This document shows positions 1-64,000 of a DNA stretch of 64,000 nt, in pieces (position 1 is the stretch's first letter; each line of letters starts with the position of its first letter). This stretch comes from Hyphomonas polymorpha PS728 (GTDB taxonomy: Bacteria; Pseudomonadota; Alphaproteobacteria; Caulobacterales; Hyphomonadaceae). Made by a program: the position numbers and the translations under genes. The notes under the pieces were generated by a model. That model was not told the DNA's origin. It did not search any database and saw nothing but the letters and a program-made list of their open reading frames with translations. The stretch is taken from NCBI RefSeq assembly GCF_000685315.1, contig NZ_ARYM01000012.1:62001-126000 (forward strand). The letters are read 5' to 3'.

Positions 1-21
1 CGCGTACCGCGGCACTAAAAG

Positions 22-46
22 CCCCTTCTCCCTGAGGGAGAAGGGG
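22..46. repeat. REP-like perfect hairpin at window edge
   Basis: Two 11-base arms (CCCCTTCTCCC and its exact complement) flank a TGA loop. It lies in the gene-free stretch 1-147 beyond the 3' end of the minus-strand acyl-CoA dehydrogenase gene. It resembles the second hairpin at 100-128 and the one at 43038-43056, so I read it as a member of a dispersed C-rich palindromic repeat family that may also terminate transcription. There is no strong T-run. Confidence 0.6.
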
Positions 47-99
47 TTGCTACGCCTACCCATTTCGCAACAATTCGGCGGCGCGCCCCCTCACCCCTG

Positions 100-128
100 C
101 CCCTCTCCCCCGTTCCGGGGGCGAGGGG
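100..128. repeat. Second REP-like hairpin
   Basis: A 13-base arm CCCCTCTCCCCCG and its complement, with one mismatch, enclose a TTC loop. It sits 20 bases beyond the stop codon of the acyl-CoA dehydrogenase gene and could act as its terminator. Same composition as the hairpins at 22-46 and 43038-43056. Confidence 0.55.
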
Positions 129-147
129 TTCTGAGGCTGCGCTCCGC

Positions 148-1287
148 CTACCCCTTCAACATATCCCGCGAGATGATCACCCGCATCACTTCATTCGTCC
201 CCTCCAGGATCTGATGCACCCTCAGATCACGGACAATGCGTTCGACGTGGTAGTCGGCGAGGTAGCCATAGCCGCCATGGATCTGCAGGGCGTCGTTGGC
301 GACCTTGAAGGCGGTGTCGGTGACGAAGCGTTTGGCCATGGCGCACCAGCGGGTGGCGTCCGGCGTCTTGCCGTCAAGGCGTGCCGCCGCCTCATACAGC
401 ATCAGGCGCGCGGCCTGCAGCTCAGTTTCCATATCGGCGAGTTTGAACTGGGTGTTCTGGAAGTCGGCGATGGCCTTGCCGAATTGCTGGCGTTCCTTGG
501 CATAGGCGACCGCCTTGTCGAGGGCGAGTTGCGCGCCGCCCAGCGCGCAGGCGGCGATGTTGAGGCGCCCGCCATCCAGCCCCGCCATGGCGAAGCGGAA
601 GCCGTGCCCTTCTTCGCCGATGCGGTTTGCCGCCGGCACGCGCACGCCGTCCAGGATCACCTGCCGCGTCGGCTGGGATTTCCAGCCCATCTTGCGCTCA
701 TTGGCGCCAAACGACAGCCCCGGCGCATCCTTCTCGATGATGAAGGCGGACACGCCCTTGGCGCCATCGTCAGAGGTGCGCGCCATGAGGACGTAAACAT
801 CCGACGTGCCTGCGCCGGAGATGAACTGTTTGGTGCCGGTGATGACGTATTCGTCGCCGTCTTTCACGACCTTGGTTTTCAGGCTGGCCGCGTCAGAGCC
901 GGCGCCCGGCTCGGTGAGGCAGTAGGAGGCGATCAGCTCCATCGAGGTAAGGCGCGGCAGCCAGGCGGCGCGCTGCTCCTGTGACCCAAAGGTGTCGATC
1001 ATCCAGCTCGCCATATTGTGGATGGAGATGAAGGCGGCGGTAGAAACATCGCCATAGGAAAGCTGCTCGAAGATCAGCGCCGCGTCCGTCCGCGTCAGGC
1101 CGGAGCCGCCCACATCTTCCTTCACATAGATGCCCGCAAAGCCGAGTTCTGCAGCAGATTTGATCACATCGACAGGGAAATGGCTGTCCCGGTCCCAGGC
1201 TTCGGAATGGGGGGCAAGCTGGTCAGCGGCGAATTTGGCCGCCATATCGCGGATCATCTGCTGTTCGTCTGTGAAGATGAGGCTCAT
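148..1287 (-). CDS. Acyl-CoA dehydrogenase, isobutyryl-CoA type
   Basis: FAD-dependent dehydrogenase that oxidises a short or branched acyl-CoA to the 2,3-enoyl-CoA and passes electrons to ETF. The 379-residue length is standard. The N-terminal helical domain starts with FTDEQQMIRD, the central beta-domain carries CLTEPGAGSDAASL, and the C-terminal domain has QIHGGYGY and ILEGTNEVMR near the end. The overall sequence looks most like isobutyryl-CoA dehydrogenases of valine breakdown, but substrate cannot be fixed by reading. It has no co-directional catabolic neighbour; the GNAT gene upstream is divergent. The ATG at 1287 gives a full-length protein. Confidence 0.88.
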   Translation of the reverse strand: MSLIFTDEQQMIRDMAAKFAADQLAPHSEAWDRDSHFPVDVIKSAAELGFAGIYVKEDVGGSGLTRTDAALIFEQLSYGDVSTAAFISIHNMASWMIDTFGSQEQRAAWLPRLTSMELIASYCLTEPGAGSDAASLKTKVVKDGDEYVITGTKQFISGAGTSDVYVLMARTSDDGAKGVSAFIIEKDAPGLSFGANERKMGWKSQPTRQVILDGVRVPAANRIGEEGHGFRFAMAGLDGGRLNIAACALGGAQLALDKAVAYAKERQQFGKAIADFQNTQFKLADMETELQAARLMLYEAAARLDGKTPDATRWCAMAKRFVTDTAFKVANDALQIHGGYGYLADYHVERIVRDLRVHQILEGTNEVMRVIISRDMLKG

Positions 1288-1346
1288 TGGCGTGGCCCTC
1301 CGATTGGCTTAAGTCTTTGGCCCGCTTGTCCTGTGAGCCCTGATAT

Positions 1347-1892
1347 ATGTCAATCCGACGCCCTCCTGCCGGGTATGAAACCGCCGGCGCCGCGCCTGAA
1401 GAGATCCCCGCCCTGATCGCGATCGATCTGGCGGCAGGGAAAATCTTCGAAGGCACCGGCCTGCTGCCCGAGGCGCAGCTGGACGACCATGTGCCCGCCA
1501 ATGTGCTGCGTGAGGCCATGCAGACCGGGCATCTCCACACTGTGCGCGACCGCAAGGGCAATCTGGCCGGCTTCGCGCTGACCTCCGTGCGCGAGGGATG
1601 GCTCTATCTCGATCAGATCAGCGTGGACCCCGCCTATGGCCGCCAGGGCATCGGCAGCGCGCTGATCGGTCGGGTGATGCTGGAAGCCAAGGACCGGGGC
1701 CTGAAACGCGTGACGCTGTCCACGTTCCGTGATCCGCCCTGGAACGGGCCGTTCTACCGGAAAAACGGCTTCCGGGAGCTGCCCCGGAAGAAGATGGAAA
1801 AATGGATGATCGAGATTGAATCGATCCAGGATGATAACGGCCTCAACGTGCGTGACCGGTGTTTCATGGCGCGGCGATTGGGCTGGTTGTGA
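1347..1892 (+). CDS. GNAT family N-acetyltransferase
   Basis: A 181-residue single-domain acetyltransferase of unknown acceptor. Motif A, the acetyl-CoA pyrophosphate loop, is visible as VDPAYGRQGIGSALI around residues 92-106, followed by the beta4-alpha3 region and the usual FYRKNGF near residue 140. The gene ends 29 bases before hemB and is probably co-transcribed with it. Nothing indicates whether the substrate is an amino acid, a protein N-terminus or a small amine. Confidence 0.85.
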   Translation: MSIRRPPAGYETAGAAPEEIPALIAIDLAAGKIFEGTGLLPEAQLDDHVPANVLREAMQTGHLHTVRDRKGNLAGFALTSVREGWLYLDQISVDPAYGRQGIGSALIGRVMLEAKDRGLKRVTLSTFRDPPWNGPFYRKNGFRELPRKKMEKWMIEIESIQDDNGLNVRDRCFMARRLGWL

Positions 1893-1921
1893 GGGCGCCG
1901 CATTCGGCGCTAGGAGGAAGA

Positions 1922-2920
<999 letters not shown>

Positions 2921-2972
2921 GCCAGAGCCGCCGCCTCACTTCTCGTTCCAATCCTATTTCAACCCATCAGCA

Positions 2973-2997
2973 GGCTGAGGGGATCCCCGCCTCAGCC
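2973..2997. terminator. Hairpin between hemB and parC
   Basis: Arms GGCTGAGG and CCTCAGCC enclose a GC-rich loop that can pair further. The 3' arm overlaps the parC stop codon. It could terminate both convergent genes, but there is no clear T-run on either strand. Confidence 0.4.
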
Positions 2998-5226
2998 GCT
3001 GAAGGTGCCCGTCCTCGGGAAGCCCTTGGGCACGACCTTGCCCGCTTGCGCGCGCTGGCCTTTCCACTCTTTCCATTCCTCGAAGGCGCGGTGGCGGCCA
3101 CCGGTGACGACGATCAGGCCGTCGCGCTTGTCGAAGGTGATCAGGTCAGCGAGCTCTGCCCCGCCGCTATAGGATTGCAGCTTGTTGCCTTTGCCGCGCG
3201 GCATTTCGGGCAGATCCTTCAGCGGGAAGATCAGCATCTTCCGGTTGGTGCCGACCACCGCAATCATGTCGCCCAGCACAGGCACGCAGACATTGAGATG
3301 CCCGCCGCCGGTGTTGACGATCTGCTTGCCCGCCTTGCGGTTTGACTCAAGCTCCGTCTCCGGAACAACGAAACCATAGCCCGTGGACGAGGCCATCACG
3401 CGTTTACGCTCGGGCTCAAACTTGAACATATTCACGATGGCGACATTGTCTTCCAACTCGATGGAGAGGCGGATGGGCTCGCCATGGCCGCGCCCCCCCG
3501 GCAGCTTGTCTGCCGCCAGCATGAAGGCCCGCCCATCCGAGGACATGAAGACGAGCTTGTCGGTGCTCATCACCTCTTCCATGAAGCCCGGGCCATCGCC
3601 TTCCTTGAACTTGATCGACTCCGGATCAAGCCCATGGCCTTTCATGCCGCGAATCCAGCCTTGCGCGGAGAGCACCACGGTAACCGGTTCCTTCGGGCGC
3701 GTCGCTTCAAGCGCAGCGGCAAGGTCAACGGTGGGCGCATCTTCAAAGGTCGCGCGGCGGCGGCCAAGGTCCGTTGACGGATCGAACTCGTCGCGCGCAG
3801 CTTTCAGCTCTTTCGACACGCGCATCCATTGACGGCGCTCAGAACCGAGCAGTTTCACCAGCTCGTCTCGCTCCTCGGTGAGCTTTGTGTGCTCGCCCTG
3901 GATTTCCATTTCCTCCAGCTTGCGCAGCGCGCGCAGGCGGAGATTGAGGATGGCTTCGGCCTGAATGTCTGAAATCTTGAACCGCTTCATCAGGACGGGC
4001 TTGGGCTCGTCTTCCGTACGGATGATGCGGATCACCTCGTCAATGTTCAGATAGGCTTTCAGGAAGCCTTCCAGGATGTGCAGGCGCTTCTCGATCTTGT
4101 CGAGACGGAACTCAGCCCGGCGCACCACCACTTCACGGCGATGGTCGAGATAAGCCTGCAGCACATCGCGCAGGCCCATCACCTGCGGCGCGCCCTTGTG
4201 CAGCACGTTCATGTTCATGCTGAAGCGCGTTTCCAGATCGCAGGTCTTGAACAGGCTTTCCATCAGCACGTCCGGCTCAACCGTCTTGGCGCGCGGTACA
4301 AGGACGAGGCGGACATCCTCCGCAGACTCGTCGCGCACATCTTCCAGCAGCGGAACCTTCTTCGCCTCAAGCAGCTCCGAAAGCTTCTCCAGAAGCTTTG
4401 ACTTCTGCACCTGATACGGAATTTCGGTGACGATGATCTGATAGGTGCCCCGGCCGGTATCCTCGACATGCCATCGGGCGCGCATGCGGAAGGCGCCCCG
4501 GCCGGTCTCGTAAGCCTCCAGCATCGAGGCGCGATCCTCGACGATCACCCCGCCGGTCGGAAAGTCCGGCCCCTGAACGAATTCCATCAGCTCTTCGGTG
4601 GTGGCCTTGGGCTTGTCGATCAGGAAGCGCGCCGCATCGATCACCTCGGCAACATTGTGCGGCGGAATGGAGGTGGCCATGCCCACGGCGATGCCCGTGG
4701 CGCCATTGGCGAGGAGATTGGGGAAGCCGGCGGGAAGCACGACCGGCTCCTCATCATTCTCGGCATAGTTGGGGCGGAAATCGACCGCGTTCTCGTCGAG
4801 GCCCTCCATCAGCAGTTCGGCGCCGCGCGTCATCCGCGCTTCGGTGTAACGATAGGCCGCCGCGCTATCCCCGTCGATATTGCCGAAATTGCCCTGCCCA
4901 TCGACCAGCGGATAGCGGACGTTGAAATCCTGGGCGAGGCGGACCAGCGTGTCATAGATCGAGCTGTCGCCATGGGGGTGGTAGTTACCCATCACATCGC
5001 CAACGATCTTGGCGCATTTGCGATAGCCGCCTTCGGGATCGAGCCGCAGGACGCGCATGCCATAAAGGATGCGGCGCTGAACGGGCTTGAGGCCATCGCG
5101 CACATCGGGCAGCGCGCGGGACGTGATCGTGGAGAGCGCATAGGCGAGATAGCGCTTGGAGAGCGCCTCGCTCATCGGCTCATTGATGATCCGGTCCTCT
5201 GGGGGCTCGGTGGTGCGTTTGGACAT
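2992..5226 (-). CDS. parC: DNA topoisomerase IV subunit A
   Basis: Breakage-reunion subunit of topoisomerase IV, which unlinks daughter chromosomes with ParE (encoded at 41011). It is 744 residues long. The winged-helix domain begins near residue 25; YHPHGDSSIYD (residues 82-92) is the quinolone-resistance region with Ser88, and the catalytic Tyr127 lies in AAYRYTEARM. A coiled coil follows around residues 380-460, and the C-terminal beta-propeller is the short ParC kind without a GyrA box. Starts near MSKRTTEPPED and IINEPMSEALSKRYLAYAL support ParC rather than GyrA. The ATG at 5226 is used. A TTAA element shared with parE lies about 80 bases upstream. Confidence 0.95.
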   Translation of the reverse strand: MSKRTTEPPEDRIINEPMSEALSKRYLAYALSTITSRALPDVRDGLKPVQRRILYGMRVLRLDPEGGYRKCAKIVGDVMGNYHPHGDSSIYDTLVRLAQDFNVRYPLVDGQGNFGNIDGDSAAAYRYTEARMTRGAELLMEGLDENAVDFRPNYAENDEEPVVLPAGFPNLLANGATGIAVGMATSIPPHNVAEVIDAARFLIDKPKATTEELMEFVQGPDFPTGGVIVEDRASMLEAYETGRGAFRMRARWHVEDTGRGTYQIIVTEIPYQVQKSKLLEKLSELLEAKKVPLLEDVRDESAEDVRLVLVPRAKTVEPDVLMESLFKTCDLETRFSMNMNVLHKGAPQVMGLRDVLQAYLDHRREVVVRRAEFRLDKIEKRLHILEGFLKAYLNIDEVIRIIRTEDEPKPVLMKRFKISDIQAEAILNLRLRALRKLEEMEIQGEHTKLTEERDELVKLLGSERRQWMRVSKELKAARDEFDPSTDLGRRRATFEDAPTVDLAAALEATRPKEPVTVVLSAQGWIRGMKGHGLDPESIKFKEGDGPGFMEEVMSTDKLVFMSSDGRAFMLAADKLPGGRGHGEPIRLSIELEDNVAIVNMFKFEPERKRVMASSTGYGFVVPETELESNRKAGKQIVNTGGGHLNVCVPVLGDMIAVVGTNRKMLIFPLKDLPEMPRGKGNKLQSYSGGAELADLITFDKRDGLIVVTGGRHRAFEEWKEWKGQRAQAGKVVPKGFPRTGTFSG

Positions 5227-5305
5227 TCTGGCCTCTTTGCAGGTCTCGCCACATTCTGGTGCGGGTTTGCGGGTCAGGATGCCCCGACTCGCTGGAAACA
5301 GCGCA

Positions 5306-5336
5306 GGTTAACAGAAACCTGCGTTTGGTTAAGGAA
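5306..5336 (+). promoter_or_regulatory. Two-part TTAA element upstream of parC, copy 1
   Basis: GGTTAACA at 5306 and GTTAAGGAA at 5328 are separated by 14 bases (start-to-start 22). Exactly the same two words at exactly the same spacing lie upstream of parE at 40909. The element lies in the 133-base divergent region between parC and the extensin-like gene. The two TTAA cores are 21 bases apart, about two helical turns. A regulator of the CtrA type, which recognises paired TTAA half-sites but normally 11 apart, is one guess. Confidence 0.45.
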
Positions 5337-5359
5337 CATCAAAGGCCGCTGCTGCAGAT

Positions 5360-6043
5360 ATGCGTGGAATCAGCATTCTCCTGACATATGCCTTCCTGAT
5401 TGGCGCCATTGTCGTGATCCTCGCCCGCACATTGCCGGCGCGGCACAATCCCTTGGCGCCGATTGACCTGTCGGTGCGCCCGGGGCTGGCCATTTCCGCT
5501 CAACTGACCCGCCTGAAGGGTGACCGGGAAGCCTGTTTCGTGGCGCTCGACAACGCCGGCGTGGGCTATACCCCGCTGGAGGACGAGCCTCGCGGGGAAA
5601 AATGCGGCCTGTTTGACGCCCTGACGCTGGACCGGACGCTGACGCCCTATTCGGCCACGTTGCAGATGACCTGCGCGCAGACGGCGGCGGCCTATATGTG
5701 GGAGCGGCATGTGGTGCGCCCGGCGGCTGTGGAAATCTTCGATTCGCCGGTCGCCCGGATCGAGACCTATGGCAGCTTTTCCTGCCGCAACATTGCCGGC
5801 AGCCGGCGCCTTTCCCAGCACGCCTTTGGCAATGCGCTGGATGTCTCCGGCTTTCGCCTGGAGGATGGGCGGCTGATCGATGTGAAGGCGCACTGGGACA
5901 AAGGCGGCAAGGAAGCCAAGTTCCTCCGCCGCGTGCATGAGGGCGCGTGCGACCTCTTCTCGGTAACCCTGGGCCCCGAATACAACGCCGCCCACGCCGA
6001 TCATTTCCACATGGATATGGGGCCGGGCCGCGTTTGCCGGTGA
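5360..6043 (+). CDS. Extensin-like family protein
   Basis: A 227-residue envelope protein with one N-terminal membrane segment (about residues 4-26) and an extensin-like C-terminal domain. Family hallmarks are SQHAFGNALDVSGF (around 153-166) and the terminal HADHFHMDMGPGRVC. The spaced His/Asp residues resemble the metal sites of LAS-type D,D- or L,D-peptidases, so a peptidoglycan-active periplasmic enzyme is plausible but unproven. Six cysteines suggest disulfides outside the cytoplasm. It is divergent from parC and followed by a weak GC-rich hairpin near 6050-6085. Confidence 0.8.
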   Translation: MRGISILLTYAFLIGAIVVILARTLPARHNPLAPIDLSVRPGLAISAQLTRLKGDREACFVALDNAGVGYTPLEDEPRGEKCGLFDALTLDRTLTPYSATLQMTCAQTAAAYMWERHVVRPAAVEIFDSPVARIETYGSFSCRNIAGSRRLSQHAFGNALDVSGFRLEDGRLIDVKAHWDKGGKEAKFLRRVHEGACDLFSVTLGPEYNAAHADHFHMDMGPGRVCR

Positions 6044-6110
6044 GACAGCAAAAAGCCGGACAGCGACGCTCCCCGGCCTTCTTTGAGCGCAGGCTCTGCC
6101 TTGGCTCTGC

Positions 6111-6299
6111 TCAGTTTACCTTGCAGCGATAGCCCTCTCGGCTCACCTCGGCGACATTGCCTGCCCCGCCGCAGACGCGGACGGCGATGTCAGTATTCTC
6201 CTGAACCTTGGTGGAAGCCGCCGAATTGTCGGAGACGGAGATGCAGCCCGTGAGGGCAAGGGTGAGCGCAGCGCTCGCGGCGATCAAGATCGGTTTCAT
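6111..6299 (-). CDS. Small lipoprotein, unknown function
   Basis: I place the start at the ATG at 6299, giving 62 residues with a textbook lipoprotein signal ending LALTGC (lipid-modified Cys19). The mature part is only about 44 residues, rich in Ser/Asn at its beginning, and carries a cysteine pair (VCGG and YRCKV) that may form a disulfide. A longer reading in the same frame adds an unlikely N-terminus. Probably anchored in the outer or inner membrane. It follows recO on the same strand, separated by about 80 bases. Confidence 0.65.
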   Translation of the reverse strand: MKPILIAASAALTLALTGCISVSDNSAASTKVQENTDIAVRVCGGAGNVAEVSREGYRCKVN

Positions 6300-6381
6300 G
6301 TCATCAGCCTTTTTGTTGATAGCTATCAACTCCCCGCGCGGACGTTTGGCGAAGGCGAATGAATGATCCGTGAATGGAGGG

Positions 6382-7113
6382 TCAAGCCTGCGGGGCAATG
6401 CGCTTGATCAGCCGCTCCCGCTCCGCGGGCAGGCCGCGATGGACGGAGGCGAAGAGGCGGTTTTCGATGAAATGACCGGTGAGGCGCAGGCCGGCGGTGA
6501 TGTCTCCGGGGAAGATGTCGGCGCGGCTGTCGATCAGGAAGGCGGGCAGCGCGAAGAGACGGTCGACATATTGTTCTGCCTCCGAGCCACGCACGGCGCG
6601 GCCTGTGCGCGGGGAAACATGGGTGAGGCCGTCATTGGCGCCGCTGACGGCGCATTCATCAAGGTCCAGCCCGAAGCCGAGGGCAGAGAGAAGCCCGAGT
6701 TCCCAGCGCACATAAAGCGCCGGCCAGACTTCCGGATGGATCAGCTCGTCCAGCAGCAACGTGGTCGCCTCATAGAGGCTGGAGCCGGCCGCATCCCCCT
6801 CGTTGAGGCCCGCGCGCAAGAGCGCCGTGATCGAGGCAAGCGCCGCCAGCGCGGCGGGATCATCCAGCAGGCGCGAGGCGCGGTCCCGGCTCGCCTCGGC
6901 AACATCGAAGCGCCCCAGCTGATCGTCCAGCCGCCCGCTCCAGCTCAGCGCCACCGTGTTGCCCGTTTCAAACTGGGCCCGCTTGCGGCGAGAGGCGCCG
7001 CCATAGACAAGGCCGGAACGGCGTCCCCTTTCACGGGTCAGTACATCCAGGATGAGGCCGCCTTCCCCAAAGCGGCGCCCTCCGAGTACTATTCCGTTAT
7101 CGGACCAGTTCAT
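6382..7113 (-). CDS. recO: DNA repair protein RecO
   Basis: Recombination mediator of the RecFOR pathway that helps load RecA on SSB-coated single-stranded DNA. The 243 residues begin with the OB-fold start DNGIVLGGRRFGEGGLILDVLTRERGRRSGLVYGG, written here only as positions 4-38, including the basic strand typical of RecO. The middle helical region contains the family pattern LYVRWELGLLSALGFGLDL. The gene starts six bases after era ends, so it is the last gene of the overlapping rsh-to-recO unit. Confidence 0.92.
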   Translation of the reverse strand: MNWSDNGIVLGGRRFGEGGLILDVLTRERGRRSGLVYGGASRRKRAQFETGNTVALSWSGRLDDQLGRFDVAEASRDRASRLLDDPAALAALASITALLRAGLNEGDAAGSSLYEATTLLLDELIHPEVWPALYVRWELGLLSALGFGLDLDECAVSGANDGLTHVSPRTGRAVRGSEAEQYVDRLFALPAFLIDSRADIFPGDITAGLRLTGHFIENRLFASVHRGLPAERERLIKRIAPQA

Positions 7114-7119
7114 GCACCC

Positions 7120-8067
7120 TCAGACATCAAACTCCAGGCCGATCCCCTGATAGCGCTCACGCTTTTCCTGCCAGCGCTCATCCACCTTCACGAAGAGAAA
7201 GAGATGCACCGGGCGCTCCAGCATCTGGGTCAGCTCCAGCCGTGCCTGGCGGCCGATTTCCTTGATCAGGCTGCCGCCCTTGCCCAGCACCATCGCCTTG
7301 TGACCTTCGCGGCCCACGATGATAACCTGCTGCACACGAACGGACCCGTCGGCGCGCTCTTCCCAGGCTTCGGTGTCGACCATCAGCTGATAGGGCAGCT
7401 CCTGATGCAGGCGCAGCATCAGCTTTTCGCGGGTCACCTCCGCCGCCAGAAGGCGCATGGGCAGGTCGGCAATCTGGTCTGGCGGGTAAAGCGCCGGGCC
7501 TTCGGGCATCCGCGCCGCGATGGCCGCTTCCAGCTTGTCCACGCCGTCGCCCTTCTCGGCAGAGATCATGAAGATCTCATCATAGACGCCCGCTTCGTTC
7601 AGCGCCGCCATGACGGGCAGCACCTGATCATGCGGGAACAGATCAATCTTGTTGAGCGCGAGGAAGGCGCGCTTGCCCGCCTCCTTGAGCTGTTCGATCA
7701 CGCGGCGATCATCCTCGATGGAGTGGCGCTGCGCCGCGCTGAGCCGGCCCGCCTGCTCGGCCACCCAGGCCGAGGCATCGACGAGGTGAACAATGCAATC
7801 GGCCTCCTCGGCCCCGCCCCAGGCGGCCTTGACCATCGCCCGGTCCAGCCGGCGCTTGGCGGCGAATATGCCGGGCGTGTCGACGATCACGATCTGGGTA
7901 TCCCCCACCTGCGCCACGCCGCGCACAGGGAACCGCGTCGTCTGCACCTTATGCGTGACGATGGCGACCTTGGCCCCGACAAGGCGGTTGGTGAGGGTAG
8001 ATTTGCCGGCATTCGGCGCGCCGATGACGGCGCAAAACCCGGCGCGGCGGATATCTGTTTCGCTCAT
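7120..8067 (-). CDS. era: GTPase Era
   Basis: Essential GTPase that binds 16S rRNA and assists maturation of the small ribosomal subunit. The 315-residue protein shows the P-loop GAPNAGKSTL (residues 17-26), the G3 motif DTPGI, the G4 motif NKID and a C-terminal KH domain containing VGREGHKAMVLGKGGSLIK. Its start overlaps the end of rnc by four bases (ATGA type), which implies translational coupling with RNase III, a partner in rRNA processing. Confidence 0.96.
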   Translation of the reverse strand: MSETDIRRAGFCAVIGAPNAGKSTLTNRLVGAKVAIVTHKVQTTRFPVRGVAQVGDTQIVIVDTPGIFAAKRRLDRAMVKAAWGGAEEADCIVHLVDASAWVAEQAGRLSAAQRHSIEDDRRVIEQLKEAGKRAFLALNKIDLFPHDQVLPVMAALNEAGVYDEIFMISAEKGDGVDKLEAAIAARMPEGPALYPPDQIADLPMRLLAAEVTREKLMLRLHQELPYQLMVDTEAWEERADGSVRVQQVIIVGREGHKAMVLGKGGSLIKEIGRQARLELTQMLERPVHLFLFVKVDERWQEKRERYQGIGLEFDV

Positions 8068-8819
8068 TCTGTTCCTGTCAGTGTTCGGAGCATCAGGGCA
8101 GCAGCATGACGCTCCGCCTCGCGCTTGGAAGAGCCGGTAGCGGCAGCCTTGCCCATGGCAAGGCGAACTTCAACTTCATAAACCGGGGCGTGATCGGGGC
8201 CGGACCGGCCGGTGACCACATATTCCGGCAACGGATGTCCCTGCCCCTGCGCCCATTCCTGAAGAAGGGTCTTGGGGTCCTTGGTTTCAGCCGGAACGTT
8301 TTCAAACTGCGGCGCCCAGGCGCGCTCGATGAACTTGCGCGCGGCATTGAGGCCGCCCTCCTGATAGATCGCCGCGATGATCGCCTCGCAGGCGTCGCCC
8401 AGCGTCGATTCCCGCTCCTGCCCGCCAGCCGCCGCTTCGCTCTCGGACATCAGAATGAAGCGCTGCAGCCCCAGATGCCGCATCGCCTCGGCGCACGCAC
8501 CCTTCTTGACCAGCCGGTTGAGGCGCGGCGCCAGATCGCCTTCACTGTCAGACTGGCGGCGCTCGATCAGGCGTTCGGCAATGATGAGGTTCAGCACCCG
8601 GTCGCCCAGAAACTCCAGGCGCTGATTGGAAAGCTTGACCGTATCCCCCGACGGCGCAACGGCGCTCGGATGGGTCAAGGCGCGCTCAAGGCTCGCCGCA
8701 TCCTTGAAGCGGAAACCGATGATGTCCTGCGCTTCCTTCAGCGCTTCGAGCGCCAATGACGGCCTGATCGCCTTGACGGCGGCGCGCTGGCGCGTGCGCT
8801 TCGGACGGGCGGGCTTCAT
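8064..8819 (-). CDS. rnc: Ribonuclease III
   Basis: Double-strand-specific endoribonuclease for rRNA and mRNA processing. The 251 residues contain the signature [14 protein letters not shown] (about 64-77), the acidic metal-binding stretch [17 protein letters not shown], and a C-terminal double-stranded-RNA-binding domain ending in [17 protein letters not shown] basic N-terminal tail of about 25 residues precedes the catalytic domain. It overlaps era by four bases downstream and acpS by four bases upstream. The signal-peptidase gene lepB, often placed between acpS and rnc in alphaproteobacteria, is absent here. Confidence 0.96.
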
Positions 8820-9229
8820 CGCACATCTGCCATGGCAATGGCCTCGATGATCACCTGCGCTTCGGCCCAGGGATGATCGTCCGTAAGCGTCAGATGCACC
8901 AGGGCGCGATGGCCCGGCGGGGTCAGCTTTGCCAGGCGCGTAGCGGCCCCGCCTGTCAGCTCGAAGCCCGGCTTGCCCGAAGGCAGGTTGATAACGCCCA
9001 TATGCTGCCAGTGGACGCCCGCGCGCGGGACGCCCGTGCCCAGCGCCTTGGCCATCGCCTCCTTGGCGGCAAAACGTTTGGCATAAGTCTCTGCCACGCG
9101 GCGGCGGCCGCGCGCCTTGGCAATCTCATAGGGCGTGAATACGCGCTGCTCGAACCGCTCGCCGAAACGATCCAGCGAGCGCTGGATGCGTTCGATATTG
9201 CAGAGATCGTTCCCGATGCCGATGATCAT
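8816..9229 (-). CDS. acpS: Holo-[acyl-carrier-protein] synthase
   Basis: Transfers 4'-phosphopantetheine from CoA to apo-ACP. I chose the ATG at 9229, which gives 137 residues starting [10 protein letters not shown] with the metal-binding Asp8, and overlaps the pdxJ stop by four bases; a longer in-frame reading runs into pdxJ out of frame. The second signature [14 protein letters not shown] with the catalytic Glu is present at about residues 56-69. The C-terminal part [17 protein letters not shown] is typical. The placement in a chain of ATGA overlaps indicates coupled expression. Confidence 0.95.
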
Positions 9230-9969
9230 CCGCGCGCCTCGTCCATGCGGCGGCGCATTTCGCGGATCGCCGCGTCGAGGCCGATGAAGATGGCTTCCCC
9301 GATCAGGAAATGGCCGATATTCAGCTCGGCAATCTCCGGAATGGCGGCAACGGGGCCGACATTCTCGAAAGTCAGGCCATGGCCGGCATGCGGCTCGATG
9401 CCCCGGCGGCGCGCATCGGCCGCGGCTAGCTTCAGCCGTTCCAGCTCGGGCGCGGCGGCCTCTGCCCCGCCCTCGATCCAAAGCTCCGCATAACGGCCCG
9501 TATGCAGCTCCACCACCGGCGCGCCCAGCACTTCGGCCACAGCAATCTGCACCGGATCAGGCTCGATGAAGAGAGAAACGCGCGCCCCCGCTTCGTTCAG
9601 ACGGCTGACAATCGGCGCAATCTGATTGTGCAGACCGGCCACATTGAGGCCGCCTTCGGTGGTGCGTTCCTCGCGCCGCTCCGGCACGATGCAGGCCGCA
9701 TGCGGACGGAAGCGGACGGCGATTTCCGTCATCTCTTCGGTGGCCGCCATCTCCAGATTGATCGGCAGATGCGTGGCCGCGCGGATCGCGTCGAGGTCGC
9801 CATCGCGGATGTGGCGGCGGTCTTCCCGCAGGTGGATGGTGATGCCGTCTGCCCCGGCGGCGGCGGCAATCTCTGCCGCGCGCATGGGATCAGGATGGGC
9901 GCCCCCGCGCGCATTGCGAATGGTCGCCACATGATCGATATTGACCCCGAGGCGGAGGCGGCCGGTCAT
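9226..9969 (-). CDS. pdxJ: Pyridoxine 5'-phosphate synthase
   Basis: Makes pyridoxine 5'-phosphate from 1-deoxyxylulose 5-phosphate and 3-amino-2-oxopropyl phosphate, the last ring-forming step of the DXP-dependent vitamin B6 route. At 247 residues it has the standard TIM-barrel length, starting [18 protein letters not shown], with [14 protein letters not shown], the histidine/glutamate active-site region [13 protein letters not shown] near the end, and VELHTGRYA. It shares its last bases with acpS and one base with pyrE. Confidence 0.96.
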
Positions 9970-10550
9970 CAGGCAAGGCCCCGCGAGCCGGGCTTGATCG
10001 CTTCCAGCTTCTGAAGCTCCGGAGGCAGATCATCGGGCGCGTAATCCGGGAAGTTCACCTGCGCCAGCGAGATCAGCTTGCAACCGACATCGGCGCGCCC
10101 GCCCGAACGGTCGATGATGCACGCCCCGCCCACCACTTCGCCCGGCAGCTTGGCCAGCGCTTCCACCGTCTCGCGGAAGGAAAGCCCGGTCGTCACGATG
10201 TCTTCGGCAATCAGCACGCGCTCGCCTGCGGCAATCGAAAAGCCGCGGCGGAACTGAAGCTGACCATCCACGCGTTCGGCAAAGATGGCGCGGGCGCCCA
10301 GATGACGCGCGAGCTCATAGCCCGGAATGATGCCGCCCACGGCGGGGCCGGCTACCACATCGATCTTGCCGAAGCTCGCGGTGAGTTTCTCCGCCAGCGC
10401 CTTGCAGAGCTTTTCGGAAAGATCGGGCCGGGAGAAGACAAGCGCCTTCTGCAGGAACACAGGGCTGCGCCGCCCGGAGGAGAGGATAAAATGCCCCTCC
10501 AGCAATGCACCCGCCTCCTTGAATACGGCGAGTACGTCTTCACTGGTCAT
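9969..10550 (-). CDS. pyrE: Orotate phosphoribosyltransferase
   Basis: Converts orotate and PRPP to OMP in de novo pyrimidine synthesis. The PRPP-binding motif [13 protein letters not shown] lies at about residues 110-122, and the N-terminal [16 protein letters not shown] is characteristic of the shorter alphaproteobacterial/archaeal branch of PyrE. Length is 193 residues. The start overlaps the end of the rsh gene by 11 bases. Dihydroorotase, the enzyme two steps earlier, is encoded separately at 31561. Confidence 0.95.
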
Positions 10551-12807
10551 TCTGCCCCTCCTGGTCGCGTATGGCTCTGTCTACCACGGCCAACGACCGC
10601 AGTGCCGCAAGGATTTGCGTCATACGCTTCAGGTCTTCAACCTCAATATCCATCACCAGCTCAATGAAATCCGGATGCCGCGATGCCGTCGAGATTCCGA
10701 TGATATTGCCATTGGATTCGGCCACCGCCGCGCAGAGCTTTGCCAGCACGCCGCGCTGGTTGGAGGCGTTGATGCGAATGCGGGTAACGGCGACGGCATC
10801 GGTGCGCGCCAGCTCCGTCCATTTCAGGTCGTGCCACAGCTCCGGCCGGTCATCATACTCGGCAAGGCGCGGGCAGCTCGACACATGCACCATCAGGCCC
10901 TTGTCGGGCACCTGCACGCCGATGATCCGGTCGCCCGGCAACGGGTGGCAGCAGGTGGAGAGATGCAGCGTGACGCCCGGCGTCAGCGTGCGCCCCTCGA
11001 CAAAGAGCGGAACATGGTCGCTGTCGATCGGCGTCTTGGCGGTGTCGTCGGTCCGCTCGGGCTGGTAGCCGGGGAAAACAAGCTTGATCACGGCGGAGGT
11101 CTTGAAGCGTCCCCGGCCAACAGCCTCGCGCATGTCGTCGACGCTCTTGAAGCCGGACTTCTGCGCCACATCCAGCAGCATCACGTCCACCGGGTCGGCG
11201 CCCGCGCGGCGCAGGGCCTGGTTGATCAGCCCCTCGCCCAGCCGGCGGAATTCGGCAACCTCACGCTCGCGCTCCAGGCGCCGGAGGGCGGATTTTGCCC
11301 GGCCGGTATGGGTAAGCATTTCCCAGCCGCGGATCGGCTCAGCCGTCTTACCACGGATGATCTCGACCACATCACCATTCTTGAGCGGGCGGCGGAGGGA
11401 TTTCTCCTCGCCATTGATGCGCGCGCCGATGGTCGTGTCGCCCACGGCCGAGTGAACGGCATAGGCAAAGTCGAGCGGCATGGCCCCGGCCGGCAGGATG
11501 ATCAGCTTGCCCTTCGGCGTGAAGGTGAACACATGCTCGCGGTACATCTCCAGCTTGGCATGCTCAAGGAATTCGCCGGGCTCCGCCCCGTCACGGACGA
11601 GCTCTGCAAAGGCTTTGAGGTTGGCCTCCGGATCAAGACCGGCGGCGCGGGCCGAATCCAGGTCAAAGCCATAGGAGCGGTTCTTGTAGCCCCAGTGAGC
11701 GGCCACGCCATATTCGGCGGTGAGGTCCATCGTCTCGGTACGGACCTGCAGCTCCACCCGGCGGTTGCCGGAAGCGCGCACGGTGGTGTGAAGGCTGGCA
11801 TATCCGTTTGGTTTGGGTACGGAGATGAAATCCCGGAAGCGTTCCGGAATACAGGCCCAATGCGTATGCAGCACGCCGAGCACGCGATAGCAATCAGCCA
11901 CATCCGGCACGATGATGCGGAAGGCGAAAAGATCGGCCACATCGCGGAAGGAGATCGATTTGCGCTCCAGCTTGCGCCACAGCGAATAGGGCTGCTTGCG
12001 GCGGCCTCTCAGGCGGTAGCGCAGGCCCGCCTCATTCAGGATGCGCGTGAGGTCCGCGCGGATCCGTCCGAGGTCGTCCTTGTTTTCGCGTTCGAGCTCT
12101 TCCAGCCGGTAGATGATAGCGCGGCGGGCTTCCGGATTGAGTTCCTTGAATGCCAGATCGTCCATCCGGGCGGCCATATCATAAAGGCCGATGCGCCGGG
12201 CGAGCGGGGCATAGATGTCCATGGTTTCGCGCGCGGTCCGCTGCCGGCTTTCCGGCTTCTTGCGGAAGTGCAGCGTCTCCATATTGTGCATCCGGTCCGC
12301 CAGCTTGACCAGCAGTACACGGAGGTCACTCGTCATCGCCAGGATGAACTTCTGGAAGTTCTCCGCCTGCGCGGCTTCCTTGGAGGTGAATTCCAGCTTG
12401 TCGAGCTTGGTGACGCCGTCGACGAGCTCAGCCACCTGCGGGCCGAAGCGCACCTCGATGTCGCCAATGTCGATCTCGGTATCCTCGACCACATCATGCA
12501 GCAGGCCGGCAACGATGGTAACTTCGTCCAGCTTCACATCGGCCAGCAGGCTCGCCACCTGAACCGGGTGAGAATAATAGGCCTCGCCGGAATCGCGGGA
12601 CTGTTCGCCATGATGCTTCTTGGCGAAATCATAGGCCAGTCCCAGAAGCTCGGATTTGACGCGCGGGTGATAGGCGCGGACCTTGGCGATCAGCTCTTCC
12701 CGCGAGAGAACCGGCGGCAGGTCAGACGCAATATCGCTGGCAGGAGCCGGTGTGCCAGCCCCCGTGCCAGCCCCTTTTTCCGGTCCGGAAAGGGCGCTGC
12801 CGTCCAT
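10540..12807 (-). CDS. rsh: Bifunctional (p)ppGpp synthetase/hydrolase (RelA/SpoT, Rsh)
   Basis: The long stringent-response enzyme, 755 residues. The HD hydrolase domain is intact: YYSHPVQVA (His80) and [10 protein letters not shown] (His104-Asp105), so degradation of (p)ppGpp is expected. The synthetase domain follows with [14 protein letters not shown] and [15 protein letters not shown] (about 330-385). The TGS domain ([13 protein letters not shown]) and a C-terminal ACT domain complete the usual order. A Gly/Ala/Pro-rich N-terminal tail of about 30 residues is extra. Eight bases separate its start from the rpoZ stop; omega is a ppGpp-binding partner, so the pairing is functional as well as positional. 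Confidence 0.96.
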
Positions 12808-12815
12808 TGGTGCTC

Positions 12816-13166
12816 CTAGAGCCGGTCGTCGCGCCCGGATTCGAGTTCTGCCTGATAGGCGCGCAGAACATCTTCTTCGGTCGCAGCCGGCGCTGCCTGA
12901 AGCGCAACACGGTCAGCTTCACGCTCGTTCTCCTCGCCCGGACGGATGTCCTGCAGGTTGGAGATGAGGGCTTCCTTGACGACTTTCAGGTCCACCGAGG
13001 TCTCAGCGATTTCACGCAGGGAAACGACCGGATCCTTGTCATTGTCCCGGTCGATCGTCAGCGGCGATCCTTCACGGATCATGCGGGCGCGATGCGCTGC
13101 GAGCAGAACCAGCTCGAAGCGGTTGGGAACCTTCTGGATGCAGTCTTCTACGGTAACGCGGGCCAT
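12816..13166 (-). CDS. rpoZ: RNA polymerase omega subunit
   Basis: Small RNA polymerase subunit that helps assembly of beta' and contributes to ppGpp binding. The start is the ATG at 13166 (MARVTVEDC), giving 116 residues; the conserved core [18 protein letters not shown] and [14 protein letters not shown] is within residues 12-52. The tail beyond residue 75 is acidic and not conserved. It is the first gene of the rpoZ-rsh-pyrE-pdxJ-acpS-rnc-era-recO unit; the promoter must lie in the 155-base divergent region shared with the NYN gene. Confidence 0.95.
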
Positions 13167-13321
13167 ACGGGGAAATACTCCTGAAGAACCGCCCTTTATA
13201 TGCGCTGCAGCACGCCACGGCAACCCGTCCTTGCAGAGTCTGCAGGGGACCGGTATTCCGGACGTAAACGCGTCTGGGCATGAATTTGGCCCTTCCCTAT
13301 TGGAAGAAGAGGATAAAGCCA

Positions 13322-13891
13322 ATGGCTTTTTACAAGGATGAACGCCTGGCGTTGTTCATTGATGGGGCCAATCTTTATTCTGCGGCCCGGTCCGTCGGGC
13401 TGGAAATTGATTTCCGCAAGCTTCTCAAGGAGTTCCAGTCGCGCGGGCGGCTGGTGCGGGCGAGCTATTACACTGCCTTGGTGGAGAATGACGACTATAG
13501 CCCGATCCGCCCCCTGGTGGACTGGCTGGCCTATAACGGTTTCAACGTCGTGAAGAAACCCGCCCGCGAATTTGTGGACCGCGAAGGCCGCAAGCGGGTG
13601 CGGGGAAACATGGATGTGGAACTGGCGGTCGATATGCTGGAAGCGGCCACCTACTGTGATCACATCGTGCTTTTCAGCGGCAATGGCGACTTCCGGCGGC
13701 TGGTGGAAGCTGTGAAAAACAAAGGGGTTCGCGTGTCGGTCGTCTCGACCATGAATGCAACCCCACCGATGATTTCAGACGATCTGCGCCGGGAGGCGGA
13801 TACCTTCATCGAACTGACCGATCTGGGCGATCTGGTGGCCCGGCCGCGCCGCGACACGAGCGACGCCCCGCCCCTCGATCACGACGACTAA
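13322..13891 (+). CDS. NYN domain protein (LabA/DUF88 family)
   Basis: A 189-residue PIN-like nuclease fold protein. [17 protein letters not shown] at residues 5-21 carries the first acidic residue of the metal site, DVELAVDML holds another, and [13 protein letters not shown] the third, so a ribonuclease activity is likely by family knowledge. I chose the ATG at 13322 because AAGAGGA precedes it and the first 14 residues of the longer reading are not family-like. The C-terminus is Asp/Arg rich. Divergent from rpoZ-rsh, an arrangement that may be common in related bacteria. Confidence 0.85.
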
Positions 13892-13915
13892 CCCCCGGAA
13901 AAGCCGGTCAGACGC

Positions 13916-13956
13916 CGGACATATCCAGGCAGTTTCGGACATTTCCGGACACGTCC
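13916..13956. repeat. Three helically phased direct repeats CGGACA-NN-TCC
   Basis: Copies begin at 13916 (CGGACATATCC), 13936 (CGGACATTTCC) and 13946 (CGGACACGTCC), so they are 20 and 10 bases apart and lie on one face of the helix. The last copy also forms the hairpin CCGGACACGTCCGG (13945-13958). They fill the 68-base gap between two convergent genes. A protein-binding array or a terminator stem are both possible. Confidence 0.5.
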
Positions 13957-13959
13957 GGG

Positions 13960-15675
13960 TCATCTGGCGGACGTTTTAGGCAGAATCAGGCCCAGCAGCC
14001 CGCCCGAAGTGAGCAAGGCCACCGCCATCAGCGCAAAGGGCAGTGACACCCTGGGCGGGGCGGCGATGAACAGGGGCTGCCAGTCCGGCGCAAATTTCGA
14101 CTTGTAGGCTCGCAGGCCCCGGAAGCCGTAGAGGCTCTCGCCCCGGTCATAGGCGATGTGGCCGACATTGGTGAGGGCGGGCGAATACCGCCCCGGCCGC
14201 AGGCCCGAGAGCGGCGCCATGCCCAGATCGAAAACCTCAACCCCTTGCGTCTTGGCCCACAGGGTCACCCCCAGGAACAGGAAATCCATCACCCCATTGG
14301 GCGCGTCTGGGCCATGGCGCATCAGGTCGACCGCGATCTCCTTGCCGCCCGGCGCCGGCCAGAGCGAGGCGAAGGCCACCGGCGCCCCGCCCCCTCCTTC
14401 CTGCCGCACGATGGCAATGGGGAAGCGCGCCAGATAGGCCTCGTCATAGCGGCCGAGCGAGAAGGCCTTCTCGGTGCCCGAATGCGCTTTCAGCCAGGCG
14501 TCCGAGATCTGGCGCAGCGCTTCCCAGGGGACCGGGCCGCCCGGCGGGATGACCTCCACCCGCCAGCCATCGCGCAGCGCCCGGTTGCGTGCCTGGCGCA
14601 GCCGCGCGCGGGAGGATCCCTCCAGGCTGAACCCCGGCACATCGATGCAGGCCGCCTCCCCGATCTTGCGAATGGTGTACCCCAGATCGACCAGCGCGGG
14701 CAGCAGATCGCCGCTGGCGCCGTAGATGACTGGAGACTTGCCCGCATGATCGGCCGCTTCATGAAAGGCGATCAGGGCGTCGAGCTGCTCCTCCGCCGGG
14801 CCCACCGGATTGCCCATGGCGATCCAGAGGCCGCCGCGCCGGCCATACATGACGAAGCTTTTGCCCGAAGGCGTGAACGCGAAGGACTTGTCGCCCACAA
14901 ACATCAGATTGGCATCGGGATGGCCTTCGCGCGTGGCGGAAAAGATGGCCTCTGCCCTGGCAAGGTCTGCGGCGGTGTGACCGTCAGCCTTCCGGCTCTG
15001 CCGCACACCGATGATCTGCCAGGCGGCCACGACGCAGCCGAGCGTGACGGCGCCTGCCAGCGCCCGCATGGAGCGCGGCGCATCGGAATCGCGCAGGAAC
15101 GTCCACCAGAGATCATCCTGATAAGGAACATTCTCATAGGCCGCCAGCAGGCCCCAGATGGCAAGGCCGGTCACCGCGAAGATGGCAATCAGGCTGGGCA
15201 GCGACAGCAGCCCGTCCGACATATGGCCCCGGCGGTAGAAGGAGCGGCGCAGCGGCATCAGCGCCCCCGCGATCAGCGCCAGCGCAAGGGCTTCCTCCCA
15301 ATGCAGCGCCTTCAGCAGGGAGAAAGCGGCGCCTGCCAGCAGCACAAGGATCGCCGCCCACCAGGCCGTATCAATCCGCCGCCAGAGGCCCGCCGCCAGG
15401 AAGAGAAGCAGCATCCCCAGCAGCGAGGCAACGAAATGAGACACCTCGACCAGAGGCAGGGGCAGCACGGCGAGCAGATCGCCCATCCGCCCCGCCAGAT
15501 TTGGCTGGGAGGCCGAGAGCAGCAACAGCACACCAGCCGCAAAACAGATAATGGCCGCCGCCGGCGGCACAGCGGCATCCACAAACACCCGCCAGCCAAA
15601 CTCCCCGCTGCGGGTTGTAGCGGGGGGCTCGCTTGACTGCTTTTCGGGGGTCTCTGCCAGTTCTTTCTCAGCCAT
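13960..15675 (-). CDS. MprF-like protein, DUF2156 lysyl/alanyl-phosphatidylglycerol synthase domain
   Basis: Membrane protein with about six hydrophobic segments between residues 30 and 220, then a soluble domain of the phosphatidylglycerol aminoacyltransferase family (DUF2156), with SFAFTPSGKSFVMYGR, AMGNPVGP, and EVFDLGMAPLSGL, and a final membrane-like stretch at the C-terminus. Such enzymes transfer an amino acid from aminoacyl-tRNA to lipid headgroups and lower surface negative charge. Full MprF proteins have about 14 membrane segments and exceed 800 residues, so the flippase half is reduced here. I prefer the ATG at 15675 (571 residues); a GTG at 15729 would add 18. Confidence 0.78.
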   Translation of the reverse strand: MAEKELAETPEKQSSEPPATTRSGEFGWRVFVDAAVPPAAAIICFAAGVLLLLSASQPNLAGRMGDLLAVLPLPLVEVSHFVASLLGMLLLFLAAGLWRRIDTAWWAAILVLLAGAAFSLLKALHWEEALALALIAGALMPLRRSFYRRGHMSDGLLSLPSLIAIFAVTGLAIWGLLAAYENVPYQDDLWWTFLRDSDAPRSMRALAGAVTLGCVVAAWQIIGVRQSRKADGHTAADLARAEAIFSATREGHPDANLMFVGDKSFAFTPSGKSFVMYGRRGGLWIAMGNPVGPAEEQLDALIAFHEAADHAGKSPVIYGASGDLLPALVDLGYTIRKIGEAACIDVPGFSLEGSSRARLRQARNRALRDGWRVEVIPPGGPVPWEALRQISDAWLKAHSGTEKAFSLGRYDEAYLARFPIAIVRQEGGGGAPVAFASLWPAPGGKEIAVDLMRHGPDAPNGVMDFLFLGVTLWAKTQGVEVFDLGMAPLSGLRPGRYSPALTNVGHIAYDRGESLYGFRGLRAYKSKFAPDWQPLFIAAPPRVSLPFALMAVALLTSGGLLGLILPKTSAR

Positions 15676-15784
15676 TGCCCAGCCTGCCCTGCGTACGGAA
15701 AAGGAATCCCTGAGCTGTTGACTTGCCACGAATTGCGGCGAGCGACCACATGGGCAGCGCGGCGGAGGGATATATCAGTTAGGC

Positions 15785-16234
15785 ATGCCAATGCCGTGGA
15801 CCTATCGACATGCCAGCGCCGAATGGCAACGCTTCCTTGAAGTCGCCAGAGATGAAATGGATCTCGTCAGCAACAATTCCGCCTACACCGCCATTGAAGG
15901 CGTGCTGCTGGCCTTCCGACGGCGCCTGACTGTGGACCAGGCGCTGCGATTTGCCGATGCCCTGCCCAGTGTTGTGCGCGCCATCTTCCTCTACCGCTGG
16001 CATCCGAAAGCCCCATCGCCCTGGGGCAACCGCGAGGCGCAGACTGCCGAGGCAAAAGCCTTGCGGCCACGTCACAATCTGACGCCTGACAATTGCATTG
16101 AGGCGGCGGCAATTGCCCTGCGCGCGGTGGTCAGGCCCGATGAAATAGACCCGGTTCTGTCTGCCATTGGCCCGGAAGCCGAAGCCTTCTGGCGCGTCGC
16201 GCCAGAACGGCTGCGCCCGGTTGATTTTCCCTGA
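15785..16234 (+). CDS. DUF2267 domain protein
   Basis: A 149-residue soluble protein that matches the DUF2267 pattern: an early helical unit with SAYTAIEGVLLAFRRRLTVDQALRFADALP, a linking segment LYRWHPKAPSPWGN, and a second helical repeat AIALRAVVRPDEIDPVLSAIGPEAEAFW. These two halves probably form one helical bundle. No catalytic residues are apparent and the function of the family is unknown. It is divergent from the MprF-like gene, with about 109 bases between them. Downstream, 16235-16388 holds no gene that I can support. Confidence 0.75.
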   Translation: MPMPWTYRHASAEWQRFLEVARDEMDLVSNNSAYTAIEGVLLAFRRRLTVDQALRFADALPSVVRAIFLYRWHPKAPSPWGNREAQTAEAKALRPRHNLTPDNCIEAAAIALRAVVRPDEIDPVLSAIGPEAEAFWRVAPERLRPVDFP

Positions 16235-16388
16235 GCGTGCAAAACTCTGGCGCGGAAAAGCTAACCCATACGGCAGAAACGTCAGGCACGGGATACCATA
16301 TTTTTCAGTATACTGATTGCCTGTGGGTCCGGAACCTCAAGGCGATCTGCCTTGTTGGTACTGGTGGCAGCCCTGGCAGCAGGCCTGC

Positions 16389-17246
16389 TCAGCGGCGCAT
16401 CGTGAAGGTGATGCCCGCAAAGTCCTCGGTATCCTTGAGGCTGCGGTTGCGGTCGTCAAACTTCATCTCGCGGCGGATATAGCTGAAGGACAGCTCGCCC
16501 CCTGCCCGCTGGATCGACACGCCAGCCTGAAGGTCACCCACAGTGACCTGATCGGTGACCTGGACATCGAAGACATCCGACAGCGACGGCGTGGAGCCGG
16601 AATTATCCCAGACGAGCGCTTCGCCATCGGCGCCGACAAAGAGATACCAGCCTTCCGGCTGGCCCTTATTGTTCGTGAGGTTCAGGCCCTGACCGAAGCG
16701 GACTTCACCGCCGAAACGCTGGCTGGTGAGATCGCCTTCATCGCGGATGGCAACGCGCGGGGCGAGGCCAACGTCAAAGGCAAGGCCGGTGCGGGAGGCA
16801 GGCGCAGCAATGGAGAGGCCGAGCGACATATCCTGCACCACCTCAACCGAGCGGCCCGCGCGGCGGGTGGCCAGATCGGCGGCAACGCGCGACAGGGCAG
16901 AACTGCCGGTCCAGGCGAGGTTGGAATCAACGACCGACACGCCGGTGGTGCCAGAGCCCGTAAGGCTGAAGGCCGGCTGCGGCCCGGACATGGCAACAAC
17001 GCTGATCGGGGCATCCGCGCTGGTCAGCGGCGTGATGACACTGGTGTTTGCCGAAGCGGCAAGCGCGGCGGACGCTGCATCGGAAGGGGCGTTCAGCGGG
17101 CCTGCGCCCATCGCGCCCGGAACTGCGAGCATCATGCCCAGCGAGGGTTCGGCTGCGGCTTCGGCGTAGGCATGCCCGGCGACATCGCCAGAGACACAGC
17201 CCTGGCAGGCTAATGATGCAAGACTGGTTGCGAATGCAATCATCAT
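16389..17246 (-). CDS. Putative outer-membrane protein, LpxR/DUF2219-like C-terminus
   Basis: A 285-residue exported protein. The start at ATG 17246 is supported by GAGAGG ten bases upstream; a TTG at 17264 would overlap that site. The N-terminus is a hydrophobic signal ending near LACQGC, which could be a lipobox. The middle is low-complexity (Ala/Ser-rich), and the last 120 residues look like amphipathic beta-strands (GWYLFVGADGEALVWDN, LQAGVSIQRAGGELSFSYIRREM), ending in an aromatic/basic strand. This part resembles LpxR-type lipid A deacylases, but I cannot confirm active-site residues, so only a beta-barrel-like role is proposed. Confidence 0.5.
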   Translation of the reverse strand: MMIAFATSLASLACQGCVSGDVAGHAYAEAAAEPSLGMMLAVPGAMGAGPLNAPSDAASAALAASANTSVITPLTSADAPISVVAMSGPQPAFSLTGSGTTGVSVVDSNLAWTGSSALSRVAADLATRRAGRSVEVVQDMSLGLSIAAPASRTGLAFDVGLAPRVAIRDEGDLTSQRFGGEVRFGQGLNLTNNKGQPEGWYLFVGADGEALVWDNSGSTPSLSDVFDVQVTDQVTVGDLQAGVSIQRAGGELSFSYIRREMKFDDRNRSLKDTEDFAGITFTMRR

Positions 17247-17527
17247 CACTCGGACGCCTCTCAAGGTAGAACCTCGCCACTGTTTCTGTAACGAAGTTCG
17301 CCCTTATCAGTTCCAATATCATGAAGAGAAATCGAGCCCAACACAGATTTCGGCCCGAATTGATTAACGGATCGCCTGCCCGCCCATTTCTGCAGAAAAC
17401 GCTACAGGTTTCGGAAATAAAAAAATTTTTTGACTTTCCTACCCCTGCGGCAAGCCCGGGATTTGCATTAACGCGTTGAGAAAATAGACAAAACCAAGGC
17501 AGTGCCGGGGTTTACCTCCCCAACGAG

Positions 17528-17561
17528 AAAGGGCGCCTGCCGTTAACGGCAAACGCCCCTT
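17528..17561 (-). terminator. Terminator after nrdA
   Basis: The palindrome TGCCGTTAACGGCA is extended by GGGCG/CGCCC and, on the minus strand, followed by CCCTTTCTCG. It lies 28 bases beyond the nrdA stop codon. The rest of the gap 17247-17527 is comparatively A/T-rich and probably contains the promoter of the outer-membrane gene; I see no gene in it. Confidence 0.65.
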
Positions 17562-17588
17562 GATGGAAATCACTTATGTGAGCGGCCC

Positions 17589-19457
17589 TTACTGGCAGGC
17601 GAGGCACTCGTCATAATCGGTGCTCTCGATTTCCAGCTTCTCGCCTTCGATCTTTTCCGATCCGGCAAAGGCGGCGCGCTGCACCGATTTGGAGCGGCAA
17701 TAGTAAAGCGATTTCAGGCCGCGCTCCCATGCTGTCCAGTGCAGCATGTGCAGGTCCCATTTATTGATGTCGCCGGGCAGGAAGAGGTTCAGCGACTGGG
17801 ACTGGCAGATAAAGGGCGTGCGGTCAGCCGCCAGCTCGATGATCCAGCGCTGGTCGAGTTCGAAGGCAGTCTTGTAGATGTCCTTCTCGTCCGGCGTCAG
17901 GCAGTCGAGATGCTGCACCGAGCCCTCATGCTCGAGGATCGAGGTCCAGACCTCGTCCGTGTCGAGCCCCTTGGAGCCGAGCAGTTCCTGCAGCTGCTTG
18001 TTCTTCACCGTGAAGGAGCCCGAGAGGGTCTTGTGGGTGTAGACGTTGGCCGGGATCGGCTCGATGCCGGCCGAGGTACCCCCGCAGATGATCGAGATCG
18101 ACGCGGTGGGCGCCACGGCGAGCTTGTTGGAGAAGCGCGCCATCATGCCGACATCGCGGGCGTCCTCACAGGGGCCACGCTCCTTGGCGAGTTTCACCGA
18201 AGCCGCGTCCGCGCCCTGGCGGATATGCTTGAAGATCTTGAGGTTGAGCGCCTTGGCAGTCGCGCTTTCCAGCGAAACGTTCATCGCCTGCAGGAAGGAG
18301 TGGAAGCCCATGACGCCGAGGCCAACCGAGCGCTCGCGCTTGGCGGAGTAGACGGCGCGGGCCATTTCCGGCGGGGCGCGCTGGATGAAGTCTTCCAGCA
18401 CATTGTCGAGGAAGCGGAAGATGTCTTCCAGGAACATCGGCTCTTTCGACCATTCCAGGAACGTCTCGGCATTGACCGAGGAGAGGCAGCAAACGGCCGT
18501 GCGATCCTGGCCGCGATGGTCAATGCCGGTCGGTAGGGTGATTTCCGAGCAGAGGTTCGACTGGGTGACTTTCAGGCCGAGGCGCTTCTGGTGGGCCGGC
18601 ATGGCATTGTTCACGGTGTCGGTGAACAGGAGGTAGGGCTCGCCGGTCTGCATCCGCAGCTCAAGGATCTTCTGCCACAGCTTGCGGGCGTTGACGTATT
18701 TCAGCACTTCGCCGGATTTGGGCGAGATCAGGCCGAACTCTTCGTCATTGCGCACCGCTTCCATGAAGGCGTCGGTGATGTTGAGGCCGTGGTGCAGGTT
18801 TAGCGACTTGCGGTTGAAGTCGCCGGACGCTTTGCGGATTTCGAGGAACTCCTCGATTTCCGGGTGGTGGATGTCGAGATAGCACGCCGCCGAGCCACGG
18901 CGCAGCGAGCCCTGGCTGATCGCGAGGGTGAGCGAATCCATCACGCGGATGAAGGGGATGATGCCCGAGGTCTGCCCGTTCTGGCCGACCTTCTCCCCGA
19001 TGGAGCGGACATTGCCCCAATAGGTGCCGATGCCGCCGCCATTGGAGGCGAGCCAGACATTCTCCGTCCAGGTCTCGACGATATTGTCCAGCGAATCGCC
19101 CACCTGGTTGAGGAAGCAGGAGATCGGCAGGCCGCGATCAGCGCCGCCATTCGACAGCACCGGGGTCGCCGGCATGAACCAGAGCTTGGAGATATAGTCA
19201 TAGATGCGCTGGGCATGGGCGGCATCGTCGGCAAAGGCCGTGGCAACGCGCGCGAACATGTCCTGATAGGTCTCGCCCGGCAGCAGGTAGCGGTCATCGA
19301 GCGTCTTCTTGCCGAAATCGGTCAGCAGAGAATCGCGGGACGGATCGGTCACAACCTGATTGACCGGCACGAGCGCCACTTTCGCGCCCGTACCCGCCTT
19401 CGGCTTGCCCTTGCGAGCGGCTTCAGCGGCGACGGATTTAGCGTTGGTTGCCGACAT
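17589..19457 (-). CDS. nrdA: Class I ribonucleoside-diphosphate reductase, alpha subunit
   Basis: Catalytic subunit that reduces ribonucleotides to deoxyribonucleotides. The active-site triad Asn-Cys-Glu is in SNLCSEITLP (about residues 295-304); the redox cysteines are in PISCFLNQ and TAVCCLSSVN, the radical-transfer tyrosine pair in SLYYCRS, and the C-terminal thioredoxin-facing pair in the last residues ECLACQ. At 622 residues it lacks the N-terminal ATP cone, so activity control by dATP through that domain is absent. No beta subunit gene is adjacent; it must be elsewhere. GAGGAGGG precedes the ATG, and two NrdR boxes lie 49-95 bases upstream. Confidence 0.93.
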   Translation of the reverse strand: MSATNAKSVAAEAARKGKPKAGTGAKVALVPVNQVVTDPSRDSLLTDFGKKTLDDRYLLPGETYQDMFARVATAFADDAAHAQRIYDYISKLWFMPATPVLSNGGADRGLPISCFLNQVGDSLDNIVETWTENVWLASNGGGIGTYWGNVRSIGEKVGQNGQTSGIIPFIRVMDSLTLAISQGSLRRGSAACYLDIHHPEIEEFLEIRKASGDFNRKSLNLHHGLNITDAFMEAVRNDEEFGLISPKSGEVLKYVNARKLWQKILELRMQTGEPYLLFTDTVNNAMPAHQKRLGLKVTQSNLCSEITLPTGIDHRGQDRTAVCCLSSVNAETFLEWSKEPMFLEDIFRFLDNVLEDFIQRAPPEMARAVYSAKRERSVGLGVMGFHSFLQAMNVSLESATAKALNLKIFKHIRQGADAASVKLAKERGPCEDARDVGMMARFSNKLAVAPTASISIICGGTSAGIEPIPANVYTHKTLSGSFTVKNKQLQELLGSKGLDTDEVWTSILEHEGSVQHLDCLTPDEKDIYKTAFELDQRWIIELAADRTPFICQSQSLNLFLPGDINKWDLHMLHWTAWERGLKSLYYCRSKSVQRAAFAGSEKIEGEKLEIESTDYDECLACQ

Positions 19458-19505
19458 GGCGACCCTCCTCGATGTTCCTGCAGATATAGGGATATCGCGG
19501 GAGTT

Positions 19506-19552
19506 AAACCAGATGTGGCCTCACCCCTTTGCCCCGACACAAGATATAGTGT
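19506..19552. promoter_or_regulatory. Tandem NrdR boxes upstream of nrdA
   Basis: ACACAAGATATAGTGT at 19537-19552 is a near-perfect NrdR box (known family consensus close to ACACWATATATWGTGT). A weaker copy, matching at 10 of 16 positions, lies at 19506-19521. The 31-base spacing is the three-turn spacing known for NrdR box pairs. They sit in the 329-base divergent region 19458-19786, in which I see no other gene or clear promoter. NrdR is the usual dATP-dependent repressor of ribonucleotide reductase genes. Confidence 0.8.
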
Positions 19553-19786
19553 CCGAAGGTTAATTTCGGGTCAACGCCCCAATTCGCAATTCCGTCAAGA
19601 AGGCGTGGAAAACCGGTGAACAAATTCTTAACGCGGGCCGGATCGCCCAGTGTTTTCAGGCGTTTCAGCCCCGCCTGAAGCCCGGTCAGAAACCTCTCAG
19701 TCCCGGCGGCCGCCGATAAGAAGGCTATTGCACTTTTAGCCAGATGGTCGCCACTAACAATCAGCAATATTCGTGTGGGGACCCGA

Positions 19787-20887
19787 ATGAAGCTGAACAA
19801 TCTGCAAGTGCTGCGGGCCATTGCCGCTTACATGGTGCTGCTCGCCCATATCGAGGATATCGAGGCCAAGCGGGGAATCGGCCACATTCTCGGCCGATGG
19901 ACCGATATCGGCGACTGGGGCGTCGATCTTTTCTTCGTCCTGTCGGGCTTCGTCATGGTGCTGGTGTCCCACCATACGCTGGGGGGCCTCCGGGATGCCG
20001 GAAAATTCCTCTGGTCGCGGGTCACGCGAATCTATCCCTTGTGGTGGCTCTGCCTGTCGGCGCTGGTGCCGATCTGGCTTTTCCGTCCGCAACTGGTCTA
20101 TGGCGGCACTCAGCAGGAGATCAGCCTGCTCAAGGATTACCTGCTGATTCCCAAATCCGAGAGCCCTTTGCTCCAGACCGGCTGGACGCTGATTCACGAG
20201 ATGTATTTCTACATCTTCTTCGCGGCGCTGCTGATGATCCCCCTGGGCGAACGCCGCCGCCTGCCGATCCTGATTCTCTGGGGCACGGTAGCCGTCAGCC
20301 TCGGCCTGATTCTCAATCCCTCCCGCGGCGAAGAACCGGTCCTGCGGCTTCTCACGCACCCTATGCTGCTGGAATTCCTGGCCGGGGCAGCCGCCGCCTT
20401 CCTCTGGCGGTCAACGAGAGGCGCCCTGGGTGTGCCGGCCCTGGCAGTGGGCGCCGCCGCCCTGATCATCGGCATGACCCTCTATGTGAACGGCGCGCTG
20501 GGCGCAGACTCCGGCGGCTTCATCACCCATGACCGCGCCCGGGTCATTCTCTTCCTGCCAAGCGCGGCGCTGCTGACCTATGGCGCCGCCTCCATCGAAC
20601 TGCGCCAGGACTGGAAATTGACCGGCCTGCCGGTAAGCATCGGGGACTGGTCCTACTCGCTCTATCTGACCCACATGCTGTCGGCCAACTTCTTCGGCCT
20701 GGTCTGGGGCAAGGTTGCCATGCCCGGCCTGCTGGACAATGCGATTGCCCTGCCCGCCATCATGCTGGGCTGCACGCTTGTCGCCTGGGCGAGTTTCACC
20801 CTGTTCGAACAGCCGGTGACCGGCCAGTCAAAGAAACTCGGCCAAAGGATATTCGGTCGATTGCGCCCCGCCGCAGCTCAGGTGTAG
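19787..20887 (+). CDS. Acyltransferase 3 family membrane protein (OafA/YrhL-like)
   Basis: A 366-residue integral membrane protein with about ten hydrophobic segments. The N-terminal LQVLRAIAAYMVLLAHI holds the catalytic-type histidine, and WGVDLFFVLSGFVM is the second family signature. Members O-acetylate or acylate envelope sugars. I use the ATG at 19787, with GGGGA upstream, instead of a GTG 12 bases earlier. No polysaccharide cluster is adjacent, so the substrate is unknown. It is divergent from nrdA. Confidence 0.88.
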   Translation: MKLNNLQVLRAIAAYMVLLAHIEDIEAKRGIGHILGRWTDIGDWGVDLFFVLSGFVMVLVSHHTLGGLRDAGKFLWSRVTRIYPLWWLCLSALVPIWLFRPQLVYGGTQQEISLLKDYLLIPKSESPLLQTGWTLIHEMYFYIFFAALLMIPLGERRRLPILILWGTVAVSLGLILNPSRGEEPVLRLLTHPMLLEFLAGAAAAFLWRSTRGALGVPALAVGAAALIIGMTLYVNGALGADSGGFITHDRARVILFLPSAALLTYGAASIELRQDWKLTGLPVSIGDWSYSLYLTHMLSANFFGLVWGKVAMPGLLDNAIALPAIMLGCTLVAWASFTLFEQPVTGQSKKLGQRIFGRLRPAAAQV

Positions 20888-20921
20888 CCTCAAGCCCACA
20901 CGACTTACCGGGGACGTACAC

Positions 20922-21305
20922 ATGAAATATCTGATCGCCGCTCTGGCGGGCCTTGCCGTTGCCATGCCCGCCCTCGCCCAGCTGACCGATGTTCATATCG
21001 CGCAGCAGACGCGGGCCAAAAATGCCTGCCCGGCGCTGGTGGCCCGGCATGATGCCGCCGTCACGGCGGGCAAGGTGAGCAGTTACTACGCGGAAGACTG
21101 CACCTGCCTCGCCGATTCCATCACCTGGGAAGGCTGGGACGAAATATACGAAGAGCCCACAGGCGAATTCATGTCGGAAGCCGACGCCATGCTGGTGGCT
21201 GACACGCTGTCTTCAGCCGCGACCATCGATGACGCCATGACGCTCATCTATGAATCGATCTCCCTGCCGGGCAGCGCCGTGCTCTCCAATTGCTTCGGCA
21301 AATAG
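20922..21305 (+). CDS. Small secreted protein, unknown function
   Basis: A 127-residue protein with a clean signal peptide (residues 1-19, ending MPALA). The mature part has four cysteines (NACPAL, EDCTCLAD, SNCFGK), which suggests two disulfides in the periplasm, and is acidic. I do not recognise a family. The gene overlaps the next one by 16 bases, so the two are likely co-expressed. Confidence 0.65.
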   Translation: MKYLIAALAGLAVAMPALAQLTDVHIAQQTRAKNACPALVARHDAAVTAGKVSSYYAEDCTCLADSITWEGWDEIYEEPTGEFMSEADAMLVADTLSSAATIDDAMTLIYESISLPGSAVLSNCFGK

Positions 21306-21931
21306 CCCCCGCGCTGGCCTGCCTGCTGGTTGCAAGCGCCGCGGGCGCCGAGATCCTTCCCTCTGCCTTGCCCCCGGTCCAGCCGGGCGACCTCCTGTTC
21401 AAGGGCGCCGGCACCGGCACGGGCACTCAGATCGCGGCCATCTGGTCTCAGGGCGACAAGCGCTGGGGCCATGTCGGCATCGCGGTGGCCAATCCCGATG
21501 GCAGTCTCTCGGTAATCCATGCCGATACCGGCGCGCCCCGGCAGACGGGCAAGGTGGTCCGCGTCAGCCTTGCCGCCTATCTCTCCGATGTCAGCGAGCT
21601 TGGCCTCTACCAGATCGATCTCACCGGCCCGGCGCGCGCCGCCTATCTCGCCTATGCCGAAGCCGCCGTGGGGCGCCCGTTCGACCGCGCCTTCTCGCTG
21701 GAGACCGATACGCGCCTTTATTGCACTGAGCTGGTCTGGCGGGCGATGTCCGAGGCGCTGGGCGAAGACGCCCTGCCGGCCAAGAGCACGCGGCTCGGCG
21801 CCGTCTATATATCCGTGTCGGATCTGGCGGAGCATCCCCTGCTGACGGAGACCGCCATGGTACGGGCGGTGGCGGCAGAGGAAGGGGGAAAGGGTGGAGA
21901 CAGGCAAACGACCCGAGCGGAAACTCGTTAG
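21290..21931 (+). CDS. Permuted papain-like (YiiX/NlpC-P60 type) hydrolase
   Basis: A 213-residue exported protein of the circularly permuted NlpC/P60-like group. The histidine is in WGHVGIAV (about residue 63) and the cysteine in YCTELVWRAM (about residue 145), the permuted order. Such proteins cleave amide bonds in cell-wall peptides or lipids. The reading starts at a TTG (21290) inside the end of the previous gene and gives a good signal peptide ending AAGA; no other start does this. The last 12 codons overlap, antisense, the SRP RNA gene at 21893-21990, and that tail is poor in recognisable structure. Confidence 0.72.
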   Translation: MLRQIAPALACLLVASAAGAEILPSALPPVQPGDLLFKGAGTGTGTQIAAIWSQGDKRWGHVGIAVANPDGSLSVIHADTGAPRQTGKVVRVSLAAYLSDVSELGLYQIDLTGPARAAYLAYAEAAVGRPFDRAFSLETDTRLYCTELVWRAMSEALGEDALPAKSTRLGAVYISVSDLAEHPLLTETAMVRAVAAEEGGKGGDRQTTRAETR

Positions 21932-21990
21932 GGCTGCTCGGTTCCCCGCCTGACCCGATTGGCGAGCGGCTCGTCCGCCGCCTGCCTCCG
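21893..21990 (-). ncRNA. ffs: Signal recognition particle RNA (4.5S type)
   Basis: Read on the minus strand, the apical domain of SRP RNA is visible: GGTCAGG (21955-21949), then CGG-GGAA-CCG forming a GNRA tetraloop on a three-pair stem (21948-21939), then AGCAGCCC (21938-21931). In E. coli the same place reads TCC-GGAA-GGA, so the stem pairs are kept by compensating changes. Outward, GGG/CCC, GCTC/CGAG with the larger side of the asymmetric loop on the 5' strand, and further pairs down to GGAGG/CTCC make a hairpin of about 98 bases. A promoter is placed to start at about 21989. The ends are approximate. Confidence 0.75.
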
Positions 21991-21995
21991 AGGGC

Positions 21996-22024
21996 TATAT
22001 GCGTGAGCAGCCCCCGAATCGCAA
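21996..22024 (-). promoter_or_regulatory. Promoter of the SRP RNA gene
   Basis: On the minus strand TTGCGA (22024-22019) and CATATA (22001-21996) are separated by 17 bases. Transcription would start about seven bases downstream, near 21989, which agrees with the folded 5' end of the RNA. Upstream, the small hairpin CATGCT-TTC-AGCATG at 22051-22065 has no obvious role. Confidence 0.5.
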
Positions 22025-22102
22025 GCCCGGATTGCCGCTGCGCTATCCTCCATGCTTTCAGCATGTTACGCCATGCGCACACGACTGACGGAGGGGTTTC
22101 CG

Positions 22103-24193
22103 ATGAAATTGCGCATACTGGCCGCAGCCAGCCTGGCGCTTGTGCTGGCGGTCACGCCGGCAATCGCCGACACGAAGAAAGACAAGACGCCGTCCAAACG
22201 CTTCACGGCGGAGCGCGTTTTCGACATGGAATACGCCACCGATCCGCAGATTTCGCCGGACGGGAAAACCATTGTCTATGTCCGCCGCGCGATGGACCGG
22301 CTGACCGACCGCGACATCGGCCAGCTCTGGAGCATCGACACGGCCACCGGCAACCACCGCCCGCTGATCGTCAGCCCCGAAGGCGCCTCCAGCCCCCGCT
22401 GGTCGCCCGATGGCTCGCGCCTCGTCTATTCCGCCAGCAATGGCGGCAAGCCGGAAATGCGCGTCTATTATCCCGATACCGGCCGCAGCCATCCGCTGGC
22501 CCAGTTCCTGCAGGCGCCGTCGCAGGCGGTCTGGTCACCGGACGGCAAGTTCATCGCCTTCTCGATGTTCGTACCCGGAGAAACGCCGAGCTTTGCCAAG
22601 GCGCCTGCAACGCCCGAAGGCGGCAAATGGAGCGATCCGGTCAAGGTGTTCGATCGCCTGCAGTTCCGCTTTGATGGGAGCGGCTATCTCAAATACGGCA
22701 CCACGCAGATCTTCGTGCTCCCGGTGGATGGCGGCACGCCGCGCCAGGTAAGCTTTGAGGAAACAGACATGGGCGGGCCGGCGTGGCTGGACAACACCAC
22801 CCTGCTGGTGTCCGGAAACCTCGCCGAAGACCACGAGCTCGACCCCATCGAGAGCGAGATCTACGCCATCAGCCTCGGCGATCTTTCCATCCGCCCTCTG
22901 ACAAACCGGGACGGGCCGGATTACGCCCCCGTTGTTTCGCCGGACGGCAAGACGATTGCCTATCGCGGCTATGACGACAAGGTACTGTCCTATCAGCAGG
23001 ACAATCTCTATCTGATGAATGCCGATGGCAGCGGCGCGCGCGAGATCGCCGCAGACTTTCCCGGCAGCGTGGACCAGACCGTGTGGGCGCCCGATGGCAA
23101 GAGCCTGCTGGTATTGTCCGAAGATCATGGCGTGCTGAGCCTCTTCCGCATCACCACAGGCGGGGCCGTGACCCGGCTGCTCACCGATATCGGGGGCACC
23201 TCCATTGGCCGCCCCTATGCCTCGGGCAGTTTCTCCGTCAGCGGAGGGAAAAAGCCGCTGATCGCCTATACCGCCGGCTTTGCCGAGCGCCCCTCCGAGA
23301 TTGCCTCCGCCGGCATCGATGGCAAGGACGCCAAGGTGCTCACCGCGCTGAACGACGATATCCTGCCCTATCTGGAAATGGCGCGCGTTGAAGAGATCAA
23401 GGTGCCCTCCAGCCATGACGGGCTGGAGATCGAAGCCTGGGTGGCCCTGCCGCCAGACTTCAAGGCCGATGGCAGCTTCCCGATGATCCTGGAAATCCAT
23501 GGCGGGCCCTTCGCGATGTATGGCCCCTATTTCGCCAGCGAGATCCAGCGCTATGCGGCCGAAGGCTATGTCACCGTCTGGTCAAACCCGCGCGGCTCGA
23601 CCGGCTATGGCGAGGACTTTGCCCACGCCATCGACCTGGCCTATCCCGGCTATGACTATGACGACCTGATGAGCGTGGTGGATGAACTCATCCGCCGCAA
23701 CTATGTCAGCAAGGACCGGTTGTTCGTGACCGGAGGATCGGGCGGCGGCATCCTCACCGCCTGGATCGTCACCAAGACCGACCGCTTTGCCGCCGCCGTG
23801 TCGGCCAAGCCGGTGATCAACTGGTACACGATGGCACTCGCTGCAGACATTGCCCAATATGTCCGCCGCCACTGGATACGCGCCGACCCATGGACCGATC
23901 CGGACGCCTTCCTCAAACGCTCGCCGATCAGCTTTGTGAACAAGGTGACGACGCCGACGATGATGCTGGTGGGCGAGGAAGATTTCCGCACCCCCGCCTG
24001 GGAGGCCGAACAGTTCTACACCGGCCTCAAGATGAACGGCGTGGAAACCGCCCTCATCCGCATTCCCGGCGCCCCCCACCACATCACCGGCCGCCCCAGC
24101 CGCCTCATCGCCCAGACGGACAATGTGATGGGCTGGTTCGCGAAGTTTGATCCGGTGAAGCAGGCGGAGAAGAAGGACGAGGCGGCAGAATAA
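22103..24193 (+). CDS. S9 family serine peptidase (acylaminoacyl-peptidase/prolyl oligopeptidase type)
   Basis: A 696-residue exported peptidase. The ATG at 22103 follows GGAGG and starts a signal peptide ending AIA. Residues 30-410 form a WD40-like beta-propeller with repeated SPDG signatures (QISPDGKTI, WSPDGSR, VSPDGKT). The alpha/beta-hydrolase domain has the nucleophile in TGGSGGG (Ser546), the aspartate in EEDFRTP (Asp627) and the histidine in GAPHHITG (His659 or 660). Likely a periplasmic oligopeptidase. A strong terminator follows at 24222. Confidence 0.92.
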   Translation: MKLRILAAASLALVLAVTPAIADTKKDKTPSKRFTAERVFDMEYATDPQISPDGKTIVYVRRAMDRLTDRDIGQLWSIDTATGNHRPLIVSPEGASSPRWSPDGSRLVYSASNGGKPEMRVYYPDTGRSHPLAQFLQAPSQAVWSPDGKFIAFSMFVPGETPSFAKAPATPEGGKWSDPVKVFDRLQFRFDGSGYLKYGTTQIFVLPVDGGTPRQVSFEETDMGGPAWLDNTTLLVSGNLAEDHELDPIESEIYAISLGDLSIRPLTNRDGPDYAPVVSPDGKTIAYRGYDDKVLSYQQDNLYLMNADGSGAREIAADFPGSVDQTVWAPDGKSLLVLSEDHGVLSLFRITTGGAVTRLLTDIGGTSIGRPYASGSFSVSGGKKPLIAYTAGFAERPSEIASAGIDGKDAKVLTALNDDILPYLEMARVEEIKVPSSHDGLEIEAWVALPPDFKADGSFPMILEIHGGPFAMYGPYFASEIQRYAAEGYVTVWSNPRGSTGYGEDFAHAIDLAYPGYDYDDLMSVVDELIRRNYVSKDRLFVTGGSGGGILTAWIVTKTDRFAAAVSAKPVINWYTMALAADIAQYVRRHWIRADPWTDPDAFLKRSPISFVNKVTTPTMMLVGEEDFRTPAWEAEQFYTGLKMNGVETALIRIPGAPHHITGRPSRLIAQTDNVMGWFAKFDPVKQAEKKDEAAE

Positions 24194-24221
24194 CCAGTCC
24201 TCCGTCCTCAGATGAAACAGG

Positions 24222-24252
24222 AAAGCCCCGGAGCCTGCTCCGGGGCTTTTTT
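24222..24252 (+). terminator. Rho-independent terminator after the S9 peptidase gene
   Basis: AAAGCCCCGGAG and CTCCGGGGCTTT form a 12-base stem with a CCTG loop followed by six or more T. Because both arms start or end with A/T runs, it probably serves the convergent minus-strand gene at 24272 too. Confidence 0.88.
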
Positions 24253-24271
24253 GTTGTCATTGTGAACCAGC

Positions 24272-25840
24272 TCAGCGCGCCGGCACATGCGCCGCGATGA
24301 GGTGCGGCCCCGGCTCGCTGAAGGCGCGCTGGAGGGCGGCGTCGAACTCTTCCGCCGTGGTGGCATTCACCGCAGGCACGCCCTGCGCCTCGGAAAGCTT
24401 CACCCAGTCGATCTCCGGGCGGCCGAGGCCGAGCAGGTCAGCGGCCACGCGGCCGGGATTGCCCGCGCCGGTGCGCGCCAGCTCGATATTCAGGATACGG
24501 TAGGAATTGTTGACGAACACGACATTGACCACGTCCACGCCTTCCCGCGCCATGCTCCACAGCGCCTGGTTGGTATACATGCCCGCGCCATCGCCCGTCA
24601 GGCAGAGCACCTTGCGGCCCTTCGCGCCGACCGCCGCGCCCAGCGCCAGCGGCATGCCCTGCCCGATGGCCCCGCCGGTCAGCATCATCCAGTCATGCGG
24701 CCGCGCCCGGCCCGTCATCAGGAAGCTCGGCAGGCCGTTGGAAACGCCATCATCGGAAACAAACGTGCCCTCCGGCATATGGCGGGCAATCGACGCGCCG
24801 ACCGTGGCCGCGTTCAGCGCGCCGGTGGGCGCGTCGGGAATTTCCAGCGTGGGCGCCGGGGCCGCTTCAGTGGCGCCAAGCGTATCGGCGAGGGCTTCGA
24901 GGATGGCCGCGCTGTCGCTTTCCGGCCCGCCGATCACCAGCGGCGTGCAGCCTTCGGGCACCAGCAGGCTCGGCTTGCCGGGATAGGCAAAGAACGCGAC
25001 CGGCACCTGCGTACCGGCCACCAGCATCAGGTCCGTGCCGTCAAGGTCTGCCATCGCGCCTTCGGCAAAATACTGCATCCGCTCGGGCGCGAAGATGCCG
25101 GCCCCGCGCACCTGCCGTGGGAAGAACGTATCCGTCAGCACACGGATGCCAGCCGCCTTCAGGCGCGCCGCATGGCCAAGGCCGGGCCCCGTCAGCGCGC
25201 TGCCGCTGATCAGGATCATCGGCCGCTTGGCGGCCTTCACGGCTTTGGCCGCCGCCTCCACCCGCGCCGCGTCCGGCGCGCGCAGGAAAGGTTGGGCGCG
25301 CGTCTTGCCGGGCTTGCCGCCTTCATTCCAGGCCGAATCTGCCGGCAGGATCAGAGAGACGGGGCCGGGCACCGGGCCAAAGCTCGCCGCCCAGGCCTCG
25401 GCTGCCAACTCGCCCGTGGCGGCCACGCTGTCAGCCGATTTGATCCAGACGGAGTTGGGCCCGGCCAGCCCCATGATATTGGAGGTCAGCGGCGCGTCAT
25501 AGCGCAGATGCGGCACGGCATGATCGCCGATCACATTGATCATCGGCGTCCAGGCGCGCTTGGCATTGTGGATGTTCGCCCCGCCATTGAGGAAGCCCGC
25601 GCCAAGATGCAGCAGCGTCATCGCCGGGCGGCCGGTAACGCGGGCATAGCCATCAGCCGCGCCCGTCGCCACGCCTTCGAACAGGCAGAGCACCGAGCGG
25701 ATGCGCGGCTCGCGGTCCAGCGCGGTGACGAGGTGCATCTCCGAAGTGCCGGGATTGGCGAAACAGGCAGTAACGCCATGATCTGCCAGTGTGGAAACAA
25801 GGGCCTCTGCGCCGGTCATGGCGGCGGACGTGTCGGACAT
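24272..25840 (-). CDS. Thiamine-diphosphate-dependent enzyme, acetolactate synthase/benzoylformate decarboxylase-like
   Basis: A 522-residue three-domain ThDP enzyme. The N-terminal domain begins GAEALVSTLADHGVTACFANPGTSE with the glutamate that activates the cofactor; the C-terminal domain has the cofactor-binding GDGAGMYTNQALWSMAREGVDVVNVVFVNN region (about 425-455, GDG...NN). The start is the ATG at 25840, which has AGGGGAGG upstream. It is often annotated as acetolactate synthase large subunit, but there is no small subunit gene beside it and the length is short for IlvB, so a decarboxylase or ligase of 2-oxo acids is equally possible. Confidence 0.8.
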   Translation of the reverse strand: MSDTSAAMTGAEALVSTLADHGVTACFANPGTSEMHLVTALDREPRIRSVLCLFEGVATGAADGYARVTGRPAMTLLHLGAGFLNGGANIHNAKRAWTPMINVIGDHAVPHLRYDAPLTSNIMGLAGPNSVWIKSADSVAATGELAAEAWAASFGPVPGPVSLILPADSAWNEGGKPGKTRAQPFLRAPDAARVEAAAKAVKAAKRPMILISGSALTGPGLGHAARLKAAGIRVLTDTFFPRQVRGAGIFAPERMQYFAEGAMADLDGTDLMLVAGTQVPVAFFAYPGKPSLLVPEGCTPLVIGGPESDSAAILEALADTLGATEAAPAPTLEIPDAPTGALNAATVGASIARHMPEGTFVSDDGVSNGLPSFLMTGRARPHDWMMLTGGAIGQGMPLALGAAVGAKGRKVLCLTGDGAGMYTNQALWSMAREGVDVVNVVFVNNSYRILNIELARTGAGNPGRVAADLLGLGRPEIDWVKLSEAQGVPAVNATTAEEFDAALQRAFSEPGPHLIAAHVPAR

Positions 25841-25904
25841 GGACGAACCTCCCCTAAATTTGCTGCTGGCGTTCCCTAGCGGGTTTTGACGCCAGCGCAA
25901 AACC

Positions 25905-25948
25905 AAAGCGGGCCGCAGACAATTAGAAAGCGGGCCGCAGACAATTAG
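25905..25948. repeat. Perfect tandem duplication of a 22-base unit
   Basis: AAAGCGGGCCGCAGACAATTAG occurs twice head-to-tail (25905-25926 and 25927-25948); the unit is described by its ends, AAAGCGGGCC and CAGACAATTAG. It lies about 65-108 bases upstream of the ThDP enzyme gene, in the 283-base gap 25841-26123, which otherwise shows only short hairpins such as GGAAGC/GCTTCC at 25949-25967 and no gene. Confidence 0.85.
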
Positions 25949-26123
25949 GAAGCAAGGGGAGCTTCCTGACTATCCGCGACCCGCCCATAAGCCAAAGGGG
26001 AATGGCTGAAGCTTCCGGTTACCCGGTCGCTCCGCGGGGCATGTTTAAGCACTTTGGATAAGGAATCGAGCCCTTAAGGGCAGGTTTCTACCCGGCAAGC
26101 GCCTTTTGCCACAGAATTTTCCG

Positions 26124-27992
26124 TCAAATCAGGAGTCTTGCCGCTGCAGGCGCGTCCGAATAGAGCAGGTCCAGCTGGTCCGCCCGCAACGCCTGGGTGC
26201 GCGACTGGTTGATATAGCCCTTCTCGGTGATTTCCCCCAGATCGGCGCGCGGCTCCTGGGGTTGCAGAAGGATGCGCGCAATCCGGGCCGCCGCATTAGG
26301 GTGGGCCTTGTTGTGCGCGGCAAGGCCGGCCCGCACGGCCTCCTGAACCTTGGGATGGGTGACCAGCTGATCGGCCGGCAGCGCCTCCCCCACCAGCCGC
26401 TGGCACCAGGCAAGATTGAGGAAGCCGAGGAGGCCGATCTCATCCTTGTTGAGCCCGCAGACCACAGCGTCCGACAGCGCCCCGCCACACGCCGCCACAG
26501 CCGCCACGCGCACCGCCCCGGCCGAAACCCAGGTGCCGCTGGCCAGCTTGAATTCCTCCACTGTGCGCCCGTCAAAGGCAAGGCCGCGCTCAGGCAGGGC
26601 CGGATCAACAAACTTCACCGCGTCGCCCAGCCGGTAATAGCCTTCTTCATCGAAGGCTTCTGCAGTCTTCTCCGGATTGCGGAAATAGCCGGGCGTAACG
26701 TTCACGCCCTTCACCCGCAGTTCCAGCTTTTCGCCCGTGGGCACCAGCTTGAACGTATTGCCCGGCAGAGGCAGGCCGATCAGCCCCATCTTGTCATTGG
26801 GCCAGTGAACGTTGGACGCCGTCGGCGAGGTTTCGGTGGCGCCATAGCCTGCCGAAAGCGAGATACGCTCCCCGGTCACGCGCACCGCCACTTCCTGAAT
26901 GCGCTCATAGATATCCTGCCCCATCGAGGCGCCGCCATACGCCATGGAGGTGAGGCGGGAGAAGAACACTTCGGCGAGCGCATCATCCTGTTCCAGCGCC
27001 GTGGCCAACGCCGCCCAGGCCTGCGGCACGGTGGTGTGCTGGGTGGTGGGAATTTCCTTCAGGTTACGGATCATCTCGGGAAGGCGCGCGGGCGTCGGCG
27101 CGCCCTGGCAGATATACAGCGTGCCGCCCCAGTCCAGCATGTTGTGCAGGATGGAATGGGTGCCATAGGTGTGGCTCCAGGGCAGGAAGTTCAGCATCAC
27201 CTGCGGCCCGCCGGTAATCTCGTCGAGGCGTTCCTCATTCCACACGGAGCGGATCATCTTGGCATTGGCCGCCACCATGCCATGGGTGTTGATCACCGCT
27301 TTGGGCTCACCGGTGGACCCCGACGTGAGCATGTATTTGGCAACCGTTTTGGGCGTCAGCCGGGCATATGCCTCGTCCACCGCTGGCCCCGCCTGCCCGG
27401 CAAAATCCTCCAGGCTGACAGCGCGGGGCACATCGGGCGCATTGCGCGAATAGATCACCAGCCGGCCGGTCAGGTCCAGGCTGTTCAGGGCGCGCTGATA
27501 TTCCTTCCCGTCCTCGACATAGATGAATTTCGGGCTGGTCAGCTGGTCGATATAGCCAAAGCGCAAGAGGTCCTGGCTCAGCGTGGCGTAAGCGGGCGTC
27601 ACCGGCACCACAGGGCTTGCCGCCCACATCGCGCCATACATCACCAGCGCATTGTCGATGGAATTCTTCGACAGGATCATCACCGGCGCGTCCTGGCCCG
27701 CCCCTTCGCTGAGGAAGGCCGCCGCAAGGCGCTTCACCGCAGCAAGACCATCGGCGTAGGTCATCCGGCGCCAGTCATTCGCGCCGGGATCTTCCGGCCA
27801 GCGTTCAGCCAGCCACACCTGGCCGGGGCGCTCAGCGCCCCATTTCACCAGCGGCGCCAGCATATGCGGCGGGTGCGCCTTCAGGGGGTGGCCGCTGTCG
27901 AGATAGATCGTGCCATCGGCGCGCCGGTCCACCTTCAATTTCAACGGCAGGTAAGGCACCTCGCGGAACGGAATGTGCGCAGTCTTGCTCAT
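26124..27992 (-). CDS. Feruloyl-CoA synthetase-like AMP-dependent acyl-CoA ligase
   Basis: A 622-residue ANL-superfamily ligase that activates a carboxylic acid via an acyl-adenylate to the CoA ester. The P-loop-like A3 motif is LTSGSTGEPKAV (about residues 212-223), A5 is AGYGATETSP, and A8 is YRLGDAVKFVD. The C-terminal segment DLGEITEKGYINQSR is the form found in feruloyl-CoA synthases and supplies the catalytic lysine. A hydratase/lyase and vanillin dehydrogenase, expected for ferulate use, are not next to it, so the acid may be different. Same strand as the ThDP gene 283 bases further on. Confidence 0.82.
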   Translation of the reverse strand: MSKTAHIPFREVPYLPLKLKVDRRADGTIYLDSGHPLKAHPPHMLAPLVKWGAERPGQVWLAERWPEDPGANDWRRMTYADGLAAVKRLAAAFLSEGAGQDAPVMILSKNSIDNALVMYGAMWAASPVVPVTPAYATLSQDLLRFGYIDQLTSPKFIYVEDGKEYQRALNSLDLTGRLVIYSRNAPDVPRAVSLEDFAGQAGPAVDEAYARLTPKTVAKYMLTSGSTGEPKAVINTHGMVAANAKMIRSVWNEERLDEITGGPQVMLNFLPWSHTYGTHSILHNMLDWGGTLYICQGAPTPARLPEMIRNLKEIPTTQHTTVPQAWAALATALEQDDALAEVFFSRLTSMAYGGASMGQDIYERIQEVAVRVTGERISLSAGYGATETSPTASNVHWPNDKMGLIGLPLPGNTFKLVPTGEKLELRVKGVNVTPGYFRNPEKTAEAFDEEGYYRLGDAVKFVDPALPERGLAFDGRTVEEFKLASGTWVSAGAVRVAAVAACGGALSDAVVCGLNKDEIGLLGFLNLAWCQRLVGEALPADQLVTHPKVQEAVRAGLAAHNKAHPNAAARIARILLQPQEPRADLGEITEKGYINQSRTQALRADQLDLLYSDAPAAARLLI

Positions 27993-28104
27993 GGGCGAAC
28001 GTCAACCTCCCCGTAGGACAGTCTGACGCCGCCCCGTTTCATGTTGTTTTGCGGCCTGATTGCTCGCCCAGCGCGCGGAAAAGGGCAAGCCCCCCGCCTG
28101 CGCC

Positions 28105-29526
28105 TCAGCCTTCCCCGCCGGCGAGTTCCTTCAGGATGATGTACCAGTGATCGAGGCCGGAATAGAAGGCATCGACCGACAGGCGCTCGTTCAGGCCATG
28201 GGCGAAGGTGTCGTTCGGCTTGGCCGCCGAGCCCCCGATGCCCAGCGTGTCATAGCCGAGATTGCGGTAGTGCATCCCGTCCGTGCCGCCCGACGACATG
28301 TGCGGCATGACCGTCAGCCCCTCCAGCCCGCGCGCGGCCAGCGCCACATTCACCGCCGCCAGCACCTCCTCCGGCAGGTTCGATTCCGGGCTTTCCACCA
28401 GGTCCGAGACCAGCTTGATCCTCAGCCTCTCATTGCCCGCCACGTCCTTCAGCGTCTTCTCGGTGGCCTCGATGCCGACGCCGGGGAAGATGCGGCAATT
28501 GACGGTGGCCGTCGCCCGCTGCGGCAGCGCGTTCTCAGCATGCCCCGCGCGCAGCATGGTCGCCACGCAGGTCGTCCCCGTGGTGCCAACCGTAGACGGC
28601 TCGGCCCGCAGCACGGCGATGGCGGCCTCGTCTGCCGGGTTCTCGGCGAAGGCGCGCATGGCGTCCCCCAGCGGCCCCGGCGTCTGCGCCCCGGAAATCT
28701 TCATCGACGCCAGCGTCATCGGGCTGTGCATCACCGGGAATTTGTACGCCTCGATCTTCTTCAGCACATCGGCCAGCTCATAGATGGCATTGTCCGCCCT
28801 CGGAGCAGACGAATGCCCACCGGGATTATCGATCGTCAGCTCAAACGTGGCATAGGTCTTCTCCGAGCCCTGAATGCCATAAAGCAGCGCCTTGCCATCC
28901 ATGCCCAGCGACAGCCCGCCCGCATCCGCATTCAGCACATAGGCCGGATCAATCTTTTCAGCGGTGTACAGGGCCTGCGCGCGGGTAGACACCATGCCGG
29001 TCTCCTCATCGCCCGACAGCGCGATGATCAGGTCGCGGCTCGGCTTGAAGCCCTCCTCCTTGAGCCGCAGGAAGGTGGAGATCAGGCTGACCACGCCATA
29101 TTTGTTGTCCGCCGTGCCCCGGCCGAAGAAATAGCCGTCCTCCTCGATCAGGTCGAAGGGATAGCGCTCCCAGGTATCGGGCAGCGCATCGACCACATCC
29201 ATATGCGCCAGCAGAACGATGGGCCTGTCCGCCGCCTTGCCTTCCTCGGCGCGGTACCAGACCATCAGGCCCTGGATCCGCTCGCCATCATTCTCGTAAT
29301 CGGTCACTTCAATGTCGGCATCGGTGAACCCGCCCGCTTTCAGCTCCTCGACCAGATACGCCACCAGTTCGGGAACCTTGCCCTGCCCCTGCGCCGTGCG
29401 CACCGCGATGGCTTCCTCATAGAGGCTGCGGGCCTTCTGCTCATGCGGGGCGCGCGCCTCCGCAAAGGCCGGAGAGGCAGCCAGCAGCAGGGCAGCGGAA
29501 ATCAGCAAGGCGGGTCTGAACGTCAT
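28105..29526 (-). CDS. M20 family metallopeptidase, exported
   Basis: A 473-residue zinc peptidase. I use the ATG at 29526, preceded by GAGAGGA, because it opens a signal peptide ending PAFA; a longer reading adds 37 implausible residues. Metal ligands and catalytic residues are visible: LAHMDVVD (His108, Asp110), GTADNKYG (Asp140), SGDEETG (Glu174, Glu175), the aspartate in LNADAGG, and a histidine in DTFAHGLNE near the C-terminus. The insertion between residues 210 and 330 is the dimerisation domain. Likely a periplasmic carboxy- or dipeptidase. The divergent neighbour at 29674 starts 147 bases away. Confidence 0.9.
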   Translation of the reverse strand: MTFRPALLISAALLLAASPAFAEARAPHEQKARSLYEEAIAVRTAQGQGKVPELVAYLVEELKAGGFTDADIEVTDYENDGERIQGLMVWYRAEEGKAADRPIVLLAHMDVVDALPDTWERYPFDLIEEDGYFFGRGTADNKYGVVSLISTFLRLKEEGFKPSRDLIIALSGDEETGMVSTRAQALYTAEKIDPAYVLNADAGGLSLGMDGKALLYGIQGSEKTYATFELTIDNPGGHSSAPRADNAIYELADVLKKIEAYKFPVMHSPMTLASMKISGAQTPGPLGDAMRAFAENPADEAAIAVLRAEPSTVGTTGTTCVATMLRAGHAENALPQRATATVNCRIFPGVGIEATEKTLKDVAGNERLRIKLVSDLVESPESNLPEEVLAAVNVALAARGLEGLTVMPHMSSGGTDGMHYRNLGYDTLGIGGSAAKPNDTFAHGLNERLSVDAFYSGLDHWYIILKELAGGEG

Positions 29527-29673
29527 GGGGTCCTCTCGGCGGGCAGGCAGTTTCTTTCCGGCGCAACGGTATGGCCAGTCCCGCCCCTTGGCAAACCCCG
29601 CCCTGGCACGGCTTGTGCATCGCCGTTTTTCCGGCACCTATAGGCTGGGCCATTGTTCCGCAGGGCACGCGCC

Positions 29674-30747
29674 ATGACAGACCGCAAGAACACCGCTTTT
29701 ACCCTCACACGCGCAGGGCGTCTGCTGCTTGCAGGGGTGCTGGTGGCGGGCGCCGTGGCAGCCTATGCCCTGTTTCTTTCAAAATCAGGCACCGCTGACC
29801 GCCTTTCCGCCGATCCGGCCATCGAGCAGACCCTTGAAAACCTCCGAACCGTCTCGGCCGGCATCTACGCCGATGAGACAAGGCTGGCGGCCGTCCATTT
29901 CGGGGATGCATCGCCTGAAGACGAGACGGACATCCCTGCATTGGAGGACCGGATCAGGGCCCAGCGGGCAGAGGCCGCCCAGCTCTGGCAGGATCTCGGC
30001 GCGCTGATGGAGCTTCCCCTGCCCGGCGGCGACGCCGGCGGCCTTGTCCGCTTTCCCGCCACGGCGGTCGAAAAGTCAAACTATGATCAGGTCTACCACC
30101 CCATCGTCGGGCCCCAGCCGTCCAAGATGCCGGGCGGTTTCTCCTTCCGCTTCGACCGCGTCATTCCGCAGACGGACGGTTCCCTGCTGCACCGGCTGGA
30201 CGCGCGCGCGGGCGGCGCCATCAAATGGGAGCGGGAGCTGCGCCGTGCCCGCACCCAGGGCCACTACACGGTCGAAGCCACCATAGACCGCATCTGGCCG
30301 GGTGTCGTCTACGCCCCGCTCTGGCTGTTCGCCGAAGGCCCGCAGGCCTGGGGCCACGAATTCGATTTCGAACTGGTCAATGGCGCCCTGGAGTTCAACC
30401 TGCACAATGGGCGCGGCGGCTTCAACATGCACCGGGCAGAGAAGGATCTCACCGGCCACCGGATGCGCTATGAAATCATCCGCCGCCCCGGCAAGGTCAC
30501 CATGCGCGCCACCAGCCTCACCGATGGCTGGAGCGAGGAACTCGTCATCACGCCGGAAAAGGTCGCCGCCTGGGCCAGACAGCCCGGCGCCCCGGAGGGT
30601 CTCACCTTCCCGCCGGACAATGTGGCCATGTTCCCGGTCACCGAGCTGTGGCGATGCAAATGGCCCGAATGGTGCGGCAAATGGGAAGACCTCCCGCCCG
30701 GCACCTATGTCGACATGATCGTTCACGGCTACCGGGTTGATCTCTGA
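29674..30747 (+). CDS. Exported protein with concanavalin A-like/GH16-like domain
   Basis: A 357-residue protein, start at the ATG at 29674. One membrane segment at about residues 14-34 (LLLAGVLVAGAVAAYALFL) anchors or exports it. A short helical linker follows (residues 50-110). The C-terminal half looks like a jelly-roll glucanase: GVVYAPLWLFAEG then GHEFDFELVNGALEFNLHNG, where the acidic spacing recalls the EIDIE motif of family 16 glycoside hydrolases, although the exact catalytic pattern is not kept. A polysaccharide-binding or -cleaving role in the envelope is a reasonable but uncertain reading. Confidence 0.55.
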   Translation: MTDRKNTAFTLTRAGRLLLAGVLVAGAVAAYALFLSKSGTADRLSADPAIEQTLENLRTVSAGIYADETRLAAVHFGDASPEDETDIPALEDRIRAQRAEAAQLWQDLGALMELPLPGGDAGGLVRFPATAVEKSNYDQVYHPIVGPQPSKMPGGFSFRFDRVIPQTDGSLLHRLDARAGGAIKWERELRRARTQGHYTVEATIDRIWPGVVYAPLWLFAEGPQAWGHEFDFELVNGALEFNLHNGRGGFNMHRAEKDLTGHRMRYEIIRRPGKVTMRATSLTDGWSEELVITPEKVAAWARQPGAPEGLTFPPDNVAMFPVTELWRCKWPEWCGKWEDLPPGTYVDMIVHGYRVDL

Positions 30748-30763
30748 CCCCGCCAGGCACCGG

Positions 30764-31564
30764 TCAGGGTTCGAAACCCTCATTTTCGATATACACGACT
30801 GCGCCGCAATGCTTGCAATGAACCGCGTCCCGCTCATGGCGCGTGAGGCCGCAATTGGTGCATTCGACTTCCGCCTTGCTCGCCGGAGTGACGAGCGCCC
30901 GCAGAAGGCGCAGGAACAGCGTAACCCCCAGCAGCATGATGATGATCGGCAGGACGCGGCCGGTCCAGCCGACAAGCTCAATATCGCCATAGCCGGTGGT
31001 CGTCAGGCTGGTGACGGTGAAATAGAAGGCATCCAGATAATTCCGGATATCCGGGCTTTTGGCCACCTGATCGGCATAGACGAGCGCCGACATGATGAAG
31101 AGGAAAACCACAAGATTGATTGCCCGCTCCATCAGCACGCGGTGGAGCTGAAGATACCGGGCCAACGGGCTTTCGGTCCGCAGGAAGCTGAAAGCGCGTG
31201 CAATCCTCACGGCACGGATGATACGCAGGAAGGCATAGTTCTGCGAGACCAGCGGGGCGAACATCGTGAACACCACGATCAGGTCTGCAATGTTCATGAA
31301 GCGCAGGAAAAAACGCTTCCGTTTGGGGGAAATGTAAAAACGCGCTACCAGATCGGCGGTAATGATCGCGCCGATCACATAGTCCAGCCAGTAATGGCGC
31401 CCCTCCTCGCCGACAAAAGGCGAGACCAGGAAATAGCTGATCGTCAGCATGTCGAACACAAGGATCGACCAGCGGAAAGTCAGCGGCCATTTGCCCACGC
31501 CTTCGTAAAGCCAGATCAGCGTCCGGCGCGGGCCGAGGGGTTTCTCCGCCGCCGCTTTGCTCAA
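30764..31564 (-). CDS. Voltage-gated-type potassium channel with C-terminal zinc ribbon
   Basis: A 266-residue six-segment ion channel. The S4 helix has arginines at every third place (Arg114, 117, 120, 123 in FLRIIRAVRIARAF), the pore has the potassium-selectivity filter TTTGYGD (residues 188-194), and S6 follows. After residue 230 the protein ends in CTNCG and CKHCG (Cys235, 238, 250, 253), a zinc-ribbon-like tail that is not part of ordinary Kv channels. The start is a TTG at 31564 overlapping the pyrC stop, with GGAG eight bases upstream, so translation is coupled to pyrC. Confidence 0.85.
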   Translation of the reverse strand: MSKAAAEKPLGPRRTLIWLYEGVGKWPLTFRWSILVFDMLTISYFLVSPFVGEEGRHYWLDYVIGAIITADLVARFYISPKRKRFFLRFMNIADLIVVFTMFAPLVSQNYAFLRIIRAVRIARAFSFLRTESPLARYLQLHRVLMERAINLVVFLFIMSALVYADQVAKSPDIRNYLDAFYFTVTSLTTTGYGDIELVGWTGRVLPIIIMLLGVTLFLRLLRALVTPASKAEVECTNCGLTRHERDAVHCKHCGAVVYIENEGFEP

Positions 31565-32901
31565 TCCTGCGGCTCCAGCGTTTCGTTGAAGCGCACGGGC
31601 TGGCCGCCGCCTTTCTTCACGATCTCGCCATCGCGCATCACAAAGCCGCCGCGCACGACCGTGCCCACCGGCCAGCCGGTCGCTTCAAAACCGTCAAACT
31701 GCGTCCAGCCGCATTTCGATTTCGACCAGTCAGCCGTGATCGTCTGCTTGTGCTTCAGGTCCACAATCGTGAAGTCGGCATGATAGCCTTCGGCGATGCG
31801 GCCCTTGTCGGCGAGGCCGAAGACGCGCTGCGGGCCCGCGCTCGTCAGTTCCACAAAGCGCTGCAGGCTGAGCTTTCCGTCATTCACATGCGTCAGCATC
31901 ACCGGCACCAGCGTCTGCACGCCGGGCATCCCCGAAGGGCTGGCCGGATAAGGCCGCTGCTTCTCTTCAATCGTGTGTGGGGCATGATCCGTCGCCAGAA
32001 CATCCACAATCCCGGCATTCAGCGCCCGCCACAGCGCCTCGCGGTGGCGCGCCTCGCGCACCGGCGGGTTCTGCTGGGCAAAGCCCTTCAGCCGGTCATA
32101 ACAATCAGGCGCCGCCAGGGTGAGGTGGTTGGGCAGCACTTCAACGCTCGCCACATCCTTGGCGTTCACCAGGAGGTCCATTTCCTCGGCGGTGGAGATG
32201 TGCAGCACATGGATGCGCTTGCCGGTCTTGCGCGCCAGGCGCAACAGGCGGCGCGTGGAAGAAACCGCCGCCTCCACATCGCGCACGATGATATGGCTGT
32301 TCCAGTCGCCCGTCACGGCCAGGCTGCGGCGCTCCTCAAGGCGGTACTCATCCTCCGAATGGAACGCGGCGCGGCGCTTGATGGCCCGCAGCACAGCCTC
32401 CACCCCGGCATCATCCTTGATCAGAAGATCGCCCGTCGAGGCGCCCATGAATACCTTGACGCCGCAGCAGCCGAGCATCCGCTCCATCTCCGGCAGCAGC
32501 GCCACATTGTCATGCGTCGCCCCGGCATAGAAGGCATGGTCGATGTCCATCCGTCCCTTCGCGCGGGCGAGCTTGTCCAGCATCGCATCGGGCGTGATGG
32601 TCGACGGGTTGGTATTGGGCATCTCGAACACGGCGACGACGCCGCCCAGCGCGGCCGAGCGCGCCTCGGTTTCAAGGTCAGCCTTGTATTCCAGGCCCGG
32701 CTCGCGGAAATGCACCTGCGTATCGATCACGCCCGGCAGGATGTGCAGGCCGGAGGCGCCATAAATCTCTCCCGCCGCAGCCTTGGAAAGATCCCCGATC
32801 CGGGCGATGCGCTCGCCAATGATGCCGATGTCTGTCTGGGCTTCGCCGCCAGGGGTGACGACCGTGCCGCCGCGCAGGATAAGATCGAAAACTTGGGTCA
32901 T
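31561..32901 (-). CDS. pyrC: Dihydroorotase
   Basis: Interconverts N-carbamoyl-aspartate and dihydroorotate in pyrimidine synthesis. The 446-residue start is the ATG at 32901; an in-frame extension upstream runs through the opposite-strand ygfZ gene and is a shadow. Zinc ligands are seen in DTQVHFREPG (His62, 64 region), HVLHIS and ATDHAPHT. The overall form is the long amidohydrolase/allantoinase-related type. It overlaps the ion channel gene by four bases. Confidence 0.9.
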   Translation of the reverse strand: MTQVFDLILRGGTVVTPGGEAQTDIGIIGERIARIGDLSKAAAGEIYGASGLHILPGVIDTQVHFREPGLEYKADLETEARSAALGGVVAVFEMPNTNPSTITPDAMLDKLARAKGRMDIDHAFYAGATHDNVALLPEMERMLGCCGVKVFMGASTGDLLIKDDAGVEAVLRAIKRRAAFHSEDEYRLEERRSLAVTGDWNSHIIVRDVEAAVSSTRRLLRLARKTGKRIHVLHISTAEEMDLLVNAKDVASVEVLPNHLTLAAPDCYDRLKGFAQQNPPVREARHREALWRALNAGIVDVLATDHAPHTIEEKQRPYPASPSGMPGVQTLVPVMLTHVNDGKLSLQRFVELTSAGPQRVFGLADKGRIAEGYHADFTIVDLKHKQTITADWSKSKCGWTQFDGFEATGWPVGTVVRGGFVMRDGEIVKKGGGQPVRFNETLEPQD

Positions 32902-33009
32902 GGCCGCCTTATCGCGCCGCTTGCAGGAAAAGTCACGCGCAGCTCTGCCGTTCCGGCCGCAGACCACGCAGGCATTGCGGCCGCCGCCGGGCGGCCTTAG
33001 ATCAGGCCC

Positions 33010-33822
33010 ATGCACCGCCTTCCAGACCGCGCCATTCTCCGCCTCACCGGCCCCGACACGCTCGCCCTCTTGGAGCGCACGGTCACCCACAAGGTGATGG
33101 ACTGGCCAGAGGGCGAAGCGCGCTACGGCGCCCTGCTCACCCCGCAAGGCAAGATCATTGCCAACTATATCGCCCATCGCACGGCAGACGGCGCGCTGAT
33201 CGATGTGCATCAGGATGCCGCCGAAGACCTGCTCAAACGCCTGAAGATGTTCCGCCTGCGCTCGGCGGTCGAGCTTGTCCGGGATGAGGCGCTGGTCTCC
33301 GCCATCAGCGCAGACGGCGCCCCCGATCCGCGCAGCGCAAAGCTGCCGCGCCGCGCCGTGGCCCCCGCCGCAGAAGCCGCCCCCCCGATCGAGGGCTGGG
33401 ACGCGCTGACCATCGCCGCCGGCATCCCCGAATGGGGCCGCGACTACCGCGCCGCCGAAGTCTTCCCCACCGACATCAACATGGATCTGATGAACGGCAT
33501 CGACTACAAGAAAGGCTGTTTCGTCGGCCAGGAAGTGGCGAGCCGCATGAAGCGCAAGGGCCTCATCCGCAAGCGCACCGTCCGCCTGCGCGGCCAAGGC
33601 CTGACGCCCGGCGCCGAAGTCCGCGCCGGGGCGCTGGTACTGGGCCAGATCACCAGCGCCGCCGCCGGCGAAGCGCTCGCCCTGATCCGCACAGACCGGT
33701 TCGCCCAGTCCATCGCCGGCCAGCAGCCCGTCACCGTCAACGAAGCCTCCGCCGAGATCGAAGGCGCGCCCTGGCTGATTGCCGAAGTCAAAGCCCATCT
33801 GGAGGCAAAGGCCGATGAGTGA
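33010..33822 (+). CDS. ygfZ: Folate-binding protein YgfZ
   Basis: A 270-residue member of the GcvT-related YgfZ/IBA57 group, which helps assemble or repair certain iron-sulfur proteins with a folate cofactor. The hallmark KGCFVGQE is present with Cys170. The N-terminal FRDRAILRLTGPDTLALLERTV-type region (positions 4-25) is the folate domain. The next gene, tag, starts inside its last codons. Divergent from pyrC with 108 bases between. Confidence 0.9.
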   Translation: MHRLPDRAILRLTGPDTLALLERTVTHKVMDWPEGEARYGALLTPQGKIIANYIAHRTADGALIDVHQDAAEDLLKRLKMFRLRSAVELVRDEALVSAISADGAPDPRSAKLPRRAVAPAAEAAPPIEGWDALTIAAGIPEWGRDYRAAEVFPTDINMDLMNGIDYKKGCFVGQEVASRMKRKGLIRKRTVRLRGQGLTPGAEVRAGALVLGQITSAAAGEALALIRTDRFAQSIAGQQPVTVNEASAEIEGAPWLIAEVKAHLEAKADE

Positions 33823-34396
33823 ACCCCATTCCTGCGGCTGGGCGCCGGTCACAGACCCGCTCTACCGCGCCTATCATGACGAAGAATGGGGCGTGCCCGA
33901 GCGCGATCCCCGCGCGCTGTGGGAAAAACTGCAGCTCGACGGGATGCAGGCGGGCCTCTCCTGGATCACCATCCTGCGCAAGCGCGAGAGCATCCGGCAG
34001 GAGTTTGACAGCTTCGACCCGGAAAAGCTCGCCCGGTGGACCCCCAAACGCGCCGAAAAAGCGCTGCAGAATCCCGGCATCATCCGCAGCCCCAAGAAGG
34101 TCGAGGCCGTCATCGGCAATGCGCAGGTCTATCTGGGCATGATGGAGGCGGGCGAGGATTTTTCCGATTATTGCTGGGGCTTTGTCGGCGGCAAGCCGAT
34201 CATCAACAAATGGAAGAATTTCCGCGAAGCCCCCACCAGCACGGACTGGTCGGAGAAGATGTCGAAAGACCTCAAGAAGCGCGGCTTCAAATTCGTCGGG
34301 CCCACAATTGTCTACGCATGGGCTCAGGCTGTTGGCATGGTCAACGACCATGAGGTAGGGTGTCCCCGTCACAAGGGTGTGCGGGAGAGATCATGA
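33815..34396 (+). CDS. tag: DNA-3-methyladenine glycosylase I
   Basis: Excises 3-methyladenine from alkylated DNA. The ATG at 33815 overlaps the end of ygfZ by eight bases and gives 193 residues. SCGWAPVTDPLYRAYHDEEWG is the standard N-terminus (Cys7 is a zinc ligand), GMQAGLSWITILRKRE is the helix-hairpin-helix approach, and the C-terminal NDHEVGCPRH holds further zinc ligands. TIVYAWAQAVGMVNDH is diagnostic of Tag. Confidence 0.95.
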   Translation: MSEPHSCGWAPVTDPLYRAYHDEEWGVPERDPRALWEKLQLDGMQAGLSWITILRKRESIRQEFDSFDPEKLARWTPKRAEKALQNPGIIRSPKKVEAVIGNAQVYLGMMEAGEDFSDYCWGFVGGKPIINKWKNFREAPTSTDWSEKMSKDLKKRGFKFVGPTIVYAWAQAVGMVNDHEVGCPRHKGVRERS

Positions 34397-34602
34397 AAAC
34401 GATTATGTTTGTCACGGCAGTGGGAATTCTGTCGGGTGTCGCCGGTTGCGCGAGCGGCGCGCCATCGAACGCTTATGCCAATCCGCTTGATGCCTGCGCC
34501 AGCATCCAGGACGATGAAGACCGCGCCCGGTGCATGCAGAACATGGTGGCGGATGTCGCCCTCACAACCAAGCGGGAAAAAGACCGCAAGAAAGGTCCAT
34601 GA
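34393..34602 (+). CDS. Small lipoprotein, first of a pair
   Basis: A 69-residue protein whose ATG overlaps the tag stop by four bases. The signal ends in the lipobox SGVAGC (Cys19). The mature part has two more cysteines (DACASI and RARCMQ) about 15 residues apart, likely a disulfide in a helical hairpin, and a basic C-terminus (KREKDRKKGP). No family is recognised. The following lipoprotein starts inside its stop codon. Confidence 0.68.
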   Translation: MKTIMFVTAVGILSGVAGCASGAPSNAYANPLDACASIQDDEDRARCMQNMVADVALTTKREKDRKKGP

Positions 34603-34877
34603 TGATGCGCCGTTTTGCTGCCGCGGGCGCCCTTTTGGCGCTGATTCCCGCCGCAGGTTGCACCACCTGGCAGGACCGGGCCGAGGCCAAGGCCCTCTCC
34701 GCCTGCCAGGACAAGGTGGACGCCGATGAGCGCCGCCTCTGCCGCGAAACCGTGATCGCGGCGGAAAAAGCCAAATATGACAAGGAGTCAGAGGCCTGGG
34801 AGGAAAGCGTCCGCGCTGCCGAAGACCGGGAACTGAACCGCAAGGTCTATGGCGGCCCCGGCCAGGTCGACAAGTAA
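34599..34877 (+). CDS. Small lipoprotein, second of a pair
   Basis: A 92-residue protein starting at the first of three consecutive ATG codons (34599, 34602, 34605); the first overlaps the previous stop. The lipobox is IPAAGC. The mature part is highly charged and helical, and again has two cysteines about 16 residues apart (SACQDK and RLCRET), the same pattern as the preceding protein, so the two may be distant paralogues. Function unknown. Confidence 0.68.
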   Translation: MMMRRFAAAGALLALIPAAGCTTWQDRAEAKALSACQDKVDADERRLCRETVIAAEKAKYDKESEAWEESVRAAEDRELNRKVYGGPGQVDK

Positions 34878-35009
34878 GTCCTCTTCCGGCGTCCCGGACA
34901 GCGGGTCAGCCTTGTGCTGGCCCCGCAACGCGCGTTACAGCTTGCAAAATAAGGATTTAGCAAGAAGGGCCTGACGCCTGCGGGCGGACGGGCGCCCCCG
35001 GAGACCCCT

Positions 35010-36128
35010 ATGCCGAGCCCCGTGATTTCCGCCACAGGCCTGTGGACCCCGCCCAACTCGATTTCCAATGCAGAGCTTGTCGAAAGCTACAATGCCTGGG
35101 CTGACAGCTGGAACCTCGAGAATGCCGCCGATATCAGCTCCGGCCTGCTGGAGCCCAAGCCCCACTCCTCCGTCGAGTTCATCGAGAAGGCCTCGGGCAT
35201 CAAGGCCCGCTATGTCATCGACAAGGAAGGCGTCCTCGATCCCGACATCATGACCCCGCGCATTCCCGAGCGGCCCAATGACCAGATTTCGGTGCTCGCC
35301 GAGATGGCCGTGCTGGCTGCCCGCGACGCGCTGAAACGCGCCGGCCGCGACCCCAGGGATGTCGACGCGGTGATCTGCGCGGCCTCCAACATGCAGCGCG
35401 CCTATCCGGCCATGGCCATCGAGGTGCAGGACGCGCTCGGCATTCAGGGCTTTGCCTTCGACATGAACGTCGCCTGTTCCTCGGCCACCTTCGGCATCCA
35501 GACGGCGGCCGATTTCATCCGCTCCGGCAATGCCCGCTCGGTGCTCGTGGTGAACCCGGAAATCTGCTCGGGCCATCTCAACTTCACCGACCGCGACAGC
35601 CATTTCATCTTCGGCGATGTGGCCACCGCCATCCTGGTCGAGGACGAGGCCTTCGCCCCGGCAGGGCACTGGAAAATCCTCGGCACGAAACTGAAGACCC
35701 AGTTCTCCAACAATATCCGCAACAATTTCGGCTTCCTGAACCGCGCCGCGCCCGACGGCATCGGCGCGCCCGACAAGCTGTTCGTCCAGGAAGGCCGCAA
35801 GGTGTTCAAGGAAGTCGTGCCGATGGTGGCAGAGATGATCACCGCGCATCTCGGCGAGCTCGGCCTCAAGGCTGCCGAACTGAAGCGCATGTGGCTGCAC
35901 CAGGCCAACGCCAACATGAACCGGCTGATCTCATCGAAAGTGCTCGGCCACGAAGCCAGCGAAGCCGAAAGCCCCACGGTGCTGGACACCTACGCCAACA
36001 CGTCCTCGGCCGGCTCGATCATCGCCTTCCATCTGCACTCGGAGGATTTTTCCCCCGGCGAGAAAGGCCTCATCTGCTCCTTCGGCGCAGGTTATTCAGC
36101 CGGCACGGTATTCGTGGAGCGGACCTAG
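35010..36128 (+). CDS. Beta-ketoacyl-ACP synthase III-like protein (long FabH type)
   Basis: A 372-residue thiolase-fold condensing enzyme. The catalytic triad is seen as Cys in NVACSSATFG (about residue 152), His in LHQANANMN and Asn in DTYANTSSAG. It is longer than E. coli FabH (317) and matches the branch that in Pseudomonas is reported to condense medium-chain acyl-CoA with malonyl-ACP, diverting beta-oxidation products to fatty acid synthesis. It stands alone, away from plsX/fabH or fab operons, which fits an accessory role. Confidence 0.85.
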   Translation: MPSPVISATGLWTPPNSISNAELVESYNAWADSWNLENAADISSGLLEPKPHSSVEFIEKASGIKARYVIDKEGVLDPDIMTPRIPERPNDQISVLAEMAVLAARDALKRAGRDPRDVDAVICAASNMQRAYPAMAIEVQDALGIQGFAFDMNVACSSATFGIQTAADFIRSGNARSVLVVNPEICSGHLNFTDRDSHFIFGDVATAILVEDEAFAPAGHWKILGTKLKTQFSNNIRNNFGFLNRAAPDGIGAPDKLFVQEGRKVFKEVVPMVAEMITAHLGELGLKAAELKRMWLHQANANMNRLISSKVLGHEASEAESPTVLDTYANTSSAGSIIAFHLHSEDFSPGEKGLICSFGAGYSAGTVFVERT

Positions 36129-36151
36129 CAGACACGCCGCGCCCTCCGTCC

Positions 36152-36177
36152 GCTCATCCTGCGGAGGCGGGATGAGC
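36152..36177. terminator. Hairpin between convergent genes
   Basis: GCTCATCC (36152-36159) and GGATGAGC (36170-36177) form an eight-base stem with a GC-rich loop between the fabH-like gene and the minus-strand microprotein gene. There is no strong T-run. Confidence 0.4.
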
Positions 36178-36202
36178 CGGAGATTGGGTTCGGCGAGAAA
36201 GC

Positions 36203-36352
36203 CTATTCGTCGAAGTCTTCGGTAAACAGGTCGCCCCACAGGGCACGGCGGCTGGCGCGGGCCGCTTCGGTGACCACTATGACAGCACCGCACACAAGAA
36301 CAGCGACAGGAAAACCAGGCCCGGTTGCGAATTGGTGCAGGATGTCAATCAT
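36203..36352 (-). CDS. 49-residue membrane microprotein
   Basis: A complete small reading frame (ATG at 36352, TAG at 36205) encoding 49 residues. Residues 12-30 (PGFPVAVLVCGAVIVVTEA) form one membrane helix, followed by a basic stretch (RASRRA) and an acidic tail ending LFTEDFDE. Charge order suggests the tail is cytoplasmic. This architecture is not random-looking, but there is no strong ribosome site. The remaining 209 bases to the next gene (36353-36561) are relatively A/T-rich and hold nothing else that I recognise. Confidence 0.55.
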   Translation of the reverse strand: MIDILHQFATGPGFPVAVLVCGAVIVVTEAARASRRALWGDLFTEDFDE

Positions 36353-36561
36353 TACGCGGCTCACCCGTTACTCTACTTGCCTGTTGGCGCGGCCCACGGA
36401 AAACTCGGGACCATTGCCTCTGTTGCAAGGGTTATGCCTGACAGGCCTTAATGCGTCATTGGCAAAGCGGGGCATAAACAAGGCGAGTTTGTAACCGTAT
36501 TGCCGCCGTTTATTTACCCGTACTACCAATCCCTTAAGATGCCCCCCATGGAGCCGACCCT

Positions 36562-37173
36562 TTGAAGCGTTCTGTTAAGCCCCCCCGCGTCTGGCAACGG
36601 ATGCTGTCTGGCCGCCGTCTTGATCTGGCGCACCCCTCGCCCATGGATGTGGAAATCGAGGATATCGCCCATGGTCTTGCCCGTGTGGCCCGCTGGAACG
36701 GGCAGACGCGCGGCGAACATGCCTTCTCGGTGGCCGAACATTCCGTGGTGGTCGAGCAGATCGTGCGCAAGCTGGAGCCCGGCCTCGGCCCCGATGCCTG
36801 GCTGACGGCCCTGCTGCATGACAGCCCCGAATATGTGATCGGAGACATGATCTCCCCCTTCAAGGCGCTGCTGGGCGAAAGCTACAAGGACATCGAGGCC
36901 CGCCTGCAGGAGGCGATCCACATCCGCTTCGGCCTGAAACCCGTCACGCCGGTGAAGCTCAAGAAGCTCATCAAGAAGGCCGATCATATCTGCGCCTGGT
37001 TCGAGGCGACCCAGCTTGCCGGCTTCAGCGAGGCAGAGTCGGACGGCTTCTTCGGCCATCCGCCCGAAGGGATGAAATTCCGCCTGAAGCCGCTCTCGGC
37101 CCCCGATGCCCAGAAGGCGTTCCTCAAACGCTTCGACGATATCCAGGACGCACTCGCGGCGGAGGCCGCCTGA
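36562..37173 (+). CDS. HD-domain nucleotidase (YfbR-like)
   Basis: A 203-residue HD-superfamily phosphohydrolase. The metal ligands are GEHAFSVAEHS (His51, His57 region), and LLHDSPEYVIGDM (His-Asp near residue 85), the pattern of YfbR-type 5'-deoxynucleotidases. A TTG at 36562 is the only in-frame start after the stop codon at 36535 and has GGAG nine bases upstream. It overlaps the NrtR-like gene by one base. A role in dNMP turnover or NAD-related nucleotides is suggested by the partner but not shown. Confidence 0.78.
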   Translation: MKRSVKPPRVWQRMLSGRRLDLAHPSPMDVEIEDIAHGLARVARWNGQTRGEHAFSVAEHSVVVEQIVRKLEPGLGPDAWLTALLHDSPEYVIGDMISPFKALLGESYKDIEARLQEAIHIRFGLKPVTPVKLKKLIKKADHICAWFEATQLAGFSEAESDGFFGHPPEGMKFRLKPLSAPDAQKAFLKRFDDIQDALAAEAA

Positions 37174-38123
37174 TGCCCGCTGGCTCGCCGCTGCTGATTG
37201 GCCTCTCGGCCGTGATGGTTGCCATCCAGGAGGGCGAGCCGCATGTGCTGGTCACCCGCCGGCCGAGCGGCGAGGAAGCCCTGCCCTTCGGCCCGTTCGA
37301 CCCCGACAATCACCGCACGTTCGACCTCTCCCTGCGCGGCTGGGTGCGCGAACAGACCGGCTTTGAACTCGGCTATGTCGAACAGCTCTACACCTTCGGC
37401 GACAAGGACCGCGAAACGCCCGAAGCCAGCGTGGTGGACGCGCCGCCAAACGCGCACGTCATCTCGGTCGGCTATCTGGCGCTGACGCCGGAAGAAAAGC
37501 CTGTGGCCGCCAATTTCGAGGCGCGCTGGCGCAGCTGGTATCAGTATTTTCCGTGGGAAGATCATCGCAGCGGCCGCCCCGCCCTCATCGATGCCGAGAT
37601 CGCCCCGCGCCTGAAAACCTGGGCGGCGGGCAATGAACAGCGGGCCGAACGCGCGCGCATCGCCTTTGGCCTGGACAATGCCCGCTGGATCGAGGAGCGC
37701 GTGCTGGAACGCTACGAGCTGCTCTATGAGGCGGGCCTCGTGGCCGAATGTGCGCGCGATGCCGGGCTGCCCGAAGCCGGCATCCGCCTCGGCGCCGCCA
37801 TGACATCCGACCACAGACGGATTCTCGCCACCGGCCTCTCCCGCCTGCGCAGCAAGATCAAATACCGCCCGGTCGTGTTCGAGCTGATGCCAGACCGCTT
37901 CACCCTCAGCGAACTGCAACGCGCGGTCGAGGCCATCCTCGGCCTGCCCCTGCACACGCAGAACTTCCGCCGCGCGCTGGAGAAGACACAGCTCGTCACC
38001 GGCACCGGCCAGATGGAAACCTCCACCGGCGGACGGCCGGCCGAACTCTTCACCTACCGGCGCCACCCCTCCGGCGGCTTCGCCGCCCCCGGCCTCGCCA
38101 CCCCGCGAAAAACTGCGGACTGA
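37173..38123 (+). CDS. NrtR-like regulator (Nudix domain plus winged helix)
   Basis: A 316-residue protein with a Nudix fold (residues 8-150) and a C-terminal winged helix (about 225-300) bearing the NrtR pattern FELMPDRFTLSELQRAVE, NFRRAL and GRPAELFTYRR. The catalytic Nudix box is degenerate: where active enzymes have REUxEExGU this has GWVREQTGFEL, so hydrolysis is unlikely and ligand sensing likely. NrtR proteins sense ADP-ribose and control NAD genes. Its coupling to an HD nucleotidase gene suggests nucleotide or NAD metabolism as the target (inference). Confidence 0.8.
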   Translation: MPAGSPLLIGLSAVMVAIQEGEPHVLVTRRPSGEEALPFGPFDPDNHRTFDLSLRGWVREQTGFELGYVEQLYTFGDKDRETPEASVVDAPPNAHVISVGYLALTPEEKPVAANFEARWRSWYQYFPWEDHRSGRPALIDAEIAPRLKTWAAGNEQRAERARIAFGLDNARWIEERVLERYELLYEAGLVAECARDAGLPEAGIRLGAAMTSDHRRILATGLSRLRSKIKYRPVVFELMPDRFTLSELQRAVEAILGLPLHTQNFRRALEKTQLVTGTGQMETSTGGRPAELFTYRRHPSGGFAAPGLATPRKTAD

Positions 38124-38167
38124 GCGCGCGCCCGTCCCGGCAAGCAAAATCGTCTGCCCCCGAACGA

Positions 38168-38198
38168 AAAAAGCCCCCTCCTTCCGGAGGGGGCTTTT
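38168..38198. terminator. Bidirectional terminator between the NrtR-like gene and lon
   Basis: AAAAGCCCCCTCC and GGAGGGGGCTTTT form a 13-base stem with a TTCC loop. The A- and T-rich ends make it usable from both directions. It ends 28 bases before the lon stop codon. Confidence 0.9.
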
Positions 38199-38225
38199 CC
38201 ATATGTTTCAGCCTTCAGGCGGGCC

Positions 38226-40643
38226 TTAGTGCGTGCGCACCGCGTCGGCATCGCCGGAATTGCCCGGTCCGCCGCCAAGGCTTGCCTGCAGGCGGGCTTC
38301 ATCCTCCTCCGACCATTCGATCGGGGCGAGCGGCCCGGTCAGCGCCAGTTTCAGCACTTCCTGAATGTCCGACACCGGAATGATCTTCAGACCGGTCTTC
38401 ACATTCTCCGGAATCTCGTCGAGATCCTTCTCGTTCTCCTTCGGGATCAGCACCGTCTTGATGCCGCCGCGCAGGGCCGCGAGCAGTTTCTCCTTGAGAC
38501 CGCCAATCGGCAGCACCCGTCCGCGCAAGGACACTTCCCCCGTCATCGCCACTTCGCGGTTGACCGGAACCCCGGTCAGCAGCGACACGATGGCCGTGGT
38601 CATGGCGATACCGGCAGACGGGCCGTCCTTCGGCGTGGCGCCATCGGGAACGTGCACGTGGATGTCGGTCGTGTTGAACACGGTCGGCTTGATGCCAAGG
38701 TCCACCGAGCGCGAGCGCACCAGCGAGCTGGCCGCCGAAATCGACTCCTTCATCACATCCCGCAGGTTGCCCGTCACCTTCATTGCGCCCCGGCCCGGCA
38801 TTTTCACCGCCTCGATGGTGAGGAGGTCGCCGCCCACTTCGGTCCAGGCAAGGCCGGTCACCGCGCCCACCTGATCGGTTTCGTCGGCAAGGCCATAGCG
38901 ATGTTTCCGCACGCCGGCATACTGAGCCAGGTTGTCGGAATCGATGGTCAGGCTGGTGATGTCCTGCGTCGCCAGTTCACGCACGGCCTTGCGGGCCAGG
39001 CGGGAAACTTCGCGCTTCAGGCTGCGCACGCCCGCTTCACGGGTGTAGTAGCGGATAAGGTCGCGGATGGCGCCGTCAGTGACGATCCATTCCTCTTCCT
39101 TGAGACCATGATCCTCCCGCACCTGCGGAACCAGGTGGCGCTTGGTGATCTCCAGCTTCTCGTCTTCCGTGTAGCCGGCGATACGGATGATCTCCATCCG
39201 GTCCAGCAGCGGCTGGGGCATGTTGAGCGAGTTCGCCGTCGTCACGAACATCACGTCCGACAGGTCATAATCGACCTCCAGATAGTGATCGTTGAACGTC
39301 GAGTTCTGCTCTGGATCGAGCACCTCAAGCAGCGCCGACGCCGGATCGCCGCGATGGTCCATGCCCATCTTGTCGATCTCGTCGAGCAGGAACAGCGGGT
39401 TGCCGCTCTTGGTCTTCTTCAGGCTCTGGATGATCCGGCCCGGCATGGAGCCGATATAGGTCCGGCGGTGGCCGCGGATCTCGCTTTCGTCGCGCACGCC
39501 GCCCAGCGACACGCGCACAAAGTCGCGTCCCGTGGCTTCGGCAATCGAGCGGCCCAGCGAGGTTTTACCCACGCCCGGAGGCCCGACGAGGCAGAGGATG
39601 GGGCCCTTCAGGCGCCCGGTCCGCTTCTGCACGGCGAGGTATTCGAGAATACGCTCTTTCACCTTGTCGAGGCCATAATGGTCGTCGTCGAGCTGATGCT
39701 CGGCTTTGACCAGGTCGGTCTCGATATCCTTGCGCTTGCCCCAGGGCAGCGACAGCAGCCAGTCGAGATAATTGCGCACAACCGTGGATTCGGCAGACAT
39801 CGGCGACATCTGGCGCAGTTTCTTGATCTCGGCTTCGGCCTTGGCGCGGGCCTCATGGCTGAGCGGGGTGTCGGCAATCTTCTGGTCCAGCTCGGCCAGC
39901 TCGTCGCGGTCAGAGCCTTCGCCCTGATCGCCCAGCTCGCGCTGGATCGCCTTCATCTGCTCGTTGAGGTAATATTCGCGCTGGGTCTTTTCCATCTGCC
40001 GCTTGACGCGGTTTTTGATCTTCCGCTCCATCTGCAGCATGCCCATCTCGCCTTCCATCAGCGAGAAGACCTTCTCCAGGCGGTCCTTCACCTCGGCCAT
40101 CTCCAGCAATTCCTGCTTGTCGGAGAGCTTCACCGAGAGGTTCGACGCCACCTGATCGGCAAGCCGGCCAGGATCGGTCAGCTGGCTGATCGTGGTGACC
40201 GCTTCTGGCGGGATCTTGCGGTTGAGCTTCACATAGCTCTCGAACTGCTCCTGCACGGCGCGCATCAGCGCCTGCACATCGGAGCTCGCCGGCTCGGCCT
40301 CGGGGATCGCCTCAACCTCGGCTTCGAAATACTCCACCCGGTCGTGCAGCTCCACAAGGCGGGCGCGCGTGCGCCCCTCCACCAGCACCTTCACGGTGCC
40401 GTCGGGCAGCTTCAGGAGTTGCAAGATGGTGGCCAGCGTGCCGGTGGCATGCAGGTCATCGGAAACCGGATTGTCGATGGCCGCGTCCTTCTGGGCCACC
40501 AGCATGATTTCATTATCGGACTCGTCGATCATCTCGAGCGCCCGGACAGACTTGTCACGGCCGACAAACAGCGGCGCGACCATGTCTGGAAAAACAACGA
40601 TGTCCCGAAGCGGCAACACCGGCACTGTCTTTGTTTTTGGCAT
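38226..40643 (-). CDS. lon: ATP-dependent protease Lon
   Basis: AAA+ serine protease of 805 residues. The N-terminal substrate domain begins [14 protein letters not shown]; the Walker A motif is [11 protein letters not shown] (about 350-360) and Walker [11 protein letters not shown]; the protease dyad is Ser676 (DGPSAG) and Lys717 (GGLKEK). I use the ATG at 40643, which has AAAGGAGG upstream. In Caulobacter relatives Lon degrades DnaA, CcrM and SciP; whether it does so here is inference. A possible heat-shock promoter is noted upstream. Confidence 0.96.
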
Positions 40644-40734
40644 CTTAGTGCCTCCTTTGATTCGGGCCCCGCTGAGCGGCAACCCGTTATACCCTCAAAA
40701 CACCGGTCAGAGCATCCTTCGGGCGACAGTCGGA

Positions 40735-40763
40735 ATGTGGAAACCCCACCTTAACCCTTCAAG
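40735..40763 (-). promoter_or_regulatory. Candidate sigma-32 promoter of lon
   Basis: On the minus strand CTTGAA (40763-40758) and CCACAT (40740-40735) are 17 bases apart. The first word fits the alphaproteobacterial heat-shock -35 element; the second is a weaker match. It lies about 92 bases upstream of the start codon inside the 367-base divergent region 40644-41010 shared with parE, which otherwise holds only the TTAA element at 40909. Confidence 0.35.
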
Positions 40764-40908
40764 CTGAACGCTGCTCAACAATGTTGTGAATTGCGCTTAC
40801 CCCCGCGTTCACTCTTCTCCTCCCCCGTTCCCGGCGCGGCAACGCACACCGCCCCCTTGCCCCACCCCGCAAACCCCGCCAGATGTTCCCCCTTGGCAGA
40901 AGGCCGAA

Positions 40909-40939
40909 GGTTAACAAACCTTAGCGGAACGTTAAGGAA
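40909..40939 (+). promoter_or_regulatory. Two-part TTAA element upstream of parE, copy 2
   Basis: GGTTAACA at 40909 and GTTAAGGAA at 40931 are 22 bases apart start to start, identical in words and spacing to the element upstream of parC at 5306-5336, although the 14 bases between differ. It ends 72 bases before the parE start. TTAG-N7-TTAA (40921-40935) within it also fits a half-conserved CtrA site. Confidence 0.45.
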
Positions 40940-41010
40940 TTTACCCTCTTGTCTGCCTGCACAATTCCGCCGGTCCCCCCGGCGTTTTCAGAAGACGGAG
41001 AAGCGGCCCC

Positions 41011-43005
41011 ATGTCCTCAGCGCGGCAGATGAAGCAAGACGACCTGCTGGCCGGCACGGCGGGCTATTCCGCCAAGGATATCGAGGTTCTCGAGGGCCTT
41101 GAGCCCGTCCGCAAGCGCCCCGGCATGTATATCGGCGGCACCGATGAGCGTGCCTGGCACCACCTCTTCGCCGAAGTCCTCGACAATGCGATGGACGAAG
41201 CCGTCGCCGGCCATGCCAGCCGCATCGAGATCAAGCTCGCCGCCGACGGCTTCCTGACCGTCACGGATAATGGCCGCGGCATCCCGATCGACCCGCACCC
41301 GAAATTCCCCAAGAAATCAGCGCTCGAAGTCATCATGACGACGCTCCATTCGGGCGGCAAGTTCTCGGACAAGGCCTACTCCACCGCCGGCGGCCTGCAC
41401 GGCGTCGGCATCTCCGTGGTCAACGCCCTCTCCGAGAAGGTCATCGTCGAGGTTGCCCGCGACCGCACGCTCTACCGTCAGGAATTCTCGCGCGGCCAGC
41501 CCCTCGGCAAGCTCCAGAAGGTCGGCGCTGCCCCCAACCGGCGCGGCACCTCCGTCAGCTTCAAGCCTGACGCCCAGATCTTCGGCGACAAGCTCCGCTG
41601 GCGCCCCCAGCGCCTCTTCCAGATGGCGCGCTCGAAGGCCTATCTCTTCCGCGGCGTCGAGCTGCGGTGGTCGTGTGATCCCGAGCTTCTGCCCGAGGAC
41701 TCCAAAGTCCCCGCCGAAGCCGTCCTCTCCTATCCCAATGGCCTGGCCGACCAGCTCACCGAAGTCTTCGGCGACAAGGGCACGATCACCGAAACCCCCT
41801 TCACCGGCCTCGTGGACATGGGCGCCGAAGGCAAGGTCGAATGGGCGATTGCCTGGACGCAGGCCGGTTTCGGCGATGCCGACGGCTTCTCCCGCTCCTA
41901 CTGTAACACCATCCCGACGCCCGAAGGCGGCACCCATGAGGCCGGCTTCCGCTCGGCCATCACCAAGGGCATCCGCAATTTCGGCGAGCTGACCGGCAAC
42001 AAGAAAGCCTCCGAAGTCACCGCCGAAGACATCATGGGCCATTCCGGCCTCCTCCTCTCGGTGTTCATCCGCGGGCCTGAGTTCGTCGGCCAGACCAAGG
42101 ACAAGCTCTCCTCCACCCACGCTTTCCGCCTTGTGGAAAACGCGGTGCGCGATCACTTCGACCATTGGCTCGCCGGCTCCCCCAAGGAGGCAAACAAGCT
42201 CCTCTCCTGGGCGATTGACCGCGCCGATGAGCGCGCCCGCCGCCGCAAGGCGAAGGAAATCAGCCGCAAGTCCGCCACCAAGAAACTCCGCCTCCCCGGC
42301 AAGCTCGCAGACTGCTCGGCCAAAGGCCCGGAAGGCACAGAGCTGTTCCTCGTCGAGGGCGACTCGGCCGGCGGCTCCGCCAAACAGGCCCGCAACCGCG
42401 AGACGCAGGCTATCCTCCCGCTCCGCGGCAAGATCCTCAACGTCGAAAGCGCGTCCGGCGACAAGCTGATGGGCAACCAGGAACTGGCCGACCTCTCGCT
42501 TGCTCTGGGTACGGAGCTTGGCCGCAAGTTCAACATCGATGATCTGCGCTATGATCGCATCATCATCATGACCGATGCGGACGTGGACGGGGCCCACATC
42601 GCCTCCCTGCTCATCACCTTCTTCTACCGGCTCACGCCGGGCCTGATCGAGGCCGGCCGCCTCTTCCTCGCCATGCCGCCGCTCTATCGCCTCTCCAACA
42701 AGGGCAACATCCATTACGCCATGGATGATGCAGACCGTGCGCGGATCATGAAGGAACACTTCAAGGGTAACCAGAAGGTCGACATGACGCGCTTCAAGGG
42801 TCTGGGTGAGATGAACCCCGCCCAGCTGAAAGAAACCACCATGAACCCGGCCACCCGCACGCTTGCCCGCGTCACCCTGCCGGCCACCATGGATGACGAA
42901 ATGAAGCCCGCAGACCTCATCAACACCCTGATGGGCAAGAAAGCCGAACTCCGCTTCCGCTTCATCCAGGAAAACGCCGCCTTCGTCGAAGAGCTGGATA
43001 TCTGA
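41011..43005 (+). CDS. parE: DNA topoisomerase IV subunit B
   Basis: ATPase subunit of topoisomerase IV, partner of ParC (2992-5226). The 664 residues have the GHKL ATP site: LDNAMDEAVAGH (Glu/Asn), TVTDNGRGIPID and GGLHGVGISVVNALS; the transducer domain; and the TOPRIM domain with LFLVEGDSAGGSAKQARNR and MTDADVDGAHI. The C-terminus FKGLGEMNPAQLKETTM is standard. The short insert-free form and the sequence PLRGKILNVE point to ParE rather than GyrB. The ATG at 41011 follows GGAG. Confidence 0.95.
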   Translation: MSSARQMKQDDLLAGTAGYSAKDIEVLEGLEPVRKRPGMYIGGTDERAWHHLFAEVLDNAMDEAVAGHASRIEIKLAADGFLTVTDNGRGIPIDPHPKFPKKSALEVIMTTLHSGGKFSDKAYSTAGGLHGVGISVVNALSEKVIVEVARDRTLYRQEFSRGQPLGKLQKVGAAPNRRGTSVSFKPDAQIFGDKLRWRPQRLFQMARSKAYLFRGVELRWSCDPELLPEDSKVPAEAVLSYPNGLADQLTEVFGDKGTITETPFTGLVDMGAEGKVEWAIAWTQAGFGDADGFSRSYCNTIPTPEGGTHEAGFRSAITKGIRNFGELTGNKKASEVTAEDIMGHSGLLLSVFIRGPEFVGQTKDKLSSTHAFRLVENAVRDHFDHWLAGSPKEANKLLSWAIDRADERARRRKAKEISRKSATKKLRLPGKLADCSAKGPEGTELFLVEGDSAGGSAKQARNRETQAILPLRGKILNVESASGDKLMGNQELADLSLALGTELGRKFNIDDLRYDRIIIMTDADVDGAHIASLLITFFYRLTPGLIEAGRLFLAMPPLYRLSNKGNIHYAMDDADRARIMKEHFKGNQKVDMTRFKGLGEMNPAQLKETTMNPATRTLARVTLPATMDDEMKPADLINTLMGKKAELRFRFIQENAAFVEELDI

Positions 43006-43037
43006 TCCAGCGTCAACCCCAAGCACAACGCCAAACC

Positions 43038-43056
43038 CCTCTCCCTCAGGGAGAGG
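43038..43056. repeat. REP-like palindrome downstream of parE
   Basis: CCTCTCCCT-C-AGGGAGAGG is a perfect nine-base-arm palindrome, followed by a G-rich tail (about 43057-43090) containing GTGGGAGGTGAGG. It resembles the hairpins at 22-46 and 100-128. It occupies most of the 206-base gap after parE and may also terminate parE. Confidence 0.6.
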
Positions 43057-43211
43057 AGGGGCCCGCGCTCGCAGAACGTGGGAGGTGAGGGCCTCCAACG
43101 GTGAGCCCCTATCCCCCACCCCATCTTCCAAAAATTCCCACCAAATCAACCCCCTCCCCAAAAACACCTCCGGCTTATCCACCCCCTGCCGGCCCATGCT
43201 AATCTCCCTGC

Positions 43212-43970
43212 ATGGACTATGCGCCCCGCCCCCTGAAGCTCAAGACTGCCCATGACGGCCTGATCGGCCGTACACGGAGATTTGTGCTGTCCCTGGTGGC
43301 GGAAATCGAAGAGCGCCTGCCTCCCGGCGAAGGCGCCATCATTCCGGCCGCTCTCATCCGTAGGCTGATGCGCAACTGGCTGATCCCGGCCGAGGCGGCC
43401 ATGCGCCGCGCCATCCTGCTGATCGCCGCCTCCCTGCCCCTGCCCCCGCTGGCCGCGCTCATCCCGGCTGCGGCCTCCGCCCCGGCCCCGCCGCAAGCCT
43501 CGCCGCGCAAGCCCCCGGAAGGCGGCGCCAGAAAATCTTCGCGCACGCCGGTTTTCAGCATGAAGGAACCCCAGCGCCGTTCGAAGGCGGACGATACCGC
43601 CGCAGACCAGCTGCGCCGCAGCCTGCTTCAGGCCGCCGCCATGGATCGCCCCTGCCGCCCCCTTGCGCCGCTGCGCCCCCTCAGAAGCCCCACCGAAGAA
43701 GCTGCCCGCCTGCAGGAGCGTTTCCTGTGTCGGCTGGACGCGCTGGCCTTCGCCATGGGCAATCCCGAGCGCGAAGCCGAACGTTTTCTCCGCCGCCAGG
43801 AGAAGGAAGCCGAAAAGCACCGCCAGATTGGCGCGCTTCCGCCGCTGCCCATCTCCTTTCAGAGGCCCTCCGGCCTCGGCGAAGAAACCGATCCGCAATT
43901 CATCAGCCTCCTGATTGATCTTAATGCGGCGGTTGCGCCCCTCTTCCCCGCCCACCCCAATACCTCCTGA
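43212..43970 (+). CDS. Uncharacterised protein
   Basis: A 252-residue protein that I do not recognise. It begins MDYAPRPLKLKTAHDGLIGRTRRFVLSLV with a helical, basic first part (1-75) that includes a moderately hydrophobic helix (AILLIAASLPLPPLAALIPAA, about 66-86), then a Pro/Ala/Ser/Arg-rich linker (85-125) and a charged helical part (130-220). No signal peptide, no cysteine motif. Codon use resembles its neighbours. It lies alone between parE and the terminator at 44037. Confidence 0.6.
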   Translation: MDYAPRPLKLKTAHDGLIGRTRRFVLSLVAEIEERLPPGEGAIIPAALIRRLMRNWLIPAEAAMRRAILLIAASLPLPPLAALIPAAASAPAPPQASPRKPPEGGARKSSRTPVFSMKEPQRRSKADDTAADQLRRSLLQAAAMDRPCRPLAPLRPLRSPTEEAARLQERFLCRLDALAFAMGNPEREAERFLRRQEKEAEKHRQIGALPPLPISFQRPSGLGEETDPQFISLLIDLNAAVAPLFPAHPNTS

Positions 43971-44036
43971 CGCACGGCAAAATCCCCGCCGCCCGCCTCC
44001 CCAGCCCCGCTGGGGAGGATACAGGCGTTGCACATA

Positions 44037-44065
44037 AAAAACCCCTCCGCTGCCGGAGGGGTTTT
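44037..44065. terminator. Bidirectional terminator
   Basis: AAAAACCCCTCCG and CGGAGGGGTTTT flank a short CTGC loop between the uncharacterised plus-strand gene and the minus-strand nfeD gene. T-rich on both strands. Confidence 0.85.
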
Positions 44066-44091
44066 GTTCAATTGCAAAGGGCTGGAAAACC

Positions 44092-44559
44092 TCAGCCCTT
44101 GCGCACCACCGCCGTATTGGCGCGCGTCTCCGCCACGATGATCGCGTCGCCCGCCAGGATCGGCGGCTCGCCCGGAACTGCTTCTGCGCCCCACACCGTA
44201 TCGCCGATCTTCACCTGCCCGGCCCCGGCCACGAAGTCCTTCGTCGCCTGTCCGCGCTGGCCCACCAGCTGCGCCATCCGCTTGTTCAGCGTGGGGTGTT
44301 CCGGCGCCGCCTTGCGCAGGCCAGGGAAAACGATCCGGCTGCCGATAATCAGGATAATCGCGGCCACCAGGAACACGATCACCTGCCCGTGCCAGCCCGC
44401 AATCCCCTCGGGCGCTACGGCGGCAAAGATCGCCGTCAGCACCGCGCCGATGGAGGCCATCAGCAAGTCATACGTGCCGGTGATCATCTCCAGGCCGAAG
44501 AAGATCAGCGCCAGCGCCAACCAGTGCCACCATGTCACCCCTGCCAGCAATGCGTCCAT
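44092..44559 (-). CDS. NfeD-like membrane protein
   Basis: A 155-residue short NfeD homologue: two or three membrane segments in residues 8-80 (WWHWLALALIFFGLEM, GQVIVFLVAAIILIIGS), followed by a small OB-fold domain (LVGQRGQATKDFVAGAGQVKIGDTVW, positions 98-123 in outline). Short NfeD proteins are partners of SPFH proteins such as the one encoded just upstream, 32 bases away on the same strand, and the pair is thought to act in membrane-domain organisation and protein quality control. Confidence 0.88.
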   Translation of the reverse strand: MDALLAGVTWWHWLALALIFFGLEMITGTYDLLMASIGAVLTAIFAAVAPEGIAGWHGQVIVFLVAAIILIIGSRIVFPGLRKAAPEHPTLNKRMAQLVGQRGQATKDFVAGAGQVKIGDTVWGAEAVPGEPPILAGDAIIVAETRANTAVVRKG

Positions 44560-44591
44560 GTTCAGGAACTCCTCTGTCTACCGGCCGGGGC

Positions 44592-45560
44592 TCAGCTGCC
44601 CGTCCGTGTGGGCGGCACAGCCCCGCCCGGCGGCCGCGGCGTGGCCGAGGCGGCCTTCGCCGAGTCCGTCAGCCCACGGATGCCTTCGATAGTGCCCAGG
44701 ATCGACGAGAACTCGGCCGGGATGATCACGGTGCGCTGCTGACTGGAGGTCGCCAGCTTCTCGAACGCGGCCACATAGGCCTGGCCCAGGAAGTAGTTGA
44801 TGGCGTTGACATCGCCCCGCGCAATCGCCTCGGAAACCATCGCGGTGGCCTTCGCTTCGGCCTCGGCTTCCCGCTCGCGCGCCTCGGCGTCGCGGAAGGC
44901 GGCCTCGCGGCGGCCCTCGGCCTCCAGGATCTGCGATTGTTTCTGGCCCTCGGCCTTCAGGATGGCAGACTGTTTCTCCCCCTCGGCGGTCAGGATTTCC
45001 GCTCGCTTCAGGCGCTCGGCCTTCATCTGCCGGGCCATTGCCTCGGTAATGTCGGCGGGTGGGGTGAGGTCCTTTATCTCGATCCGGGTCACCTTGACGC
45101 CCCAGGGATGGGTCGCCGCATCAATCGTGCCCAGGAGGCGCGCATTGATCTCGTCGCGGTTCGACAGCACCTCATCGAGGTCCATTGAGCCCACCACGGT
45201 CCGGATATTGGTCATGGAGAGGTTGGTGATCGCATGGGTGAGGTTGTTCACCTCATAGGCCGCCTGCACCGCATCAATCACCTGGATGAACACGATGGCA
45301 TCGCAGGAGACCATGGCGTTGTCCTTGGTGATCACCTCCTGCTGGGGCACATCCAGCACGGTCTCCATCATGTTCATCCGCCGACCGATCCGGTCGATGA
45401 AGGGCACGATGACGTGCGGCCCCGGCGCCAGCGTCTTGGTGTAGCGGCCAAACCGTTCCACGGTCCAGTTATAGCCCTGCGGCACGAATTTCAGCGCCGA
45501 GAACAGCAGGATGAACGCCACAGCCAGGGCGACGACGAAGGTGACGAATACGATGTCCAT
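44592..45560 (-). CDS. qmcA: SPFH/band 7 family protein (QmcA-like stomatin)
   Basis: A 322-residue membrane-anchored scaffold protein. One N-terminal membrane segment (about 3-24) is followed by the SPFH domain ([37 protein letters not shown]) and a long Ala/Glu/Lys coiled coil (about 190-255) with repeated [20 protein letters not shown] heptads. The ATG at 45560 follows GAGGGA; the longer in-frame reading is not plausible. It forms a unit with the NfeD-like gene. Confidence 0.9.
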
Positions 45561-45627
45561 GGGTCCCTCTCCACGTTGATAACAAATCAGACTTGGGGAG
45601 AGTTTGCCGTTTTTCAATAAATCCGCA

Positions 45628-45666
45628 ACGAAAATCGGCCCGCCACGTCCCCGCAGCAGGCCGATC
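45628..45666 (-). terminator. Terminator after the peroxiredoxin gene
   Basis: On the minus strand ATCGGCC and GGCCGAT form a stem with a GC-rich loop, directly followed by TTTTCGTT. It lies in the 153-base gap between the peroxiredoxin stop and the SPFH start. Confidence 0.55.
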
Positions 45667-45713
45667 ATCGCCGTATTCGGTAACAGGCGCTTAAACGCGC
45701 CCTTCAGCCGGCC

Positions 45714-46196
45714 TCAGAGCTGGCCGAGCAGATAGTCGGCGCTGGAGACCTTGAATTCCCCGCCCGCTTCCACGTTCAGTTCGGCCACAACGCCGTCCTT
45801 CACCAGCATGGAATAGCGCTGCGAGCGCTTGCCCATGCCAAAGCCGGACGCATCAAGTTCGAGGCCCAGCGCCTGCGCAAAGGCGCCATTGCCATCGGCC
45901 AGCATCCGCACTTTCTCGTCGGCATGGGAGCTCTTGCCCCAGGCGCCCATCACGAACACATCGTTCACCGAGGTGCAGACGATGTCATCCACGCCCTTGG
46001 TCTTGAAGTCGCCAGCCTTGTCGACATAGCCCGGCAGGTGGCGGGCCGAACAGGTCGGGGTATAGGCCCCCGGCACGGCGAACAGGGCAACGGTCTTGCC
46101 ACCGAACACCTCAGCCGTGGTCACGGGCTTTGGCCCATCCACGGTCATTTCCATAAAAGTCGCTTCCGGCAGTTTGTCGCCCACTTTGATCGCCAT
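45714..46196 (-). CDS. Peroxiredoxin, Prx5 type
   Basis: A 160-residue thiol peroxidase that reduces hydrogen and organic peroxides. The peroxidatic Cys49 is in the motif PGAYTPTCS; a second cysteine, Cys74 in DIVCTSVND, is the usual second cysteine of this group. WGKSSHADEKVRMLADGNG is a further Prx5 signature. It is divergent from the iron-regulated TonB receptor gene; peroxide defence next to iron uptake is sensible but a shared control is not shown. Confidence 0.93.
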   Translation of the reverse strand: MAIKVGDKLPEATFMEMTVDGPKPVTTAEVFGGKTVALFAVPGAYTPTCSARHLPGYVDKAGDFKTKGVDDIVCTSVNDVFVMGAWGKSSHADEKVRMLADGNGAFAQALGLELDASGFGMGKRSQRYSMLVKDGVVAELNVEAGGEFKVSSADYLLGQL

Positions 46197-46448
46197 GGCA
46201 GTTTTCTCCTTGCTGGCCTCAGGAGATAGGCCGCTCCGGCGCGTCCCGCAATGCTTGCCCGCCCGGCAGCCGGCAATCCGTGTCGTTTCCCCCCAACCCG
46301 GAAAACCGCCAAACCCGCCCCAGGATCGCCGCCGCCCTTTCTGCCACCGGGCAAAGCGGCATTGAAAGGGCCGTCAGAGGCGCGGGGCCGATTGTGATCC
46401 CCGCGCAACGGGCTGCAGAATCTGCGAAAGAATCTCAATTGACGCATT

Positions 46449-46467
46449 GCGAATGATTGTCATTTTC
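46449..46467 (+). promoter_or_regulatory. Fur box upstream of the TonB receptor
   Basis: GCGAATGATTGTCATTTTC matches the 19-base Fur consensus at 14 positions, including the ATGAT and TCATT half-sites. TTGACG (46439-46444) just upstream could be the -35 element, so a bound repressor would block the promoter. It lies in the 320-base divergent region 46197-46516, otherwise empty apart from GC-rich hairpin-forming stretches near 46385-46405. Confidence 0.7.
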
Positions 46468-46516
46468 GACTATGGCAGACGGGTTTTCTCCAGACAGAGA
46501 GATTTCAGGAGCCCCC

Positions 46517-48649
46517 ATGAACAGATTCATTGGCGTCAGCGCCGCCGCCCTTCTGGCGATGTCGGCCACCGCCACCGCGCAGGAAAACGAGGCCGCCACG
46601 GACGAAACCAAGGTCGAGCAGACCATCATCGTCACCGCCTCGCGCACCACCCTGCCGCCCTCGGCCCTGCCCAACACCATCCAGATCATCAGCGATGAGG
46701 AACTCTCCCTCCAGGCCCAGCTCACCGGCTCGGCGGTCGATGTCGTCTCCACGCTGGTGCCCTCCTTCTCCCCCACGCGGGAGAAGCTGTCCGGCGCGGG
46801 CGAATCCCTGCGGGGCCGCAAGCCGCTCTACCTGATCGACGGGGTGCCCCAGTCCAACCCGCTGCGCGATGGCAGCCGCGAAGGCCACACCATCGACCCC
46901 TTCTTCATCGACCGGGTGGAAGTCATCTTCGGCTCCAACGCCATTCAGGGCATCGGCGCCACCGGCGGCGTGGTGAACTATGTCACCGCCCCGGCCGCCA
47001 AGGAGGGCGAAGGCTGGACCGGCAAGCTGATGGGCCAGATCTCCGCCTCCAACGACTTCCAGGGCGATGGCTATGACTACCGCGCCGGCGCTCTGGCGGG
47101 CCGTGATTTCGGCCTCCTCGACGTAACCCTCGGCATCGCCAAGCAGAAGCGCGGCGCTTTCTATAGCGGCGATGGCCGCCGCATCGGCGTTGATGGCGCC
47201 CAGGGGGAATTGCAGGATTCCGAAAGCCTCTCCTTCTTCGGCAAGGCCGGCATCGATCTTGGCGGCGCCCGCCGGCTGGAACTGATGGCCCAGCATTTCG
47301 AGCTGGAAGGCGATGGGGACTATGTGCTCGTCAACGGCTCCCGCGCCACCAATACGCCGACGACCACCGTGCGCGGCCAGCAGGAAGGCATCATCCCCAC
47401 CAACAAGGTGCTCACCTCCTCGCTGACCTATACCGACCAGGATGTGCTGGGCGGCACGCTGACCGGCCAGCTTTTCTATCAGGATTTTGAAGCCATCTAT
47501 GGCGGCGGTTCGTTCGCCTCCTTCCAGGACCCGCGCATCGCGCCGGTCGGCACCCTGTTCGATCAGTCTGCGAACAATTCGGAAAAGAAGGGCCTGCGCG
47601 TTTCCTATGAGCGCGAAATGGACGCTGTGCCGGGCCTGCGCGTGATGGGCGGCCTCGATGTGCTCAATGACAAGACCTATCAGGAACTGGTCCTCACGGG
47701 CCGCAACTGGGTTCCGGAAACCGAGTTCACCTCCTACGCCCCCTTCCTTCAGCTCAACCAGGCCCTCTGGGGCGAGCGCATTCACCTCTCCGCCGGCCTG
47801 CGCCATGAGATCGCGAAGCTGAAGGTGAACGATTATGAAACCCTCTACTCCTACGGCCCGCAACAGGTGGGCGGCGGCGAACCGGAGTTCGAGAAAACCC
47901 TCATAAATGCCGGCGTCACCGTGGAGGTCATTGACGGCCTCACCGCCTACACCTCCTATGCCGAAGGCTTCACCATGGCTGATGTCGGCCGCATCCTGCG
48001 CGGCGTGGAAACGCCCGGCCAGGATGTCGATACCTTCCTGAATGTCGAGCCGGTGATCTCCGACAATACCGAGATTGGCCTCGAATGGCGGCGCGGCCCG
48101 CTCTCTGCTTCGGCAGCCTATTTCTGGAGCAAGTCCGAACTCGGATCGATCCTTGTGCTGCGCAATGACGTGTTCGAGGTTGAGCGCCGCCGCACGGAGA
48201 TTGATGGCTTGGAACTCTCCGGCGCCTGGGATACCCCGCTGGACGGCCTGCGCCTTTCGGGCGGCTATGCCATGCTCAACGGCCGCACCGATACGAATAA
48301 TGACAACCGCGTCGACACCGACCTTGACGGCGCCAATATCAGCCCGGACCGGGTAAACCTCGCCGCCGATTATTCCGCCGGCCCCTATTCCGTCCGTGTG
48401 CAGACCCGGTCCTATCTCGACCGCACCTTCGATGGCCTGGCCGCCAATACAGACTTTGACGGCTACACCCTGGCCGATGCCTTCCTGCGCTATTCGGCAG
48501 GCTTCGGCGACATCACCCTCTCGGCGTCAAACCTCTTCGACAAGCAATACGTCACCTATGACAGCCAGACCGTTCAGCCCACCAGCAACACCCGCTTCTT
48601 CGCGGGCCGGGGCCGGGTGATTGCCCTTGCCTTCGAGAAGAAGTTTTGA
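46517..48649 (+). CDS. TonB-dependent siderophore-type receptor
   Basis: A 710-residue outer-membrane receptor. The start is the ATG at 46517, after AGGAG; the signal peptide ends TATAQ. A TonB-box-like QTIIVTASR comes first, then the plug domain (about 45-165) with GRKPLYLIDGVPQ and VEVIFGSNAIQGIGATGGVVN, then the 22-strand barrel ending in an aromatic C-terminal residue (ALAFEKKF). The Fur box upstream and the PepSY gene downstream point to ferric-siderophore uptake; the ligand is unknown. Confidence 0.9.
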   Translation: MNRFIGVSAAALLAMSATATAQENEAATDETKVEQTIIVTASRTTLPPSALPNTIQIISDEELSLQAQLTGSAVDVVSTLVPSFSPTREKLSGAGESLRGRKPLYLIDGVPQSNPLRDGSREGHTIDPFFIDRVEVIFGSNAIQGIGATGGVVNYVTAPAAKEGEGWTGKLMGQISASNDFQGDGYDYRAGALAGRDFGLLDVTLGIAKQKRGAFYSGDGRRIGVDGAQGELQDSESLSFFGKAGIDLGGARRLELMAQHFELEGDGDYVLVNGSRATNTPTTTVRGQQEGIIPTNKVLTSSLTYTDQDVLGGTLTGQLFYQDFEAIYGGGSFASFQDPRIAPVGTLFDQSANNSEKKGLRVSYEREMDAVPGLRVMGGLDVLNDKTYQELVLTGRNWVPETEFTSYAPFLQLNQALWGERIHLSAGLRHEIAKLKVNDYETLYSYGPQQVGGGEPEFEKTLINAGVTVEVIDGLTAYTSYAEGFTMADVGRILRGVETPGQDVDTFLNVEPVISDNTEIGLEWRRGPLSASAAYFWSKSELGSILVLRNDVFEVERRRTEIDGLELSGAWDTPLDGLRLSGGYAMLNGRTDTNNDNRVDTDLDGANISPDRVNLAADYSAGPYSVRVQTRSYLDRTFDGLAANTDFDGYTLADAFLRYSAGFGDITLSASNLFDKQYVTYDSQTVQPTSNTRFFAGRGRVIALAFEKKF

Positions 48650-48654
48650 GGCTG

Positions 48655-49725
48655 ATGATGTTTCTGAGAACGGCGCACGCCTGGGCGGGCGCCGTTCTGT
48701 CTCTCCTGATTGCCGTGCTGGGGCTGTCGGGGTCCCTGCTGGTGTTCAAGAAGGACTATCTGCGCGCCGTCTTTCCAGAGGCGCGCGAGGCGGTCTCTCT
48801 GGCCCCCGAAACCCTCGGCCCGGTGCTCGGCCGGATCGAGGCCACCTATGGCCCTGAAGGACTGCAATACGTCTCCCTCGGCGATGCGCATTTCGGCCTG
48901 CACAAGGCGGTCTTCCGGGATGGCGGCGGCGCCTATATCGACCGCAGCGGCGAGACGGTTGCGCGCTGGGCCAAGAACGGCCGCGCCGAAGACTGGCTGT
49001 TTGACCTTCACCACTATCTGCTGGCCGGCAACACCGGAAAGCTCATCGCCGGGGTGGCCGGCGGGGCGGCGGTTATCCTCGCCCTCACCGGCCTTATCAT
49101 CGTCTGGCCTACCTTGCGCATGTTCGCCTGGCGCGTCTGGCCGAAATCGGCCCGGCGCCGGGATCTCCTTGCCCAGCACCGCGATCTGGGTGTGATCTTC
49201 GCCCTGCCGATCATTCTCATCGCCTTCACCGGGTTCGCCATGGTCTATTCCGGCCCGGTGCGCGCGGTGCTGAAGGTGGTCACCCTCACCCCCGCCGAAG
49301 CGCCCTCGGCGCGCCTCGCCGCCGGGCCCGGCACCACCGACTGGACCGCCACCCTCGCCGCCGCCCAGGAGGCCTTCCCCGGCGCCTATCCGCGCCTTGC
49401 CAGCCCGCCCCGCAGCGAAGGCGCCCCGGCCTCCCTGCGCCTGCGCCAGCCCGGCGAGTGGCACCAGAACGGGCGCACCTATGTGCTGATGGACCCGGCC
49501 ACCAACCGCCCCCTCGCCACCGAAGATGGCCGCGCCCTCTCCCGCGCCGACCGGGTGTTCAACGCGCTCTATCCCCTGCATTCGGCCGGGATCGGCGGGC
49601 GCCTCTATGATCTCCTCTCCTTCCTCACCGGCCTCTCCCTGACCGTTCTCGGCCTTGCCGGAACCTGGACCTTCCTGCGCAAACCCAGGCGCAAGCGCCG
49701 GAAAAAGCCTGCCCTCGCGGCCTGA
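48655..49725 (+). CDS. PepSY-associated membrane protein
   Basis: A 357-residue inner-membrane protein with four membrane segments: about 7-30, 130-155, 182-205 and 325-347. A periplasmic loop after the first contains HFGLHKAVFRDGGG and FDLHHYLLAG with conserved histidines. These proteins are frequent partners of siderophore receptors and some act as ferric-siderophore reductases. The ATG at 48655 starts six bases after the receptor stop, so it shares the Fur-controlled transcript. Confidence 0.85.
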   Translation: MMFLRTAHAWAGAVLSLLIAVLGLSGSLLVFKKDYLRAVFPEAREAVSLAPETLGPVLGRIEATYGPEGLQYVSLGDAHFGLHKAVFRDGGGAYIDRSGETVARWAKNGRAEDWLFDLHHYLLAGNTGKLIAGVAGGAAVILALTGLIIVWPTLRMFAWRVWPKSARRRDLLAQHRDLGVIFALPIILIAFTGFAMVYSGPVRAVLKVVTLTPAEAPSARLAAGPGTTDWTATLAAAQEAFPGAYPRLASPPRSEGAPASLRLRQPGEWHQNGRTYVLMDPATNRPLATEDGRALSRADRVFNALYPLHSAGIGGRLYDLLSFLTGLSLTVLGLAGTWTFLRKPRRKRRKKPALAA

Positions 49726-49788
49726 CCCACCGGATTTTCACTTGCAAATGCCCGCCACCTGCCCCAGCCTCGGTGGCCGGAGCACGAC

Positions 49789-50355
49789 ATGCAGATTGAA
49801 ACGGACCTCACCGGCAAGCTGCTGATTGCCATGCCCGGCATCGGCGACCCGCGCTTCGAGCGATCGGTGATCCTTGTCTGTGCCCACACCCCGGATTTCG
49901 CCATGGGCATCGTGCTGAACCGCCCGATGGAGGGCATCGACCTGCAGGAAATCATCGACCAGATGGATGTGCCCCAGGAGGCTGATCTGGAAGGCGTCGC
50001 CATTCTGGAGGGCGGCCCGGTGGCCACTGAACGCGGCTTTGTTCTGCACACAGATGACGTGATCTGTGACGGCGCCACGATGGAGGTGGAGGATGAGCTG
50101 TGCATGACGGCCACGCGCGAAATCCTCGCCGCGATTGCCTCATCGGCGCCGCCGCGCAAATTCGTCATGGCGCTGGGCTATGCCGGCTGGGCCGCTGGCC
50201 AGCTCGAACAGGAACTGGCGCAGAATGCCTGGCTGGTCGGCGCGCCCGATTCCGATCTCGTCTTCGGCGACGCCTATGAACACAAATGGCGCCACGCCCT
50301 CACGCGGATGGGCGTAGACCTCTCGCGGCTTCAGTCAAATGCGGGCAATGCCTGA
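49789..50355 (+). CDS. yqgE: YqgE/AlgH family protein (UPF0301)
   Basis: A 188-residue cytoplasmic protein, family function unresolved. Signatures are LTGKLLIAMPGIGDPRFERSVILVCAH (positions 5-31), GIVLNRPM, EGGPV and the C-terminal LGYAGWAAGQLEQEL with DLVFGDAYEHKW. It is 63 bases after the PepSY gene and convergent with the SUFU-domain gene, with only five bases between the stop codons. Confidence 0.92.
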   Translation: MQIETDLTGKLLIAMPGIGDPRFERSVILVCAHTPDFAMGIVLNRPMEGIDLQEIIDQMDVPQEADLEGVAILEGGPVATERGFVLHTDDVICDGATMEVEDELCMTATREILAAIASSAPPRKFVMALGYAGWAAGQLEQELAQNAWLVGAPDSDLVFGDAYEHKWRHALTRMGVDLSRLQSNAGNA

Positions 50356-50360
50356 CGGCG

Positions 50361-50939
50361 TCACACCACCGGCGCGCGCAGCAGGTCAAACACATCGGCG
50401 CCGGAGGCTTCCAGCTTCTCTTCCAGCGCTTCGAGCCCTTCTTCCTCGGCCAGTTCAAACTCGCTGCCCGAAATCGGAATGATCTGCAGCCAGACGGTCT
50501 TGCGGCCATCCTGCTCGAACACGCCGAAGTCTTCATCCCAGAAGAAAGGATGCACCAGCAGAAGATGCTGCATCGTGCTGCCGGGGAAATAGGCCTGCAC
50601 CACATCCGGCAGGATCGTGCCCAGCCCAATGCTCCATTCACCGGTCTGCACCTCATGGGCAATATCGGCCAGCATCTCCACAAACGGCATTTCGTCCGCA
50701 TAGAGCGCCCCGCACAGCTCCACGCCAAAGCCCATCGGCTCATCTTCCAGCACCAGTTCCCGGTCGCTGAGGCCGATGGTGGAGCAGGAAAGATAGTCCC
50801 CCTCCGGCGCCCCGGAAGAGACAAGCACGTTCACGGATAATCCATCATGATAGGACTGGCCCATCACCCTGATCTCGCCGCCAAAGGCATCGGTCAGGTA
50901 ATCTGCAATCGCGCGGTGCTGGGGCGTTGCCTGGCTCAT
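50361..50939 (-). CDS. Suppressor-of-fused (SUFU) domain protein
   Basis: A 192-residue protein matching the bacterial SUFU-like family: VNVLVSSGAPEGDYLSCSTIGLSD (about 33-56), ELVLEDEPMGFGVELCG, and the C-terminal LLVHPFFWDEDFG and LQIIPISGSEFELAEEEG. In animals the domain regulates Hedgehog signalling; in bacteria the role is unknown and links to polymorphic toxin immunity have been proposed. Here there is no toxin gene nearby. It follows the EAL gene after four bases. Confidence 0.8.
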   Translation of the reverse strand: MSQATPQHRAIADYLTDAFGGEIRVMGQSYHDGLSVNVLVSSGAPEGDYLSCSTIGLSDRELVLEDEPMGFGVELCGALYADEMPFVEMLADIAHEVQTGEWSIGLGTILPDVVQAYFPGSTMQHLLLVHPFFWDEDFGVFEQDGRKTVWLQIIPISGSEFELAEEEGLEALEEKLEASGADVFDLLRAPVV

Positions 50940-50943
50940 TTCG

Positions 50944-51975
50944 TCATCCTTTCAGGAAAGCCAGCGCGCTGTCTGCGTCCATCGGACGGGCAAAGGCAAA
51001 GCCCTGGGCATAGTCAAAGCCGAGCGCCCGCAGGCGGCTGGCATCTTCACGCGCTTCCACGCCCTCGGCAGTCGAGGACATGCCCAGCCGGCTGGCCAGC
51101 AGCGTGATGGTGGAGAGGATCGTGTCATTGCGGTGCTGGCCAAGACGGCTGGTCAGGCCATGGTCGATCTTGAGGCTGTCAAACGGCAGGTCGGCCAGCC
51201 AGGCGAAGGAGGAATGCCCCGTGCCGAAATCATCCAGCACCAGCCCCGCGCCCACCGCCTTCAGCGCCATCGCGGCGGCCAGCGCATGGGTCTCGTCGCG
51301 CAGGGCGGCCTGCTCGGTCAGCTCCATGCGCAACGCCCGCTCAGGCAGCTTGTAGCCATTCATCAGCGCCTCGATCAGCGCCGGCAGCGTGCTCTTGGTC
51401 AGCTCCCGCGCGGTGAGGTTCACATGCATGAAGAGGTCGTCGCGCTTTGCCCCCTCCCGCAGGTTCGACAGGGTTTCGGCCGAGCGGATCAGCATGTTGG
51501 ACGCCAGCGCCTGATCTTCATAACGGCTGGGCGGAACGGTCTCTTCATTGCTGTCCCAGCGCGCCAGCGCCTCGAAGCCGACCACCCGGCCATCGCGCAG
51601 CGAAATGATCGGCTGGTAGACCGGGGCGAGATCCGGGCCGGGGCGCATATCGCTGGGGTCAATCTCGGGGAAGGTCTCCCCCGCCAGCAGCATGCCGCGC
51701 GCCTCGCTGTCGCTGACGAAGGCACCGACGAAATGCACGTCCCGGCCGTTGGAAAGCCGCAGGCCGCAGCGCACCGGGCCGCCTTCACCGGTCGACAGCG
51801 CCTTGGCCAGCCGCCCCCGGCTCAGCCCCTCCACCATCTTCTCCAGCGCATCGAGAGACCAGTCCCCGGAGAGATCCGATAACAGCGTGCCGGTCTGTGC
51901 CTCGATGAGGAGGCGGCCAGCCTCGCCGCGCCAGTGCCAGCTGCCCTGGGGTTCCTTGGGGGTGCGTTTTGCCAT
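50944..51975 (-). CDS. EAL-domain cyclic-di-GMP phosphodiesterase
   Basis: A 343-residue protein. Residues 1-105 form a PAS-like sensor region; residues 112-343 the EAL domain. All residues needed for catalysis are present: Glu135 in FEALARW, Asn186, Glu218 in MELTE, Asp248-Asp249 in LDDFGTG, Lys269, Glu304 in AEGVE and Gln324. It should hydrolyse c-di-GMP. There is no GGDEF domain and no membrane segment. It lies 13 bases after the RimJ-like gene in the surf1-thrC unit. Confidence 0.9.
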   Translation of the reverse strand: MAKRTPKEPQGSWHWRGEAGRLLIEAQTGTLLSDLSGDWSLDALEKMVEGLSRGRLAKALSTGEGGPVRCGLRLSNGRDVHFVGAFVSDSEARGMLLAGETFPEIDPSDMRPGPDLAPVYQPIISLRDGRVVGFEALARWDSNEETVPPSRYEDQALASNMLIRSAETLSNLREGAKRDDLFMHVNLTARELTKSTLPALIEALMNGYKLPERALRMELTEQAALRDETHALAAAMALKAVGAGLVLDDFGTGHSSFAWLADLPFDSLKIDHGLTSRLGQHRNDTILSTITLLASRLGMSSTAEGVEAREDASRLRALGFDYAQGFAFARPMDADSALAFLKG

Positions 51976-51988
51976 GTGTTCTCGTTAC

Positions 51989-52558
51989 CTAGCGGCGAAT
52001 ATCGCCCCTGACGAGAGCGAAAAGGATATGGTCTCGGCGCACGCCCGCAATCTCGAGGTATGCGCTCGCCCGTCCCTCTTCAGCAAATCCCGTGCCTTCC
52101 AGAACCCCGCGGGAGCGGTCATTCTCCGGCACGATCCCCGCCTCGATCCGGGCGAGGTTAAGCATCGGAAACGCCCATGTGCACAGGGCTTTCACCGCTT
52201 CCTTCATATAGCCCTGGCCGGCATGGGGCTCGCCCATCCAGTAGCCGAGGCTGGCGCTGTTGGCCGGCCAGCCGCGCACCTGTGTCAGAGAGGCACCGCC
52301 CAGCAGCGCATTGTCAGACAGCCGGCGGATGAGGAACACATAGCCCGTGCCCGCTTTCCAGGCCTTGGTCCAGGCGGTGACGCGCCGCTGCCAGTCCTTG
52401 CGGCTCAGCGCATCGGCCGGCCAGCTTGGCTCCCACGGCTCAAGGTAGGCGCGGCTCACCGTGCGCAGCGCGGCCCAGTCTTCATAGTCGCTCTTGCGCG
52501 GCGCCATCAGCACCAGCCGCTCTGCCGCGATAACCGTATCGAGCGGCACAAACGCCAT
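51989..52558 (-). CDS. RimJ/RimL-type N-acetyltransferase
   Basis: A 189-residue GNAT protein of the ribosomal-protein N-acetyltransferase group: ERLVLMAPRKSDYEDWAALR at the N-terminus, LGYWMGEPHAGQGYMKEAV as acetyl-CoA loop (about 105-123), and ARIEAGIVPENDRSRGVLEGTGF. It follows thrC after nine bases, and both sit in a compact minus-strand unit. The acceptor could be a ribosomal protein N-terminus or another amine. Confidence 0.88.
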   Translation of the reverse strand: MAFVPLDTVIAAERLVLMAPRKSDYEDWAALRTVSRAYLEPWEPSWPADALSRKDWQRRVTAWTKAWKAGTGYVFLIRRLSDNALLGGASLTQVRGWPANSASLGYWMGEPHAGQGYMKEAVKALCTWAFPMLNLARIEAGIVPENDRSRGVLEGTGFAEEGRASAYLEIAGVRRDHILFALVRGDIRR

Positions 52559-52567
52559 GGGCCCGGC

Positions 52568-53950
52568 CTAGCCTGCGAAGGCCGCAATGCGGGCGCGCAC
52601 CGCCGCCGGATCAGAGGCAAAGCGCTCGAACACTTCGCCCCGGCCCAGAAGCTCGGCGCAGCGGCTCGGCAGCGGGGCGTCTTCGCCGGTCGCTTCCTTC
52701 ACCGTTTCGGGGAACTTGCTCGCCGCTGCCGTTGCCAGCACCACGGTCGCCGCCGCATCCGAAGGCTTGAGGCCCCGTGCCGTCTGCGTGCCAACCGCCG
52801 TATGCGGACAGATCAGCCAGCCGGTCTCGGTGCGGAACCGCTCCATCTCGGCCAGCGTATCGGCATTGTTCACCGAAGCGGCGGAAAGCCCGGTGCAGGA
52901 GAGGCGCGCCCTGGCCGTCTCCGGCAGCTCTGCCTCGCCCGCCTGGGCATAGGTTTCATAGGTCCGGCGCACAGCCTCAGCGTCGCGCCCCGTCACTTCG
53001 AACAGCAGGCGCTCGAAATTGGACGGCACGGCAATGTCCATCGCCGGGCTGGGCGTTGCCACGGCGGCCTGGCGGGTCATCCGGCCGGTGTTGAACACCC
53101 GGGCCAGCGTGTCGTTTTCGTTCACTGCGCAGCGGATTTCGAGGCCGCCCGGCAGCAGGCCGCAGCGGGCCGCCACATAGCCGGCCAGCGCGTCGCCCAT
53201 ATTGCCGCTCGGCACCACGAAGCGCAGCGCCCGGTGGCCGAGCTGCGCGCTGGCGGTGGCGTAATAGACCGCCTGCGCCGCAATCCGCGCCCAGTTGATG
53301 GAGTTGACGCCCGAAAGGCCGATGCTGGCGGCAAACGCCTTGTCGGCAAACATCGATTTGACCATCGACTGGCAGTCGTCAAAGTCTCCGTCCACGGCGA
53401 TGTTGAGGACGTTCTCCGCGCCCGTGGTCGTCATGAACAGGCGCTGCACCGGCGAGACCCGCTCATGCGGATGCAGGATCACCAGGCGCACATTTTTCGC
53501 CCCGGCAAACGCTCCGGCAGCGGCCCCGCCGGTATCGCCGGAAGTCGCGCAGGTCACCGTCATCCGCTGGCCCGAGAGGCCGAGGAGATAGTCATAGATC
53601 TGGCCGATGATCTGCATCGCCACATCCTTGAAGGCCAGCGTCGGCCCATGGTGCAGCTCCATCAGCCAGAGGCCGGGGCCAGCCTGCGTCAGCGGCGCCA
53701 CGGATCGGTGGGCAAAGCGGCCATAGGCCTTCTCGCACAGCTGGCGCATCACATCCTTGGGGATGGCGTCGCCGGCAAAGGCAGAGAGAATGCGCGCGGC
53801 GGTTTCGGCATAGGGCTCGCCGGGTATAGCCGGCGCAATCTGCGGCCAGCTTTCAGGCACATAGAGGCCGCCATCGGCCGCAAGACCGGCAAGGCACGCG
53901 CCGGCAAAATCGACAGGCTCTGCCTGACCCCGTGTCGAGATATACTTCAC
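52568..53950 (-). CDS. thrC: Threonine synthase
   Basis: PLP enzyme converting O-phosphohomoserine to threonine. The 460-residue protein starts MKYISTRG from a GTG at 53950 that overlaps the surf1 stop codon by four bases. The PLP lysine is Lys108 in GPTLAFKDVAMQ, and the phosphate-binding loop is ATSGDTGGAAAGAF. The long fungal/proteobacterial type is clear from VVPSGNMGDALAGY. Confidence 0.95.
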   Translation of the reverse strand: MKYISTRGQAEPVDFAGACLAGLAADGGLYVPESWPQIAPAIPGEPYAETAARILSAFAGDAIPKDVMRQLCEKAYGRFAHRSVAPLTQAGPGLWLMELHHGPTLAFKDVAMQIIGQIYDYLLGLSGQRMTVTCATSGDTGGAAAGAFAGAKNVRLVILHPHERVSPVQRLFMTTTGAENVLNIAVDGDFDDCQSMVKSMFADKAFAASIGLSGVNSINWARIAAQAVYYATASAQLGHRALRFVVPSGNMGDALAGYVAARCGLLPGGLEIRCAVNENDTLARVFNTGRMTRQAAVATPSPAMDIAVPSNFERLLFEVTGRDAEAVRRTYETYAQAGEAELPETARARLSCTGLSAASVNNADTLAEMERFRTETGWLICPHTAVGTQTARGLKPSDAAATVVLATAAASKFPETVKEATGEDAPLPSRCAELLGRGEVFERFASDPAAVRARIAAFAG

Positions 53951-54630
53951 TTACTCGTCTCCCGCCTGAAGCGCAGCCGCCCGCGCTGGTAATGGAAGGC
54001 CAGATACACACCGGCGAGCGCCATGGCGAGGCCCCACCAGGTGATTGCATAGCCAAAATGCCGCTCTGGCGGCAGGCGCGCGCTGTCGCCCGGCATCAGC
54101 AGAGGGTTGGCGACCGGCTGGGGCGCCGGATAGTCCGCACGGATCAGCGTTTCCGGCTCGAACACGCGGGGGATCACCCGCGCCGCCAGATCCGCCGGCA
54201 GCGAGGCGGCCAGCCGCTCCGGATCCAGCGCATAATAGATGCCCTTCTCCGGATCATCCTCTGTGGTGAACGCGTTGCGCCGCTGGGGCGGATGCCAGAG
54301 GCCGCGCAGCGTCAGCGTCTGGGGCTCGCCGGCGGGGTTCACCGGCGGCGGCTCGATCGAATAGGTAATCGTCAGCGGCAGGAAGAGGATGCCCTCTGCT
54401 GTCTCGAACGCGGTCACCTGCCGCCAGGCGGCGTCACCATCGGCATAGGCATAGACGATCTTCTCGGTGCCCGGCAGCGTGGTGCCGGCGATCTCGGCCC
54501 AGTCCGGCTCGGCACCCTTCTGCGCCATCTTCTCCGCATAGCGCCCCCACTGCCAGTTGCCGAACATGATCAGGATGGCGAACGCGATCACGCTCAGCAC
54601 GGTCATGACGGGTAAGGGGCGGAACATCAT
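53947..54630 (-). CDS. surf1: SURF1 family cytochrome oxidase assembly protein
   Basis: A 227-residue inner-membrane protein that helps insert heme a into oxidase subunit I. The N-terminal membrane segment (about 8-25) is followed by the family words FGNWQWGRYAEK; a second segment lies at the C-terminus (YAITWWGLAMALAGVYLAF). The start is one of two adjacent ATG codons at 54630/54627. It belongs to the oxidase gene block but is preceded by a terminator, so it may have its own promoter. Confidence 0.88.
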   Translation of the reverse strand: MMFRPLPVMTVLSVIAFAILIMFGNWQWGRYAEKMAQKGAEPDWAEIAGTTLPGTEKIVYAYADGDAAWRQVTAFETAEGILFLPLTITYSIEPPPVNPAGEPQTLTLRGLWHPPQRRNAFTTEDDPEKGIYYALDPERLAASLPADLAARVIPRVFEPETLIRADYPAPQPVANPLLMPGDSARLPPERHFGYAITWWGLAMALAGVYLAFHYQRGRLRFRRETSK

Positions 54631-54670
54631 CGGTCGGATCCAGGACAAATCGGGACAAGCACGTCCCCGG

Positions 54671-54708
54671 AAAGACAAAGCCCGCCAGCGCTGAAACACC
54701 GGCGGGCC
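54671..54708 (-). terminator. Terminator after ctaE
   Basis: On the minus strand GCCCGCC and GGCGGGC form a stem with a 14-base loop, followed by TTTGTCTTT. It lies in the 121-base gap between ctaE and surf1 and would reduce readthrough into surf1-thrC. Confidence 0.6.
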
Positions 54709-54751
54709 AGATTGTGTCATCCCTTACCGCCCCTTGGGACGGCGCAGAGAC

Positions 54752-55633
54752 TTAGTGGCCGCTGCCGCCGTGGATGAGCCACGGAGCCACATAGACGAAG
54801 GCGAAGAGGAAGAGCCACACCACGTCCACGAAGTGCCAGTACCAGGCGGCAAATTCGAAGCCGAGATGCTTCTTCGGCGTCAGGTTGCCGGCATACATGC
54901 GGATCAGGCAGACGATCAGGAAGATCGTACCGATCACCACGTGGGCGCCGTGGAAACCCGTGGCCATGAAGAAGGCCGAGCCATAGAGCGTGCCGTCATA
55001 CGAGAAGGCCGCGTGGCTGTATTCGAGAACCTGAAGACCGGTGAAGCCGAGGCCGAGCAGGATCGTGACGATCAGGCCGAGCTTTGCACTCTTCATGTTG
55101 CCATGAGCCAGCGCATGGTGGGCCCAGGTGACCGTGGTGCCCGAGAGCAGCAGGACGAGGGTGTTCATCAGCGGCAGGTGGAAGGGGTCAAACATCGTGA
55201 CGCCTTCGGGGGGGAACTGCTTGAAGCGCTCAAGCCCTTCCTGGAACAGCGCGTTTGCAGAATCCCAGTGCGCGCCGACGCGGGCATCCCAGAAGATGGC
55301 GAATTCGAAGAAGGACCAGAACCAGGCCACGAAGAACATCACCTCGGAGGCGATGAACAGGATCATGCCATAGCGCAGGCCGATCTCGACCACGGGCGTA
55401 TGATCGCCCACGCGGCCTTCCTTGATGACGGTTGCCCACCAGCCGAACATGACCCAGATGACCATAGCAAAGCCGATGGCCATGAGCCACCAGGTGCCTT
55501 CAGCCAGGCCAAACAGGCCTTTCATGTAGGTCACACCGCCGATTGCGAGAACGGTGACCGCCAGCGAGCCGAGGAGCGGCCACGGCGAGGGGTTCACCAG
55601 GTGATAATCGTGTTTGACGTCGCCGCCGGCCAT
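54752..55633 (-). CDS. ctaE: Cytochrome c oxidase subunit III
   Basis: A 293-residue protein with seven membrane segments, the third core subunit of the aa3-type oxidase. Family words are HDYHLVNPSPWPLLGSL at the start, SEVMFFVAWFWSFFEF, TTVTWAHHAL and the C-terminal WYWHFVDVVWLFLF. The ATG at 55633 is preceded by GGAGGGGA; a GTG at 55660 would lie in the ribosome site. Separated from ctaG by 75 bases. Confidence 0.95.
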   Translation of the reverse strand: MAGGDVKHDYHLVNPSPWPLLGSLAVTVLAIGGVTYMKGLFGLAEGTWWLMAIGFAMVIWVMFGWWATVIKEGRVGDHTPVVEIGLRYGMILFIASEVMFFVAWFWSFFEFAIFWDARVGAHWDSANALFQEGLERFKQFPPEGVTMFDPFHLPLMNTLVLLLSGTTVTWAHHALAHGNMKSAKLGLIVTILLGLGFTGLQVLEYSHAAFSYDGTLYGSAFFMATGFHGAHVVIGTIFLIVCLIRMYAGNLTPKKHLGFEFAAWYWHFVDVVWLFLFAFVYVAPWLIHGGSGH

Positions 55634-55708
55634 TTTCTCAATCCCCTCCGGAATCGCCACAATACTTTGGCGCTGTTTATCGCTTGCGCGCGCCTTTTCG
55701 CAACTGTT

Positions 55709-56326
55709 TCAGCCCGGCGTGGCCGGATTTGCCGCACCCCCGCCCGCCGGCGCGTCAGGCGCCGCTGCGGGCACAGGCCCGGACACTTCGGTGCGCGGCC
55801 CGTTATACGTGCCACTGTCAAAGAAAGTGTAGCTGAGTGTGATAGTTTCGAGATTCTTCGCCACCCGGTCTTCGACCATGTTGGGCGAGATGAAATAGAC
55901 CACCGGCAGCTTGCGCGTTTCCCCGGCCGCGATCACGCGCTCAGAAAAGCAGAAGCATTCCAGCTTGTTGAAATACGGCCCCGCCAGGTGCGGCGTCACA
56001 TTATAGCTGGCGATGACGCGGATTTCGCGGTCGGTCGGGTTGGTGACCTCGTAGAAGGCCAGGCCATGCTGGCCGATTTGGACTGTCTGGGGCCCCTGCA
56101 GCGCGCGGAATTTCAGCGGCGTATCGGCCACATTCGCGTCGAAGCGGACCTCAACCGTCTGGTCGAGCATTTCCTTCGGGCCTTCGGTAGCCACCCGCGT
56201 GGTGCCGCCAAAGCCGGTCACTTCACAGAAAGCCGAATAAAGCGGCTCTGCCGCAAAGGCGAGCGTCAGCATACCAGCGGCAAAGCCGCCCGCGATCAGA
56301 CCGATCCTTGCGTTCGACAGACCCAT
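55709..56326 (-). CDS. ctaG: Cytochrome c oxidase assembly protein CtaG (Cox11)
   Basis: Membrane-anchored copper chaperone that delivers CuB to subunit I. The 205-residue start is the ATG at 56326, sharing one base with the stop of the preceding gene. One N-terminal membrane segment is followed by a periplasmic domain with the copper motif KLECFCFSE (Cys124, Cys126) and Cys34 in SAFCEVTG. A Pro/Ala-rich tail of about 20 residues is an extra. Confidence 0.95.
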   Translation of the reverse strand: MGLSNARIGLIAGGFAAGMLTLAFAAEPLYSAFCEVTGFGGTTRVATEGPKEMLDQTVEVRFDANVADTPLKFRALQGPQTVQIGQHGLAFYEVTNPTDREIRVIASYNVTPHLAGPYFNKLECFCFSERVIAAGETRKLPVVYFISPNMVEDRVAKNLETITLSYTFFDSGTYNGPRTEVSGPVPAAAPDAPAGGGAANPATPG

Positions 56327-56499
56327 TACATCCGCCCCGAAATGCCTGTTCCGGTTGCCAGCCGGATGATGGTGGTGATCATCACCAGAACGACGAAACC
56401 GGCAAGGGCCAGACCCAGCCACAGGTTCCGCTTCTTGCGGGCGGCGAGTTCTTCCGGCGTCATCCGGCGCACGTCCGGCTTGAGGGTCGGATCTTCCAT
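56326..56499 (-). CDS. Small single-span protein of the cox operon
   Basis: A 57-residue protein, ATG at 56499 after GGAGG. A charged N-terminus (TPEELAARKKRN) precedes one membrane helix (about 27-47, WLGLALAGFVVLVMITTII). Small proteins of this kind are regularly found between ctaB and ctaG in alphaproteobacteria; I do not know a proven function, but an assembly role is likely from position. Stop and ctaG start share a base. Confidence 0.78.
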   Translation of the reverse strand: MEDPTLKPDVRRMTPEELAARKKRNLWLGLALAGFVVLVMITTIIRLATGTGISGRM

Positions 56500-56500
56500 A

Positions 56501-57454
56501 TCAGCCTCCGATGACCGGGAAATGCAGCCCGGCGGCATGCTCCACCAGCACCGCGCCAAACAGGGCGAAGAGGTAGAGAATCGAGAAGAGGAATGTGTTG
56601 CGGGCGAGTTTCATGTCTGCCCCCGGGGCGCCGTCATCCCCCGCCTTCGAGCTCAGGATGGCCAGCGCGCAGACGAGGAAGACCAGGCCGCCCACGCCGG
56701 CGGTGACGGCATAGATCCAGCCGCCAAGACCGGTCGCCAGCGGGCTGAGCGAGACGGGAATCAGCACCAGCGTGTAGATCAGGATCTGCAGGCGCGTGGC
56801 CTTTGCCCCATGCGTGACGGGCAGCATCGGCACCGAGACCTTGGCGTATTCCTTGTGCGCCAGCAGCGACAGCGCCCAGAAATGCGGCGGGGTCCAGAAG
56901 AAGATGATGGCGAAGAGGATCCAGGCGTCCAGCGGCGTGTTGCCGGTGACCGCCGCCCAGCCGATGACCGGGGGGAAGGCCCCTGCGCCGCCGCCGATGA
57001 CGATATTCTGCGGAGTCGCCCGCTTCAGCCACATCGTGTAGATGACGCCGTAATAGAAGATCGAGAAAGCCAGCAGCCCGGCCGCCAGCCAGTTGGACGC
57101 CAGCCACATCAGCATCACCGACACGCCTGACATGATGAGGCCCATGGCAAGGGCCTCTTCCTTCGGCACGGCGCCGGACGGGATCGGCCGCGTCGCCGTG
57201 CGGCTCATCACGGCGTCAATGTCCGCGTCATACCACATGTTGATGGCGCCTGCTGCGCCCGAGCCGAGCGCGACGGCCAGCACGGCAATCGCCGCCATGG
57301 CCGGGTGCATGGTTACGCCCGTCATGCCGCTGGCAGCGGCCAGACCTGCGACCGCTGTGAACACCACCAGCATCATGATGCGGGGCTTCATCAGGTTCAC
57401 ATAGTCAGCAGCCGTGGCGGGGCGTTTGCTGGATGTCGTGTGCGTGTCAGTCAT
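56501..57454 (-). CDS. ctaB: Protoheme IX farnesyltransferase (heme O synthase)
   Basis: A 317-residue UbiA-family prenyltransferase that converts heme B to heme O. Nine membrane segments are visible. The Asp-rich prenyl-diphosphate motifs are NMWYDADIDAVMSRT and the loop around HFWALSLLAHKEYAKVSVPMLPVTHG. Starts eight bases after the CtaD-like small gene and ends one base before the next gene, so the three are co-transcribed. Confidence 0.95.
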   Translation of the reverse strand: MTDTHTTSSKRPATAADYVNLMKPRIMMLVVFTAVAGLAAASGMTGVTMHPAMAAIAVLAVALGSGAAGAINMWYDADIDAVMSRTATRPIPSGAVPKEEALAMGLIMSGVSVMLMWLASNWLAAGLLAFSIFYYGVIYTMWLKRATPQNIVIGGGAGAFPPVIGWAAVTGNTPLDAWILFAIIFFWTPPHFWALSLLAHKEYAKVSVPMLPVTHGAKATRLQILIYTLVLIPVSLSPLATGLGGWIYAVTAGVGGLVFLVCALAILSSKAGDDGAPGADMKLARNTFLFSILYLFALFGAVLVEHAAGLHFPVIGG

Positions 57455-57462
57455 AGGCGGGC

Positions 57463-57954
57463 TTATAGCGGTTTGCCTCGGCGGATGCGCTCAAAAACGG
57501 CGTCTGCGATGCATATGGCAAAGATGACGAGGGAAAGCAGCGCGACATATTCAGCGAGCATGGCGATCATTGATAGCTGCTCGAAGCTCGACTCATAGTC
57601 GATAAATCGCTTCGGAGGGTCCCGGAACGCAACCGAGAGTGACGACCAGAGGGCAAGTAAAGCTGCCATCGTAGCCGTACCCCAATGCAAATAAGCAAGA
57701 ACTTTACGAAACCGAATTCCGGTTACACGGGGCACCAACCAGTAAAACAGTGCAAATACCAAGAACCCACCGAAAACGTAGAATGTGAAGCCCCAGTCAT
57801 GCACAAAGTAGTACGAATCGTAGAGCCCATGATCGGGCATTCGGCTGTTCAATGCATGCGCAATCGCGACCGCTGCAAGAACCGAGATGCCTCCGCTAAG
57901 CGCAAACAGGCTGGCCAAGAGAAATCCGAGCGGGACGAAACGGTTCTGAAGCAT
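57463..57954 (-). CDS. Truncated cytochrome oxidase subunit I-like protein, heme ligands lost
   Basis: A 163-residue membrane protein with four hydrophobic segments. I prefer the ATG at 57954 (GAGAAGG upstream); a TTG at 58014 lies before the hairpin at 57969. Residues 41-130 align without a gap to CtaD 405-494, encoded next door: DHGLYDSYYFV against [23 protein letters not shown] against [18 protein letters not shown] (115-120) against RRYIDY (479-484); I count 22 identities in 90. The heme ligands His417 and His419 of CtaD are Asp53 and Gly55 here, so it cannot hold heme in the same way. Three 60-base blocks have only 28-30 G+C, lower than neighbours. Confidence 0.75.
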   Translation of the reverse strand: MLQNRFVPLGFLLASLFALSGGISVLAAVAIAHALNSRMPDHGLYDSYYFVHDWGFTFYVFGGFLVFALFYWLVPRVTGIRFRKVLAYLHWGTATMAALLALWSSLSVAFRDPPKRFIDYESSFEQLSMIAMLAEYVALLSLVIFAICIADAVFERIRRGKPL

Positions 57955-57968
57955 CAGCCTTCTCAAAG

Positions 57969-58004
57969 CAAAACGGCCCTCCGCACTCTCATGCGAAGGG
58001 CCGT
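57969..58004 (-). terminator. Hairpin between ctaD and the CtaD-like gene
   Basis: On the minus strand ACGGCCCT and AGGGCCGT form an eight-base stem, extended by CGCA/TGCG, followed by TTTTGCTTT. It lies 31 bases beyond the ctaD stop. It would terminate ctaC-ctaD transcripts or reduce expression of the assembly genes that follow. Confidence 0.75.
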
Positions 58005-58034
58005 CTGATTTCAAGCCTTTGTCAGGCCGGGCGC

Positions 58035-59759
<1,725 letters not shown>

Positions 59760-60743
59760 TTAGTTAGAAGCGAATTTGGTTTCGGTTTCAGCCGAAGCGA
59801 TCTGGCTCACCGAAGCGGCGGCGCCGTCAAAATCTCCAGCCTTCATCAGCTCAGCCCAGGCATCGAATTGTGCCTGCGGAACCACGCGGACCTCGATCGG
59901 CATGTAGGCATGGTCAACGCCGCAGAGTTCCGAACACTGGCCGTAATAGACGCCCGGCTCCCGCACGAGGAACCAGCCTTCGTTGAGGCGGCCGGGGATG
60001 GCATCCACCTTGATGGCGAATGCCGGCACGGCCCAGGAGTGGATCACATCAGCGGCCGCCGTGTAGAAACGGACATAGCGGTTTGCCGGAACGACCATCG
60101 GATAGTCGGTCGACAGCAGGCGCAGGCCATCGGTGGGATCAGAGGCGCGGCCCTTATGGATGCCGTTGGAAACGAATTCCACAGGTTCGCCCGTCTCATC
60201 GACGATATCGGGATAGGTGTAGGTCCAGTTCCACTGGTTGCCCTGGATCTTGACGTTCACGAAGCCCTCTTCCGCCGCATCGGGGAAGTAGTTCTTGGTG
60301 AAGGCCTGATGCTCGGCCGACTTGCCGTCCGCCAGCAGCTGCTTGGAGGTGGCAACGATCTGGCCAAGGTTCGGCGTGACGTTCTGATAGAACAGGTTCG
60401 GAAAGGAGAGGCCCGCAATGCCCACCAGGATCAGCGCCGGCACAACCGTCCACACGATCTCGATGGTGGTGTTGTGGCTGAACTTGCGGGAAACCTTGTT
60501 CGCCTTCTGGTTATAGCGGACCACGATCCAGATGAGCAGCGCCAGCACCAGCAGCGTGATGGCCGTGATGATCACGAGCAGCACATTGTGGAACTCATGA
60601 ACGCGCTCAGCGATTCGCGTCGCCGCAGGCTGCATGTTGATCGCGCCGTCTACAGGCTCGGCCGCAAAGGCCGGTGCGGCCAGCATGGCAGCGGAGAGGG
60701 CGGCAAGGATGTGTCGCACGGATTCAACCCCAATTCGTCTCAA
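59760..60743 (-). CDS. ctaC: Cytochrome c oxidase subunit II
   Basis: CuA-bearing electron-entry subunit. A signal peptide, two membrane segments (about 53-75 and 95-115) and a periplasmic cupredoxin domain are visible. CuA ligands: His235 in VIHSWAVP, and Cys270, Glu272, Cys274, His278 and Met281 in CSELCGVDHAYM. The reading starts at a TTG (60743) with AGAGG five bases upstream; a GTG at 60719 gives a shorter, equally good signal peptide. TATAGT at 60760-60755 may be its -10 element, which would favour the GTG. Confidence 0.95.
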   Translation of the reverse strand: MRRIGVESVRHILAALSAAMLAAPAFAAEPVDGAINMQPAATRIAERVHEFHNVLLVIITAITLLVLALLIWIVVRYNQKANKVSRKFSHNTTIEIVWTVVPALILVGIAGLSFPNLFYQNVTPNLGQIVATSKQLLADGKSAEHQAFTKNYFPDAAEEGFVNVKIQGNQWNWTYTYPDIVDETGEPVEFVSNGIHKGRASDPTDGLRLLSTDYPMVVPANRYVRFYTAAADVIHSWAVPAFAIKVDAIPGRLNEGWFLVREPGVYYGQCSELCGVDHAYMPIEVRVVPQAQFDAWAELMKAGDFDGAAASVSQIASAETETKFASN

Positions 60744-60871
60744 TTTGGCCTCTAACTATACCAGCCGCGCTGGGAACCCCAGCGTTTTCCTCGCTCAAAA
60801 TTGTCGCAGCGCATCGCCCGGCCGGGGGCAGAGTGCTATACTCTTCTTACAACGAAATACGGGAGGAAAAC

Positions 60872-61423
60872 ATGGTCCGTACAGTTGTATTTACGGCCCT
60901 TCTGGCCGTTTTGGCCCCTGCGGCCACCGCGCAGGTAACCGTCATCGGTGGCGGGCTGGCTAAGGATTGTTACGAAGCGGCGAAATACGGATTGCTCAGC
61001 CAGGTGGCTGCGGAAGAACTCTGCACGCGGGCCCTGGAGCATGAGGCCCTCAATCTGACCAATCGCGCCGCCACCTTCACGAATCGGGGTGTTCTGCGGA
61101 TGCGGCAGGGCAAGCTGGATGCGGCGCTGAGCGATTATGCCGCCTCAAAGCGCATCTCGCCAAACTCCGGCCCTACCTGGCTGAACGAGGGCGCCGCCTA
61201 CATCCTCAAGCAGGATTACAACTCTGCCCTGGTGTCGCTGGACAAGGCCATCGAACTCGATTCGTCCGACCTCTACGCCGCCTATTACAATCGCGGCCTG
61301 GCCCGCGAGCGTACCGGCGATGTGGAAGGGGCTTATTACGACTTCGTCAAATCGAAGGAACTCAAGCCGGACTACACGCCGACAGATGACCAGCTCGCCC
61401 GGTTCACGGTGGTGACGAACTGA
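60872..61423 (+). CDS. Exported TPR protein
   Basis: A 183-residue periplasmic protein with a signal peptide ending ATAQ. Three tetratricopeptide repeats follow, recognised by AATFTNRGVLRMRQGKLDAALSDY-type helices (about 65-88), GPTWLNEGAAYILKQDYNSAL and AAYYNRGLARERTGDVEGA. Two cysteines (KDCYEA, ELCTRA) may pair. GGGAGGA precedes the ATG and TATACT at 60837 may be the -10 element. Divergent from ctaC; the partner is unknown. Confidence 0.82.
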   Translation: MVRTVVFTALLAVLAPAATAQVTVIGGGLAKDCYEAAKYGLLSQVAAEELCTRALEHEALNLTNRAATFTNRGVLRMRQGKLDAALSDYAASKRISPNSGPTWLNEGAAYILKQDYNSALVSLDKAIELDSSDLYAAYYNRGLARERTGDVEGAYYDFVKSKELKPDYTPTDDQLARFTVVTN

Positions 61424-61470
61424 AACGCTCAGGGCGGATGTTGACTATCCGCCCTGAACCCGGCCCCGCC

Positions 61471-62226
61471 TCAGGCGAGGAAACCGCCCGACACATCCAC
61501 GATGCTGCCGGCGATGTAGCCTGCGTCCGGCCCGGCAAGGAACACGGTGGCGGCGGCCACTTCCTCAACGGTGGCCACGCGGCGGATGGGGTGGGCATCC
61601 ATTACGGAGTCCGGCAGCTTGCCGGCGGCGGCGGTCCCCATATCGGTCAGCATGATGCCCGGCTGCACCACGTTCACCGTGATGTTGCGGGGCCCCAGAT
61701 CCCGCTGGACGCCCTTGGCATAGCCGGCAATCGCCGCCTTGGTGCCCGAATAGTCGGCCACGCCGGGGAACGGCACCTTGCTGCCAAGACCCGAGCCGAT
61801 GAAGATGATGCGTCCGCCATCGGAGAGCTTGCGGGACGCTGCCCGCGTTAGGGCCACCACGCCCAGGACATTGACCTGCCACTGGCGGTCATACTCGGCC
61901 GTCTCGAGCGCCGGATCGTCCACCGTGCGCCCCTGAACGGCGACGGCGGCGTTGTTGACCAGAATGTCCAGCTTGCCGAAGTGCGCCGCAACCTGATCGA
62001 CCAGCGGCCCGGCCGTGGCCAGATCCCCCTGATCAGCCTGGATGGCCAGCGCCCGCACGCCCTTTGCCTTTAGTTTCTCGACCACGGCCTCAGCCTTCGC
62101 CGCCGAGGCGGTGTAGCTGATCGCGACATCTGCGCCCTGATCGGCCAGCGCCTCGGCAATGGCCGCGCCAAGCCCGCGCGAGCCGCCCGTGACCAGGGCA
62201 ACCTTGCCCTTCAGTTTCGTCGACAT
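61471..62226 (-). CDS. Short-chain dehydrogenase/reductase
   Basis: A 251-residue Rossmann-fold oxidoreductase. The cofactor loop TGGSRGLGAA (about 14-23), NNAA, and the catalytic Ser-Tyr-Lys (IGSG, YSGTK) are all present. The residues after beta2 (SYTAS) favour NADP(H). It resembles E. coli BdcA in its middle and C-terminal part and in standing divergent to a TetR gene, but the link to c-di-GMP binding is only an analogy. An inverted repeat CGGGGC/GCCCCG (62246-62267) lies in its leader. Confidence 0.88.
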   Translation of the reverse strand: MSTKLKGKVALVTGGSRGLGAAIAEALADQGADVAISYTASAAKAEAVVEKLKAKGVRALAIQADQGDLATAGPLVDQVAAHFGKLDILVNNAAVAVQGRTVDDPALETAEYDRQWQVNVLGVVALTRAASRKLSDGGRIIFIGSGLGSKVPFPGVADYSGTKAAIAGYAKGVQRDLGPRNITVNVVQPGIMLTDMGTAAAGKLPDSVMDAHPIRRVATVEEVAAATVFLAGPDAGYIAGSIVDVSGGFLA

Positions 62227-62277
62227 GAGATATCCTTCTCGTGTTCGGGGCCGCAGTTGCAGCCCCGATGATTATTT

Positions 62278-62293
62278 CGTAACGATTGTTACG
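62278..62293. promoter_or_regulatory. TetR operator, site 1
   Basis: CGTAACGATTGTTACG is an inverted repeat with six-base arms. Its core TAAYGATYGTTA recurs at 62338, exactly 60 bases away. It lies 52 bases upstream of the SDR start. Confidence 0.7.
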
Positions 62294-62337
62294 ATACCGT
62301 CTGGTATGATATGAGATGGGACGCGGTCAATCTATTT

Positions 62338-62353
62338 TGTAATGATCGTTATG
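62338..62353. promoter_or_regulatory. TetR operator, site 2
   Basis: TGTAATGATCGTTATG has the same TAAYGATYGTTA core as site 1 and ends 22 bases before the tetR start, a position suited to autorepression. The two sites are six helical turns apart. Confidence 0.7.
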
Positions 62354-62375
62354 ATAACAGAGTTGAGCTGAGCTA

Positions 62376-62972
62376 ATGGGACGCCACCGGCAATTCGATG
62401 TGGAGAAAGCGCTTGATGCGGCGCTCTGCGTCTTCTGGCGCAAAGGCTATGAAGGCGCCTCCTATACCGACCTGACCGAAGCCACCGGCGTGGAGCGGCC
62501 TGCCCTCTACGCGGCCTTCGGCAACAAGGAAGCCCTCTTCCGGAAGGCTCTGGATCGCTATCAGGAGCGGTATCTCGATTATTTTCCTGAGGCGATGAAC
62601 CTGCCGACCGCGCGGGAAGTGGCCACAAAGATATTCTGCGCTGCAATCCATCTGAATACCGCATTTCCGGAGAACACCGGATGCCTGATGATCAACGGCG
62701 CGCAAGCGGGCTCTGATGAAGCTGAGCCGGTGAGGCAGGCATTGATCGATGCGCGGGCCGAAGGCGAGGCGATGCTGCGGGAGCGGTTCGTACAGGCCAG
62801 AAAAGACGGGGATCTGCCCGAAACTTCGAACCCAGAGGCCCTCGCCACATTCGTGATGGCCGTCCTGCATGGCATGGCCATGCAGGCGAAGGCCGGGTTC
62901 AGCCGGGAAACGCTGCTGGCGGTGGCCGAGCAGGCCCTGGCCGTCTTTCCGCCTGCCCCACCCGCAGGCTGA
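62376..62972 (+). CDS. TetR/AcrR family transcriptional regulator
   Basis: A 198-residue repressor. The N-terminal helix-turn-helix is FDVEKALDAALCVFWRKGYEGASYTDLTEATGVERPALYAAFGNKEALF (residues 6-54 in outline; ALYAAFGNKEALF is the recognition helix and following helix). The C-terminal ligand-binding part contains a cysteine in ENTGCLMING, the position that in related repressors contacts reactive compounds. It probably controls itself and the divergent SDR gene through the two operators between them. Confidence 0.9.
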   Translation: MGRHRQFDVEKALDAALCVFWRKGYEGASYTDLTEATGVERPALYAAFGNKEALFRKALDRYQERYLDYFPEAMNLPTAREVATKIFCAAIHLNTAFPENTGCLMINGAQAGSDEAEPVRQALIDARAEGEAMLRERFVQARKDGDLPETSNPEALATFVMAVLHGMAMQAKAGFSRETLLAVAEQALAVFPPAPPAG

Positions 62973-63010
62973 GGCTTGTACGCAGACGCGGAAGCCCGCA
63001 TCTTGGGAAC

Positions 63011-64000
63011 ATGACCCAATCCCCCCTGCCTTTTGACCTGAAAGCCGCTGCCGACATTCTGGCGGAGGCCACCCGCGGCGCCGATGATGGCGATCTTTAT
63101 GTGGAGCGCTCGCGCTCGGAGAGCTTCGTGTTTGACGATGGCCGGCTGAAATCGGCCGCCTATGACACCGATCAGGGCTTTGGCCTGCGCGTGGTGGCGG
63201 GCGAGGCACAGGGCCAGGGCTATGCCTCGCAGCTGACGCTGGACGCCATCCGCCGCGCCGCGGACACGGCCGCCCAGGCCAAGCGCGGCCATTCGGGGAA
63301 GCTCGCCACCGGCCCTCAGCCGACCAACCGGCGCCTCTATGCCCCCATCGATCCGACGCTGGCGCCGGCCTTTACCGACAAGACAAACCTGCTGGCCGAG
63401 ATCGACGCCTTTGCCCGCGCGGCCGACCCGCGCGTGGTGCAGGTCTCCTGCTCGCTATCGGGCAGCCATAGCGAGATCGACATCCTGCGCCCGGACGGGG
63501 CCCATTTCCATGACATCCGCCCGCTGGTGCGCCTCAACGTATCGGTGACGCTGGAAGAAAACGGCCGGCGCGAATCGGCCGGCGCCGGCGCGGGCGGGCG
63601 CGCGGCCTATGACGAGTGGATCGCGCCCGAGCGCTGGAAAGCCATGGTGGCCCGCGCCATCCAGAAAGCTTCGGTGAACCTCAAATCCATCCCCGCCCCC
63701 GCCGGCGAAATGGAAGTGGTGCTCGGCCCCGGCTGGCCGGCTGTGCTGCTGCATGAGGCGGTGGGGCATGGCCTCGAGGGCGACTTCAACCGCAAGGGCA
63801 CAAGCGTCTATTCCGGCCGCATCGGCGAGCAGGTGGCCGCGAAGGGCGTAACTATCATCGATGACGGCTCCATCGAGGCGCGGCGCGGATCGCTGTCCTT
63901 CGATGATGAGGGCACACCGACCCAGCGCACCGTGCTGATCGAGGATGGCATCCTCAAAGGCTATATGCAGGACCGGATGAATGCCCGCCTGATGGGCATG
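63011..64000 (+). CDS. tldD: Metalloprotease TldD (5' part, cut by window edge)
   Basis: The first 330 codons of a TldD protein of about 475 residues; the frame is open to the end of the window. TldD with TldE forms a zinc protease that processes modified peptides and antitoxins. The metal motif HExxxH is seen in LLHEAVGHGLEGDFN (His248, Glu249, His252), and the N-terminal ERSRSESFVFDDGRLKSA (about 32-49) is standard. It follows tetR after 38 bases. Confidence 0.95.
   Translation, partial: MTQSPLPFDLKAAADILAEATRGADDGDLYVERSRSESFVFDDGRLKSAAYDTDQGFGLRVVAGEAQGQGYASQLTLDAIRRAADTAAQAKRGHSGKLATGPQPTNRRLYAPIDPTLAPAFTDKTNLLAEIDAFARAADPRVVQVSCSLSGSHSEIDILRPDGAHFHDIRPLVRLNVSVTLEENGRRESAGAGAGGRAAYDEWIAPERWKAMVARAIQKASVNLKSIPAPAGEMEVVLGPGWPAVLLHEAVGHGLEGDFNRKGTSVYSGRIGEQVAAKGVTIIDDGSIEARRGSLSFDDEGTPTQRTVLIEDGILKGYMQDRMNARLMGM

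Follow-up and report, generated by a model that had tools for sequence, protein, structure and literature searches.

The aa3-type cytochrome oxidase operon of Hyphomonas polymorpha PS728 contains, between the genes for subunit I (ctaD) and heme O synthase (ctaB), a short open reading frame (ORF) that resembles part of subunit I itself. This raises the questions of whether the frame encodes a real protein, how it came about, and what such a protein could do beside an intact ctaD. The window, i.e. the whole stretch of 64,000 nucleotides that was analysed, contains the following features at this locus:

53947–54720, minus strand, surf1-like gene
54752–55660, minus strand, ctaE, subunit III
55709–56422, minus strand, ctaG (Cox11), copper chaperone for subunit I; the true start may be more internal
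56501–57454, minus strand, ctaB, heme O synthase, directly downstream of the ORF
57463–57954, minus strand, subunit I-like ORF, ATG start, 163 amino acids, four transmembrane helices, homologous to CtaD helices IX–XII
57508–57522, minus strand, TTTGCCATATGCATC, codons 145–149 of the ORF (FAICI), near its 3' end and ahead of ctaB
57973–58004, minus strand, strong RNA hairpin in the interval from ctaD to the ORF, with TTTGCTTTG after it; fold z-score −5.2
58035–59735, minus strand, ctaD, intact aa3 oxidase subunit I with the motifs HPEVY, AHHMY and HFHY
59760–60743, minus strand, ctaC, subunit II

The stop codon of ctaD lies 80 bases upstream of the ORF, and ctaB begins 8 bases downstream; past ctaB, the same operon continues with ctaG, ctaE and the surf1-like gene. 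An alternative, longer TTG start is present at 58014, and reading from there would cross the strong hairpin. The original prediction, made from the sequence, was of a four-segment membrane protein with a low G+C content. Both features were recovered from the hydrophobic segments, the gene coordinates and the base composition: the G+C content of the ORF was 52.6% (whole window: 63.9%) and its GC3 was 0.61, compared with 0.87 for ctaB and 0.88 for ctaD. The loop charges (+1, −2, +4, −2, +3) gave an N-in/C-in pattern, matching that of helices IX–XII in the topology of CtaD, and the C-terminal stretch of the product was basic. With four helices, as judged from the hydrophobic segments and a structure model, the product is far shorter than a functional aa3 subunit I, which has twelve. 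The neighbouring CtaD (566 amino acids) covered positions 1–435 of the 436 in PF00115, and all three ligand motifs searched for were present.

An ungapped alignment of the ORF to CtaD residues 405–494 had been counted by hand at 22 identities. This number proved exact (22/90), with 14 identities at the next-best ungapped offset. BLASTP aligned 116 positions, again ungapped, with 28 identities (E = 3e-10). The Smith–Waterman score of the pair was 125. Full shuffling never reached it in 1000 trials (maximum 64), nor did 1000 rounds of shuffling inside 10-residue blocks, which preserves the hydropathy pattern (maximum 96), and five further operon proteins scored 25–42. A chance likeness among membrane proteins was therefore rejected on both shuffle sets and the operon controls. 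Taken singly, the ORF matched TIGR02891 (E = 1.8e-8, 33.5 bits) and PF00115 (E = 3.7e-5, 23.2 bits) below their curated cut-offs of 670.75 and 34.8, respectively. In the ORF, Asp53 and Gly55 stand in place of CtaD His417 and His419 of helix X, just as the original prediction stated; on the basis of solved oxidases, we take these two histidines to be the ligands of heme a and heme a3. Other CtaD residues, including the periplasmic Arg pair, were kept in part only. The CuB ligands and the cross-linked Tyr do not occur in the ORF, which is missing helices VI and VII.

The distribution of the gene was determined in relatives. Among 42 genomes searched of the window's genus, Hyphomonas, the ctaD–ctaB gap was measured in 40, the window included. 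Twenty-seven gaps were approximately 102–117 bases long and had no room for such a gene, three (window, G008, G020) were approximately 563–701 bases long and held a subunit I-like gene, and ten were approximately 574–587 bases long and held an unrelated, well conserved gene for a 132-amino-acid protein. Since the ligand-free mini subunit I gene is missing from 37 of the 40 gaps (27 empty, 10 with the other gene), any role must be dispensable, and the patchy occurrence means that the gene cannot be essential across the genus at large. In the family Hyphomonadaceae, 105 genomes were searched and some match was found in 100. A short subunit I-like gene was present in six of the 105, in each case immediately 3' of ctaD:

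G000, the window, genus g1
G008, genus g1, NZ_PNMA01000013.1 (Hyphomonas sp. DS1.007), metagenome-assembled genome
G020, genus g1
G111, genus g21, DHQO01000026.1 (UBA5336), metagenome-assembled genome
G113, genus g21, JALEGE010000076.1 (Hyphomonadaceae CC_bin33), metagenome-assembled genome
G106, genus g19

An assembly artefact as the sole cause was rejected, as the one-contig genome G020 has the same arrangement. Pieces in G108 and G115 were discarded as further members because they are ctaD ends at contig edges. A scan for the nearest relatives gave three loci; at one of them (L147), the match falls in CtaD itself, with the short gene downstream.

The ten other Hyphomonas species (L041, L045, L047, L050, L051, L053, L055, L061, L065, L070) encode a membrane-type protein in the gap, with four helices by eye and no Pfam family. 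It had matches in 16 of the 105 family genomes, the ten included; in G100 and G102 the match was on a contig other than that of ctaD. Homology of this 132-amino-acid family to the ORF was rejected, as the hhalign probability (5.5–6.3%) was comparable to that of the highest-scoring control (ctaC, 4.6%).

Outside the family, 398 sampled genomes of the order were screened for two matches at E 1e-20, a criterion that more diverged copies would escape. Seven genomes had two matches, namely the five sampled carriers and two genomes of other families, G143 and G340, one genome per family, whose extra copies were located with PF00115 beside aa3 genes. A class-wide ctaG search matched 230 of 289 genomes; in 60 operons taken among the matches listed, 52 of which had a full-length CtaD frame, no short subunit I-like frame was present. 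A scan of 232 loci revealed no additional short copy in any aa3 operon.

A profile built from five family members strengthened the assignment. Searched against PDB sequences, it found COX1 chains at E = 3.6e-19. In hhalign, the five-member family matched a panel of CtaD C-terminal parts with 99.8% probability (E = 9.5e-28, 151 columns), whereas the controls ctaB, ctaE, ctaC and surf1 reached 6.9% or less. The Pfam cut-off of PF00115 was passed by the copies of G113 (44.8) and G106 (77.2) and missed by those of G020 (24.6) and G008 (16.7). No better-fitting family was found in Pfam, NCBIfam or PDB sequences. The alignment behind an AlphaFold2 model was shallow, with six rows that included two CtaDs. 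The model was of middling quality (mean pLDDT 71.2, pTM 0.62), with helices at residues 7–37, 54–78, 84–110 and 120–158, the first of them poorly predicted (pLDDT about 50). The helix order was that of CtaD IX–XII, and not another. Among the best 50 of 170 Foldseek matches in the PDB, the top 38 were all oxidase or supercomplex chains of subunit I length. The best was Paracoccus 1qle_A (E = 0.05, query TM-score 0.49, rmsd 5.0 over 106 columns); the longest alignments had an rmsd near 10 or above, and none of the 170 matches reached E 0.001. Because CtaD rows were in its alignment, the model does not count as evidence separate from the sequences. Judged by sequence homology to helices IX–XII, the ORF is a member of the heme-copper oxidase subunit I superfamily, and its derivation from subunit I, as originally proposed, is confirmed.

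Longer members of the family resembled steps of shortening, as read by eye from alignments and frames. The copy of G106 (240 residues) contained the YPPL loop, a helix VI with HWEIY in place of HPEVY, and helices IX–XII with both heme histidines (HWHY), and was without helices I–V and VII–VIII. That of G020 (207 residues) had a helix VI with QPEVM, followed by helices IX–XII with Arg-x-Arg at the ligand positions. In the window, G008, G113 and G111, helices IX–XII alone were present. G106 and G020 thus look like steps in the internal deletion of a subunit I.

The copies in the two other families lie between ctaB and ctaG. G143 (L141, minus strand, about 3422–4621 of the reverse complement) encodes a subunit I copy of 395 amino acids that aligns to CtaD from about the YPPL loop, with QWEVS as the helix-VI motif and Gln-x-Gln in helix X; among the matches listed for 150 order genomes, there was no second copy like it. 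G340 (L142, about 4898–5359, plus strand) encodes a helix IX–XII copy of 154 amino acids that keeps HWHF. Across all eight copies, compared by eye, both histidines were lost in six and kept in two (G106, G340), and the six lost pairs all differed (D/G, P/S, R/R, N/R, D/P, Q/Q). The loss of heme binding looks like a separate step after shortening.

Two of the carriers, G113 (L143, reverse complement 1382–2398) and G111 (L144, reverse complement 1416–2543), encode, elsewhere in the genome, one more subunit I-like protein (about 300 amino acids). In G113 it contains HDTYMMTALWHG and GMPSQYLDY, and in both genomes its gene adjoins an epimerase-like gene, named by eye.

In a tree, a single branch (94/88; 95% of 200 bootstrap trees) set all eight short copies apart from the other sequences. 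Taken at face value, they would share one origin, but this branch joins end branches of 3–6 changes per site and the tree program warns of such long-branch joins. The end branches were 1.3–6 changes per site in seven of the eight copies and 0.25 in G113 (median 0.17). When the copies were placed one at a time, five of the eight attached with a support of 31 or less. For six copies, the best BLASTP hit in the CtaD panel came from a different family of the order, and for G008 and G143 from their own; the margins were small and support neither local duplication nor transfer. The originally proposed partial duplicate thus holds in kind, given the longer members G106 and G020, but a recent in-place copy of the own ctaD is not supported by the best hits, which for six of eight copies lie in another family, or by the long-branched tree.

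A comparison of the window with G008 pointed to exchange. The flanking proteins CtaD and CtaB were 97.3% and 97.8% identical (dS 0.23 and 0.32), whereas the ORF products shared 37.7% identity over 146 aligned codons (53% at the DNA level), with a dN of 0.58 and a dS of 1.49, the latter saturated and uncertain at such divergence. Since replacement change in the ORF exceeds silent change in the flanks, vertical descent alone is hard to square with these values. The two genes are best read, from sequence comparison, as old alleles or imports that were exchanged via the conserved flanks. An outside source fits their GC3 of 0.61 (window) and 0.68 (G008), compared with 0.87–0.91.

What, then, might the product do? 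It is not an oxidase, because the heme and copper ligands are all gone, and it does not complete a shortened CtaD, because CtaD is whole. Its location among assembly genes makes a non-catalytic scaffold or small accessory subunit the likeliest role, and we infer, in line with the original prediction, an assembly or regulatory function. The ORF would represent a subunit I paralogue that was cut back to helices IX–XII, had its heme ligands replaced, and was retained beside ctaD. Its product would be expressed and inserted with both ends inside, like the end of CtaD. It could then dock on nascent CtaD, CtaG, Surf1 or subunit II, since subunit I-like surfaces remain without metal binding, and once docked it may act as a scaffold, a placeholder or a small accessory subunit of the oxidase. 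No conserved feature that indicates a partner was found in the family. In Paracoccus, according to passages of PMC5249081, new subunit I binds CtaG first and then meets Surf1, and between the CtaG and Surf1 complexes there is an extra mass of about 40 kDa of unassigned identity. This mass would leave room for such proteins; it says nothing on the ORF product itself. We hold it to be evenly balanced whether the ORF encodes a real non-catalytic mini subunit I that works in aa3 assembly as a scaffold or placeholder, or belongs to the oxidase as a small accessory subunit.

The same data would suit a stable accessory subunit of the mature aa3 oxidase or of a III–IV supercomplex, in the form of a spare four-helix bundle on the oxidase surface. 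The operon position, the similar short length in four of the six members and the basic C-terminal stretch are consistent with this. A structural subunit present in stoichiometric amounts would, however, not usually be so patchily distributed or diverge so fast, and we consider this explanation unlikely.

Less probable still, the ORF might be a functionless, decaying duplicate that is open by chance. The lost ligands, low GC3, fast branches and the many relatives without the gene would all be expected of decay. Against it stands the selection test on one pair, G113 and G111, in which omega of the ORF was 0.31 (codon bootstrap 0.19–0.47) at a dS of 1.02. For ctaD of the same pair (92% identity, 454 codons), dS was 0.44, dN 0.05 and dN/dS 0.11; for ctaB, dS was 0.87 and dN/dS 0.13. 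The dS of the ORF was therefore close to that of ctaB and about twice that of ctaD, and its omega indicates purifying selection on the protein in this pair, weaker than on CtaD and CtaB. The pair G000/G008, which is near saturation, gave 0.39 (0.20–0.61). All six frames are open over 156–240 codons, with chances by composition of 2e-5 to 2e-2 each, and the five close members retain hydropathy, helix order and a C-terminal FAI/RI motif at 26–59% identity. Decay is accordingly an improbable account of the ORF.

Some of the signals at this locus were at the DNA level, and they led us to consider a DNA function as the reason for keeping the stretch: the 3' end of the ORF could hold a promoter or binding site that serves ctaB and the assembly genes, and the hairpin ahead of it may end the ctaC–ctaD message. 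The sole ATA codon of the ORF lies within TTTGCCATATGCATC. The homologous Ile is also encoded by ATA in G008, G020, G113 and G111, the last two of which have more ATA codons, whereas ATA is absent from the 122 Ile codons of six neighbouring genes in the window's operon. The DNA TTTGCMATA is common to these five close members, in a gene that is 44–67% identical between the compared pairs. The hairpin was more stable than all of 200 shuffles and resembles a terminator within the operon or a structure at an mRNA end, which may set different expression for the structural and the assembly genes; it was not listed by a terminator scan. A GC-rich hairpin-like sequence follows ctaD, by eye, in the Hyphomonas loci inspected, even where the gap is empty; that of the window was the one folded. 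Against a purely DNA-level function, these signals account for about 30 bases and not 490, the scan gave no minus-strand sigma-70-like promoter near the ORF, and G106 has neither the FAICI motif nor an Ile at this position. Protein-level selection in G113/G111 and the 37 Hyphomonas gaps without the gene also count against it. We consider this explanation decidedly improbable for the ORF as a whole; the conservation at 57508–57522 suggests that something besides the protein sequence, perhaps a start site for ctaB, may be kept there. Finally, a heme-handling or heme-sensing protein that uses other histidines, passing heme between CtaB and CtaD, would suit the adjoining ctaB and the HxH pair retained in G106 and G340, but is highly improbable given that no His position in the alignment is common to all members and that two of the three His of G111 lie within the C-terminal tail.

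A non-catalytic mini subunit I of this kind was compared with known systems. Compared with subunit I itself (CtaD/COX1; PF00115, TIGR02891), the ORF is alike in helices IX–XII, helix order, topology and operon, but differs in having four of twelve helices, no heme or CuB ligand and scores below the Pfam and NCBIfam cut-offs. Orphan cbb3 subunits in general span the whole protein, are catalytic and take the place of the normal subunit. The ORF resembles orphan cbb3 catalytic subunits such as Pseudomonas CcoN4 (PMC5697931) in that a gene for the catalytic subunit of a terminal oxidase is present in an additional copy. Unlike orphan cbb3 subunits, it is truncated and ligand-free and lies beside an intact ctaD. 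In split mitochondrial cox1, a separate C-terminal piece (cox1-c) completes a shortened Cox1. The ORF shares with this system a separate gene for the C-terminal part of subunit I, but its CtaD is full length and there is nothing to complete. Pseudoenzymes have a catalytic fold minus the active-site residues and may act as scaffolds or regulators, as outlined in passages of PMC5106787, and the ORF is alike in having a subunit I fold without the ligand residues. We regard it as a pseudoenzyme offshoot within the subunit I family. In open-access literature searched for the protein itself and for orphan subunits, we found no example of a heme-copper oxidase pseudoenzyme and no description of a shortened subunit I paralogue lacking its ligands within an oxidase operon; the passages of PMC4013037, PMC9145763 and PMC8239418 contain no such truncated paralogue.

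Tentatively, the short copies might form a class of their own, mini subunit I proteins without ligands, made by deletion of helices and then of both heme histidines, possibly repeatedly but perhaps just once. Such proteins would serve as a decoy or scaffold in aa3 biogenesis, and their genes would be swapped as cassettes at a ctaD–ctaB site that is otherwise empty or occupied by an unrelated membrane-type protein. Few membrane proteins of aerobic organisms are as conserved as subunit I. The series from G106 through G020 to the ORF of the window offers apparent intermediates of an enzyme subunit becoming a pseudoenzyme. If true, a selected natural subunit I consisting of the last four helices without metal ligands would give a handle on scaffolding during heme and copper insertion.
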